From: an uncultured Planctomycetaceae bacterium
Lineage (GTDB): Bacteria; Planctomycetota; Planctomycetia; Planctomycetales; Planctomycetaceae
Assembly: GCA_913031625.1 (NCBI GenBank)
Contig: CAJWGB010000020.1
Coordinates: 1 to 39,003 of the forward strand
Reading direction: 5' to 3'
DNA: 39,003 nucleotides
A program made the translations under genes and the position numbers. Shown here piece after piece: positions 1-39,003 of the stretch. Within the stretch, counting starts at the first letter, position 1. Each line of letters opens with the position of its first letter. The notes beneath the pieces were generated by a model. It had not been told where the DNA came from. It ran no database searches and saw only the letters and a list, made by a program, of their open reading frames with translations.

Positions 1-710
1 GCTGCCTGTTGACTGAACCAGCGATTGCCGCCCGGATGGCCCTGAAACGAGCCTGGTCGAAGCCACTTGAGGCTGCAGGTTCCGTTCCATGGTCCCTGGT
101 TGTCCGTGTAGAACACATGCTGGCGAGTGTTGAATCCGATTCCACCAGGAGACCGAATCCCGCTGCAGGTTGGAATGAGCTCTCCTTCACCGTTCACTCG
201 GACACACCAGCCTCGGTATTTGGAATTACTGCTGAAGGATCCTGTGAGGCACAGCACGACCCACATATTGCCGTCTTTGTCGAACGGCGACCCAAATGCG
301 TATTCGTGGTAGTCACCATTGATGCCCCATCCGTCGTTGACCGTTTCAAACTCGTCTGCTTCACCGTCCTTATCGGTGTCCCGCATCCGAGTCACCTCGC
401 ATCGCTGAGTGGCATACAGCCAGCCGTCCTTCCATGAGAGCCCAAGCACTTCGTGCAGGCCCTGAGCAAACGGGCGGAACTCGACCCCGGCCGGATCATC
501 ACTGAAAGCGTTGTGCACCGTAAAAATGTCACCACGGCGGGTTGAGACCGCGATCGTGCCGTCCGGCAGCTGCTCGATGGCCCCAGCTTCGAGATTGATC
601 TCTTTCGGAATCTCAAACCGCACAATGCGGTAGTAATCGTCTTCAACCGGGTCTTTGTCCTGTGCTGCCAGAGGGGTCAGCAGTAAAGTCAGTGCGAGCA
701 GTCGTGTCAT
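1..710 (-). CDS. Secreted beta-propeller (PQQ/sorbosone dehydrogenase-like) protein, partial
   Basis: The minus-strand frame is open from ATG at 710 to the left edge, about 236 codons, so the C-terminus is missing. Residues 1-17 (MTRLLALTLLLTPLAAQ) are a signal peptide. The mature part reads like the N-terminal beta-propeller of the large planctomycete proteins related to membrane-bound or sorbosone dehydrogenases: EQLPDGTIAVSTRRGDI, a Ca-binding-like loop DTDKDGEADEF, the blade FGSPFDKDGNMWVVL and the repeat GIRSPGGIGFN. In that family the propeller is often followed by HEAT repeats and a c-type haem domain, which would lie outside the window. It is the third minus-strand gene after an epimerase and a DUF1080 hydrolase, but an intrinsic terminator separates it from them, so it probably has its own promoter. 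Exact substrate unknown. Confidence 0.8.
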   Translation of the reverse strand, partial: MTRLLALTLLLTPLAAQDKDPVEDDYYRIVRFEIPKEINLEAGAIEQLPDGTIAVSTRRGDIFTVHNAFSDDPAGVEFRPFAQGLHEVLGLSWKDGWLYATQRCEVTRMRDTDKDGEADEFETVNDGWGINGDYHEYAFGSPFDKDGNMWVVLCLTGSFSSNSKYRGWCVRVNGEGELIPTCSGIRSPGGIGFNTRQHVFYTDNQGPWNGTCSLKWLRPGSFQGHPGGNRWFSQQA

Positions 711-737
711 CGGTTTCTCGACAAAATGTGCGAGCGG

Positions 738-772
738 AAACAAAAACGGGCCGGTCAGCTGACTGGCCCGTT
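738..772 (-). terminator. Intrinsic terminator after the DUF1080 gene
   Basis: On the minus strand an 8-bp stem AACGGGCC/GGCCCGTT encloses a loop that is itself largely self-complementary (GTCAG/CTGAC) and is followed directly by TTTTTGTTT. It lies 21 bases after the DUF1080 stop and ends 28 bases before the next minus-strand start, so it should isolate that gene. Confidence 0.85.
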
Positions 773-792
773 AAGTTTAGATTGAACAGGAA

Positions 793-1773
793 TCAGCCCT
801 CAATCGGTAGCAGCCAGATGTTTCGGAACCGAACCGGATTCCCGTGGTTCTGGAAGAACACAGGACCTGGTTCAGGCCCCTCCCGTAGTGGGGAAGCTGT
901 GGTGGCGTGATCCAGTTTCGTCTTTTCGTGAACAACGACGCCGTTGTGCTTCACGGTCATCCATGCGTGCTCTGTTTTCCTGCCGGCGTCATCGTATTTG
1001 GCAGTATGGTATTCAATATCATAGGTCTGCCATGAAAGTGGTGGAAAACACATGTTCACTTTCGGATCTTCGATGGAATAGATTCCGCCGCATTCATTGT
1101 GCTTACCTTCGAGGCCGAACGAATCAAGGATCTGCACTTCGTAACGCCCCTGATTGTAGTAGCCGCTGTTGCTTCGGCCCTGACCTCGTGCCCACGGCAT
1201 GAAGGACAGCTGGAACTCAATGTGAATGTTGAAACTCTGGAATGTCTGCTTGCTGGTTGTTCCTTCCATCAGCAGCTTTCCATCCAGCCGGCCGTTCTTG
1301 AAGTTGTCGGCCGAAGAGCCATCGAAGAGCACAACCGCGCCTTCCGGTGCTTTCTTTCCAAGTGTCGGGCTCTTACGAACGACCTTCTTCAACGCTGCGA
1401 CTTCCGTTCCATCACGAAACAGCTTCAGAACTCCATCTTTGATTTCACCATGGGCATTCTGATCCTGTTTCTCAGGCTTCAGGATACAGACGCCGTCCTC
1501 GACAGATCCGCTGCCCTTGATCTTTTCAGTGCCGTCCCAGCCGTCCCCCGGCAGACCGCCGATATACCCGACTGAATTGAACTTGCCGTCTCCCTGAGCA
1601 ATGACCTGGATGCCGACTTTCGCGTCGCCAACCATGCCCGAGTATTCGCCCTGGATCTGGAAGTCAGCGCCCGCTTCTTTGGCGTTCAGAAATGCCTTTT
1701 TATTCTGGGCACTGGCTGTGGACAGCATCGCCGTTGTCAGGGCGAGTGTCATGAGGGTCTTAAAACACGTCAT
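793..1773 (-). CDS. Secreted DUF1080 (3-keto-disaccharide hydrolase-type) protein
   Basis: 326 residues from ATG at 1773. The open frame reaches 1869, but the 1773 start gives a proper signal peptide (residues 1-23, MTCFKTLMTLALTTAMLSTASAQ) and follows a purine-rich AAAGAA. Residues 40-140 form a Gly-rich N-terminal part. Residues 145-326 are the DUF1080 / 3-keto-disaccharide hydrolase jelly roll (PF06439), with VVLFDG (148-152), SNSGYYNQGRYEVQILDSFG (201-220) and VFFQNHGNPVRFRNIW (305-320). The family is abundant in planctomycetes, and characterised members cleave 3-keto-glycosides. Here the role would be periplasmic or extracellular hydrolysis of an oxidised sugar. The epimerase gene lies 103 bases upstream on the same strand and is probably cotranscribed. 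Family assignment is firm; the substrate is inference. Confidence 0.87.
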   Translation of the reverse strand: MTCFKTLMTLALTTAMLSTASAQNKKAFLNAKEAGADFQIQGEYSGMVGDAKVGIQVIAQGDGKFNSVGYIGGLPGDGWDGTEKIKGSGSVEDGVCILKPEKQDQNAHGEIKDGVLKLFRDGTEVAALKKVVRKSPTLGKKAPEGAVVLFDGSSADNFKNGRLDGKLLMEGTTSKQTFQSFNIHIEFQLSFMPWARGQGRSNSGYYNQGRYEVQILDSFGLEGKHNECGGIYSIEDPKVNMCFPPLSWQTYDIEYHTAKYDDAGRKTEHAWMTVKHNGVVVHEKTKLDHATTASPLREGPEPGPVFFQNHGNPVRFRNIWLLPIEG

Positions 1774-1876
1774 TGAGATTCTTTCTTTGATGTTGTTGCG
1801 TGAAGGGCTCTCGCAGAAGCCCTCGTGAGCCGGAATTCGTTCGATTTTTAAGGTCGAGTTACAGATCAACAGGCCC

Positions 1877-2725
1877 TTAACCGTCCCAGCGGCTCTTCAT
1901 GAAGTTGAGTCCATCCTCAGCAAGTTTCAGCTCCGTATCGTACATCTTCCGCCAGATACAGGTGGCAGCAGCCAGCTCTGGCAAAGCGAGGCCGAATGCC
2001 TCAATCATCAGATAACCATTGTCGTATCCGACTTCCTTGAGTGCCGCGAATGATTCGTCCCAGTTCACGCCACCCTGACCCGGAGTCGAACGATCATTTT
2101 CTGAGATGTGGACGTGGACCATCTGGTCGGCACACGCCTTTACGGCTCCCGTAATCGATTTCTCTTCGATGTTGGCGTGGAACGTGTCATACATCGTTTT
2201 CAGGTTGGGGTGCCCGACTTCGCGACAGAATCGGCCGGCGTCTTCAGCGCAGTTGAGGAAGTAGCACTCAAAGCGGTTCAGGTACTCCACAACCAGCGTG
2301 ACGTTGTTTTCCTGTGCGTAATCCGCTGCTTTCGCGAGCGTTTCCTGCCCCCACTTCCACTCATCTTCTGTGCGACTGGTTCCCGGCAGATGTCCGAGCG
2401 CGGAGTGAATGGGGCCACACAGGTGCGTGGACCCGGCGAGAGCACACATGTCGATCGCCTGCTTCAGATGAGCAAGACCAGCATCTCGAACGGCGGCGTC
2501 CGGGCTGATTGGGTTGGCTTCTTCTGTGCAGACCGTGACGGCTGTTGACCCCAGTTCCAGCTCCGAAAGCTTTGCACCGATCTTTGTGAACATGTCTCCG
2601 TTGAGGTCAAACATGGGCAGCTCGACGCCGTCGTAGCCCATCTCCTTCAGCTGCTCCATGACCGGGAAATGCTCTTCTGTGATTACAGAGTTCCACAGGA
2701 GCAGATTGAAACCGTATTTGACCAT
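1877..2725 (-). CDS. Sugar (phosphate) isomerase/epimerase, tagatose/psicose 3-epimerase-like TIM barrel
   Basis: 282 residues, the usual size for AP-endonuclase-2-fold sugar isomerases, with no signal peptide, so cytoplasmic. The four expected metal ligands are visible with near-canonical spacing: E147 in VVEYLNRFE, D180 in YDTFHAN, H206 in HVHISEND and E242 in MIEAF. D-tagatose/D-psicose 3-epimerases use an E-D-H-E set separated by 33, 26 and 35 residues; here it is 33, 26 and 36. The reaction is probably metal-dependent C3 epimerisation or isomerisation of a ketose or keto-sugar. ATG at 2725 follows GGAG at 9 bases. It sits upstream of the DUF1080 hydrolase, which fits a pathway for oxidised sugars. 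Exact substrate not determinable. Confidence 0.87.
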   Translation of the reverse strand: MVKYGFNLLLWNSVITEEHFPVMEQLKEMGYDGVELPMFDLNGDMFTKIGAKLSELELGSTAVTVCTEEANPISPDAAVRDAGLAHLKQAIDMCALAGSTHLCGPIHSALGHLPGTSRTEDEWKWGQETLAKAADYAQENNVTLVVEYLNRFECYFLNCAEDAGRFCREVGHPNLKTMYDTFHANIEEKSITGAVKACADQMVHVHISENDRSTPGQGGVNWDESFAALKEVGYDNGYLMIEAFGLALPELAAATCIWRKMYDTELKLAEDGLNFMKSRWDG

Positions 2726-3093
2726 CTTCGTCTTCTCCGCCTCGGCGCGCAGGCCGATTCTGATTGTTGTTTCCTGAGTGAAATTGCTGCTGCCAGGCCG
2801 GATTGCCGCGCAGCGTCAGCAGCATGAAGGATGCCGGGCGTTCATGCAACCGATCAGGCGCAGTGACAGAGAGAGCCTGGTCACCGAAGGCTGTACCAAG
2901 CAGAGCGAGCTACGGCTCTGTCTGCAGACTCTGTGCTTTCAGTGGTCACAATGAACTACCACGGAGAGCACAGCGAAACACAGAGTCAGTGCGTTTTGTC
3001 CGGACGCTCGTGCGTCTCGGCTACTACGAGCATTGCTGCCCGGCGACTTACGACGACCGATGCAATTTCCTGTCACACGTCGGGCTGCCAGCT
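2726..3093. other. Intergenic region, no gene supported
   Basis: 368 bases between the porin stop and the epimerase start, both minus strand. A 6-bp stem CAGAGC/GCTCTG (2901-2920) lies downstream of the porin but has no T-run, so it is a weak terminator candidate. At 2958-2985 there is a degenerate run of 9- to 10-base units (ACCACGGAG, AGCACAGCG, AAACACAGAG). The open frames here are short and lack recognisable protein character. Confidence 0.5.
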
Positions 3094-4509
3094 TTAGAAC
3101 TCGTACTGGAAGTGGCCGTAGAAGAAGTCTGCGTTGCCGGCAAACGGCACACCAGGCGTTTTGTCGTAATAACGACCGGACCAGAAGTAGTCGTACCCGA
3201 GTCGCATCTGAGTTCGATCGTTGACCTGCCATGTGACTGTCAGATCGAGCTCATGACCGAGGTCTCGGCTTCCGGCTGTTCCCGCGGTCAGGCCCGCGAA
3301 GGAACCCATATTGAGGTTGTACGCGACGTCTCGACGAGTGGCCAGCAGGAAGTAGTGGTACCAGATCGAGAACGTCACGTTTTCGACCGGGTTCAGCGTA
3401 AGCCGAGTGTTAAAGTCCTGCAGGTTGCGACGTCCGAACAGATCCATGTTACCGAGGTAATAGTGAGCACGCTGAACATACGTGTGGAATCCATTTCCCG
3501 TACTGCTGGATCCTGACGCCCAGTCATAAAAGAACCAGAATTCCGGTTTCCATGTCAGGTGGCTGAACCGTCGGCCAACTCCACCGGTGAAGAAACCTGC
3601 GGAATGAGCCGTCTGGTCCGGGTTTTTGCCAAACTGGTAGCCGCCTTCAAACTCAAACAGAAAGTCGTCAGTTCCTCCGTAATAGCGCGAGCCAAGTGTG
3701 TCGTACTTGCCACCTGCTGAAGCATTGCCGGAGCCGCTGGCAATGTCGTAGGCCAGCCAGTAGAGCTCCAGTTTCTTATCTTTCAGGCTGTGAAGAGTAC
3801 TGAAGACTCCATAGAGCTGTTGGTTGTGGTTGGTGGCATCAAAGGCGGTGAAGTGTGCTACGTTGCGGAATGCCGGTCGTACCCAGAATGCATCAATCTC
3901 CCAGTCGGAATCCTTCCACATCATGCGAACGCCGTCGTGCGTTCGTCTGCGGTTTGCCCAGACCGGAGCCATAATCAGTCGTGCTGATCCATAACGCATT
4001 TCCTGACGGCCAAGGCGCGCGGTCAGTGTTCCGTCCGAATCGATGACTCGAAGGTCGGCATACAGCTGATACAAATCGGCCCGATTGACTTCGTTCCCGC
4101 GAGCTGGAAAAGTCTGGCCAAAACTGGCCGCATCCATGAAGCCTGCATGAATGTTGAATCCGTCTGCCACCTCTGCGTCCGCCCAGAGACGAGTTTGATG
4201 CAGCTGGAACTGGTCATCCTGTCCGCTGAGGCCAGAGCGACGCATGTTGTTTTCGTCATGAAAGCGAATGCGGTAACTGCCGCCCACCTGCAGCCAGCAG
4301 TCTTCTCCGAAGACTTCCGCAAGCGTCTTCGGCCAGTCGACTGTGTTGCCGGCCGCGGATTCGCCACAACCAGTTCCACAGCCTTCGCCGCAGGTGTCGA
4401 CATTGAACGTGGGCAATGAAAGACTGGAGCTCAGCGGAATAGGATCTGTAGCCTCTGCGGCCACACAGCTGAGAAGAGATACAGGGAGAGCAATCAACAG
4501 AAAACGCAT
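3094..4509 (-). CDS. Outer-membrane beta-barrel protein, alginate-export/porin type
   Basis: 471 residues from ATG at 4509, chosen because it begins a signal peptide (MRFLLIALPVSLLSCVAAEA) and has AGGCAGG just upstream; the open frame itself reaches 4674. After a short Ser-rich linker with a three-cysteine cluster CGEGCGTGCG (40-49), the chain shows repeated amphipathic strands rich in Tyr, Trp and Phe. Examples are LQVGGSYRIRFHDENNMRR, ARLGRQEMRYGSARLI and RMMWKDSDWEIDAFWVRP. It ends in FQYEF, the terminal Phe typical of barrels inserted by BamA. The pattern matches the alginate_exp (PF13372) family common in planctomycetes. It probably forms an outer-membrane pore for an anionic or sugar substrate. 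It stands alone between hisS and the epimerase. Barrel call firm, substrate unknown. Confidence 0.8.
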   Translation of the reverse strand: MRFLLIALPVSLLSCVAAEATDPIPLSSSLSLPTFNVDTCGEGCGTGCGESAAGNTVDWPKTLAEVFGEDCWLQVGGSYRIRFHDENNMRRSGLSGQDDQFQLHQTRLWADAEVADGFNIHAGFMDAASFGQTFPARGNEVNRADLYQLYADLRVIDSDGTLTARLGRQEMRYGSARLIMAPVWANRRRTHDGVRMMWKDSDWEIDAFWVRPAFRNVAHFTAFDATNHNQQLYGVFSTLHSLKDKKLELYWLAYDIASGSGNASAGGKYDTLGSRYYGGTDDFLFEFEGGYQFGKNPDQTAHSAGFFTGGVGRRFSHLTWKPEFWFFYDWASGSSSTGNGFHTYVQRAHYYLGNMDLFGRRNLQDFNTRLTLNPVENVTFSIWYHYFLLATRRDVAYNLNMGSFAGLTAGTAGSRDLGHELDLTVTWQVNDRTQMRLGYDYFWSGRYYDKTPGVPFAGNADFFYGHFQYEF

Positions 4510-4866
4510 AAGTGCCTGCCTCGGAGGGAAAATCACAAAGGTCGTCTTCGGATTAATTGGTTCCTTTACCCAAGGCAGATGGCGTGGCAGATTCACAGGA
4601 CTGCAGAATCCCACCTGCAGATTCTCGATACCGTAAGACGTGCCCGACGCGCACGGTTGACCCGATGGCGACACTGGTATCGATCAGGCGGATTCTCGCG
4701 ACCCTACATGATTCGATGGCAGCTGGGTCGTGTCTGGAAGCGGCAATAACTGCCGAGCCCGAAAGCCTGGGACGGTCGGGAGATCGTGCCGGAAGATGGG
4801 CCTAAACCCGTGACCGTCAGGAGACTGCCCCAAATATGTACCGTCACACCACGACGTCCTGTTAGG
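4510..4866. other. Intergenic region upstream of the porin, no gene supported
   Basis: 357 bases between the hisS stop and the porin start, both minus strand. It should hold the porin promoter, but I see no convincing -35/-10 pair. No strong hairpin with a T-run follows hisS. Open frames here have no recognisable domain. Confidence 0.4.
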
Positions 4867-6201
4867 TCACTGCAACAAATCACTCACAAACGACTGCAGG
4901 TCGCCATCAGCCACCTGTTCCTGCGACCCGTCAGCGAGTCCCTTGACCTGCCACGTTCCGTTCTCAAATTCATCTGCACCCGCGATGATGGCAACGCGAA
5001 AGCCCTTTCGGTTCGCGTACTTCATCTGTTTGCCAATTCCCTTTGCTTCCGGAAATACTTCCGTGCCGATCCCGGCCAGCCGCAGTCGTCTGGCGACTGC
5101 CTGATACTCTGCAGCTTTGCCGCCATCAAACATCGTGACCAGGACGGGCGCGGGTGTGGACGCCTGCTCGACCATGCCCAGTTCTTCCATCGCGGCCAGC
5201 ATTCGGTCGACACCAAGGCTGGCACCAACACCGGGGAGTTGCTGCGACGTAAACAGCTCAGCAAGGTTGTCGTAACGTCCTCCCGAGCAGACGCTGCCAA
5301 TCTGTGGCAGGTCACCGAGAAACGTCTCGTAGATGGTGCCTGTGTAGTAATCGAGTCCGCGGGCAATGGAAACATCCAGTGCCACTCGATCGGCGGGAAG
5401 GCCGCATGCGTCAACGGTTCCGAATAATTCGCGGAGGCAGCTTAGTCCATGTTCGCCGGTTTCATTGCCGGCCAGCAATGGTTCCAGACTGCTGAGGACC
5501 TCATTCGGTGAACCTGTCAGGCACGCCATTTCAAGCACACTGTTGGCCTGGTCCTCAGAGACTCCCACTCGTTCCACCATTTCGGACACGACCGCATCGC
5601 GTCCGATTTTCTCCAGCTTGTCGAGAGCTCGAAGAATGCCGACTGAATGATTCTGCAGATCGTTCTTCTGCAGCAGCCCGTTCAGAACACAACGATTATT
5701 GACTCGAATCGTGAATCGTTCGATTCCAATGCTCTCAAACAGGTCGTTGATGACGAGCAGTGTTTCAATATCTGTTGCGTTACTGGTGCTGCCGATTGTG
5801 TCGAAGTCACACTGCACGAACTCACGGAATCGACCACGAGCCGGCCGCTCACCGCGCCAAACCGGACCTACGTGATACCGCCGAAAGGGAGTCCCCAGCG
5901 TCTGTATGTGTTGTGCTGCAAACCTTGCCAGTGGCACGGTCAGGTCGAACCGCATGGCAACGTCACGATCTCCCTGGTCCAGGAACCGAAACACCTGTTT
6001 GTCCGATTCTTCGCCACCTTTGCCCAGCAGGACTTCGGCATACTCGAGCGCCGGAGTGTCGATGGGAGCAAACCCATAGCTGCGGTATACCTGTCGAGCT
6101 GTGTCGATCAGAAACTCGCGAGCCATCATTTGATCCGGCAGGATGTCTCGGAATCCGCGGAGGGTCTGAGGTTTGATCTTTCGAGATTTTGAATTCGACA
6201 T
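4867..6201 (-). CDS. hisS: Histidyl-tRNA synthetase
   Basis: 444 residues, the normal length for the class II enzyme that charges tRNA-His with histidine in the cytoplasm. Start LRGFRDILP (14-22) is the usual N-terminal signature. Motif 2 spans 105-135 (FRRYHVGPVWRGERP followed by GRFREFVQCDFD). The HisA motif is IARGLDYYTG (279-288), the second His-specific loop is CSGGRYDNL (305-313), and motif 3 is GVGASLGVDRM (324-334). The C-terminal anticodon-binding domain begins near 351 (APVLVTMFDGG). All key residues look intact. It is transcribed away from csrA, with which it shares a 466-base intergenic region. No tight operon partner is seen. Confidence 0.97.
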   Translation of the reverse strand: MSNSKSRKIKPQTLRGFRDILPDQMMAREFLIDTARQVYRSYGFAPIDTPALEYAEVLLGKGGEESDKQVFRFLDQGDRDVAMRFDLTVPLARFAAQHIQTLGTPFRRYHVGPVWRGERPARGRFREFVQCDFDTIGSTSNATDIETLLVINDLFESIGIERFTIRVNNRCVLNGLLQKNDLQNHSVGILRALDKLEKIGRDAVVSEMVERVGVSEDQANSVLEMACLTGSPNEVLSSLEPLLAGNETGEHGLSCLRELFGTVDACGLPADRVALDVSIARGLDYYTGTIYETFLGDLPQIGSVCSGGRYDNLAELFTSQQLPGVGASLGVDRMLAAMEELGMVEQASTPAPVLVTMFDGGKAAEYQAVARRLRLAGIGTEVFPEAKGIGKQMKYANRKGFRVAIIAGADEFENGTWQVKGLADGSQEQVADGDLQSFVSDLLQ

Positions 6202-6479
6202 GGAACTCGCCAGGAAGGGGAAGTGCTTGACGCACTGACACGCGACAGCTTCAGAGGATGCTCGTTTTGAGCCCGGTTCCTCAACACCAATCGCGATCTG
6301 CCGCCGAAAAACGTGTGTATTCCTGGTTTTCGTGGTTCAGTCCACCTGAGAATCCCGGCGCACGTGTGTCAAAAGACTGCAGTTGGAGTCGTAATCTGCG
6401 TCGCGTCTGGCAGCTTCTGGTCCGAGGACAGGGGCCCCAATCAAGCCCCATGGGAGGACAAATGATCCGAAATCGTGGC

Positions 6480-6526
6480 GGGATTTCCTCAATACGGGGA
6501 TTTCTCTACGAAGGGGTAGGGATTTC
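6480..6526 (+). repeat. Three direct repeats GGGATTTC in the csrA upstream region
   Basis: GGGATTTC occurs at 6480-6487, 6497-6504 and 6519-6526, with start spacings of 17 and 22 bases. It lies 140-190 bases before the csrA ATG. An inverted GAAATC copy lies nearby at about 6469. These could be operators for a transcription factor. If transcribed, they would be GGA-containing sites of the kind CsrA binds. Confidence 0.6.
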
Positions 6527-6589
6527 GGAAACAATCTGTCGGGAATGGCGCATCTACTGCGTAAAAAGAACTAGGGTCTGGTTGTACGT

Positions 6590-6602
6590 CTGTTTAAAAC
6601 AG
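6590..6602. promoter_or_regulatory. Perfect palindrome upstream of csrA, candidate operator
   Basis: CTGTTTAAAACAG is a perfect 13-base palindrome around a central A, 65 bases before the csrA start. The position suits an operator or a start-proximal regulatory site. No factor can be named. Confidence 0.35.
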
Positions 6603-6667
6603 TCGCAGAACTTGTCCCTCGGTAAGACATGGACAGCTCATGAATTCAGCACAAATGGAGGTGTGTT

Positions 6668-6889
6668 ATGCTGGTGCTGAGCAGAAAAACAGGGCAGTCG
6701 ATTCAGATTGACGACGACATTTATGTGACTGTGTCACAGGTGCGTGGTGGTCGTGTGCGACTGTCGATTGAGGCTCCGGACTCTGTCCGAATTGTTCGCA
6801 GTGAAGTTCTGGAAAGAGATTTCGGCGTCGCCGACTCCAAAGAACCAGGTGTCGTAATCACTCACGAACACGTCGTCTCAACGAAGTGA
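6668..6889 (+). CDS. csrA: Carbon storage regulator CsrA
   Basis: 73 residues. CsrA is a small dimeric RNA-binding protein that blocks or activates translation by binding GGA motifs in mRNA leaders. The signature start MLVLSRKTGQSIQI, the RVRLSIEAP strand (residues 29-38 region) and VRIVRSEVLERD are all present, including the Arg of the RNA-binding face (VRIVR). The C-terminal tail (residues 55-73) is slightly longer than in enterobacteria. ATG at 6668 has an excellent GGAGG 6 bases upstream. It is convergent with glgC, only 10 bases apart, so the two 3' ends may interfere. The repeat-bearing leader suggests tight or autogenous control. Confidence 0.96.
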   Translation: MLVLSRKTGQSIQIDDDIYVTVSQVRGGRVRLSIEAPDSVRIVRSEVLERDFGVADSKEPGVVITHEHVVSTK

Positions 6890-6899
6890 CCCAAATTTT

Positions 6900-8186
6900 T
6901 TAACCGGGCTGACAATTGGCGAAGTTCCATCCTGCCGGGATGTGAGCTCCCTTTTTGAGCACGACAATTCCGTCACGCACGACCACATGATCGTAGTCTG
7001 CGTCGCCGGCGGGAGCGTCGCTTGCCACAATTTTTGCGCCCCTTCCGATGTGCACGTTTTTGTCCACGAGTGCACCGTCAATTGTGACGTCGTCTTCAAT
7101 CCCCAGCATGGCTTCCGGCGGAGAATCATCACGGAGATAGTAGTCACCGCCCATGATTACGCTGTTCGAGATTCTTGCGTTGCTGCCAATCTGCGTGCGG
7201 ACACCAATCACACTGTCTTTGATCACGCTGCCCCCAAGGATGACACAGCCGTCCGCAATGAGGCTGTGGTCGACGGTGCAGTTATCGAGCCGTGTGGACG
7301 GCAGGAATCGCGGGTGCGTATAGATCGGGTGCTTCTGATCTCCAAATTTAAACGGCGGATGGACGTCCGCCAGGGCAATATTCGCATCGAAGAACGCCTT
7401 GATTGTTCCAATGTCTTCCCAGTAACCGTCAAACAGGTGAGTCTGAACGTGGTGCTCGCTGATCGCCTTCGGAAAGACGTGCTTGCCGAAGTCTTCATGC
7501 TCGGTGGATTCGAGCAATGAAACCAGCAGGTCACGGTTGAACAGATAGATGCCCATACTGGCAAGATATTCACGTCCGTTGGACTTAATGCCGCGTGCAT
7601 TGATCCAGTTTGCCGGAGTGCGGACCTGCTGCAGCTGTTCTTCTGTCTGAGGCTTTTCAACAAAGTCTTCGACCTTGCCGGACTCTGTCAGCTGCATGAT
7701 GCCAAAGCCACGGGCATCGTCTTCGTTGACTGGGATCGTGGCGATTGTGACGTCTGCGTCAGCCTGTAGATGGGTATTCAACATCTGTCGATAGTCCATC
7801 CGGTACAGCTGATCGCCGGACAGGATCAGCACGTACTCGAGATTCGGCTGTTTGAGGAATCGCATCTGCTTGCGCACTGCGTCAGCGGTACCCTGATACC
7901 AGTTGTCATCACCGGGAGTCTGTTGAGCTGCGAGGATATCGACGAAGCCTCTGCTGAACAGGTCGAACTTATAAGTCTGCCGAATGTGGCGATGCAGGCT
8001 GATCGAATTGAACTGCGTCAGAACGTAAATGCGTTCAATATTGCTGTGGATGCAGTTGGAGATCGGCACATCGATCAGCCGGTATTTTCCACCAATCGGA
8101 ACGGCCGGCTTTGAGCGGAACTGAGTCAACGGCATCAGACGCGTTCCCGCACCTCCGCCGAGAATGAGGCTGATGCAGTGATCCAT
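6900..8186 (-). CDS. glgC: Glucose-1-phosphate adenylyltransferase (ADP-glucose pyrophosphorylase)
   Basis: 428 residues. The enzyme makes ADP-glucose from glucose-1-phosphate and ATP, the committed step of bacterial glycogen synthesis. The N-terminal nucleotidyltransferase domain begins with LGGGAGTRLMPLT (9-21) and the SKPAVPIGGKYRLIDVPISN stretch, followed by LILSGDQLYRMDYRQM, the sugar-phosphate loop EDFVEKP, SMGIYLF and GYWEDIGT. From about residue 310 the C-terminus is a left-handed beta-helix (DNCTVDHSLIADGCVI, SVIGVRTQIGSNARI). Length and motifs match the plant/cyanobacteria-like branch. An AGGAAG lies about 12 bases before the ATG. Divergent from the response regulator gene at 8374 and convergent with csrA. 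Confidence 0.96.
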   Translation of the reverse strand: MDHCISLILGGGAGTRLMPLTQFRSKPAVPIGGKYRLIDVPISNCIHSNIERIYVLTQFNSISLHRHIRQTYKFDLFSRGFVDILAAQQTPGDDNWYQGTADAVRKQMRFLKQPNLEYVLILSGDQLYRMDYRQMLNTHLQADADVTIATIPVNEDDARGFGIMQLTESGKVEDFVEKPQTEEQLQQVRTPANWINARGIKSNGREYLASMGIYLFNRDLLVSLLESTEHEDFGKHVFPKAISEHHVQTHLFDGYWEDIGTIKAFFDANIALADVHPPFKFGDQKHPIYTHPRFLPSTRLDNCTVDHSLIADGCVILGGSVIKDSVIGVRTQIGSNARISNSVIMGGDYYLRDDSPPEAMLGIEDDVTIDGALVDKNVHIGRGAKIVASDAPAGDADYDHVVVRDGIVVLKKGAHIPAGWNFANCQPG

Positions 8187-8373
8187 GGTTTCAACCGCTT
8201 CCTGCTGTGGACGAGCGACATCGCGTCCGGACTGAAATTCTCTGTCTCCTGTGCGAGGCGGACTCTACTTGCGAGTCTCCCAAAAGCAACTCACCCAGGT
8301 GGTCGTTTGTTCCTTCGCCTGATCTGTTGTAACGTCAACGGCTCCTCAACCGTTGGGCAGTCTGGCTGAAACG

Positions 8374-9723
8374 ATGAAGATTCTGATCGTCGACGATGAA
8401 AAAGCGGCGCGTTATGGCATGGCGAAGGCGCTGCGGACATCAGGCCGCGTCATTCTTGAAGCAGAAGATGGAGAGCAGGGACTTGCTGCGATTCGAGACG
8501 AGTCGCCGCACCTTGTATTCCTTGACTTGAACATGCCCGTCCGGGACGGGATGTTCGTGCTTCAGGAACTGCAGAAAGATTCTTCTGTCGTCACTCCCGA
8601 GATCATTGTGGTCACGGCCAATGATGGAGTTAACCATGCGGTGGACTGCATTCGGGCAGGTGCCACTGACTTCATCACAAAACCGTACGACCTCGAGCAC
8701 ATTCGTTCCATTGCACGCCGCTCGGAAGATCGAGTCAGCCTGCAGAACAGGCTGGAGGAAGTGCAGAGCGGAACTGCGGAGTCGGGCCGCTTCGGTGAGA
8801 TGCTTGGAACATGCCGTCCCATGCAGCATCTGTTCCGACAGATCTCCAAGGCGGCCACAACACATCTTCCTGTGCTTGTGCGAGGAGAAAGTGGCACCGG
8901 CAAGGAGTTGGTGGCGCGTGAGCTGCATCGCAGCAGTGAGCGCGCTGACGGGCCATTCATTGCCGTCAACACTGCAGCGATCGCGGAGACTCTTGTCGAG
9001 AGTGAACTCTTCGGCCACGTTCGCGGTGCTTTCACAGGAGCTGATCGAGATCGGGAAGGCGTGTTTCGGCAGGCGGACGGTGGCACTCTGTTTCTGGATG
9101 AAATCGGAGACATGCCGGCAGGTGTCCAGACTCGGCTGTTACGTGTTCTGCAGGAATCCGTTGTTCAGCCCGTCGGCACAGAGCAGACCATCAAAATAGA
9201 TGTACGGATTATCAGCGCCACTCATCAGGATCTGCAGCAGTCGATCGAAGACAAGGTCTTCCGGCAGGACCTCTACTTCCGGCTCAAGGGAATCGAGCTG
9301 TTCATTCCTGCACTGAGAACTCGACAGGAAGACATTCTGCTCCTGGCAAACTCCTTCGTGGACGGTTCTCTCACCCTCTCGCGAGACGCAGTCGCCGCGC
9401 TCGTACAGCACAATTGGCCGGGCAATGTGCGTGAGCTGCGGCAGATGATTCATGCAGCTTCCGCACTCTGTGATGACGGTGTGATTCATGCTTCCGACCT
9501 GGGGCTCGTCGAAGAGCGTTCCTCCGAACTCGGCGAGGGATTTGAAAAGTACTTTGATCTGCCTCTGACTGAAGCTCGCCAACTCCTGGTGGAGGATTTT
9601 GAACGCACCGTGATCGGCCGTGCTTTGAAAACCGAAAATAACAATGTCAGTGCGGCGGCGCGACTGCTCGGAATCCACCGTCAGAGTCTGCAGCAAAAGA
9701 TGAAGCAACTGGGAATTCGATAG
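8374..9723 (+). CDS. Sigma-54-dependent response regulator (NtrC family)
   Basis: 449 residues from ATG at 8374; a TTG at 8353 is in frame but adds only MGSLAET before the canonical receiver start MKILIVDDE. The receiver domain (1-118) has acidic residues D7/D8, phospho-acceptor D51 (LVFLDLNMP), T81 and K103. The AAA+ domain has Walker A GESGTGKE (171-178), the sigma-54 contact loop GAFTGA (218-223) and Walker B GGTLFLDEIGD (236-246). A Fis-type helix-turn-helix closes the chain (NNVSAAARLLGIHRQSLQQK). It activates RNA polymerase-sigma-54 after phosphorylation. No partner kinase is adjacent on this strand. The DUF502 gene follows 52 bases later. Confidence 0.95.
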   Translation: MKILIVDDEKAARYGMAKALRTSGRVILEAEDGEQGLAAIRDESPHLVFLDLNMPVRDGMFVLQELQKDSSVVTPEIIVVTANDGVNHAVDCIRAGATDFITKPYDLEHIRSIARRSEDRVSLQNRLEEVQSGTAESGRFGEMLGTCRPMQHLFRQISKAATTHLPVLVRGESGTGKELVARELHRSSERADGPFIAVNTAAIAETLVESELFGHVRGAFTGADRDREGVFRQADGGTLFLDEIGDMPAGVQTRLLRVLQESVVQPVGTEQTIKIDVRIISATHQDLQQSIEDKVFRQDLYFRLKGIELFIPALRTRQEDILLLANSFVDGSLTLSRDAVAALVQHNWPGNVRELRQMIHAASALCDDGVIHASDLGLVEERSSELGEGFEKYFDLPLTEARQLLVEDFERTVIGRALKTENNNVSAAARLLGIHRQSLQQKMKQLGIR

Positions 9724-9775
9724 CCGGCACCTCAAGAGCCGGTTCGGCCCCCATTAAGGCACACAGGAGTCGGAT

Positions 9776-10405
9776 ATGAAGGAACAGATCGGACGTTCCA
9801 TCGGTTTTTTTCGAGCGACTGCACTTGGGGGACTGTTGTTCCTGCTGCCAGTTGCCGTGATCATTGGCATCCTCGGCTACGTGTATAGTTTTGCGGCGGC
9901 TCTCTACGACCCCGTCAAGGATCAACTGCAGGATGTTGTCCCCATCCGGGACGCCACGGGCATCGCGCTGTTGTTTGCGGCCGTCGTGGGAGTGTTGCTG
10001 GCGCTCTGCTTTGTCGCCGGACTGTTTGCTCACCGAGCAATCGGCCGCCGGTTTGCGCAACTGCTGGAAAAGTACCTGACTACTCTGTTCCCCAGGTATG
10101 CCATCTATCGAGACCTGCTTGCAGGAAACATCGGCGGCACTCAGGACGTTCCCTCTCTGAAGCCGGTCACAGTGAAGATGCCTGATGGTCGCCGAATTGC
10201 ATTTGAATCGGACAGACTGCCTGACGGAAGCGTGATGGTCTTCTTCCCCGGAGCACCCGACCCCTGGATTGGCACTGTCGGAATCGTTGAAGCTGACAGG
10301 GTAGAACTTCTGGATGTTGCATTCAACGATATTGTTGGTCTGCTGGAACAACTTGGCCGGGGTGCCAGCGAGCAACACGGAACAGCTCTGACCCGGACTG
10401 CATAG
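9776..10405 (+). CDS. DUF502 family inner-membrane protein
   Basis: 209 residues, normal for DUF502 (PF04367). Two membrane segments are clear: about 17-40 (LGGLLFLLPVAVIIGILGYV) and 62-87 (TGIALLFAAVVGVLLALCF). A cytosolic or periplasmic C-terminal domain follows, with the family motifs FPRYAIYRDL, PDGRRIAFES and VMVFFPGAPDPWIGTVGIV. ATG at 9776 follows AGGAG at 7 bases. Function unknown; members are implicated only loosely in envelope processes. It is probably cotranscribed with the response regulator upstream, given the 52-base gap and shared strand. Confidence 0.88.
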   Translation: MKEQIGRSIGFFRATALGGLLFLLPVAVIIGILGYVYSFAAALYDPVKDQLQDVVPIRDATGIALLFAAVVGVLLALCFVAGLFAHRAIGRRFAQLLEKYLTTLFPRYAIYRDLLAGNIGGTQDVPSLKPVTVKMPDGRRIAFESDRLPDGSVMVFFPGAPDPWIGTVGIVEADRVELLDVAFNDIVGLLEQLGRGASEQHGTALTRTA

Positions 10406-10775
10406 CGTTAACCGCTTCTGTGAGATTCGAAGTCGCGGGTGGAGGCTTCTGTGAAGCGAGAGCCTGCTGAAGCACATGGCTCATTGGGAGTCTGGTGGAT
10501 TCAAAGGAGGACAGGCTCTTCGGCGCGCACTGTCAGCGGATCCGAATCTCCCGGTTGCATTCCCACCTGACTTCGCAGGACGAGCTTCGTCAATTCTGGC
10601 CGGCCGTTAAGGCGAAGTGCGATCTCACCGGAAAGCCCGCGGTTCAAGTGCAGGAGTGCTGGTGACCAATACATGGTTGCAGAATTCACGCGAACGGGAC
10701 TCGTCGACACGTCAGTGCGCGATGACAAATACCGGTTGAGACATTCTTAGCCCTGCTAAACCTCAACGCTCAGAG
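10406..10775. other. Intergenic region between convergent DUF502 and diguanylate cyclase genes
   Basis: 370 bases. A direct repeat GCTTCTGTGA occurs at 10414-10423 and 10445-10454 (31-base period). A 75-codon minus frame (10501-10728) would have to start at TTG without a ribosome site and has no domain; rejected. No T-run terminator was found. Confidence 0.45.
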
Positions 10776-11708
10776 TCAATGTCCAGTAGCGTTCATCATC
10801 GATTCGCGAACCTGATTTCGTCCGCTGCGTTTTGCGGCATAAAGGGCACTGTCTGCGGCAGATACAACATCGTCGATACTGTGCTGTTCGCTCCCTAATC
10901 GTGAAATCAAGCCGATACTGGTCGTAATCCGTATGTCTGCGTCCTCCAGTTGAAGAGGATTATCTGCCACGGCCGCTCGAATGCGTTCTGCAGTTCGTGA
11001 CGCCTGTTGGGCCATGCAGTCGGGAAGCACGATCATAAATTCGTCTCCTCCGATTCGACCACATACGTCATACGGGCGTGTCCGGCTCTTCAGCAGTGAA
11101 GCAACATGCTGCAGAGCTTTATCGCCTGCCGGATGTCCATACTCATCATTGACGTTTTTGAACCGGTCGATGTCCAGGGAAAGGACGCTGAACGGAGTCC
11201 CCAGCCGTTCGGCACGGTGACATTCACGTTCCAGGGCGTCAAACAGAGCATCACGACTCGCTACACCGGTCAGGCTGTCGCGATCCAGTTTCTTCTTGAG
11301 AGCTGCGTGAGCGGACTGAACTCTGTCCTGCAGGTCGAGGACTCGCATTCCGGTCCGGAGTCGCAGACGCAGTTCGTCGGGGTCAAACGGCTTCGTCAGA
11401 AAGTCGTCGGCCCCTGACTCGAGACCTGTCAGTCGCGCATCGCGGTTGGTTCTCGTGGTCAGCAGAATGAAATAGGTGTAATCATCGTTGGCCTGCGCAC
11501 GAATCTGCTGAATCACCTCGGGTCCTTCGAGATGCGGCATCATCCAGTCCAGAATTGCAAGTCGCGGGTGATTATTGGCCGTCAGGCGCTCTACCGCTTC
11601 GCAGCCGTCACAGGCTTCCACAGGGTGATATCCCCACAGACTCAATGTTGCAGACAGCATTTCGCGGGAAACGGGATCGTCTTCGGCTATCAGTACTGAG
11701 GTGGCCAT
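10776..11708 (-). CDS. Response regulator with GGDEF domain (diguanylate cyclase)
   Basis: 310 residues. The receiver domain (1-120) has acidic residues E9/D10/D11, phospho-acceptor D54 (AILDWMMP) and K106. A helical linker (125-142) leads to the GGDEF domain (143-305), with SLTGVASRDAL, LDIDRFKNVNDEYGH and the active-site loop GGDEF at 220-224. The inhibitory RxxD site is present five residues upstream (R211-D214), so product inhibition by c-di-GMP is likely. It makes c-di-GMP when phosphorylated. The gene starts 3 bases after the hybrid kinase stop, and its ribosome site AGGAG lies inside the kinase 3' end. It is therefore the output of the same operon. Confidence 0.95.
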   Translation of the reverse strand: MATSVLIAEDDPVSREMLSATLSLWGYHPVEACDGCEAVERLTANNHPRLAILDWMMPHLEGPEVIQQIRAQANDDYTYFILLTTRTNRDARLTGLESGADDFLTKPFDPDELRLRLRTGMRVLDLQDRVQSAHAALKKKLDRDSLTGVASRDALFDALERECHRAERLGTPFSVLSLDIDRFKNVNDEYGHPAGDKALQHVASLLKSRTRPYDVCGRIGGDEFMIVLPDCMAQQASRTAERIRAAVADNPLQLEDADIRITTSIGLISRLGSEQHSIDDVVSAADSALYAAKRSGRNQVRESMMNATGH

Positions 11709-11711
11709 TTT

Positions 11712-13955
11712 TTACTCCTGAGCATTTACAAAGTGCTGCAGTTCAGTCTTCAGGTTGTCAATCTGAGTGCATGTTTCGGCAAACAGGCCTCCAAGGCCTT
11801 CGGTGTTGTTTTCTCGTCCTGAGTGTTCAAGCAGTCGGGCGTACTCTGCTGCTTTTATCCCGCCAAGGTTGGCAGCGGCGCCCTTCAGTGAATGAGCGGC
11901 AACGGTAAGTGTTTGGGCGTCTCCGACCGCAATTGCCTGATCGATCTGGTCCAGGTACTGCCCCCCGGTCTGGTCAAAGAGAGTGATCAGACGCTTGAGC
12001 AGGTCGACGCTGCCGCCAATGCGTGCCATCACGTCGTCAGCTGCAAATACCTGTTCATTAACTTCCGGTACACCGACCGTATTTTCAGAAGCCGCGGCAA
12101 CAGACTGTTCAGGTTCCGGATTCACGTCTGCAGCAGCATTGCTGACGACGTCTGCGATGGCGGAATTCAGGGCTTTGGGATCGATGGGTTTTGTCAAGTA
12201 GCTGTCTATTCCTGCTTCCTCGCAGCGTTCACGATAACTCTGCATCGCATGAGCAGTCAGCGCTATAATGGGTGTGTGTTGTTGACCGGATTCGAACGCT
12301 CGAATCTCCCGTGTGGCTGTCAATCCATCCTTGTGCGGCATCTGAACATCCATCAGGACCAGATCAAACGCCTGACTCTGAAACAGTTCAACAGCCTCAT
12401 TTCCGTTCTCTGCAACCGTGACGGAATGTCCCTGTTGCTCCAGCAGAGCGAGGGCAAGGGCCTGATTCACGGCGTTGTCTTCTGCCAGCAGAATATCGAG
12501 AGGTCGAGTGCGACATTTGACACTCGTGCTGTTTCCGGCTCCAAACTGGAGATCGCCGTCTGAAGTGTCCGCCAGAGAAGTGACCAGCAGGTCAAACAGG
12601 TCTGAGTGGGTCACCGGCTTGATGATGTAGTGCTCCAGCCCGTTCTTCCGACAGGCCTCGATTCCTGCCACCGAGCCGGACTGAAGGGGTATTCCGGACT
12701 TTTGCTGCTCCTCGCTGAGTCGTCTGGCGGATACCAGCATCATGATGGGCAAAGTCGGACACCCACACTGTCTCAGCTCTTCAACGAGCCGGAATCCGGG
12801 AGAGTCTTCTTCGTCTCCGGCGACCAGACAGATTCGATACGGCTGGGTTCGCTCCATCGCCATTTTTGCAGCCGCCACCGCGGCAGCTGGCGATCGGACG
12901 ATATTCGGTCTCATTCGCCACGTCGTCAGCATCTCATGCACGACACGACAATTGGATTCACTCTCGTCCACGATCAGAACAGGCAGCCCACGCAGAATTT
13001 CAAGCAGTTTCGAGCCTGCACGGTCATGCCGTTGAGCAGCCTTGAACATGGCGAGAACATGGAACTGGGACCCTCCGCCTGCACGACTCGTCAATTCAAT
13101 ATCGCCGCCCATCATCCGGGCAAGGTCGCGAGCGATTGCCAGCCCCAGACCTGATCCGCCGAAATTGCGCGTGGTGGTCCCGTCTGCCTGATCAAACGGC
13201 TGGAACACTATTTTCTGCTTTTCAGGGGGAATCCCGATGCCGGTATCAGAAACAACAAACCGCAGACAAATGTCCGGTCCCGAGATCGACTCAACTCGTG
13301 TTTCAACTGAGACGGTTCCTTCGGCGGTGAACTTGATCGCGTTGCCCAGCAGGTTGATCAGAATCTGAGACAGTCGGCCGGCGTCTCCGACAACGAACGC
13401 AGGTACCTGCGGTGCGACACGGCAGGTGAGTTCAAGGCCCTTCTGGTGTGCTCGTATGGCGAACGTCTTGACGGCAGCGCTGAGATGGTCACGGATGTGG
13501 AACTCTTCAGGACACAGCTCCAGCTTCCCTGCTTCGATTTTCGAGAAGTCCAGGATGTCATTGATGATGTCAAGCAGAGTGTGTGCCGACGAACGGACCA
13601 TGCCGAGGTAGTTGTTCTGAATCGACTCCAACTGTGTCTCAAGCACCAACTCCGTCATCCCAATGATTCCGTTCATGGGAGTGCGAATCTCATGGCTCAT
13701 TCGGGCCAGAAAGTCACTCTTGGCTCTGTTGGCTGCATCGGCCGTGTCTGCAGCCTGGCGCAGCATCTTGGTCGCTACGGAAAGGTCATGAGTTCGTTCC
13801 CGAACACGACGTTCCAGTTCTTCGTGAGACTTCTCCAGCTGCGCGTTGGCAAGGTAGAGTTCAAGACTCTTCTCTTCAAGAAGTCTCTCTGCCTGTTTAC
13901 GCGCGCCTCGTTCCCGTTCGGCGCGGCGAAGCGCACGATCTGCGGTGTCCGTCAT
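11712..13955 (-). CDS. Hybrid histidine kinase with degenerate REC, REC and HPt domains
   Basis: 747 residues, soluble. A coiled coil (about 8-75) precedes HisKA with H88 in [11 protein letters not shown]. The ATPase domain has the N-box [10 protein letters not shown] (N205), [10 protein letters not shown] (237-246) and [13 protein letters not shown] first receiver-like domain (324-460) keeps D330 and K446 but has Ala379 where the phospho-acceptor Asp should be ([11 protein letters not shown]). The second receiver (486-605) is intact with D536 in LMDVQMP and K589. A C-terminal HPt domain carries H688 ([13 protein letters not shown]). There is no transmembrane sensor; the input is presumably the H-NOX protein, whose stop overlaps this start (ATGA, 13952-13955). 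The HPt can pass phosphate to the REC-GGDEF protein next in the operon. Confidence 0.95.
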
Positions 13956-14476
13956 GCCGGGTCCTCAGCTTTCCGAGTGACAAGAAAAAGAGTCAGAGGA
14001 CCTTCTGCGTCCTCATCGTCCTGGCAGGCCAGATCATAGTGGCCGCCAAAGTGTTCGATGCAGCCGGTGATGAGCGCCTTGGCAACTACAGCCAGCGGAC
14101 GCGACGATCGATAGGTCACAGTCAGGGAACCGTCCTGAGAACGTTCCGCATGCAGAGATGGCAGTTCTGCGTCAGGGTACAGCTTGCGTACTTCGACATG
14201 AATATGTGTCTCCACAGATTCAATGAAGTCGAGTGCGCAGGTCACCCCTTCAAACATCGCCGGGTACAGTACCTTGAATCGCCCAAACAGGTATCTTCCG
14301 TACGCCATGACAAGGTCGTGCACACTGGTTCCTGTCAATTCACTCAGGCGGCCAACGATGTCCAGAAGCTCTGTGGCACTGTACGTGCCAAAGGACGTGT
14401 ACATTCCACCTGATGGCAGTTCGACACTGTCGAAGACGTTGTCCATCATGTCTCTGCCGAAAGTGACTTCCACCAT
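13952..14476 (-). CDS. H-NOX (haem-NO-binding) sensor protein, start codon apparently lost
   Basis: From the first ATG (14476) the protein is 174 residues. The haem ligand is His93 in HIHVEVRKLYPDAELP, aligning with the family pattern H-x10-P, and the propionate-binding YxSxR motif is YRSSR (122-126). The family senses NO or O2 and usually controls a histidine kinase or cyclase. The frame upstream of this ATG encodes KKGIIFTELIE, which is the standard H-NOX N-terminus except that the expected initiating Met is AAG (14507-14509). That AAG sits 7 bases after a GAAGG ribosome site. No ATG, GTG or TTG exists in frame up to the TAG. So either translation starts at 14476, removing the first helix, or a non-standard start is used. 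It overlaps the kinase gene by 4 bases. Confidence 0.88.
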   Translation of the reverse strand: MVEVTFGRDMMDNVFDSVELPSGGMYTSFGTYSATELLDIVGRLSELTGTSVHDLVMAYGRYLFGRFKVLYPAMFEGVTCALDFIESVETHIHVEVRKLYPDAELPSLHAERSQDGSLTVTYRSSRPLAVVAKALITGCIEHFGGHYDLACQDDEDAEGPLTLFLVTRKAEDPA

Positions 14477-14509
14477 CTCGATCAGTTCAGTGAAAATGAT
14501 GCCCTTCTT

Positions 14510-15281
14510 GGCCGTACCTTCTGGTCTGTTATAGAGAAACAGTGCCTGCCACGGGTTCCCGTGAAAGACAGCGATGTTCAGGAACTAAGAACTACGCTTT
14601 GCGAATACTCCTGATGCTCCAGATATCAGTATCGTGCGATTGCCATAGAACTTGCCCACGCGAGCCAGATTGAGGATCGCCTGACGGGTCCATTCATGCG
14701 GATTGGCGTCTGGACAAGCTGCGGAATCCTGAGCCGTGACTTATGAGTCGAAGTCCCCTTCAGGAAATGCATACAGCAGGCACATTCTGAGCCCTGGTCT
14801 GACGACGCAAACTTAGGCCCGAAGAAAGAACGACGACGCGAATCGGAATCGAATGTTCTGTGTTTCCGACAGATCATGCCTGGGTTTTCCTGCCGCGACG
14901 ACACTGCCGAATCGGGACGGTGGGGTTTCCCCGTGCAGCGGGGGAATCTTCGGATTCCCCCGCAAATTCTTCCAGGGGAGTTCGATGACGGTTCTGCTGA
15001 GGATTCCCGGAATCGCTGCGCGCGCCTGGAGATGGCTCGTTAACCAAACTCATTCAGTGGTTTACTGAACCCCGGGCTCCGATCTGATCTTCAGCATCAG
15101 TGAACTGGCAGCACGCCGACAGTATCGTGTCTTCTTCCTCGGGGGCCATAGTTCATGGCACAGACCGTGACGTGAATCGGAGTGCAAAGCACGTGGAAAG
15201 GCCAACGTGGCTAAAGGCAAAGATCAGGCTCAACGGCACGGTCGAGCTAACGCCAGCGTCCCACTGACGCTGAGGACTCAG
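14510..15281. other. Long non-coding stretch upstream of the H-NOX operon
   Basis: About 770 bases without a convincing gene. It holds a GGGG-TTT-CCCC mini-hairpin (about 14922-14932) and a strong UUCG hairpin at 14938-14963. Near the end, the stem CAGCGTC/GACGCTG (7 bp) lies just beyond the PepSY-type gene stop, without a T-run. Open frames on both strands (for example 14626-14904 and 14853-15068) lack protein character. It may contain the H-NOX operon promoter and possibly a structured RNA. Confidence 0.5.
14938..14963 (+). other. Perfect 11-bp hairpin with UUCG tetraloop
   Basis: GCGGGGGAATC (14938-14948), TTCG loop, GATTCCCCCGC (14953-14963). On the plus strand the closing pair and loop form the extra-stable cUUCGg tetraloop. 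The following bases AAATTCTTCC contain no T-run, so it is not a classical intrinsic terminator. It could be part of a structured RNA, an mRNA end-protecting element or a bidirectional pause site. Confidence 0.75.
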
Positions 15282-15824
15282 CTACGAAGACCCCTCAGGC
15301 GTTGACTCAGACTGTTTTCGGAGCCGCTTTTTTCGTTTGGCGATGTAGGGTTGGAAGAACAGGTAGATGCCTGTGAACCAGAGAATCGCGAATACGATCG
15401 AGGCCGGCAGAAAGACCCAGAGCTTGGCGGGTTCTGAAAAGAAACTCCCATCGTGAAGTGACTCAATCAGATCTGAACGACGATAGGCAACCTGCAGCAC
15501 GTCTCCTGTTTCAACATTGAGCTGAACTTCCCACCGATTCTTGCTGCGGACTTTGACAATGCCTTTGCCTGGCCGTACATCAAGCCGATCAATGTCGTCC
15601 CAGCCCGCAACCTCTGCCTCAGGAACGGTTTGCGCGACAGCAAGAATCTCATCGAATGTAAGAGACAACTCACTTCCGCCACCTTTGGCGGTGGGCGGCT
15701 GAATCCACCCCGACTCCTTCTTCAGCTGGAGAATAATTCCTGAGGTGATCACGACGATTGCCGGAACAGCAATTGCGACCGATCCCCAGCGATGTATCAG
15801 ACGGTTAAGTCGTGAGAGTTTCAT
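15282..15824 (-). CDS. PepSY-type two-TM membrane protein
   Basis: 180 residues from ATG at 15824; the open frame reaches 15986, but the upstream extension lacks protein character and MKLSRLNRLIHRWGSV is the usual start of this family. TM1 is about 14-34 (VAIAVPAIVVITSGIILQL) and TM2 about 135-157 (LWVFLPASIVFAILWFTGIY). The loop between them has a PepSY-like fold pattern, with SLTFDEILAVAQTV and VQLNVETGDVLQVAYRRSDL. The basic C-terminal tail (KRKKRLRK) should be cytoplasmic. PepSY-TM proteins are linked to iron uptake or envelope functions; here the substrate is unknown. No ribosome site is evident. The divergent neighbour is the VPS10-type gene. Confidence 0.75.
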   Translation of the reverse strand: MKLSRLNRLIHRWGSVAIAVPAIVVITSGIILQLKKESGWIQPPTAKGGGSELSLTFDEILAVAQTVPEAEVAGWDDIDRLDVRPGKGIVKVRSKNRWEVQLNVETGDVLQVAYRRSDLIESLHDGSFFSEPAKLWVFLPASIVFAILWFTGIYLFFQPYIAKRKKRLRKQSESTPEGSS

Positions 15825-16019
15825 TACATTCGAGAGCAACGTTTGATTGCAGGACCGATTGGATGGCCCTTGAGACCACAAGCCTGCGGAATAAGGTGAA
15901 TGCGTGATTTCGTGATTGAACGGGCCACGCCCAGATCCGTAGTCTGATCGAGTGAGGGGAGTTTCCGCACGTGGAACTGCCGCCATTCCAGACGATCGAG
16001 CTCTTTCCGGCAGAAACAG

Positions 16020-19000
16020 ATGTCAAAACTCCTACCATTCCTGCTGCTTGTCTCCTCCCCGGTTGCGATTTCTCAGGACAACGCTGAGCCTAAACCCGGG
16101 GAGGGTGTCAAAGAGCAGGACGCGGCCACAGCAAAGACGGCAGGCCTCGATACAGGCCTGCTTGCGGGTGCCTTGAAGTTCCGCAGCGTTGGACCCGCCT
16201 TCATGTCCGGTCGCATCGGTGATCTGGCAGTCGACCCTGTGCAGCCGAACACCTGGTACGTGGCTGCAGCCTCCGGGGGGCTCTGGAAGACCACCAATGC
16301 CGGCACGACGTTTCGTCCCATCTTCGATAACAAGGCATCCTACAGCATGGGATGCATCACCATTGATCCGTCAAAACACACGACCCTGTGGCTGGGTACC
16401 GGAGAGAACAATGGAGGACGACATATTGGCTTTGGCGACGGCATCTATGTCAGCCACGATTCAGGCACTTCATGGAGCCACCGCGGCCTGAAGAACTCTG
16501 AGCACATCAGCAGAATTCTCGTGGACCCACGTGACAGTCAGGTCGTCTTTGCTGCATCACAGGGACCACTGTGGTCACCAGGTGGTGAACGAGGTCTGTT
16601 CAAATCGACAGATGGTGGCAAGTCGTGGCGTAACGTTTTGTCTGCCGGAGGCAAAGGAAGAACGGCGGAGCAGAACAAGGACAGCTATACAGGGGTGACA
16701 GACGTTGTCATGGATCCGGATAACCCAGATGTGATGTATGCAGCAACTCACCAGCGGCATCGCAACGTCTGGGCTATCATCAATTGCGGACCGGAAACGG
16801 CGATCTACAGGACGACTGATGGCGGCGAGTCATGGAGCAAACTCGGAAACGGATTGCCAGGAGGTTCGGTTGGTAAGATTTCTCTGCAGGTATCACCTCA
16901 GAAGTCGAACGTCGTCTACGCAACCATTGAACTGCCAGGTCGCAAAGGGGGCTTTTGGCGCAGTGAGAATCATGGTGCCAGCTGGAAGAAGACCAGCGAC
17001 TTTGTTTCCGGAGGCACCGGACCTCATTACTACCAGGAACTCTGGGCAGACCCTCACCGCTACGGTGTTCTCTATCAGGCAAACAACTATTTTCGTCGCA
17101 GCGAAGACAACGGCGACACATGGATCAATATCGAAGGTCGCTACAAACACGTTGACAATCATGCCGTTGCGTTTCACCCGACTGACAAAGACTTTCTGCT
17201 GGTCGGTTGTGACGGCGGTGTTTACCGAAGTTATGACTATTGCCGAACATGGTTGTTCTGTCCGAATCTGCCACTGACTCAGTTCTACAAAGTGTCTGTC
17301 GATAACGACTTCCCGTTCTACAACATTGCCGGCGGGACTCAGGACAACAACTCTCAATACGGACCTTCCGCGACTCGCAACGTCCAGGGAATCCGAAACT
17401 CCGACTGGAGAATCACAATCGGTGGGGACGGACACGACACAGCCATCGATCCGGATGATCCCAATACGATCTATGCGGAATCACAGCAGGGCTATCTGCG
17501 TCGGTTTGATCGTCGAACAGGCGAGTCCGTCAGGATTCAGCCGCAGCCGGAAAAAGGAGAGGATGCATTCCGCTTCAACTGGGACTCTCCCATTCTGATC
17601 AGCCCACACGACAGCAAGCGGTTGTACTTCGCGTCCCAGTTCCTGCACCGCAGTGATGATCGGGGAGACAGCTGGAAGAAGGTCTCGCCGGATCTGTCTC
17701 GCAATCGAAATCGTTACGAGCTTCCAACGATGGGGCGTGTTCACAGCGTCGATGCCGGCTACGACCTGTACGCGATGAGTCAGCACAGCAACATCACTTC
17801 TATCGATGAATCACCTCTGGTGGAGGGGCTACTGTACGCTGGGACTGATGACGGTCTGATTCAGATTTCTGAGGATGGAGGACAGACCTGGCGCAAAGTG
17901 GATCGCCTCTTTGACGTTCCCGAATACTTCTTTGTGAACGATATCAAGGCAGATCTGCACGACCCCGATACCGTCTATGCCTGTCTCGATGACCACAAAA
18001 CGGGGGACTACAGGCCGTACGTGGTACGCAGCACGGACCGAGGTCGGACATGGGAATTGATCGTGGGTAACCTGCCCGAACGACACATTTGCTGGCGAAT
18101 CGTGCAGGACCATGTGCGCAGGGACCTGTTCTTTCTCGCAACCGAATTCGGAATCTTCTGTACACTCGATGCCGGTCAAAAGTGGTTCAAACTGGGCGGT
18201 GGCGTCCCCACGATTTCATTCCGCGACCTGGAGATCCAGAGACGCGAGAATGACCTTGTTGGCGCGTCATTCGGACGCAGTTTCTACGTGCTGGACGATT
18301 ACAGTCTGCTGCGGGAAGCCACGTCGGAGCTGTTCACTGAAAACGCGTTTCACGTCTTCCCCGTTCGCAGAGCCTTCTGGTACGTCCAGAATAATGATCT
18401 TGGTGGTCTCAAAGGTTACCAGGGCGACTCCCTCTACAACGCCCGGAATCCAGACTATGGAAGTGTGATTCGCTACTTCGTTCGTGACGGCTTCAAGTCT
18501 CTGAAAGCCAAACGACTCGAAGCGGAAGCGAAGGCGAGCAAAGCCGGGGGCGACGTTCCTACACCGAGCTTTGAGGCGCTGCAGGCGGAAGAAGATGAAG
18601 TCACACCGCGCAACTATCTCGAGATCATGGATGCCGCCGGAACAGTTGTGGCCCGTAAGGAACTCGCCACATCCAAAGGAATTCACAAGGTCACATGGAG
18701 CTTTCGTTATGAAGGCCTGACTCCGTTCAGCGTCGGAACAGGTCCAATGGTGGCCCCGGGCGAATACTCCGCTCAGGCATACCACTATGCAGACGGAACG
18801 GCCACAAAGATGGGAGAGTCCGTGAAGTTTACTGTGGAGTCTATCGTGACTCCCACAATTAAATTGCAGGACCGAGCCCAAACGATTGCTCTGGTTCGCG
18901 AAATTGGCCTCTTCACCAACCGGGCGTATACGGCCAGTCAGAAGCTAAGCGAACGCAATGAAGAACTTTCTGTTCTCATTTCCCGACTGCGCCAGCATCC

Positions 19001-19349
19001 CAACGCAACTCCCGAACTGCTGGGACAGGCTGTAAAGCTGAAACAGAAACTGGACGGTTTCAGCCGAATCCTCCGCGGAAATGAACTGAAAGAGGAACGC
19101 TGGGCAATGACAGAGCCGGGGATTAACGAGCGGCTACAGGGAGCACTCTCCGGAGCGATGAGTGGCACGTATGGTCCAACACAGACAACCCGAGAACAGT
19201 GGAAGATCGGCAGGGAACAGTTCGAGGAAATTGAAGCTGACCTCAACCAACTCCTCGACGTGCAAATCGACGCGTTCGAGAAACGAGTCGAGCAGGCAAA
19301 CGTGCCGTTGTCGATCGAAGAACTGGAGATCGAAGGAGAAGAAGACTAG
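16020..19349 (+). CDS. Large secreted VPS10/sortilin-type Asp-box (BNR) beta-propeller protein
   Basis: 1,109 residues. Residues 1-18 are a signal peptide (MSKLLPFLLLVSSPVAIS). From about 50 to 760 there are at least nine Asp-box repeats of the form S/T-x-D-x-G-x-S/T-W, such as SHDSGTSW, STDGGKSW, TTDGGESW, SEDNGDTW, SDDRGDSW, SEDGGQTW and STDRGRTW. These imply one or two large beta-propellers like those of sortilin/VPS10 and xyloglucanase-type glycosidases. The region 780-940 is a probable beta-sandwich, and the rest (about 950-1109) is helical and charged. The role is binding or degrading extracellular polymer; catalysis cannot be shown. This architecture is common in planctomycetes and Bacteroidetes. 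The start has no clear ribosome site. Confidence 0.85.
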   Translation: MSKLLPFLLLVSSPVAISQDNAEPKPGEGVKEQDAATAKTAGLDTGLLAGALKFRSVGPAFMSGRIGDLAVDPVQPNTWYVAAASGGLWKTTNAGTTFRPIFDNKASYSMGCITIDPSKHTTLWLGTGENNGGRHIGFGDGIYVSHDSGTSWSHRGLKNSEHISRILVDPRDSQVVFAASQGPLWSPGGERGLFKSTDGGKSWRNVLSAGGKGRTAEQNKDSYTGVTDVVMDPDNPDVMYAATHQRHRNVWAIINCGPETAIYRTTDGGESWSKLGNGLPGGSVGKISLQVSPQKSNVVYATIELPGRKGGFWRSENHGASWKKTSDFVSGGTGPHYYQELWADPHRYGVLYQANNYFRRSEDNGDTWINIEGRYKHVDNHAVAFHPTDKDFLLVGCDGGVYRSYDYCRTWLFCPNLPLTQFYKVSVDNDFPFYNIAGGTQDNNSQYGPSATRNVQGIRNSDWRITIGGDGHDTAIDPDDPNTIYAESQQGYLRRFDRRTGESVRIQPQPEKGEDAFRFNWDSPILISPHDSKRLYFASQFLHRSDDRGDSWKKVSPDLSRNRNRYELPTMGRVHSVDAGYDLYAMSQHSNITSIDESPLVEGLLYAGTDDGLIQISEDGGQTWRKVDRLFDVPEYFFVNDIKADLHDPDTVYACLDDHKTGDYRPYVVRSTDRGRTWELIVGNLPERHICWRIVQDHVRRDLFFLATEFGIFCTLDAGQKWFKLGGGVPTISFRDLEIQRRENDLVGASFGRSFYVLDDYSLLREATSELFTENAFHVFPVRRAFWYVQNNDLGGLKGYQGDSLYNARNPDYGSVIRYFVRDGFKSLKAKRLEAEAKASKAGGDVPTPSFEALQAEEDEVTPRNYLEIMDAAGTVVARKELATSKGIHKVTWSFRYEGLTPFSVGTGPMVAPGEYSAQAYHYADGTATKMGESVKFTVESIVTPTIKLQDRAQTIALVREIGLFTNRAYTASQKLSERNEELSVLISRLRQHPNATPELLGQAVKLKQKLDGFSRILRGNELKEERWAMTEPGINERLQGALSGAMSGTYGPTQTTREQWKIGREQFEEIEADLNQLLDVQIDAFEKRVEQANVPLSIEELEIEGEED

Positions 19350-19387
19350 GCGGGTCGCCCTCACCTCCCGGCCTAAGATGCATCCGT

Positions 19388-19882
19388 TTAGATTTCGAAA
19401 CTGAGCGCAGCTTCGAGAGGCTGTACTGCTTCCTCATTCCTCGCAAAGTAGCGGTTGTCTGCCACCCAGTCTTCCCGCGTATACCGGATCACAGATGTAT
19501 CTGTTTCCTGCACTTCCAGGCTTTCGAGGCGGAACCCCATCTGCGTGATCTCAGTGAACAGCTTGTGGCAGAGGTTCTCAACACTGGTGGGGCCGTCAAA
19601 GACGCACAATCGCAGTTTTTCTCCGGTTCGCTCCATATGCATCCGAAGTGATTCGTAAAGCGGGTCCTTCGCATGAATCAGCATGCTGTGGTCATAACGT
19701 TCCTTCAGCCATGGTTCGATCTTCGCGTCAAAGTCTCCGAAGAGAGTGGAAATGTCACCCTCTCGCTCGACCTCAAAAGCACACCGAACACCATATCGGT
19801 GTCCGTGCAGGTTACTGCACTTGTCGTTGAGTGTCTCGTTGCGGTGTGCCGCATAGAACTTGTATTGTTTCTGAATGATCAC
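19388..19882 (-). CDS. queD: 6-pyruvoyl-tetrahydropterin synthase / 6-carboxytetrahydropterin synthase family
   Basis: 164 residues. Zinc ligands H13 (FYAAHRNE), H26 and H28 (NLHGHRY) are present. The QueD-type catalytic Cys is C22 in the CxxxHGH motif. The D64-H65 pair (ERYDHSML), PTSVENL (98-104) and E126 (VQETDTS) complete the active site. The family converts dihydroneopterin triphosphate to carboxytetrahydropterin (queuosine/7-deazaguanine route) or pyruvoyl-tetrahydropterin. The Cys favours the QueD reaction, but the long insertion between 65 and 95 is unlike E. coli QueD, so a biopterin role is possible. It follows folE by 65 bases on the same strand, supplying the substrate-product pair. 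Confidence 0.9.
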   Translation of the reverse strand: MIIQKQYKFYAAHRNETLNDKCSNLHGHRYGVRCAFEVEREGDISTLFGDFDAKIEPWLKERYDHSMLIHAKDPLYESLRMHMERTGEKLRLCVFDGPTSVENLCHKLFTEITQMGFRLESLEVQETDTSVIRYTREDWVADNRYFARNEEAVQPLEAALSFEI

Positions 19883-19947
19883 ACTGTCTTCCTCTTAAAT
19901 TGACTTCTGACCGCAGGCAAAAGCTGCCGTTGGCTGCCGCACGATCA

Positions 19948-20607
19948 TCACTGGTTGATGAGCGACATGAGTTCAGCGCGACTGGCAGCATCTGAACGAA
20001 AGCTGCCGCGCATGGAACTTGTCACAGTCGCACTGCCCGGCTTTCTGATCCCGCGAATCGACATACAGGAGTGCTCCGCTTTCACAATCACCCCGACAGC
20101 GGCGCTCTGCAGACTGTTTTCGATCAAGTCGGCGATCGTCTGTGTCATTCGCTCCTGCACCTGAGGACGACGGGAGACTTCCTCCACAACGCGAGCCAGT
20201 TTGCTGAGTCCGGTCACTCGGCCGTTTGGAATGTACGCCACATGTGCGACTCCCCGGAATGGCAGCAGGTGATGTTCGCACATGCTCGTGAATTCAATGT
20301 CTCGCACGAGGACAATTTCGTCGTAGGATTCTTCGAAGGTGACATCGAGATGCCGCGCCGGGTCAAGATGCAGTCCCTGAAACATCTCGGCATACATCTT
20401 TGCCACTCGACGAGGTGTCTCCAGAAGTCCGTCGCGATTCGGGTCTTCGCCGACAGCAGTAAGAATCGTACGAACGGCCGCCTTGATGGCTTCGTGATCT
20501 ACGGGAGTTCCCGGCGACTTAGGCTGTCTGCCAGTATCGCGGACACATTCATGATCATCAGAAGAGTGATCGGTTAGCAGATCAACGTCCTGACAGGCGA
20601 TAGACAT
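19948..20607 (-). CDS. folE: GTP cyclohydrolase I
   Basis: 219 residues. FolE opens the purine ring of GTP to give dihydroneopterin triphosphate for folate, biopterin and queuosine synthesis. The catalytic zinc ligands C110, H113 (MCEHHLLPF) and C181 (EHSCMSIRG) are in place. [18 protein letters not shown] (54-71), [10 protein letters not shown] (133-142) and RPQVQERMT (147-155) are the standard signatures. The first 35 residues are a variable, polar extension. ATG at 20607 follows AAGG at about 9 bases. It sits directly upstream of queD on the same strand, consistent with a pterin or 7-deazapurine operon. Confidence 0.97.
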
Positions 20608-20730
20608 ACTTGGGGACCTTTTGTGCAGAGGTGGGTACGTTTTTACGAGCAGGTTGTAGAGGGCCCCTTCACTGTGTCCACTGAAAAGCGGTGCTCAGGT
20701 GTTCTACGGCGTCAGGGCCGACCTCTGAAA

Positions 20731-21837
20731 TTAGTCCGCAGGCAGCATGGCCCAAAGTTCAGGGCGACCTACATTGCAATGAACGGACCTTGCAAGTGGC
20801 CCGCCGAATGCCCAGGTCAGATAGAGTGCAAGCCGCGCCACGTTCCACGCGCCGGGAGCGTCTTCTGACTCCATCGAAAGCGCGTGGGCACGACGCTCCG
20901 GGCAGGGAATCGGCTGGAAAACGGACTCGGCGACCGCACTGCGGGCCGTGTCCTGTTCGGTCAGTTGATCGACTGCTTCGATCGCATCGTTAAGCGCCGA
21001 AGGACTCGTTTGCTGCGTAAGCAGTCGGTCAAGTGCGAACACACTTCTTCGACTGAACGCAGGAAGCACCAACAGACCAACGAACGACAACAACAAAAAC
21101 CACAGGAATATAGTCGCCAGGTCAGCCACAGAGTTGACTATTCCGCCGGCCAACAGAATTGCGGCCGAAAAGCAGGTAATGTTCCATAACATCGCGCCGA
21201 TAATCCCGCGGAACCTGGCTCCACTGGACAGTGCCGCTTCCCGCCGCCGTAACATGACTTTGAGCTGATCCGGATTGAGAGTCTGCTGCCAGCTCGACGG
21301 CACAAGAATCGATTCAAGACCGGGTAAACCTGTCACTCCCCCGACAAACCGCCGATCGTTGCTGGTCACGAACGCCACCAGCTTTCCTGATCGTTTGGCC
21401 CGGACATTGGAAGTCATTAGACGCCACAGCAGTTCCTGTCCTGCCAGCAATCCCAGTTGCAGGACCGCAAACAGTGGAATCAACCACGGAGCCCCAACAG
21501 CTCGCCCGATCTGCAAATAGAAGAAGAGAGCGAATGTATGCATCAACAGCTGACTTACGATCGATCTCGACCACTGCCTGACCCATGCACGCGGATGTGG
21601 GGGAGTCGACTCAAAGGCAGCCGGAATCACAAGCCCGCCGATGATGTCGAACGGCAGAATCAACAACGCAACGAACATCAAAAACACCGTCAACGCCACC
21701 AGTTCCTGAACGGGGTCGATCGCCCGAACCGGCAACAGTTGCGAAATTGCGTCCGTCGACAGGAGTGCGACTGCTGTCAGCACCAATGACCCTACGCATC
21801 CCATACCTGTCAGTAATCTGGCTTTAGCCTGTGTCAT
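20731..21837 (-). CDS. Multi-pass membrane protein resembling an M48 peptidase without its zinc site
   Basis: 368 residues from ATG at 21837, preceded by AGGAGG at 9 bases; the 30-base longer start at 21867 would place that ribosome site inside the gene. Membrane segments lie near 12-30, 45-72, 93-111, 117-135, 212-234 and 238-260. Between 152 and 206 the order LVAFVTSNDRRFVGGVTGLPG then LNPDQLKVMLRRREAAL follows the M48 (HtpX/Ste24) layout, but the position of HExxH is RREAAL. Further on, FSRRSVFALDR (261-271) matches the M48 third-ligand motif SRxxExxADR with Glu replaced by Val266 while Asp270-Arg271 remain. It is therefore probably a non-catalytic relative. This is a pattern reading, not an alignment. 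Gap to folE is 123 bases, same strand. Confidence 0.6.
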   Translation of the reverse strand: MTQAKARLLTGMGCVGSLVLTAVALLSTDAISQLLPVRAIDPVQELVALTVFLMFVALLILPFDIIGGLVIPAAFESTPPHPRAWVRQWSRSIVSQLLMHTFALFFYLQIGRAVGAPWLIPLFAVLQLGLLAGQELLWRLMTSNVRAKRSGKLVAFVTSNDRRFVGGVTGLPGLESILVPSSWQQTLNPDQLKVMLRRREAALSSGARFRGIIGAMLWNITCFSAAILLAGGIVNSVADLATIFLWFLLLSFVGLLVLPAFSRRSVFALDRLLTQQTSPSALNDAIEAVDQLTEQDTARSAVAESVFQPIPCPERRAHALSMESEDAPGAWNVARLALYLTWAFGGPLARSVHCNVGRPELWAMLPAD

Positions 21838-22019
21838 CGTATTCGTCCTCCTGTCGCCTGACCGCATTCAGGGTGATCAGATAACTCGATTTGGCGACAT
21901 TCTGACGATACTGAGGTGCAGACAGCCCCTTGAAGGTAGACATGTCAGGTCTAAACATCAGGCATGACGCCCCTTTTTTGGACGCATCTCATCCCTGTAA
22001 TATAAAGAGGCTGGTCGAA

Positions 22020-22766
22020 ATGACTGATGGCCATACATTCGTTGTGTTTGGAGCAGCCGGATCAGTGGGTTCGGCACTCGTTCGACGGTTGACTTCCTCG
22101 GGGCACCGCGTGATCGCCGGTGTGCGTAACCGGCAGAAAGGCGAAGCCCTCGCGGCCGAAACCGGGTGCCGCGTTCAGATCGCTGAGGCGGGTGACTCGG
22201 GAGCGATCGAAGCCTGTGTGAAGGTAGCCGCTGACGATACCGGCACGTTCAGCGGCATCGCGAACTGCATGGGAAGCGTGCTGCTTAAACCTGCTCACCT
22301 CACCAGCGAAGACGAATGGCAGCAGACACTTACCGCCAACCTCACTTCGAGTTTCATGATCGTGCGGGCTGCCGCTAAGTCGCTGCGACGGTCAGGAGGC
22401 TCTGTGGTCTTGTGTTCGTCTGCTGCAGCCCGCATTGGACTGGCAAATCATGAAGCGATTGCCGCAGCCAAGGCTGGCATCATCGGATTAACGCTGTCTG
22501 CCGCAGCCACATATTCAAATCGAGGAATTCGCTTCAATGCAGTTGCTCCCGGGCTCGTGAAATCGGAGATGACACGCACGCTTTGGGAGTCCGAAGAAGC
22601 GGCCGCTGTTTCTTCACAGATGCACGCACTTGGACGGCTGGGTAAACCTGAGGATGTCGCCGCAGCCATCGCCTTCCTGCTGGATCCGGCGAATGCCTGG
22701 ATGACTGGCCAGGTTCTGGGAGTGGACGGTGGTTTGGGGAGCGTCCTTCCTCGCACACGGAGATAG
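22020..22766 (+). CDS. Short-chain dehydrogenase/reductase-like protein lacking the catalytic Tyr
   Basis: 248 residues from ATG at 22020 (AAGAGG upstream); an in-frame TTG at 21930 adds 30 residues that look untranslated. The Rossmann start is FVVFGAAGSVGSALV (7-21) with GxxGxxG. N107, S133/S134 and K151 of the SDR tetrad are present, but the YxxxK motif reads IAAAK (147-151) within NHEAIAAAKAGIIGL, so Tyr is Ile. The C-terminus FNAVAPGLVKSEMT, LGKPEDVAAAIAFLLD and GQVLGVDGG is typical of the FabG-like class. I recall other SDR proteins with HEAIAAAK here, so this seems a genuine subfamily. Classical oxidoreduction would be impaired. It is convergent with the Nei gene, 6 bases between stops. 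Confidence 0.85.
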   Translation: MTDGHTFVVFGAAGSVGSALVRRLTSSGHRVIAGVRNRQKGEALAAETGCRVQIAEAGDSGAIEACVKVAADDTGTFSGIANCMGSVLLKPAHLTSEDEWQQTLTANLTSSFMIVRAAAKSLRRSGGSVVLCSSAAARIGLANHEAIAAAKAGIIGLTLSAAATYSNRGIRFNAVAPGLVKSEMTRTLWESEEAAAVSSQMHALGRLGKPEDVAAAIAFLLDPANAWMTGQVLGVDGGLGSVLPRTRR

Positions 22767-22772
22767 TTGCGA

Positions 22773-23564
22773 CTACCACTCCGGCTGGCAGACAGGGCAG
22801 GCAAACACTTTCCGGGCGGCCAGGCTCCATGACTCGATGGGAGTATCGCATGATTTGCAGAAGTCCTGCTTATAAACAAGCAGACGTTCCTGTCGGTTCA
22901 TACGACTGCGCGGTTTTCCAACCGCCTCCGGGTCCGCGATGATGATCCTGTTGTACCGCTTGCCAATTCGGAGCAGCTTCACTGTCAGGTCCCAGAGCTC
23001 ATCGAATTCCTGCCGCGAGAGTGTGTTGGCTTTGCGTTCCGGGTGGATGTGCAGCAGATGCAGAATCTCGGAGCGATACACGTTGCCAACTCCCGCGATT
23101 ACGCTCTGATTCATGAGGAGCGTGCCAATCGGCGATCGGCTTCGCCGAATTCTGTCCCATGCCTTTTCGACGTTCGCATCATCTCTCAATGGGTCCACAC
23201 CCAACCGCTCCGTCAGCCTTTCTACTTCGGCCGCAGACAGAATCTCACAGGCGGTTGGGCCGTTGAGATCAAATGACTTGTTTTCCCCAATCACTCGGAG
23301 TCGAACGGCCCCCCGAGGGGCGGGTGGGGGACTCTTGTGCCGACGGAATTTGCCGTACAGTCCAAGGTGTATGTGCAGTGTTTTGCCATCCCAGTCGTAA
23401 AACAGATGCTTTCCGTGAGCATCCACAGTGGTCAGAGTTCGGCCGTGCAGAATTTTGGCTCCAGCGCGAAATCGGCCCTGTGGTGACGAAACGGCGAGAC
23501 ACTGGCCTGCGAAGTCACGGTTGTGATCGGCGGCGACGCGATGAACGGTATGGCCTTCCGGCAT
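22773..23564 (-). CDS. Endonuclease VIII-type DNA glycosylase (Fpg/Nei family)
   Basis: 263 residues. The start MPEGHTVHR gives the catalytic Pro2 and Glu3 after Met removal, and Lys52 (HGKHL) is the conserved beta-hairpin Lys. The helix-two-turn-helix is MNQSVIAGVGNVYRSEIL (151-168). A C-terminal zinc finger has C236, C239, C256 and C259 (FCKSCDTP then FACPVCQPEW). The protein removes oxidised bases and nicks the abasic site by beta/delta-elimination. MPEGHT rather than MPELPEV points to the Nei/Nei2 branch, not MutM. A single-gene unit, convergent with the SDR gene and divergent from the small-gene operon at 23811. Confidence 0.93.
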   Translation of the reverse strand: MPEGHTVHRVAADHNRDFAGQCLAVSSPQGRFRAGAKILHGRTLTTVDAHGKHLFYDWDGKTLHIHLGLYGKFRRHKSPPPAPRGAVRLRVIGENKSFDLNGPTACEILSAAEVERLTERLGVDPLRDDANVEKAWDRIRRSRSPIGTLLMNQSVIAGVGNVYRSEILHLLHIHPERKANTLSRQEFDELWDLTVKLLRIGKRYNRIIIADPEAVGKPRSRMNRQERLLVYKQDFCKSCDTPIESWSLAARKVFACPVCQPEW

Positions 23565-23810
23565 TTTTTCCCCGGTAACTCAACTGTCTGATCACTGCAG
23601 TCGGCTTTACCTCTGCAAACTCCAGGATGATCCTAGTCGGTTTCACCGCGACGTCCAATTTCGAAGGTGCCACACCAAATGCGACCGCTCTTCGAGAGCC
23701 GTTTCAGGCCCACACTCAGATGTAGTTGAGTGGCCGGTCATTCGAACGTGTCTAGAACCCCTGCACCGCTGGGCACAGTGCTCAGCCGTTTTCAAACTGG
23801 AGAAATGATC

Positions 23811-24014
23811 ATGAGCAATAACGAAACACATACATGGCCGGAGCTGGCAATTGGGCTGTACGATCAGTTGACTCAGCGTAACGCTGAAATCGACTATAAC
23901 TTCGAGAACCTCGAAGTCGCCATTCCGAGTAGCACGGACCCTGCTGCCAAACGAGCGGAATGGAAGCTGAACGGGGGAATTCGAGTGACGACTCGTAACG
24001 GCGGTGCTTCGTGA
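23811..24014 (+). CDS. Small unrecognised protein, first gene of a four-gene run
   Basis: 67 residues from ATG at 23811, which has GGAG at 8 bases; the ATG at 23805 is too close to it. I do not recognise the family. It begins MSNNETHTWPELAIGLYDQL, a probable amphipathic helix with Trp, followed by an acidic strand region (IDYNFENLEVAIP) and a basic C-terminus (WKLNGGIRVTTRNG). It is acidic overall, with no signal peptide or membrane segment. Its TGA overlaps the GTG start of the next gene (GTGA at 24011-24014), so the two are translationally coupled and probably act together. Confidence 0.75.
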   Translation: MSNNETHTWPELAIGLYDQLTQRNAEIDYNFENLEVAIPSSTDPAAKRAEWKLNGGIRVTTRNGGAS

Positions 24015-24316
24015 CTTCGGCGCTGAATGTCGAAGGCGAAGTCACGATGACCTGTGCGAGCCAGCAGGTCATCGTGAGAGGCCTCGGGGACACCGTTGAA
24101 ATTGAGGTCCCGGGACTGTTGTGGGCACTTCGCCGATTGGGCGTGATGCGCTCGGCAGCAGCCAGCCGCTTCCTCAGTCAGATTCACTGCAAGTCAGACG
24201 TGTCAGTCACATTCCGCACACGGCGTCGTCGGCTAATCACCATCCGGCCAGACGAAGTAAGCCGGTTGGCCGGATGGTTGGGCCTCCCCTCAGTCCGTGT
24301 TCATCTTTTTGGCTGA
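24011..24316 (+). CDS. Small basic unrecognised protein, coupled to the 67-residue gene
   Basis: 101 residues, starting at GTG 24011 within the stop of the previous gene. An in-frame ATG at 24047 is an alternative start giving 89 residues. Not recognised. It has a strand-rich N-terminus (QQVIVRGLGDTVEIEVPG), a helix with LLWALRRLGVMRSAAASRF, and a very basic stretch (FRTRRRRLITIRP) before a short C-terminal domain. The net positive charge contrasts with the acidic partner. It ends 25 bases before the SDR-DUF2867 gene on the same strand, consistent with one operon. Confidence 0.65.
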   Translation: MTSALNVEGEVTMTCASQQVIVRGLGDTVEIEVPGLLWALRRLGVMRSAAASRFLSQIHCKSDVSVTFRTRRRRLITIRPDEVSRLAGWLGLPSVRVHLFG

Positions 24317-24341
24317 GTGCAACTTTCCCGGAGGCAGACAC

Positions 24342-25880
24342 GTGAGCAAACCGCACAACATTCTGATCACCGGTGGAACCGGGTACGTGGGAGGGCGTTT
24401 GATTCCGCTGGTCCACGATCGAGACAACGTGCGACTCCGCCTGATGGCTAGAAAGCCGGAATACCTGCGGGCACGGGTGGGGGAGTCGCTCGAGATCGTC
24501 GCTGGGGATGTCAGCAGGCCGGACACTCTTTCCGCAGCTTTGGAGGGAGTTGAGACGGCCTTTTACCTCATTCATTCGATGGGGAGCGGCAGCGACTTCG
24601 AAGATGAGGACCGAATTGCTGCCCGTAATTTTGCTGAGGCGGCTCGCAAAGCCGGTGTCAGGAGAATTATTTATCTCGGTGGACTTGGAAACGAACAGGA
24701 GTGCCTCTCGAAACATCTCCGCAGTCGTCAGGAGGTGGGTGAAGTTCTGCAGGAATCCGGCGCTCAGGTCATTGAATTTCGCGCATCCATTATCATTGGA
24801 TCGGGAAGCCTGTCCTTTGAGTTGATTCGGGCGCTTGTTCGAAAACTACCTGTGATGATTTGTCCGAAATGGGTCACCACGACCGCCCAGCCAATCGCCA
24901 TCGAGGATGTTCTGCAATACCTTCTGCAAGCCATTGATCATGAGTCCAGCGAAAGTTCGGTCTATGAGATTGGGGGGCCTGACGAAGTTTCGTATCAGGA
25001 CCTGATGCGTGAGTATGCTCGTCAGCGCGGCCTGCGTCGCGTCATGATTCCTGTCCCATTCCTGTCGGCTCGGCTTTCAAGTCTGTGGCTCGGCCTCGTC
25101 ACGCCGGTGTACGCGAACATTGGCCGCAAACTTGTGGAGAGCCTTCGTAACCCGACCGTGGTGACGAACTCAGCGGCCCTTGAAGCTTTCCCAATCCGCC
25201 CGATGTCGTTGAGCAGTTCTATTGAACGAGCCCTTCAGAATGAAGATCAGCAGTTTGCCAGCACGCGGTGGCAGGATGCTGTCTCATCCTCCATGGCTCC
25301 TACGCGTTACGGTGGCGAGCAGTTTGGAAGTCGACTGGTTGACTGCCGTACGATTTCAGTCCCCCTAACGCCCAGTCAGGCATTTACTCCGATTCAGCGG
25401 ATTGGTGGCAGGACGGGGTGGTACTACGGCAACTGGCTTTGGCGCCTGCGTGGATTTCTCGATCTGCTGGTCGGTGGCCCCGGGCTGCGTCGCGGACGAA
25501 GACATCCAGTCAACCTGAGTGTTGGAGACACGCTCGACTGCTGGCGAGTGGAGAAGGTTGACGTACCACACAAGCTTCGACTCAAGGCAGAAATGCGACT
25601 TCCCGGTCGTGCGTGGCTTGAGTTCGTTGTGACCCGGAGTGACGACGGCTGTGAGATCACACAGACAGCAATGTTTGATCCTGTGGGGCTGTTTGGTCTC
25701 TGTTACTGGTACTCAATCTGGCCGTTGCATCAGTTCATCTTCGCAGGAATGCTGCGAAATATTTCGGAGGCAGCAATAGAACAGGCGGTTGCTGAATCTG
25801 TTGAGGAAGACAATGAGCCAGCCCCTCAAATGGTGGCCGCGCACTCTGAGCCGGAACCCGCCCGCCCACCACTTGTTTAA
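24342..25880 (+). CDS. SDR-family NAD(P)-binding protein fused to DUF2867 domain
   Basis: 512 residues from GTG at 24342, chosen for GGAGG at 7 bases and the start (M)SKPHNILITGGTGYVGG. Residues 7-20 are the NAD(P)-binding glycine motif, followed by RLRLMARKPEYLRARV, the strand IVAGDVSRPDTL and AFYLIHSMGSG. This is the atypical SDR (COG0702/NmrA-like) core to about 300. The C-terminal part (about 335-495) is the DUF2867 domain, with VPLTPSQAFTPIQRIGG, GWYYGNWLWRLRGFLDLL, LDCWRVEKVD and a membrane-leaning end LFGLCYWYSIWPLHQFIF. Such fusions are widespread, but their reaction is not established to my knowledge. Third gene of a four-gene plus-strand run, next to a SOUP gene. Confidence 0.88.
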   Translation: MSKPHNILITGGTGYVGGRLIPLVHDRDNVRLRLMARKPEYLRARVGESLEIVAGDVSRPDTLSAALEGVETAFYLIHSMGSGSDFEDEDRIAARNFAEAARKAGVRRIIYLGGLGNEQECLSKHLRSRQEVGEVLQESGAQVIEFRASIIIGSGSLSFELIRALVRKLPVMICPKWVTTTAQPIAIEDVLQYLLQAIDHESSESSVYEIGGPDEVSYQDLMREYARQRGLRRVMIPVPFLSARLSSLWLGLVTPVYANIGRKLVESLRNPTVVTNSAALEAFPIRPMSLSSSIERALQNEDQQFASTRWQDAVSSSMAPTRYGGEQFGSRLVDCRTISVPLTPSQAFTPIQRIGGRTGWYYGNWLWRLRGFLDLLVGGPGLRRGRRHPVNLSVGDTLDCWRVEKVDVPHKLRLKAEMRLPGRAWLEFVVTRSDDGCEITQTAMFDPVGLFGLCYWYSIWPLHQFIFAGMLRNISEAAIEQAVAESVEEDNEPAPQMVAAHSEPEPARPPLV

Positions 25881-25927
25881 CTTTGGCCACTGGCTGTGTC
25901 CCTTCCATGTTCTGGATGGAGATTATG

Positions 25928-26539
25928 ATGAGTTCGAAAACCATGCTGCCAGTTCTCGGCGGAATTCTGTTGGCTGCTGTCTTGATTGGATACCGTTTGA
26001 CATCTCGTACGGCATATGAAAATGCAGCTTACGAATTGGAACTGGTCGAAGGGGACTTCGAGATTCGACGCTATCCTGAACTTACCCTCGCCTCAACTCC
26101 GATGCAGGGGTCCCGCGTCGGAGAGGATGGAAGCTTCATGCGGCTCTTTGGTTACATCAGCGGAGAAAACGCTCGTCAGCAGAAGATCGCCATGACTGTC
26201 CCGGTATTCATGCAGTCAGATTCTGAAGAAGCAGGCAGCATGCAGTTCGTCGTTCCCACAGAAGTGGCTGAGAACGGCGCGCCCGAACCCTCGGCGGACA
26301 ATGTCAGTCTCGCGACTCGTCCGGCCGGGCGTTACGCGGTTGTTCGCTTTGCTGGCGACCTGAATGACTCCACTTACAGCGTCCAGCACGAGCGACTGGA
26401 GACATGGATGGAGTCTCTGAACCTGTCAGCCGTCACAGGCTCTTTTTCCTCGGCAGGTTACGACCCTCCATGGACTCCTGGGTTTCTGCGACGCAACGAA
26501 GTACTGGTTCGGATCGAAAACTCCGAAACAAACCCGTGA
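25928..26539 (+). CDS. SOUP-family haem/tetrapyrrole-binding protein, membrane-anchored
   Basis: 203 residues from the second of two adjacent ATGs (25928), 6 bases after GGAG. Residues 5-22 form an N-terminal anchor or signal (TMLPVLGGILLAAVLIGY). The SOUP signature follows: YELELVEGDFEIRRYPE (35-51), FMRLFGYISGENARQQKIAMT (70-90), then VPV. The family binds haem or other tetrapyrroles, and in bacteria its role is unclear. The C-terminus with YDPPWTPGFLRRNEVLVRIE is typical. It follows the SDR-DUF2867 gene by 47 bases and closes the four-gene run. No terminator is evident right after the stop. Confidence 0.88.
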   Translation: MSSKTMLPVLGGILLAAVLIGYRLTSRTAYENAAYELELVEGDFEIRRYPELTLASTPMQGSRVGEDGSFMRLFGYISGENARQQKIAMTVPVFMQSDSEEAGSMQFVVPTEVAENGAPEPSADNVSLATRPAGRYAVVRFAGDLNDSTYSVQHERLETWMESLNLSAVTGSFSSAGYDPPWTPGFLRRNEVLVRIENSETNP

Positions 26540-26887
26540 ATGCAGCTGAGCTCGCGATACGGCTGCTTACTGTTGAGGCGCTCTTCTGTTGGTGAACGAG
26601 TTCGAACAAACGCCACGACAGAGTTTCACAGCACTCATATGCAAGAGCAGCCGTGGGGGCGATCAACTCGGGAGTCGTCTTCCAGACCTTCTGCATGCCC
26701 GGGTCCCGTCGCCAGCGTTAAGGACGGGCGATGTGACCATGAGGGTCAGCAAACGGGTGGGATGAAACATCCGGGATTGAAGTCTTGAGCGAAATGAATG
26801 ATGGAGAACTCACCATGACAAACCAGCGGCCCGCGGAGAAGTTCCGCGGGCCGCTGTCAGAATTCAAGAGTTCGGCCGAAAATCGAT
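26540..26887. other. Intergenic region between SOUP and EF-hand genes (convergent)
   Basis: 348 bases. The main content is a strong GC-rich hairpin at 26824-26856. An 82-codon plus frame (26540-26788) starts inside the region without a ribosome site or recognisable motifs and is not supported. Confidence 0.5.
26824..26856 (-). terminator. GC-rich 14-bp hairpin, terminator of the EF-hand gene
   Basis: Arms CAGCGGCCCGCGGA and TCCGCGGGCCGCTG pair perfectly over 14 bp around a 5-base loop. On the minus strand it lies 31 bases past the EF-hand stop and is followed by GGTTTGTC, a short T-poor tract. It may also end transcription from the SOUP side. Confidence 0.65.
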
Positions 26888-27631
26888 CTAGTCTTCGACG
26901 GGTGGTCGCCGTCGTTCGCCGCCGCCAGCGTTTCCACCACCACCGGGGCCACCACCGCCCGGACCACCGAATCCTCGGCCACCGCCCGGACCGCCAAAGC
27001 CTGGGCCACCGCCACCCGGTCCGCCGAATCCGCGACCACCACGCATGTCCGGCATCAACTCAGACTGGTCCAGCTTGCCGTCTTTGTTTTTGTCCAGGGT
27101 TCGCAGTGCTGCAGCTGCGTTCTTGATTTCTTCAGCGGAGATCGTGCCGTCCTGATCCGCATCGAGCGCGACAATGATGGGCAGCATTGGTCGACGTCCT
27201 CGTCCACCACCCTGACCGCGACCACCGCCGCCGCCTGGAGGGCCACCGCCCTGTCCACGACCAAATCCGCCGCCACCTCCCGGAGGCCCTCCCTGTCCGG
27301 GGCCGAACCCACCTGGAGGTCCGTTGCCATCCTCACCTCGACCGCCGCCACGGCGGTCCTGTGGGCGTGAATTCACTGCGGCTTCGATCTCTTCCTTCGA
27401 AAGAGATCCGTTTTTGTCTTCGTCTGCCCGTGCCAGCAGGTTCTGGAATCGCTCTGGAAGCTCGTCCTTGTCGAGTCTCCCGTCTTCATTCCTGTCGAAC
27501 CCCAGCAGATGATCCACCATCGATTCTTTAGACTCGTCGGGGCCGCGGCCGCCGCCGGGAGGCTGGGCACTCACGGCCAGCAGAGACACGGCACCCAGTA
27601 CTACAACCGCACAAAAAGCTGTTTTCTTCAC
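26888..27631 (-). CDS. Secreted EF-hand protein with Gly-rich spacers
   Basis: 247 residues from GTG at 27631, which has AGGAG at 8 bases and gives a signal peptide (M)[22 protein letters not shown]. The longer ATG frame to 27682 would break that signal. Four calcium-binding loops are visible: [12 protein letters not shown] (46-57), [12 protein letters not shown] (70-81), [12 protein letters not shown] (157-168) and [12 protein letters not shown] (180-191). Between the pairs and at the C-terminus are long Gly/Pro/Arg-rich low-complexity stretches (about 92-147 and 195-240). Such EF-hand proteins are typical of planctomycetes; the role is unknown, likely calcium-dependent envelope or extracellular binding. 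A strong hairpin follows the stop. Confidence 0.88.
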
Positions 27632-27873
27632 CAGATTGACTCCTGAGTCATAAGGCCCGCAGTGGGCCAGGTTGAGGATCATGCCGGCAGGGCATGGGTC
27701 GTTTGAACGAAAAGGAGCAACATCTTCAATCTCCGGGTGCTCCTGTCAGCAATGAGCTACTTTCTGAGCTCTCATTGCCCGTTGTTGAGATAAACGGACT
27801 AACCCAGAAGGTGTCGACAGGTTTTCCCGGATGTCAGAGAATACCAACGAAACAACCAAAACGACACTCAATC

Positions 27874-28986
27874 ATGCCACTCCCCGCAGTTCATATCACA
27901 ACCCAGTGCTTCCCCCCGTCGATCGGAGGAATCGAGAATCTGATGCACGGGATTGCATCCGCGCTGGCACGACTGGGTTATCCGGTCACGGTCTATGCCG
28001 ATTCTCACCCCGATGCTCCCAGATTCAGTCCGGCGGTGAATTCCGGAGACTACGAAATCCGGCGTTTTGGGGGACTGAAGCCTGTGCGACGCTGGCTCAA
28101 AGCGCGCGCCGTGCAGAAAGCGGCTGTTTCCGGCAGTATCCTGATAGCTGATACCTGGAAGAGCCTCGAATTCATCAACCCCAGCGTCGTCGAAGCAAAG
28201 ATCCTGTGCCTGGCCATGGCGATGGAGTTCCCGTCCGAACCATCAGCCCGTAAGGCGGACCGCATTCGAAAAACTTTGGCCATTGCCGATCTGCTCCTGC
28301 CGATCTCCAGTTACACACAGGGACGAGCGGCTCCGTTTTGCCCGCCTGACCTGTCAGTGGAGCTCTTTCATCCTGGGTTTACGCCTCCCAAACAGCTCGA
28401 TGATGACAGAGCTTCTGAGCTGGCAAATGTTCCGGAAAATGCCCGCCCCGCCCTGTTTACGATCAGCAGAATCGAGAGCAGGAAGGGCCACGATCTGGTT
28501 CTTGCCGCACTCCCTCAGCTGCGCGAGTCATGGCCAAACCTGCACTACTTTGTTGCCGGCAGCGGCCCCGATCAGGCACGGCTTGAACGGATCGTTGAAC
28601 ACACGAACCTGAAGTCCGCGGTGACGTTTCTGGGCCGCGTCTCCGAAGAACAGAAAGCAGCATGGCTGCAGCAATCCGATCTGTTCGTGATGCCAACACG
28701 CACAGAAGGCGAATCTGTAGAGGGATTCGGCCTCGTCTATCTTGAAGCCGCCTCCATGGGCCTGACGAGTATCGCCGGCAACGATTCCGGTGCTCAGGAC
28801 GCAGTTCTCCACCGCGAAACAGGATTGCTGTGTGATAGCTCGAGTGTCGAAGAACTGACGGCCAGCATTTCGGCCGTCCTTGGTGACGCGGACCTCCGAC
28901 AACAACTGGAGTCAGCCGCACGGAGTCGTGTTGAGGCGGAATTTATGTGGCCGGCTGCCATTCAGCGACTGACCCAGTGGTTTTGA
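27874..28986 (+). CDS. Family 4 glycosyltransferase
   Basis: 370 residues from ATG at 27874 (MPLPAVHITTQCFPPSIGG); the open frame reaches back to 27694, but that extension is not protein-like. The N-terminal Rossmann domain carries FPPSIGGIENLMHGIASAL, typical of GT-B enzymes. The C-terminal domain has TISRIESRKGHDLVLAAL, YFVAGSGPD, VTFLGRVSEEQK, and the retaining E-x7-E motif in EGFGLVYLEAASMG with preceding PTRTEGESV. It transfers a sugar from a nucleotide donor, probably for envelope polysaccharide or glycolipid. No other sugar genes lie adjacent. It is divergent from the EF-hand gene and convergent with the histone-like gene. Acceptor unknown. Confidence 0.92.
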   Translation: MPLPAVHITTQCFPPSIGGIENLMHGIASALARLGYPVTVYADSHPDAPRFSPAVNSGDYEIRRFGGLKPVRRWLKARAVQKAAVSGSILIADTWKSLEFINPSVVEAKILCLAMAMEFPSEPSARKADRIRKTLAIADLLLPISSYTQGRAAPFCPPDLSVELFHPGFTPPKQLDDDRASELANVPENARPALFTISRIESRKGHDLVLAALPQLRESWPNLHYFVAGSGPDQARLERIVEHTNLKSAVTFLGRVSEEQKAAWLQQSDLFVMPTRTEGESVEGFGLVYLEAASMGLTSIAGNDSGAQDAVLHRETGLLCDSSSVEELTASISAVLGDADLRQQLESAARSRVEAEFMWPAAIQRLTQWF

Positions 28987-29110
28987 TGCTCGTTGAGAAA
29001 CCTGTCATTGCCGGGTTTTGCGACCTCGAGACATCCCAGCTTACCAGCTTCATAAACCGCGGAGCCCGACCTTAGGCGATTAGGCTAAGGCAACGAGGGT
29101 GCAGCTTTAC

Positions 29111-29629
29111 TTATTGAGCAGCTTTGTGAACTGCCTGAAACTCGATCGCAAACGACTCGTCTTCTGCGAGGTGCCGGTTGTTGATCGCCAGGTATTTACG
29201 GATGCGACCAACGGTCTGAATTGCCGGGCTGGTCAGGCGTTTCACCAGTTCATCGGGTGTGAATTCTTCCAGTTCACGGAAGGTATTCAGTTCCAAATAC
29301 TTAAATGCATCCAGAGCGTCGTCCACTTTTTCGAAGACCACTGTCAGTGGAGCGTCTGCGGGGATTCTTGATCGTCCGATCTTTTTTCCGGACTTCTTGG
29401 TTCGGATCCCGGTTGTCATCGTTGCCCGACGAACACCCTTTTTGCGAGTCGCCTTGGAGGCAGGTTTTTTCTCTGGGCTGGAGGTCTTGGCCGCTGTTTT
29501 CTTGACGGCTGCCTTCTTGACGACAGGCTTTTTCTTCGTGGCTTTGGCCGGCTTTTTAACTGCTTTTGCTTTCTTAGCGGCTTTTACTGTCTTCGCCGCT
29601 TTCTTCGGCGCTTTCTTCTTTTTTGCCAT
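29111..29629 (-). CDS. Histone H1-like Lys/Ala-rich DNA-binding protein with C-terminal globular domain
   Basis: 172 residues. Residues 1-90 are extremely rich in Lys and Ala (MAKKKKAPKKAAKTVKAAKK, repeated VKKPAKATKKK and VKKTAAK blocks), like eukaryotic H1 tails and bacterial histone-like proteins. Residues 95-172 form a compact helical domain with VVFEKVDDALDAFKYLEL, TFRELEEFTPDELVKRL and IQTVGRIRKYLAI. It resembles a helix-hairpin-helix-type fold such as the alpha-CTD, but I cannot assign a family. It probably compacts or marks DNA in the nucleoid. The upstream region carries tandem and inverted repeats. The GC-biased Lys-rich tail is a common plastic feature, so length may vary among strains. 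Confidence 0.82.
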   Translation of the reverse strand: MAKKKKAPKKAAKTVKAAKKAKAVKKPAKATKKKPVVKKAAVKKTAAKTSSPEKKPASKATRKKGVRRATMTTGIRTKKSGKKIGRSRIPADAPLTVVFEKVDDALDAFKYLELNTFRELEEFTPDELVKRLTSPAIQTVGRIRKYLAINNRHLAEDESFAIEFQAVHKAAQ

Positions 29630-29700
29630 GCTGGGCCGCCCTCTGGGATGTCGCCTTATGTGAGACGTTCCGTGTCAGTAGTGCTGCCAGTGTACCAATT

Positions 29701-29722
29701 CGGATGTACGCTCGCACATCCG
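29701..29722. promoter_or_regulatory. Inverted repeat upstream of the histone-like gene
   Basis: CGGATGT and ACATCCG (7 bp each, 8-base spacer) flank 29708-29715, about 72 bases before the histone-like start. It is suitable for a dimeric repressor site or a leader hairpin. Confidence 0.35.
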
Positions 29723-29764
29723 CTGTCCGACGAAGCCTCAAACGGTCTGAATTTCTACTCTCAG

Positions 29765-29803
29765 TCGTTTCAATACGCACCCTGCTCGTTCAAGTGCGCA
29801 CCC
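29765..29803. repeat. Two 18-base tandem units, 21-base period
   Basis: TCGTTTCAATACGCACCC (29765-29782) and TCGTTCAAGTGCGCACCC (29786-29803) match at 14 of 18 positions with a 21-base period, about two helical turns. The spacing suggests two sites on the same face of the DNA in the histone-gene promoter region. Confidence 0.5.
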
Positions 29804-29828
29804 TAAACCATTGTGGTAAAATGGTTTA
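29804..29828. terminator. 9-bp AT-rich hairpin after the 211-residue gene
   Basis: TAAACCATT and AATGGTTTA pair over 9 bp around a 7-base loop, starting two bases after the stop of the 29831-30466 gene. No T-run follows on the minus strand, so it is either a weak terminator or an operator next to the tandem repeats. Confidence 0.35.
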
Positions 29829-29830
29829 CG

Positions 29831-30466
29831 TCACGAATCTGCTGATGGTTTGAGCATCCGGCCTGACTTCAGCAGGCACTCCAGGACCTGTCGTTCTCGG
29901 AGAGTCAGCAGATTCTTTGACGCTGAGAAAATGTGGAAACCCACGTTCCACCGCCCAAGGGTCGCGAGGACGTCCTTGCGGAGGGTATTTCCTTGAGGCT
30001 CCGAGTCCAGGTCGTCGCTGATTGCTCCGAGGTCTGACACAGCCTCAAACTGCCGGAACTGTACAGGCAGGGTTACAAGAATTGTTCGCAGTTGGGACCC
30101 CAGCCAGAGCAGATCTGGCTGCTGTGTAGGAATTGGGCCGGAAACGAGTTCCTTGAGACGGCGATGATGTTCGAGGACTCCCAATCGTCCCAATTCTTCC
30201 AGAGCACAGTAGCAGACGCACTGCTCCAGCGGTGTCAGATCGCGTTCCTGTTGCACTCCGGTCCATGTCTGAAACAGCAGGTCCAGTTGGATTTGTGGTG
30301 CACACCCGGAGAACAGAGGGATGTGCTCCAGAAACCCGGGAGCGCTGCTCGACTGTGTCTGGGCGGCCTGATCAACGATGGCATCCAGAGTTTCCAGCCA
30401 TGCCGCTCGAAACGACAGGTAGATCAACTGACCGGGAAGTTGGATTTTTGGAGTATGGGACAGCAT
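29831..30466 (-). CDS. Unrecognised 211-residue protein with LuxR-like C-terminal segment
   Basis: Opens at ATG 30466 without a clear ribosome site. The composition is protein-like: helix-rich, Leu/Gln/Glu-rich, with no signal or membrane segment. A central block has RDLTPLEQCVCYCALEELGR and LRTILVTLPVQFRQFEAV. The end reads LLTLRERQVLECLLKSGR, which resembles the first helix of a LuxR-type HTH (LTxREREVLxLL), but the frame stops soon after at 29831, before a recognition helix. So it may be a truncated regulator or only chance similarity. It lies 246 bases downstream of the Ser/Thr kinase on the same strand and could be cotranscribed. Function unknown. Confidence 0.6.
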   Translation of the reverse strand: MLSHTPKIQLPGQLIYLSFRAAWLETLDAIVDQAAQTQSSSAPGFLEHIPLFSGCAPQIQLDLLFQTWTGVQQERDLTPLEQCVCYCALEELGRLGVLEHHRRLKELVSGPIPTQQPDLLWLGSQLRTILVTLPVQFRQFEAVSDLGAISDDLDSEPQGNTLRKDVLATLGRWNVGFHIFSASKNLLTLRERQVLECLLKSGRMLKPSADS

Positions 30467-30712
30467 ATGAGCAACTTCAGAGCGCCATCGATGCCGACGG
30501 CACCAGAGATTTCCGAGCAGGTTGGGTGAAAAAGGCCCGGATCAATGGAATGGCCGCGTTTTACCAACTTGGCAGAGTAGACACCCGGGATTCTGTCCTT
30601 CGGCCGGCCGAATCAGCGTTGCCGAAAGACAACAGACCGGAGAGTCCGCGCAGGAGGGCGTCTGCACCTAGGTCAGCAGGAGTTTGCACCTATTCCCGCG
30701 TCCATTTGGTCG

Positions 30713-32179
30713 TTACTCCATGCTTCTGTAGGCCTTGACGTCTTCCTGGAGCTTCTCGGAATCCGACTGTTGTGTGGCCCAGACACTGATAAACACAGTT
30801 GCACAAATGATCAGCACGCCCAGGCCCCCGGCGACGATTGCAGCCGTTCGCCTGCTGATGTTCAGGCCAAACATCTTTTCGCCAAGGACCAGGTCGGATC
30901 CTTTTCCCGAAGACTTACCGTCCTTAAGGGCAATCGCCTTGCTCAGGTCTTTTGTGACCCGCACTCGCTGATGGCAGTAGATGCAACTCCCGGTTCGTCC
31001 GGCATGGATCTTCTGAACCGGCAGCTGTCGGGCACATCCCGGACATTTCACAGTTCGCTGGCGGACTTTCTGTGATCTCTTTTCGGGCCGCCCCGCCTTC
31101 TTTCCACCCCCACGTTTGCCTGCTCTGCGGCGAGGCGGAGAATGATACGCATCCGTTTCGGCGTAGTAATCGTACTCGGCGCCGGATTCATACTCGTCGA
31201 GCGACTGCGTTGGTCTTCGTCTGCGTTCGGCGCGAGACGATGAGGAACTTGTCCGGATGCTGTCCGTATCGTCGGATGATCGTGACGTTGTGTTCTTTGG
31301 GGTGTCTGTCGAGGACGATGACGCAGACAGGCCGTCAAGAACTGCGACTGCGAGTTGCTCACAGGTGTCGAAACGTTCGTCCGGAGTCTTGGCCAGTCCG
31401 CGCTGGACCGCCTGGGCGGACGATGCTGGAAAATCGTCGCGCACATCGCTCAGGAGTGGCAGCACCCGTTGTGTCTGATTCACCATAGTGGCTGACACAG
31501 TCGCTCCCTGCATCGGAGGGCTTCCTGTCATCGCATGGTAAATGCAGACGGCCAGAGAGTACTGGTCCGTTCGGTGGTCGTATCCACGACCAAAGACAAC
31601 TTCCGGAGCCAGATAATTTGGTGTGCCAACAACAAGGCCCGCGGCAGAAAGGTCTGACTCGGCCTCGGAGTTTTTGCCGTGAACTTTTGTCAGCCCAAAG
31701 TCACTCATGAATGGGTTGCCAGATTCATCAAACAGAATGTTGGCCGGTTTAACGTCTCGGTGAATAACATCCCGTGAGTGCATGAAATCCAGCGATCGAG
31801 CTATCTCCCGCAGCCATGTTCCGAGGCTGCTTACGTCTGCCGGCCCTTTGATCTGCTGTTTGAGTGTTCCGCCGGGAAGATACTGCATGACGACAAACGG
31901 CAATCCGTCATGTTCGCCAACATCCTGAATCCTGACGACATGAGGGTGGGTCAGTTTGACCATCACCTGACTCTCGAGGCGAAATCGCCCAAGGAACTCA
32001 ACATTTGAGATGCGCTCTGCTTTTGGCACCTTGATGACAACATCGGTCTTAAGTCGCGAGTCCCACGCAAGGTAGACCCATGCCATGCTGCCTTCGCCAA
32101 GCTGTGATTTGACCTGGTATCGGTCGGCAGCAAGGTTGATTCCTTCGAGGGCTTCCGGCTTGATGTCGTTCACGATCAT
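30713..32179 (-). CDS. Ser/Thr protein kinase with zinc ribbon and C-terminal transmembrane helix
   Basis: 488 residues. The Hanks-type kinase domain (21-285) has the glycine loop LGEGSMAWVYLA (27-38), catalytic K50, E69, HRDVKPANILF (140-150), DFG (160-162) and APE (191-193), so it should be active. A Ser-rich linker (286-350) and a basic stretch precede a CxxC-x16-CxxC zinc ribbon (C379, C382, C399, C402). A transmembrane helix spans about 446-467 and only about 20 residues follow. It signals at the inner membrane; the target is unknown. PknB-like kinases with C-terminal TM are very abundant in planctomycetes. Divergent from the sulfatase gene. Confidence 0.93.
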   Translation of the reverse strand: MIVNDIKPEALEGINLAADRYQVKSQLGEGSMAWVYLAWDSRLKTDVVIKVPKAERISNVEFLGRFRLESQVMVKLTHPHVVRIQDVGEHDGLPFVVMQYLPGGTLKQQIKGPADVSSLGTWLREIARSLDFMHSRDVIHRDVKPANILFDESGNPFMSDFGLTKVHGKNSEAESDLSAAGLVVGTPNYLAPEVVFGRGYDHRTDQYSLAVCIYHAMTGSPPMQGATVSATMVNQTQRVLPLLSDVRDDFPASSAQAVQRGLAKTPDERFDTCEQLAVAVLDGLSASSSSTDTPKNTTSRSSDDTDSIRTSSSSSRAERRRRPTQSLDEYESGAEYDYYAETDAYHSPPRRRAGKRGGGKKAGRPEKRSQKVRQRTVKCPGCARQLPVQKIHAGRTGSCIYCHQRVRVTKDLSKAIALKDGKSSGKGSDLVLGEKMFGLNISRRTAAIVAGGLGVLIICATVFISVWATQQSDSEKLQEDVKAYRSME

Positions 32180-32627
32180 TTCGGCGAAGCCGATCTCAAA
32201 ACACTCGAACGGAATTCAACGTCAACACCTCTAAATACCATGACTATCGTGCTTTTCCGACAGCACGATGCTCATCCGGGCCAAAAATTAATATCGCCGT
32301 CTCACGGTTTCCGTCTGCTCCGAAAAGAACGGCATCGCGTGTGACGACTCAGCGGACCTGGAAGCCCGCGTCGTCGCCAGCCAGAACAGAACTGGACAGC
32401 AACAGAACAGCGGAAGTGCAGAAGGTCAGCATTCTCGGGTCTCCATTTGAGTAGATCAGGTGCGGCTTCAGTTTGGCATTCGCACAGGAAATGCAATCCG
32501 GCTGCTTCACCGGACACGATTCTGCGGGAATCTCAAAACTTACTGAGATCATTTCCCGTGGACTGGCGGGCCGCATGGGAAAAAGCGGATAACAGTGTCT
32601 GACTGATTCCCGGATTGAGGAGTTCAC
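32180..32627. other. Divergent intergenic region between kinase and sulfatase
   Basis: 448 bases. It holds a hairpin ATCGTGC/GCACGAT (7 bp, 32246-32269), 67 bases from the kinase start, which could regulate it. It also holds the small signal-peptide-like frame 32349-32432 noted separately. The sulfatase promoter is not obvious. Confidence 0.45.
32349..32432 (-). CDS. Possible 27-residue signal-peptide-like small ORF
   Basis: ATG at 32432 has GGAG at 8 bases upstream and encodes MLTFCTSAVLLLSSSVLAG then DDAGFQVR before TGA (32349-32351). The first 19 residues look like a signal peptide with an Ala-x-Gly-type end. Beyond the TGA the same frame stays open for another 34 codons to TAG at 32244. 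It may be a secreted micro-peptide, the remnant of a larger secreted protein with a stop, or chance. Confidence 0.35.
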   Translation of the reverse strand: MLTFCTSAVLLLSSSVLAGDDAGFQVR

Positions 32628-33968
32628 GTGAGATATCTACTGCCATTACTCCTGCTCTGCGCTGTCAGTTCAGGTACTGAACCGCTCCGCCCCAACATCG
32701 TGCTGATCTTTGTTGACGACCTGGGGTACGGTGACCTGGGGTGCTACGGCAGCTCAAAGAACCAGACACCGAATATCGACGCTCTGGCAGAAGGCGGGCA
32801 GCGCTGGACGAGCTTCTATTCGTCGGGCTCCACGTGTGTCCCAAGCCGCAAGGGACTGATGTCCGGACGACATCCGTCCTTTATAGCCCGTGCCACCAAC
32901 GGTTTGAAGAACTCTCGCGAGCAACTGCTGCCAGCCATGCTGAAGCGGCAGGGATACAACACGGCGATTCTTGGCAAGTGGCATCTCGCCGGCTACCCGA
33001 AAGACTTCACGAAGGATGAGATGCACCCTCTTAACTGCGGATTCGACTACCATTTTGGAACGCCGGGCAGCAACGATGTGCCTGCTCCCAGAGGCCGGAA
33101 ACAGAACCGGGAACTCTTTGACGAATCCACGCCGACTACATTTCCTGTGCCATTGATTCGGGGCCGCGACGTGGTCGAATTTCCGGTCAATCAGGAACAG
33201 CTGACTCAGCGTTACACAAAGGAAGCCGTTCAGTGGATTCGAAAACAGAAGGAAGCACCCTTCTTTCTGTACCTTGCTCACAACATGCCGCACGCACCGA
33301 TTTTTGCGTCGCCCGAGTTTCAGGGGAAAAGTAACAACGGCCGATTTGGAGATGTTGTGGCCGAGATCGACTGGTCGGTCGGCCACGTTGTCAAAGCGTT
33401 GAAGGAAACCGGTCGCCTCAACGACACACTTGTCATCTTCACAAGTGACAATGGCCCATGGACTGCATTCGGGCCTCACGCAGGTGTGGCGGGACCACTC
33501 CGCGGCGAAAAGGCGACGACATGGGAAGGTGGTCAGCGGATCCCGGCGATCTTCTCATGGCCCGGACGAATCCGCCCGGCCACGATTGAGGGCATCGGGG
33601 CGAATCTGGATCTGTATGCCACGTTTGCTGCGCTCTCCGGAGGAGAGCAGCCCACTAAAGCGCCTGGTTATATTTCGCTCGACCTGACTCCTGTTCTGCT
33701 GGACGGCAAAGCAAGTCCACGGACGACGTGGGCCTTTCACGACGCAGCGTGGCGTTCCGGACCGTACAAGATCCACCTGACGTCACGTCTGCCCACGGAC
33801 CCGGTCTCCCGAGGGCGCAGGCCAGTGACCAATCATGATCCTCCCCTGCTCTTCGACCTGTCCTCAGACATCGGGGAACGGAAGAACATCGCGGCGAAGC
33901 ACCCAGAGGTTGTGAAACAACTGCTGAGAGAACGCAGCGAGTTCCGCGCAAGAGCCGCCCAGGAGTAG
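32628..33968 (+). CDS. Secreted sulfatase (alkaline phosphatase superfamily, CxPSR type)
   Basis: 446 residues from GTG at 32628, with GAGGAG at 5 bases. Signal peptide 1-17 (MRYLLPLLLLCAVSSGT). The metal-binding NIVLIFVDDLGYGDLGCYG (23-41) gives D30 and D31. The modifiable cysteine is C70 in STCVPSRKGLMSGRHP, the formylglycine motif C-x-P-S-R. ILGKWHLAG and FTSDNGPW (sulfatase signature II/III regions) follow. It hydrolyses sulfate esters of polysaccharides or steroids in the periplasm. Planctomycetes encode many such enzymes for sulfated algal polymers. The maturase that makes formylglycine is not in this window. It is divergent from the kinase and convergent with prs. Confidence 0.94.
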   Translation: MRYLLPLLLLCAVSSGTEPLRPNIVLIFVDDLGYGDLGCYGSSKNQTPNIDALAEGGQRWTSFYSSGSTCVPSRKGLMSGRHPSFIARATNGLKNSREQLLPAMLKRQGYNTAILGKWHLAGYPKDFTKDEMHPLNCGFDYHFGTPGSNDVPAPRGRKQNRELFDESTPTTFPVPLIRGRDVVEFPVNQEQLTQRYTKEAVQWIRKQKEAPFFLYLAHNMPHAPIFASPEFQGKSNNGRFGDVVAEIDWSVGHVVKALKETGRLNDTLVIFTSDNGPWTAFGPHAGVAGPLRGEKATTWEGGQRIPAIFSWPGRIRPATIEGIGANLDLYATFAALSGGEQPTKAPGYISLDLTPVLLDGKASPRTTWAFHDAAWRSGPYKIHLTSRLPTDPVSRGRRPVTNHDPPLLFDLSSDIGERKNIAAKHPEVVKQLLRERSEFRARAAQE

Positions 33969-34001
33969 GATGGACTTCCAGTCCGTCACCGTCACTCCGA
34001 A

Positions 34002-35018
34002 TTACGTCTGTCTCTCATCTGGAAACAGCATGCTGACACTGGTGCGATCATGGATGCTGCGGATGGCCTGAGCGAACAGTGGAGCTACGGAAATGACTTC
34101 CATCTTTTCCGGCAGCGGCTCAACAGGAGATTCAATCGTGTCCGTCATAAACATGCGGCGGATCAGACTGTCTTGAATTCGTTCGGCAGCTCCCATGGAA
34201 AGGACGCCATGTGAGACGGCTGCGTAGATGTCTTTCGCGCCACGCTCCTTTAGTACCTCCGCCATGCTGCACAGTGACCCGCCGGTGATCGTGAAGTCAT
34301 CGACCATCAGCACGTTCTTGCCTTCGACAGAGCCAATCACTTCGAGGATCTCTGCCTGTTCGGAATGGTCAGGTCGCGACTTGTTTCCAATGACGACCGG
34401 CACCCCAAGCAGGTTGGCGAACGCCGCGGCTGCCTTAGCGAACCCGGCGTCGGGACTGCAGACGACCAGATCTTCGATGCCCAGACTGCGTATGTGTTCG
34501 CAGATTACGGCTCGAGCATACAGGTGATCGACCGGGACGCTGAAGAAGCCCTGGATCTGAGGACTATGCAGGTCCATGGTCAGGACCCGATCCGCGCCGG
34601 CAGCCTCAATGGCATCCGCACAGACTCGGGCTCTGATTGACACGCGGGGTTCGTCTTTCTTGTCGCCTTTCGCGTAGCTGAAATACGGAATCACGGCCGT
34701 GATGTGCTGGGCACTGGCGCGTTTGAGGGCATCGATCCAGAACAGCAGTTCGACAAAATTGTCGTTAACCGGGTGGTGGACGCCCTGCACGATGAAGGTA
34801 TCTCGGCCGCGAACATTCTCACGAATGCGGACGAACACGTTCCCTTCACTGAAAATCTGAGCGTGGCAGGGAGTCAGCTGGACTCCCAGTTTGTCCGCGA
34901 TTTTCTGAGCGAATACCGGGTTTCCGGACCCTGCGAGGATCGCGAGATTTCCCTGAGCAGGCTGGAACGACTGCACGCGGGGACCAGTGCGGCTGTCAGT
35001 TGAATTGTCCGCGTTCAT
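34002..35018 (-). CDS. prs: Ribose-phosphate pyrophosphokinase
   Basis: 338 residues, slightly longer than the usual 310-320 through a 20-residue N-terminal tail. It makes PRPP from ribose-5-phosphate and ATP for nucleotide, His and Trp synthesis. PYFSYAKGDKKDEPRVSIRA (111-130) aligns with the ATP-binding PYFGYARQDRK region, with Lys and Gly changes. The strand VLTMDLHSPQIQGFF (145-159) and the PRPP loop VLMVDDFTITGGSL (236-249) are intact. The flexible-loop region NKSRPDHSE (212-220) differs from KRR of class I enzymes. Divergent from serC, with 259 bases between starts. Confidence 0.95.
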   Translation of the reverse strand: MNADNSTDSRTGPRVQSFQPAQGNLAILAGSGNPVFAQKIADKLGVQLTPCHAQIFSEGNVFVRIRENVRGRDTFIVQGVHHPVNDNFVELLFWIDALKRASAQHITAVIPYFSYAKGDKKDEPRVSIRARVCADAIEAAGADRVLTMDLHSPQIQGFFSVPVDHLYARAVICEHIRSLGIEDLVVCSPDAGFAKAAAAFANLLGVPVVIGNKSRPDHSEQAEILEVIGSVEGKNVLMVDDFTITGGSLCSMAEVLKERGAKDIYAAVSHGVLSMGAAERIQDSLIRRMFMTDTIESPVEPLPEKMEVISVAPLFAQAIRSIHDRTSVSMLFPDERQT

Positions 35019-35277
35019 TCCAGTCTCTCTGATTCGCCGAGGCGAGGCTGTTGCCCGTGCAGTGCAGGGCGGTGAATCTTATCGCTGACCTCCCTGAACT
35101 CAAGGACGTGTCCCGTGTCGCCAGGAAATGCAGATGCAGCTGCCACTGCGATTGGATTGTTCCGTGCGACGCTTAGAATCTGTCCCCTTCATTGACCGCA
35201 GATGGCTCCACGTTTGTGTTATGGGGACACCCGTCAGTTCCTGATGTTCGGAGCCTGCTGCTGACGAAAGAACAGCG

Positions 35278-36360
35278 ATGACCAGTCGTATCTGGAATTT
35301 TTCTGCCGGACCGGCCGTTCTGCCGGAACCAGTGCTCGAAGAGGCCCGTGAAAACCTCCTGTCTCTTGGTGACACAGGAGTGGGAATCTGTGAACACTCG
35401 CATCGCGGCAAACCATTCGTCGCAGTGGCGGAAGAGGCGGAGTCACTCTGCCGTGAGATCGCCGGCATCCCGGACAACTATCGAGTGCTGTTTCTGCAGG
35501 GAGGTGCCTCCTTTCAGTTCGCCATGATCCCGATGAACTTTTTGAATAAGGATCAGACGGCTGACTATCTTGTGACAGGTTCGTGGTCAAAGAAGGCAGT
35601 GAAAGAAGCAAAGCTGTTTGGCAATGTGAATACAGCCTGCAGCAGCGAAGACGCGAACTTCAATTACATCCCGACGCAGATCGCCTACAGCGATCAGCCA
35701 CGGTACGTGCACTACACGTCCAACAATACAATCTATGGAACTCAGTTTTCCGGTGAGCCCGAAGGTCTTCCTGGTGGAGCAACTCTGATCTGCGACGCCA
35801 GCAGCGACATCTTCAGTCGACCGATCGACGTCTCTCGATATGGGATGATTTATGCGGGCGCTCAGAAGAATCTCGGCCCCAGCGGTGTGACTCTCGTCAT
35901 TATTCGCGACGACCTGCTGGAGAGTGGCTGTACTGAACTGACATCGATGCTGCAGTACCGCACTCATTCCGGCGCTGGTTCGATGTACAACACGCCACCA
36001 ACCTTTGGCATCTATCTTATGATGCTGGTCTTCCGCTGGATTCGGGACAACGGTGGCCTGACCGGGATGGCAGAACGCAACGGCCAAAAGGCGGCACTCC
36101 TGTATGACTACCTCCAGTCCAGTTCACTGTTCAGTGCAACTGCCGAAGAGAACAGTCGGTCAAAGATGAATGTGACGTTTGTCACCGGCAATGCAGACAT
36201 CGACGCAAAATTCATCGCCGATGCAGCGGAACAGGGATTCAATGCGTTGAAAGGGCACCGAAGTGTGGGTGGAATGCGAGCCAGCATTTACAACGCGTTT
36301 CCTCTGGAAGGGGTCGACGCACTGATTCAGTTCATGAAGGACTTTGAAGCGAACGCCTGA
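35278..36360 (+). CDS. serC: Phosphoserine aminotransferase
   Basis: 360 residues, canonical length. It transfers the amino group from glutamate to 3-phosphohydroxypyruvate (serine synthesis, also pyridoxal synthesis). Start [20 protein letters not shown] (4-23), loop [12 protein letters not shown] (36-47), [17 protein letters not shown] (71-87), and the PLP Lys197 in [12 protein letters not shown] are all present, with [20 protein letters not shown] at the substrate site. The C-terminus [19 protein letters not shown] is standard. The next gene starts only 6 bases after this stop, an unusual pairing with a nucleoside-phosphorylase-like protein. Confidence 0.97.
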
Positions 36361-36366
36361 TCTGAC

Positions 36367-37152
36367 ATGTCGGAACCCGTTAACCCTCAGACTGACAAAC
36401 GCTCCGCAGACATTGCGATCGTCTGTACGCATCACGCAGAGATCAAGCCGCTCATGACACGGCTCGATCGCATGCGTAAGTACTCTGAGAACGGCGCCGT
36501 GTTTCGTGGCGGGTTTCTGGAAGACTCACTGCGGATTGCCGTCGTCGAAGCCGGGTCAGGGTTCGCCCGACATCGAAAGTTCACAGAACTGCTGATCAAA
36601 GAGCATCAGCCGGAATGGGTGTTGTCAGTCGGCTTCAGCTCGGCCATCGATGAGTCTGTCCAGGATGGCGATATCGCACTCGCCAATGAAATCTGTGACA
36701 CCCACGGCAACTCGCTCAAAGTCCGGTGTCCGATTCCGGAAACCAACCGCATTCGTGTTCGGAAACACGTTGTGGCTGACAGCCACCCGTTGACAACGGA
36801 TGAGCGACACGGACTTCGGACGGCTTACGAAGCAGACGCAGTTGACACAACCAGTCTGGCTGTTGCTCAGGCCTGTCAGCCGATGGACGAGGAGCAGCCC
36901 GCTGTCCGATTTCTGTCTGTCCGAGGAATCGTCGGGACTGCATCAGAAGCACTCACGCCCCGAGTAGTCAGTCAGCTGTTTCAGCCACCTCTTGAACAGA
37001 AGAAGAGTCTCGGGACGCTGTGGAAGAAGTTTCGCCCCGATGCTGACCTCGCCCCCTGGATCGAGCAGGCGGACCAGACGGCAATTAATCTGAATAAGTT
37101 TCTGTTGAGCGTTTTCGAACAGCTCGAGAGCAGACTCAAACGCCGTAACTAG
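36367..37152 (+). CDS. Nucleoside-phosphorylase/MTA-SAH-nucleosidase-like protein, active site altered
   Basis: 261 residues, close to the 230-280 of the PNP_UDP family. The core pattern is recognisable: DIAIVCTHHAEIKPLM (15-30), RIAVVEAGSGFARHR, WVLSVGFSSAIDESVQDGDI (84-103) and VDTTSLAVAQAC. The usual substrate-site sequence VDMES reads VDTTS (T161-T162), and the catalytic Asp of VRxISD reads VRGIVG (185-190), so both Glu and Asp are replaced. It may be non-catalytic or have a different substrate. The polar linker at 200-240 and basic C-terminus (RLKRRN) are also unusual. It starts 6 bases after serC and is surely cotranscribed. Family assigned by pattern only. Confidence 0.75.
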   Translation: MSEPVNPQTDKRSADIAIVCTHHAEIKPLMTRLDRMRKYSENGAVFRGGFLEDSLRIAVVEAGSGFARHRKFTELLIKEHQPEWVLSVGFSSAIDESVQDGDIALANEICDTHGNSLKVRCPIPETNRIRVRKHVVADSHPLTTDERHGLRTAYEADAVDTTSLAVAQACQPMDEEQPAVRFLSVRGIVGTASEALTPRVVSQLFQPPLEQKKSLGTLWKKFRPDADLAPWIEQADQTAINLNKFLLSVFEQLESRLKRRN

Positions 37153-37365
37153 AGCAGGTTTCATCCGACTGCAGCATGCAAGCCCGCAGCGGCAACAGGG
37201 GTCAACGATTCCCTCGCTGTCCTGCTCGTAGTGGGATTCGCCAGAATTCCTCAGCCAGTGCAGTCAGATGTAATCAGATCACATGCTCCCGACAGCCTGT
37301 GAGAAGTCGTGGGAGCACTCTGGAAACGCGTTTGAATCACGCTAACATGCGGCCCTGCGAAGTGT

Positions 37366-37442
37366 TTTGATGACCGTTTGATGACCAACCCAATCGCAAT
37401 AATCGGTCCACACAGGTGTTATACCTGACAAAACACAACAAA
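37366..37442 (+). promoter_or_regulatory. Candidate promoter region of tRNA-Leu
   Basis: TTTGATGACC occurs twice (37366-37375 and 37377-37386, 11-base period), and the inverted repeat CAGGT-GTTAT-ACCTG (37413-37427) covers TTATAC (37419-37424). TTATAC may be the -10 box, since it lies 18 bases before the tRNA. Confidence 0.35.
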
Positions 37443-37528
37443 GCCGGAGTGGTGGAATTGGCAGACACGTCGGATTCAAAATCCGATGGGGTTAACACCC
37501 CGTGCGGGTTCGAGTCCCGCCTCCGGTA
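37443..37528 (+). tRNA. tRNA-Leu (anticodon CAA)
   Basis: 86 bases with a long variable arm as expected for Leu. The acceptor stem GCCGGAG/CTCCGGT pairs, with one G-U, and is followed by discriminator A. The anticodon stem TCGGA/TCCGA closes the 7-base loop TTCAAAA, giving CAA (codon UUG). The T arm is GCGGGTTCGAGTCCCGC. CCA is not encoded. Its 3' half overlaps the end of the tyrosine recombinase frame on the opposite strand, the usual mark of an integration site. Confidence 0.96.
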
Positions 37529-38759
37529 ATTTGCCAAACGTATTTGAGCCCAAAAAACACTGGTCGCCAGCCATTTTGCTGGCCTTGCCGGTTACCACAT
37601 GTGTTACCACTTTTTGAGGTTTCGCACCGTTTCGCGGATCTTTGTTGCCACCTGTGTTACCACTTTTTGATCCCGGTGTGGGGCGGCTATTGAATGCATC
37701 AAAGTGTCCCTCTGTAATCTGTGCATAGCTGCTACGTTGCACCTTTACACTGTGGCCGATCCATGCCGCAACGACGTGTGCCGGGTGTCCTTCGTCCAGC
37801 CAGTCGGTTTCACAACTAGCCCGCATGTTCTGGAACAACTTTGGCCACGGCACCAACCCTGCGTGATGCAGGATCTTCTTCATAGGTTTATCAAGGTTAC
37901 TGTTTGACGATGAGAATCGTGTGATGATCTTGGTGGCCCCACTAGGTGCATCAGCGTACACGGCATCCAGCAGACCACGGATGTCTCTCAAAGGCACGTA
38001 TCGAACGCCCTTTCCCTCATGGTGTGCGGTCTTGCTGATATTCACTCGCATCTTTCCCTGATCCCAAAGAACATCGTCCCAGGTCAGACTGAAGACTTCC
38101 ATCTTTCGCAGGCCGGCGTAACGCCAAAGAGCGACCATCAAACGCCATTCAGCATCTGGGCAGGCCGTGATGATCTTTGCAGTGTCGTCACGAGTCAAAA
38201 AGTAATCTCGCTTCCTTTTTTCTTTTGTGCTGCTGACCTGAAACTCGAACGGGTTGAATGGAATCAGTCCTCGCCGCCTTGCTGCATTAAAGAAGACCTT
38301 TGCGTTGTCGATATGTTTTCTCTTCCCATTCTCCGCCATAGGCTGCCCTTTCCGGCCAGCGGTCGACTGTCTGATTCGCCGTTTGTCGAGCCATTTTCGG
38401 AATTGGTACCCGTCATCATGGGTAAAGGAATCAACCGGACGATCAGCGTCAAAAACTGTCATCAGAAAACGCTGAGTAGATCGCCAGTTGGCCAGCGTAT
38501 TTGGTTTCGCTGGATCACCTTTAGCGGTGAGCCCCTCTTCTATGTGGTCAGACAGGAATTCACCGAGTGAGACGTTTTTGGTTTCCGGTTCTGGCTCAGC
38601 TGGTTGCCGTGGTTCCACAAGTCCAGCCTTCGCCAGTTTCGCGTGTAACGATTCGCCAATGCCCCCCAGCCATTCCGCGGTTCGGCGGTCAATCGTGCCG
38701 CAGCTGGTCCGTGTTGCCACCAGGCCGCCCGTGACGGCTACCGGTCGGGCCAGCGTCAA
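37476..38759 (-). CDS. Tyrosine recombinase / integrase, 5' end uncertain
   Basis: Open frame of 427 codons beginning at TTG 38759. The catalytic residues follow the tyrosine recombinase order: R218 (YAGLRKMEV), K243 (ISKTAHH), QNMR with R313 and Q310 at the usual His position, H336 (AWIGHSVKV) and Y345 (SSYAQITE). A SAM-like DNA-binding domain precedes it at about 65-165. The frame stays open upstream for 22 more codons, encoding PPANLLDAGADHAKAKVG, which looks like further integrase N-terminus, then meets TGA; no ATG or GTG is available. So the gene is probably 5'-truncated or degraded. The last 16 codons (EAGLEPARGVNPIGF) are antisense to tRNA-Leu, so translation may end earlier in the undisturbed host sequence. 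Confidence 0.85.
   Translation of the reverse strand: MTLARPVAVTGGLVATRTSCGTIDRRTAEWLGGIGESLHAKLAKAGLVEPRQPAEPEPETKNVSLGEFLSDHIEEGLTAKGDPAKPNTLANWRSTQRFLMTVFDADRPVDSFTHDDGYQFRKWLDKRRIRQSTAGRKGQPMAENGKRKHIDNAKVFFNAARRRGLIPFNPFEFQVSSTKEKRKRDYFLTRDDTAKIITACPDAEWRLMVALWRYAGLRKMEVFSLTWDDVLWDQGKMRVNISKTAHHEGKGVRYVPLRDIRGLLDAVYADAPSGATKIITRFSSSNSNLDKPMKKILHHAGLVPWPKLFQNMRASCETDWLDEGHPAHVVAAWIGHSVKVQRSSYAQITEGHFDAFNSRPTPGSKSGNTGGNKDPRNGAKPQKVVTHVVTGKASKMAGDQCFLGSNTFGKLPEAGLEPARGVNPIGF
37488..37528. other. Probable attachment site (att) in the 3' half of tRNA-Leu
   Basis: The 3' half of tRNA-Leu (variable arm, T arm, acceptor) is the usual integration target of this integrase class, and the integrase gene ends inside it. 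The matching direct repeat that would mark the far end of the element is not in this window, so the exact core is inferred. Confidence 0.55.
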
Positions 38760-39003
38760 CCCAACTTTGGCTTTCGCGTGGTCCGCACCCGCGTCAAGTA
38801 AGTTCGCCGGAGGCGAGGATCAAGCGAGCGTAGTCCGGCACTCAGGCACGGAAGGAGCGAGGCGGAGCCGCGACCGGAGATGTCGGAGTGCCAGCGATCT
38901 AGCCCCATCCTTCAGTCCTCCCACGCCCCCGCCCCCATCGCCACAACCTTCCATCAGGATACCTCACTCCGAAAAACGCATCACTCAAAGTAATTCGGCT
39001 TAC
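38760..39003. other. Island-side region upstream of the integrase
   Basis: The frame upstream of the integrase contains a TGA at 38819-38821. A GC-rich stretch has an imperfect hairpin with arms GGCACTC (38837-38843) and GAGTGCC (about 38885-38891), enclosing runs such as GGAGCGAGGCGGAGC. The remainder (38900-39003) has no recognisable gene. It belongs to the integrated element continuing past the right edge. Confidence 0.4.

Follow-up and report, generated by a model that had tools for sequence, protein, structure and literature searches.

A promoter-like element and a conserved small-protein pair in a putative photo-oxidative-stress operon of a planctomycete

We describe a four-gene run in a 39,003-nt stretch of DNA (the window) from an uncultured Planctomycetaceae bacterium, which we hold with moderate confidence to be a photo-oxidative-stress operon of this planctomycete genus, equipped with an accessory complex of two small proteins, P1 and P2. 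Judged by the promoter element common to P1 and SOUL genes and by the neighboring genes, the operon most likely helps against damage by light and oxygen.

Organization of the proposed operon

The run comprises P1, P2, SDR-DUF2867, and SOUL, all on the plus strand and preceded by a promoter-like element:

23731..23757, plus strand: promoter-like element TGGCC-N14-GTCTAGAA, 80 nt ahead of the start of P1
23811..24014, plus strand: P1, 67 aa, acidic, unnamed family, predicted helix-strand-strand
24011..24316, plus strand: P2, 101 aa, basic, GTG start, fast-evolving, predicted beta-beta-beta-alpha-alpha-beta-beta
24342..25880, plus strand: SDR-DUF2867, NAD(P)-binding, NmrA-like SDR fused to DUF2867
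25928..26539, plus strand: SOUL-domain protein (PF04832) with a hydrophobic N-terminal stretch

The coordinates bear out the spacing given in the preliminary description: P1 and P2 overlap by GTGA (24011-24014), 25 bases separate P2 from SDR-DUF2867, whose GTG start has GGAGG ahead of it, and 47 bases lie between SDR-DUF2867 and SOUL when the latter is taken from the ATG at 25928 (25907 and 25883 are alternative possible starts). The acidic and basic characters it assigned to the 67- and 101-residue proteins agree with their net charges of -3 and +6. By curated cut-offs, gene 3 carries both domains of the SDR-DUF2867 fusion proteins (PF13460, 63.5 bits, cut-off 27.2; PF11066, 120.5 bits, cut-off 27). 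A scan around the operon for terminators and the sigma-70 consensus gave no excess over shuffled sequences.

P1-P2 as a companion of SDR-DUF2867

Scanning genomes with the single P1 sequence found no relative; with a P1 alignment, we obtained 380 stretches encoding relatives, from Planctomycetota to haloarchaea, of which 80 were kept. At 32 of 86 P1 loci, the fetched stretch contains an SDR resembling gene 3, 23 times directly behind the pair; three of the 32 are divergent, and the divergent SDRs tested (L097 and L108) had no DUF2867 match. Among Planctomycetota genomes, DUF2867 was present in 17 of 18 with P1 versus 77 of 374 without it (Fisher p 1.3e-10), and 13 of the 18 P1 genes were within 2.5 kb of DUF2867. 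DUF2867 occurs in 94 of the 392 genomes and P1 in only 18, making P1-P2 an optional companion of SDR-DUF2867. DUF2867 was absent from all eight haloarchaeal P1 genomes searched, and the haloarchaeal P1-P2 loci had no photolyase match in the stretch, indicating that the pair must have a role of its own. In line with the preliminary description, the pair often stands ahead of SDR-DUF2867, but not in haloarchaea.

Photolyase genes were found in the stretch at 21 of the 86 P1 loci versus none of 20 fixed-position stretches, and other company (CrtI at 3 loci, FolE at 2, PTPS at 2, Fpg/Nei at 2) is too scarce to weigh much. In the phylum sample, a photolyase was near one of 15 P1 loci and four of 20 DUF2867-only loci, suggesting that the link to light may belong more to SDR-DUF2867 than to P1-P2; a search of the open-access literature found no link between DUF2867 and photolyase. 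The low count near P1 in this sample also speaks for another reading, in which the operon serves the general metabolism of membranes or lipids during envelope or redox stress, without involvement of light. We consider this somewhat unlikely, although several features are consistent with it. The NmrA-like SDR is joined to a DUF2867 part with weak similarity to lipid-binding polyketide-cyclase folds (PF10604, E 0.045), and the gene behind one sigma gene encodes a SelL-related redox domain. Furthermore, in a Phycisphaerales genome (L058:7468-10104), an SDR-DUF2867 with 45% identity to gene 3 is fused to a following membrane protein, which matches a protein of the window at 31% over 391 columns:

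20731..21867, minus strand: membrane protein of the family fused to SDR-DUF2867 in L058

Homologs of this protein occur at 6 of the 86 P1 loci, and in the window it lacks a promoter site of its own (PWM 2.7). Against a purely membrane-related role stand the photolyases at 21 loci and a promoter shared with fasciclin-FolE-PTPS and SOUL genes, a set that overlaps the Rhodobacter sphaeroides RpoE-ChrR singlet-oxygen regulon, for which the available part of the account lists fasciclin, GTP cyclohydrolase, SDR, photolyase, and a further sigma factor (PMC7074977).

A promoter-like element common to P1 and SOUL

Nine P1 loci, all from the window's genus or its close relatives, carry TGGCC-N14-GTCTAGAA at positions -75 to -84, with four exact copies and five that have two mismatches. 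The exact 13-base match occurs only twice in the window's genome and five times in five genomes (38 Mb), ahead of P1 (three), SOUL (one), and a PQQ-type propeller gene (one); most one-mismatch sites have nothing recognizable downstream. That P1 and SOUL have this element in common is well supported. A PWM built from the P1 sites alone, for which the 99th percentile of shuffles is 11.0, scored at least 11 before 9 of 53 labelled neighbors versus 2 of 97 among the other genes, with 0.9% for shuffles, and a rank test over all labelled genes was borderline (Mann-Whitney p 0.05), in part because a gene within an operon can do without its own promoter. Weaker sites precede fasciclin (or fasciclin-FolE-PTPS) genes, some sigma genes, and two genes of the window:

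23631..23657, minus strand: weaker element copy (PWM 15.1), divergent from P1 and 93 nt ahead of the Nei/Fpg gene
22773..23564, minus strand: Fpg/Nei-type DNA glycosylase (oxidized-base repair; PF06831, PF01149)
20654..20680, minus strand: weak element copy (PWM 11.4, just over the shuffles' 99th percentile), 73 nt before FolE
19948..20607, minus strand: GTP cyclohydrolase I (FolE; PF01227, 258.3 bits)
19388..19882, minus strand: 6-pyruvoyl-tetrahydropterin synthase (PTPS) family gene behind FolE (PF01242, 71.8 bits)

Going by these sites, the Fpg/Nei gene is a probable member of the regulon and FolE a possible one. In L034 and L036, a FolE homolog sits roughly 4 kb away from P1, and in L232 and L239 FolE homologs lie behind sigma and fasciclin genes; PTPS follows FolE in all four. 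The other Nei gene scored (L242) had no good site (4.2), nor did the photolyase genes scored (-2.3 to 2.6). The common promoter and the neighbors support the redox theme suggested earlier for the run, as redox or photo-oxidative.

The element is asymmetric, and its two blocks, fixed 14-base spacing, and position 75-84 nt ahead of the start fit -35 and -10 boxes. The candidate sigma factor has regions 2 and 4. Both it and the element set the system apart from RpoE-ChrR: the RpoE-ChrR promoter is of the ECF11 type, whose consensus differs from TGGCC-N14-GTCTAGAA, and the candidate sigma scores best against RpoS- and RpoD-type models. The ChrR cupin (PF12973) had no match in G000; among eight genomes of the genus, it reached E<=0.001 in four and exceeded the cut-off in two. 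The overlap with that regulon in gene content is partial: fasciclin, FolE, and SDR-DUF2867 here carry or follow the element, and the photolyase genes scored do not have a good site. The gene table in the available part of the RpoE-ChrR account includes neither P1-P2 nor SOUL (PMC7074977).

Alternatively, a repressor or activator, for example of the LitR/CarH type, could bind the element as its operator, in which case the element would not be a sigma-factor promoter. The Pseudomonas LitR/CarH light regulon (pmlR1/pplR), run by a regulator of that family, has similar content in the available part of its description, which names photolyase, short-chain dehydrogenase, FAD-oxidoreductase, folE, and a cryptochrome-like protein and does not mention P1-P2 (PMC9758184); moreover, none of the sigma genes adjacent to P1 has a good site (5.0 or less). 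We nevertheless regard an operator as unlikely, given the promoter-like geometry of the element, the sites of 9.2 to 15.3 located 65-67 nt upstream of three of nine sigma genes (those scoring at least 9), and the sigma genes divergent from P1 (L022, L023) and from SOUL (L231, L035).

SOUL as a probable member by promoter

The window gene belongs by likeness to the SOUL/HBP heme-binding family, its domain scoring well over the cut-off (PF04832, 143.7 bits, cut-off 27), and differs from that family in the hydrophobic N-terminus of the putative heme binder (a single stretch, as read from the sequence) and in its stress-type operon. The four-gene module of the preliminary description is not a fixed one: SDR is limited to the 32 loci noted above, and SOUL, which had been expected to co-occur with the small proteins, is in the fetched stretch at only two of 86 other P1 loci and adjoins the pair at one (L037, divergent), there without a good promoter site (7.9). 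SOUL joins the SDR-DUF2867 operon in the window only and is tied to the pair by the common promoter, not by gene layout. This rarity would also suit a mere chance passenger behind SDR-DUF2867, a reading that we find quite unlikely in view of SOUL relatives in G002, G004, and G007 with the element shortly ahead of their starts (2, 0, and 1 mismatches, respectively; two of the three were found via the element itself). In G007, a 160-residue photolyase frame (PF00875) comes immediately after the element-bearing SOUL gene.

P1 and P2 form a conserved pair

The preliminary description had singled out P1 and P2 as a coupled pair of unknowns, and they prove to be conserved, unnamed, and mostly of opposite charge (55 of 70 pairs tested). 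Neither has a convincing Pfam, NCBIfam, PADLOC, or PDB family: a PDB sequence search gave nothing for P1 and a best E of 0.45 for P2, the only PADLOC match of P1 was to a TIR effector model (E 0.0085), and a Foldseek search of the PDB with AlphaFold2 models, themselves weak (pLDDT 62 for P1 from 86 sequences and 76 for P2 from 70), returned nothing below E 0.2 for either protein. P1 is strongly conserved across domains, with relatives from planctomycetes to haloarchaea at 45-72% identity to the window's P1, whereas its partner P2 drifts. Both genes are under purifying selection in relatives (for example, dN/dS of 0.12/1.53 for P1 and of 0.25/1.33 and 0.18/1.03 for P2, some P2 pairs being near saturation at 1.17/1.71).

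At E<1e-3, 76 of 88 loci have a P2-like gene directly 3' of P1 (74 of 86 once two duplicates are removed), and beyond the gene behind P1, these 76 loci had no further P2-profile match at that threshold. Among loci outside the P2 profile, a P2-like gene directly follows P1 in 9 of 12 (12 of 15 independent of the profile when three duplicates are included), compared with none of 40 controls below E=0.05. That P1-P2 is a conserved unit, paired above chance, is well supported, and binding of P1 to P2 is plausible. Apparent P1 fusions were rejected, since the long frames seem to be extensions upstream of P1, which has a possible start codon immediately ahead of it. A mobile-element origin was set aside after searches of 50,697 phage records, which gave no match, and 72,556 plasmid records, in which the window protein had no match and an archaeal query had one remote match, annotated as a hypothetical protein. 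In the open-access literature, which mostly excludes subscription journals, we found no account of the P1-P2 pair or of a TGGCC-N14-GTCTAGAA promoter.

A toxin-antitoxin-like pair placed by chance beside stress genes would share the small overlapping genes, acidic first and basic second, the patchy spread over phyla and domains, and the two copies in both G007 and G029, but it is highly improbable, as P1 and P2 match no type II toxin-antitoxin family in Pfam or NCBIfam and nothing substantial in PADLOC, the conserved partner is the acidic first one, the same enzyme recurs as neighbor, the promoter is common to SOUL, fasciclin, and propeller genes, and mobile-element records yielded only the remote plasmid match to the archaeal query.

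Proposed role

We propose that the run is one operon, probably read as a single transcript from the promoter at 23731-23757, within a photo-oxidative stress regulon for which light plus oxygen would be the trigger and a sigma-70 family factor, unlike RpoE-ChrR, the probable driver. P1 and P2 are co-translated and most likely form, on folding together, a small complex without enzymatic activity that in bacteria would usually serve the SDR-DUF2867 enzyme. At the membrane, this enzyme may reduce or clear an oxidized compound of hydrophobic, lipid- or quinone-like nature. In this genome the operon has also gained the membrane-anchored SOUL protein, which may bind free tetrapyrrole or heme, a photosensitizer.

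More tentatively, P1-P2 could be a cross-domain complex protecting membranes or DNA from photo-oxidation, and in planctomycetes the core of a regulon controlled by a non-ECF sigma factor through TGGCC-N14-GTCTAGAA. If so, these bacteria would reach largely the gene set of RpoE-ChrR through different regulatory parts. The promoter element offers a direct route to listing the whole regulon and testing its sigma factor. If the photo-oxidative reading is true, P1 would be a missing piece of sunlight survival in non-phototrophic microbes.

A conserved gene pair heads the four-gene run

The source genome of the window (G000; the window lies on contig 20) is that of a 6.7-Mb planctomycete, and our analysis bore out the four-gene layout proposed in the preliminary description, including the 4-base overlap of the first two genes:

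23811-24014, +, P1, no family match
24011-24316, +, P2, overlapping P1 by 4 bases, no family match
24342-25880, +, SDR-DUF2867 fusion, PF13460 and PF11066, above cut-offs
25928-26539, +, SOUL-domain protein, PF04832, above cut-off

Neither P1 nor P2 itself matched a Pfam family, and alignments of their relatives gave no convincing Pfam match (P1, 86 rows, best E 0.009; P2, 70 rows, best E 0.0013), nor did P1 members against NCBIfam (best E 0.032). Elsewhere in the window, a phage-integrase family gene (PF00589, 42.6 bits; 37476-38759, minus strand) terminates within a tRNA-Leu (CAA) gene (37443-37528), in what looks like an integration site.

Of 58 related genomes, 12 carry P1, as do 18 of 392 from the Planctomycetota (the window's own included in both counts), and a GTDB-wide scan yielded 380 stretches encoding a P1 relative. 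The best 80 of these 380, which were taken further, come from Planctomycetota, Acidobacteriota, Bacteroidota, Verrucomicrobiota, Vampirovibrio-like bacteria, an Armatimonadota MAG, SAR324 and haloarchaea, among others, with Fuerstiella sp. MAGs as the closest named relatives among them. Together with 8 of 13 further loci they form a set of 88, or 86 without two duplicates. A P2 profile, grown from five P2 sequences with adjacency to P1 required for admission, gave a same-strand match right after P1 in 76 of the 88 loci (74 of 86 without the duplicates) at E<1e-3, with no further match at that threshold elsewhere in these stretches. Because profile members had been admitted only if adjacent, we tested 15 further loci, of which 12 matched (9 of 12 independent loci once three duplicate training loci are removed); in the three others, a short P2-like frame was seen by eye in L158 and L160, and none could be named in L159. 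Of the 40 control stretches, half taken around DUF2867 genes and half at fixed positions within genomes that carry P1, none contained P1 and none gave a P2 match below E 0.05.

The opposite charges that had suggested a binding pair recur across this set: P1 is negative in 70/74 bacterial and 12/12 haloarchaeal sequences, and P2 is positive in 52/59 and 7/11, respectively. A start codon overlaps the P1 stop codon (NTGA) in 40 of 85 loci, and purifying selection acts on both genes in most of the pairs tested, with P2 evolving the faster. In an unrooted P1 tree (70 columns), a single branch (support 97/89) separates all 12 haloarchaeal sequences from the rest, a grouping consistent with one transfer. 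Two genomes carry two P1 copies each, G007 (contigs C80 and C115) and G029 (C260 and C339), and in G007 each copy has a P2 and an SDR-DUF2867 gene of its own. In Salinigranum, P1-P2 is followed by a third gene (L078:7672-7950), a P1 paralogue with a weaker match (E 3e-5) that gave none in a Pfam scan. The contigs of L037 and L040 are labelled Candidatus Kuenenia stuttgartiensis, and their P1 genes group with Fuerstiella-like ones; these labels, or the MAG bins themselves, may be incorrect.

Neighbouring genes

With BLAST cut-offs of our own choosing and stretches of up to 7 kb per side (some shorter at contig ends), the expected co-occurrence of the small genes with SDR-DUF2867 held in part: a gene-3-related SDR lay within the stretch in 32 of 86 P1 loci, in 23 cases co-directional with P1 and at most 500 nt behind it, but DUF2867 was found in none of the 8 searchable haloarchaeal P1-bearing genomes. 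Gene starts were assigned mechanically, and several loci are MAG contigs. Three of the 32 SDR matches are weak (L053, L097 and L108); in the two tested, L097 and L108, the SDR part was present and DUF2867 was not found. DUF2867 occurs in 17/18 P1-bearing Planctomycetota genomes versus 77/374 others (p 1.3e-10, inflated by relatedness), and in 10/23 genomes of a set that included the eight haloarchaeal ones.

A further window gene is tied to gene 3 by a natural fusion:

20731-21867, membrane protein, 2.5 kb upstream of gene 3, homologue fused to SDR-DUF2867 in L058

In L058 (Phycisphaerales), an 878-residue single frame directly behind the P1-P2 pair consists of SDR-DUF2867 (45% identity to gene 3) followed by the membrane-protein homologue (31%, 391 columns).

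Photolyases, with three types pooled, lay within the stretch in 21 of 86 P1 loci, 15 of them at most 2.5 kb from P1, and Pfam was concordant for all representatives and doubtful cases scanned. In the phylum sample, a photolyase was nearby in 1/15 P1 loci, 4/20 DUF2867-only loci and 0/20 fixed stretches. Two long frames near P1 (L048:5773-8541 and L032:9470-12727) each encode both a photolyase domain (PF00875) and an amine-oxidase-like flavoprotein domain (PF01593).

A shared promoter-like element and its candidate regulator

Aligning the upstream regions of seven genus-like P1 loci revealed a single well-conserved block, TGGCC followed by 14 bases and GTCTAGAA. A scan placed it 75-84 nt before the P1 start in nine loci, exact in four (the window, L035, L037 and L038); the other five (L024, L034, L036, L039 and L040) deviate at two positions. 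Across five genomes (38 Mb), all 13 bases matched at five sites, preceding P1 (G000, G002 and G004), SOUL (G004) and a PQQ-type propeller (G000). Five of 24 one-mismatch sites precede SOUL (G007), fasciclin (G000) and propellers (once in G002, twice in G004); the rest lie mostly inside genes or ahead of nothing recognisable. In G002, SOUL lies 6 kb from P1, and a separate copy with two mismatches stands some 89 nt ahead of the SOUL start. The propeller site, G000:C27:10931-10957 (L241:3932-3958), is one of only two exact matches in G000, with the PQQ-type beta-propeller gene downstream; the propeller-like genes in G002 and G004 have one-mismatch sites. The element is rarer than its reversed control (10 versus 22 one-mismatch sites in G000, with the same trend in two other scans; genomes compared, G000, G002, G004, G005 and G007), which hints at avoidance of such sites, or of CTAG, elsewhere.

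A matrix built from P1 sites only scored at least 11 before 9/53 labelled-family genes versus 2/97 other genes and 0.9% of shuffled upstream stretches. The nine comprise fasciclin in 5/5 loci (one scored from a mechanically assigned start), two sigma genes, one DUF3050 gene and the window Nei/Fpg gene (15.1); the window FolE gene (11.4) would be a tenth only under a wider locus list. The overall rank test of labelled versus other genes gave p 0.05, many labelled genes being low-scoring and inside operons, and no photolyase gene scored above 2.6.

A sigma-70 family gene lies divergently beside P1 in L022 and L023; in G002 and G004, SOUL has such a divergent neighbour. Related sigma genes stand ahead of fasciclin-FolE-PTPS in G004 and G006. 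Three of nine sigma genes have sites at -65 to -67 with scores of 9.2 to 15.3, the other six reaching at most 5.0. The two sigma proteins scanned have regions 2 and 4, with best scores against RpoS- and RpoD-type models. From these gene positions, we infer that a sigma-70 family factor reads the element. A ChrR-type cupin was searched for in G000 and not found. A 326-354-residue protein is encoded after sigma-70 genes in L237 (2289-4149), L231, L234, L235, L238, L242 and L035; the one tested, in L237 behind one of the two scanned sigma genes, has a SelL-related redox domain.

A proposed role for the pair

The singlet-oxygen regulon of Rhodobacter includes genes for photolyase, an SDR, a GTP cyclohydrolase, a fasciclin protein and a further sigma factor (PMC7074977); LitR regulons of Pseudomonas include photolyase, SDR, FAD-oxidoreductase and folE genes (PMC9758184). 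In G007, a 160-residue photolyase frame (PF00875, 37.6 bits) comes immediately after the element-bearing SOUL gene, and the divergent gene on the other side of SOUL appears photolyase-like by reading, with no match in a Pfam scan. Fasciclin-FolE-PTPS, SDR, SOUL and a glycosylase for oxidised bases, all lying downstream of one type of element, are best read as a planctomycete counterpart of those regulons.

Structure models of P1 and P2 were both weak. We propose that the two would form a small non-enzymatic complex, since W, L, A, I, Y, P, G and T make up the invariant residues of P1 and cysteine occurs in only 2 of 86 sequences. Speculatively, this complex may support the SDR-DUF2867 enzyme at membranes, and it may also have a function of its own, because archaea keep the pair alone.
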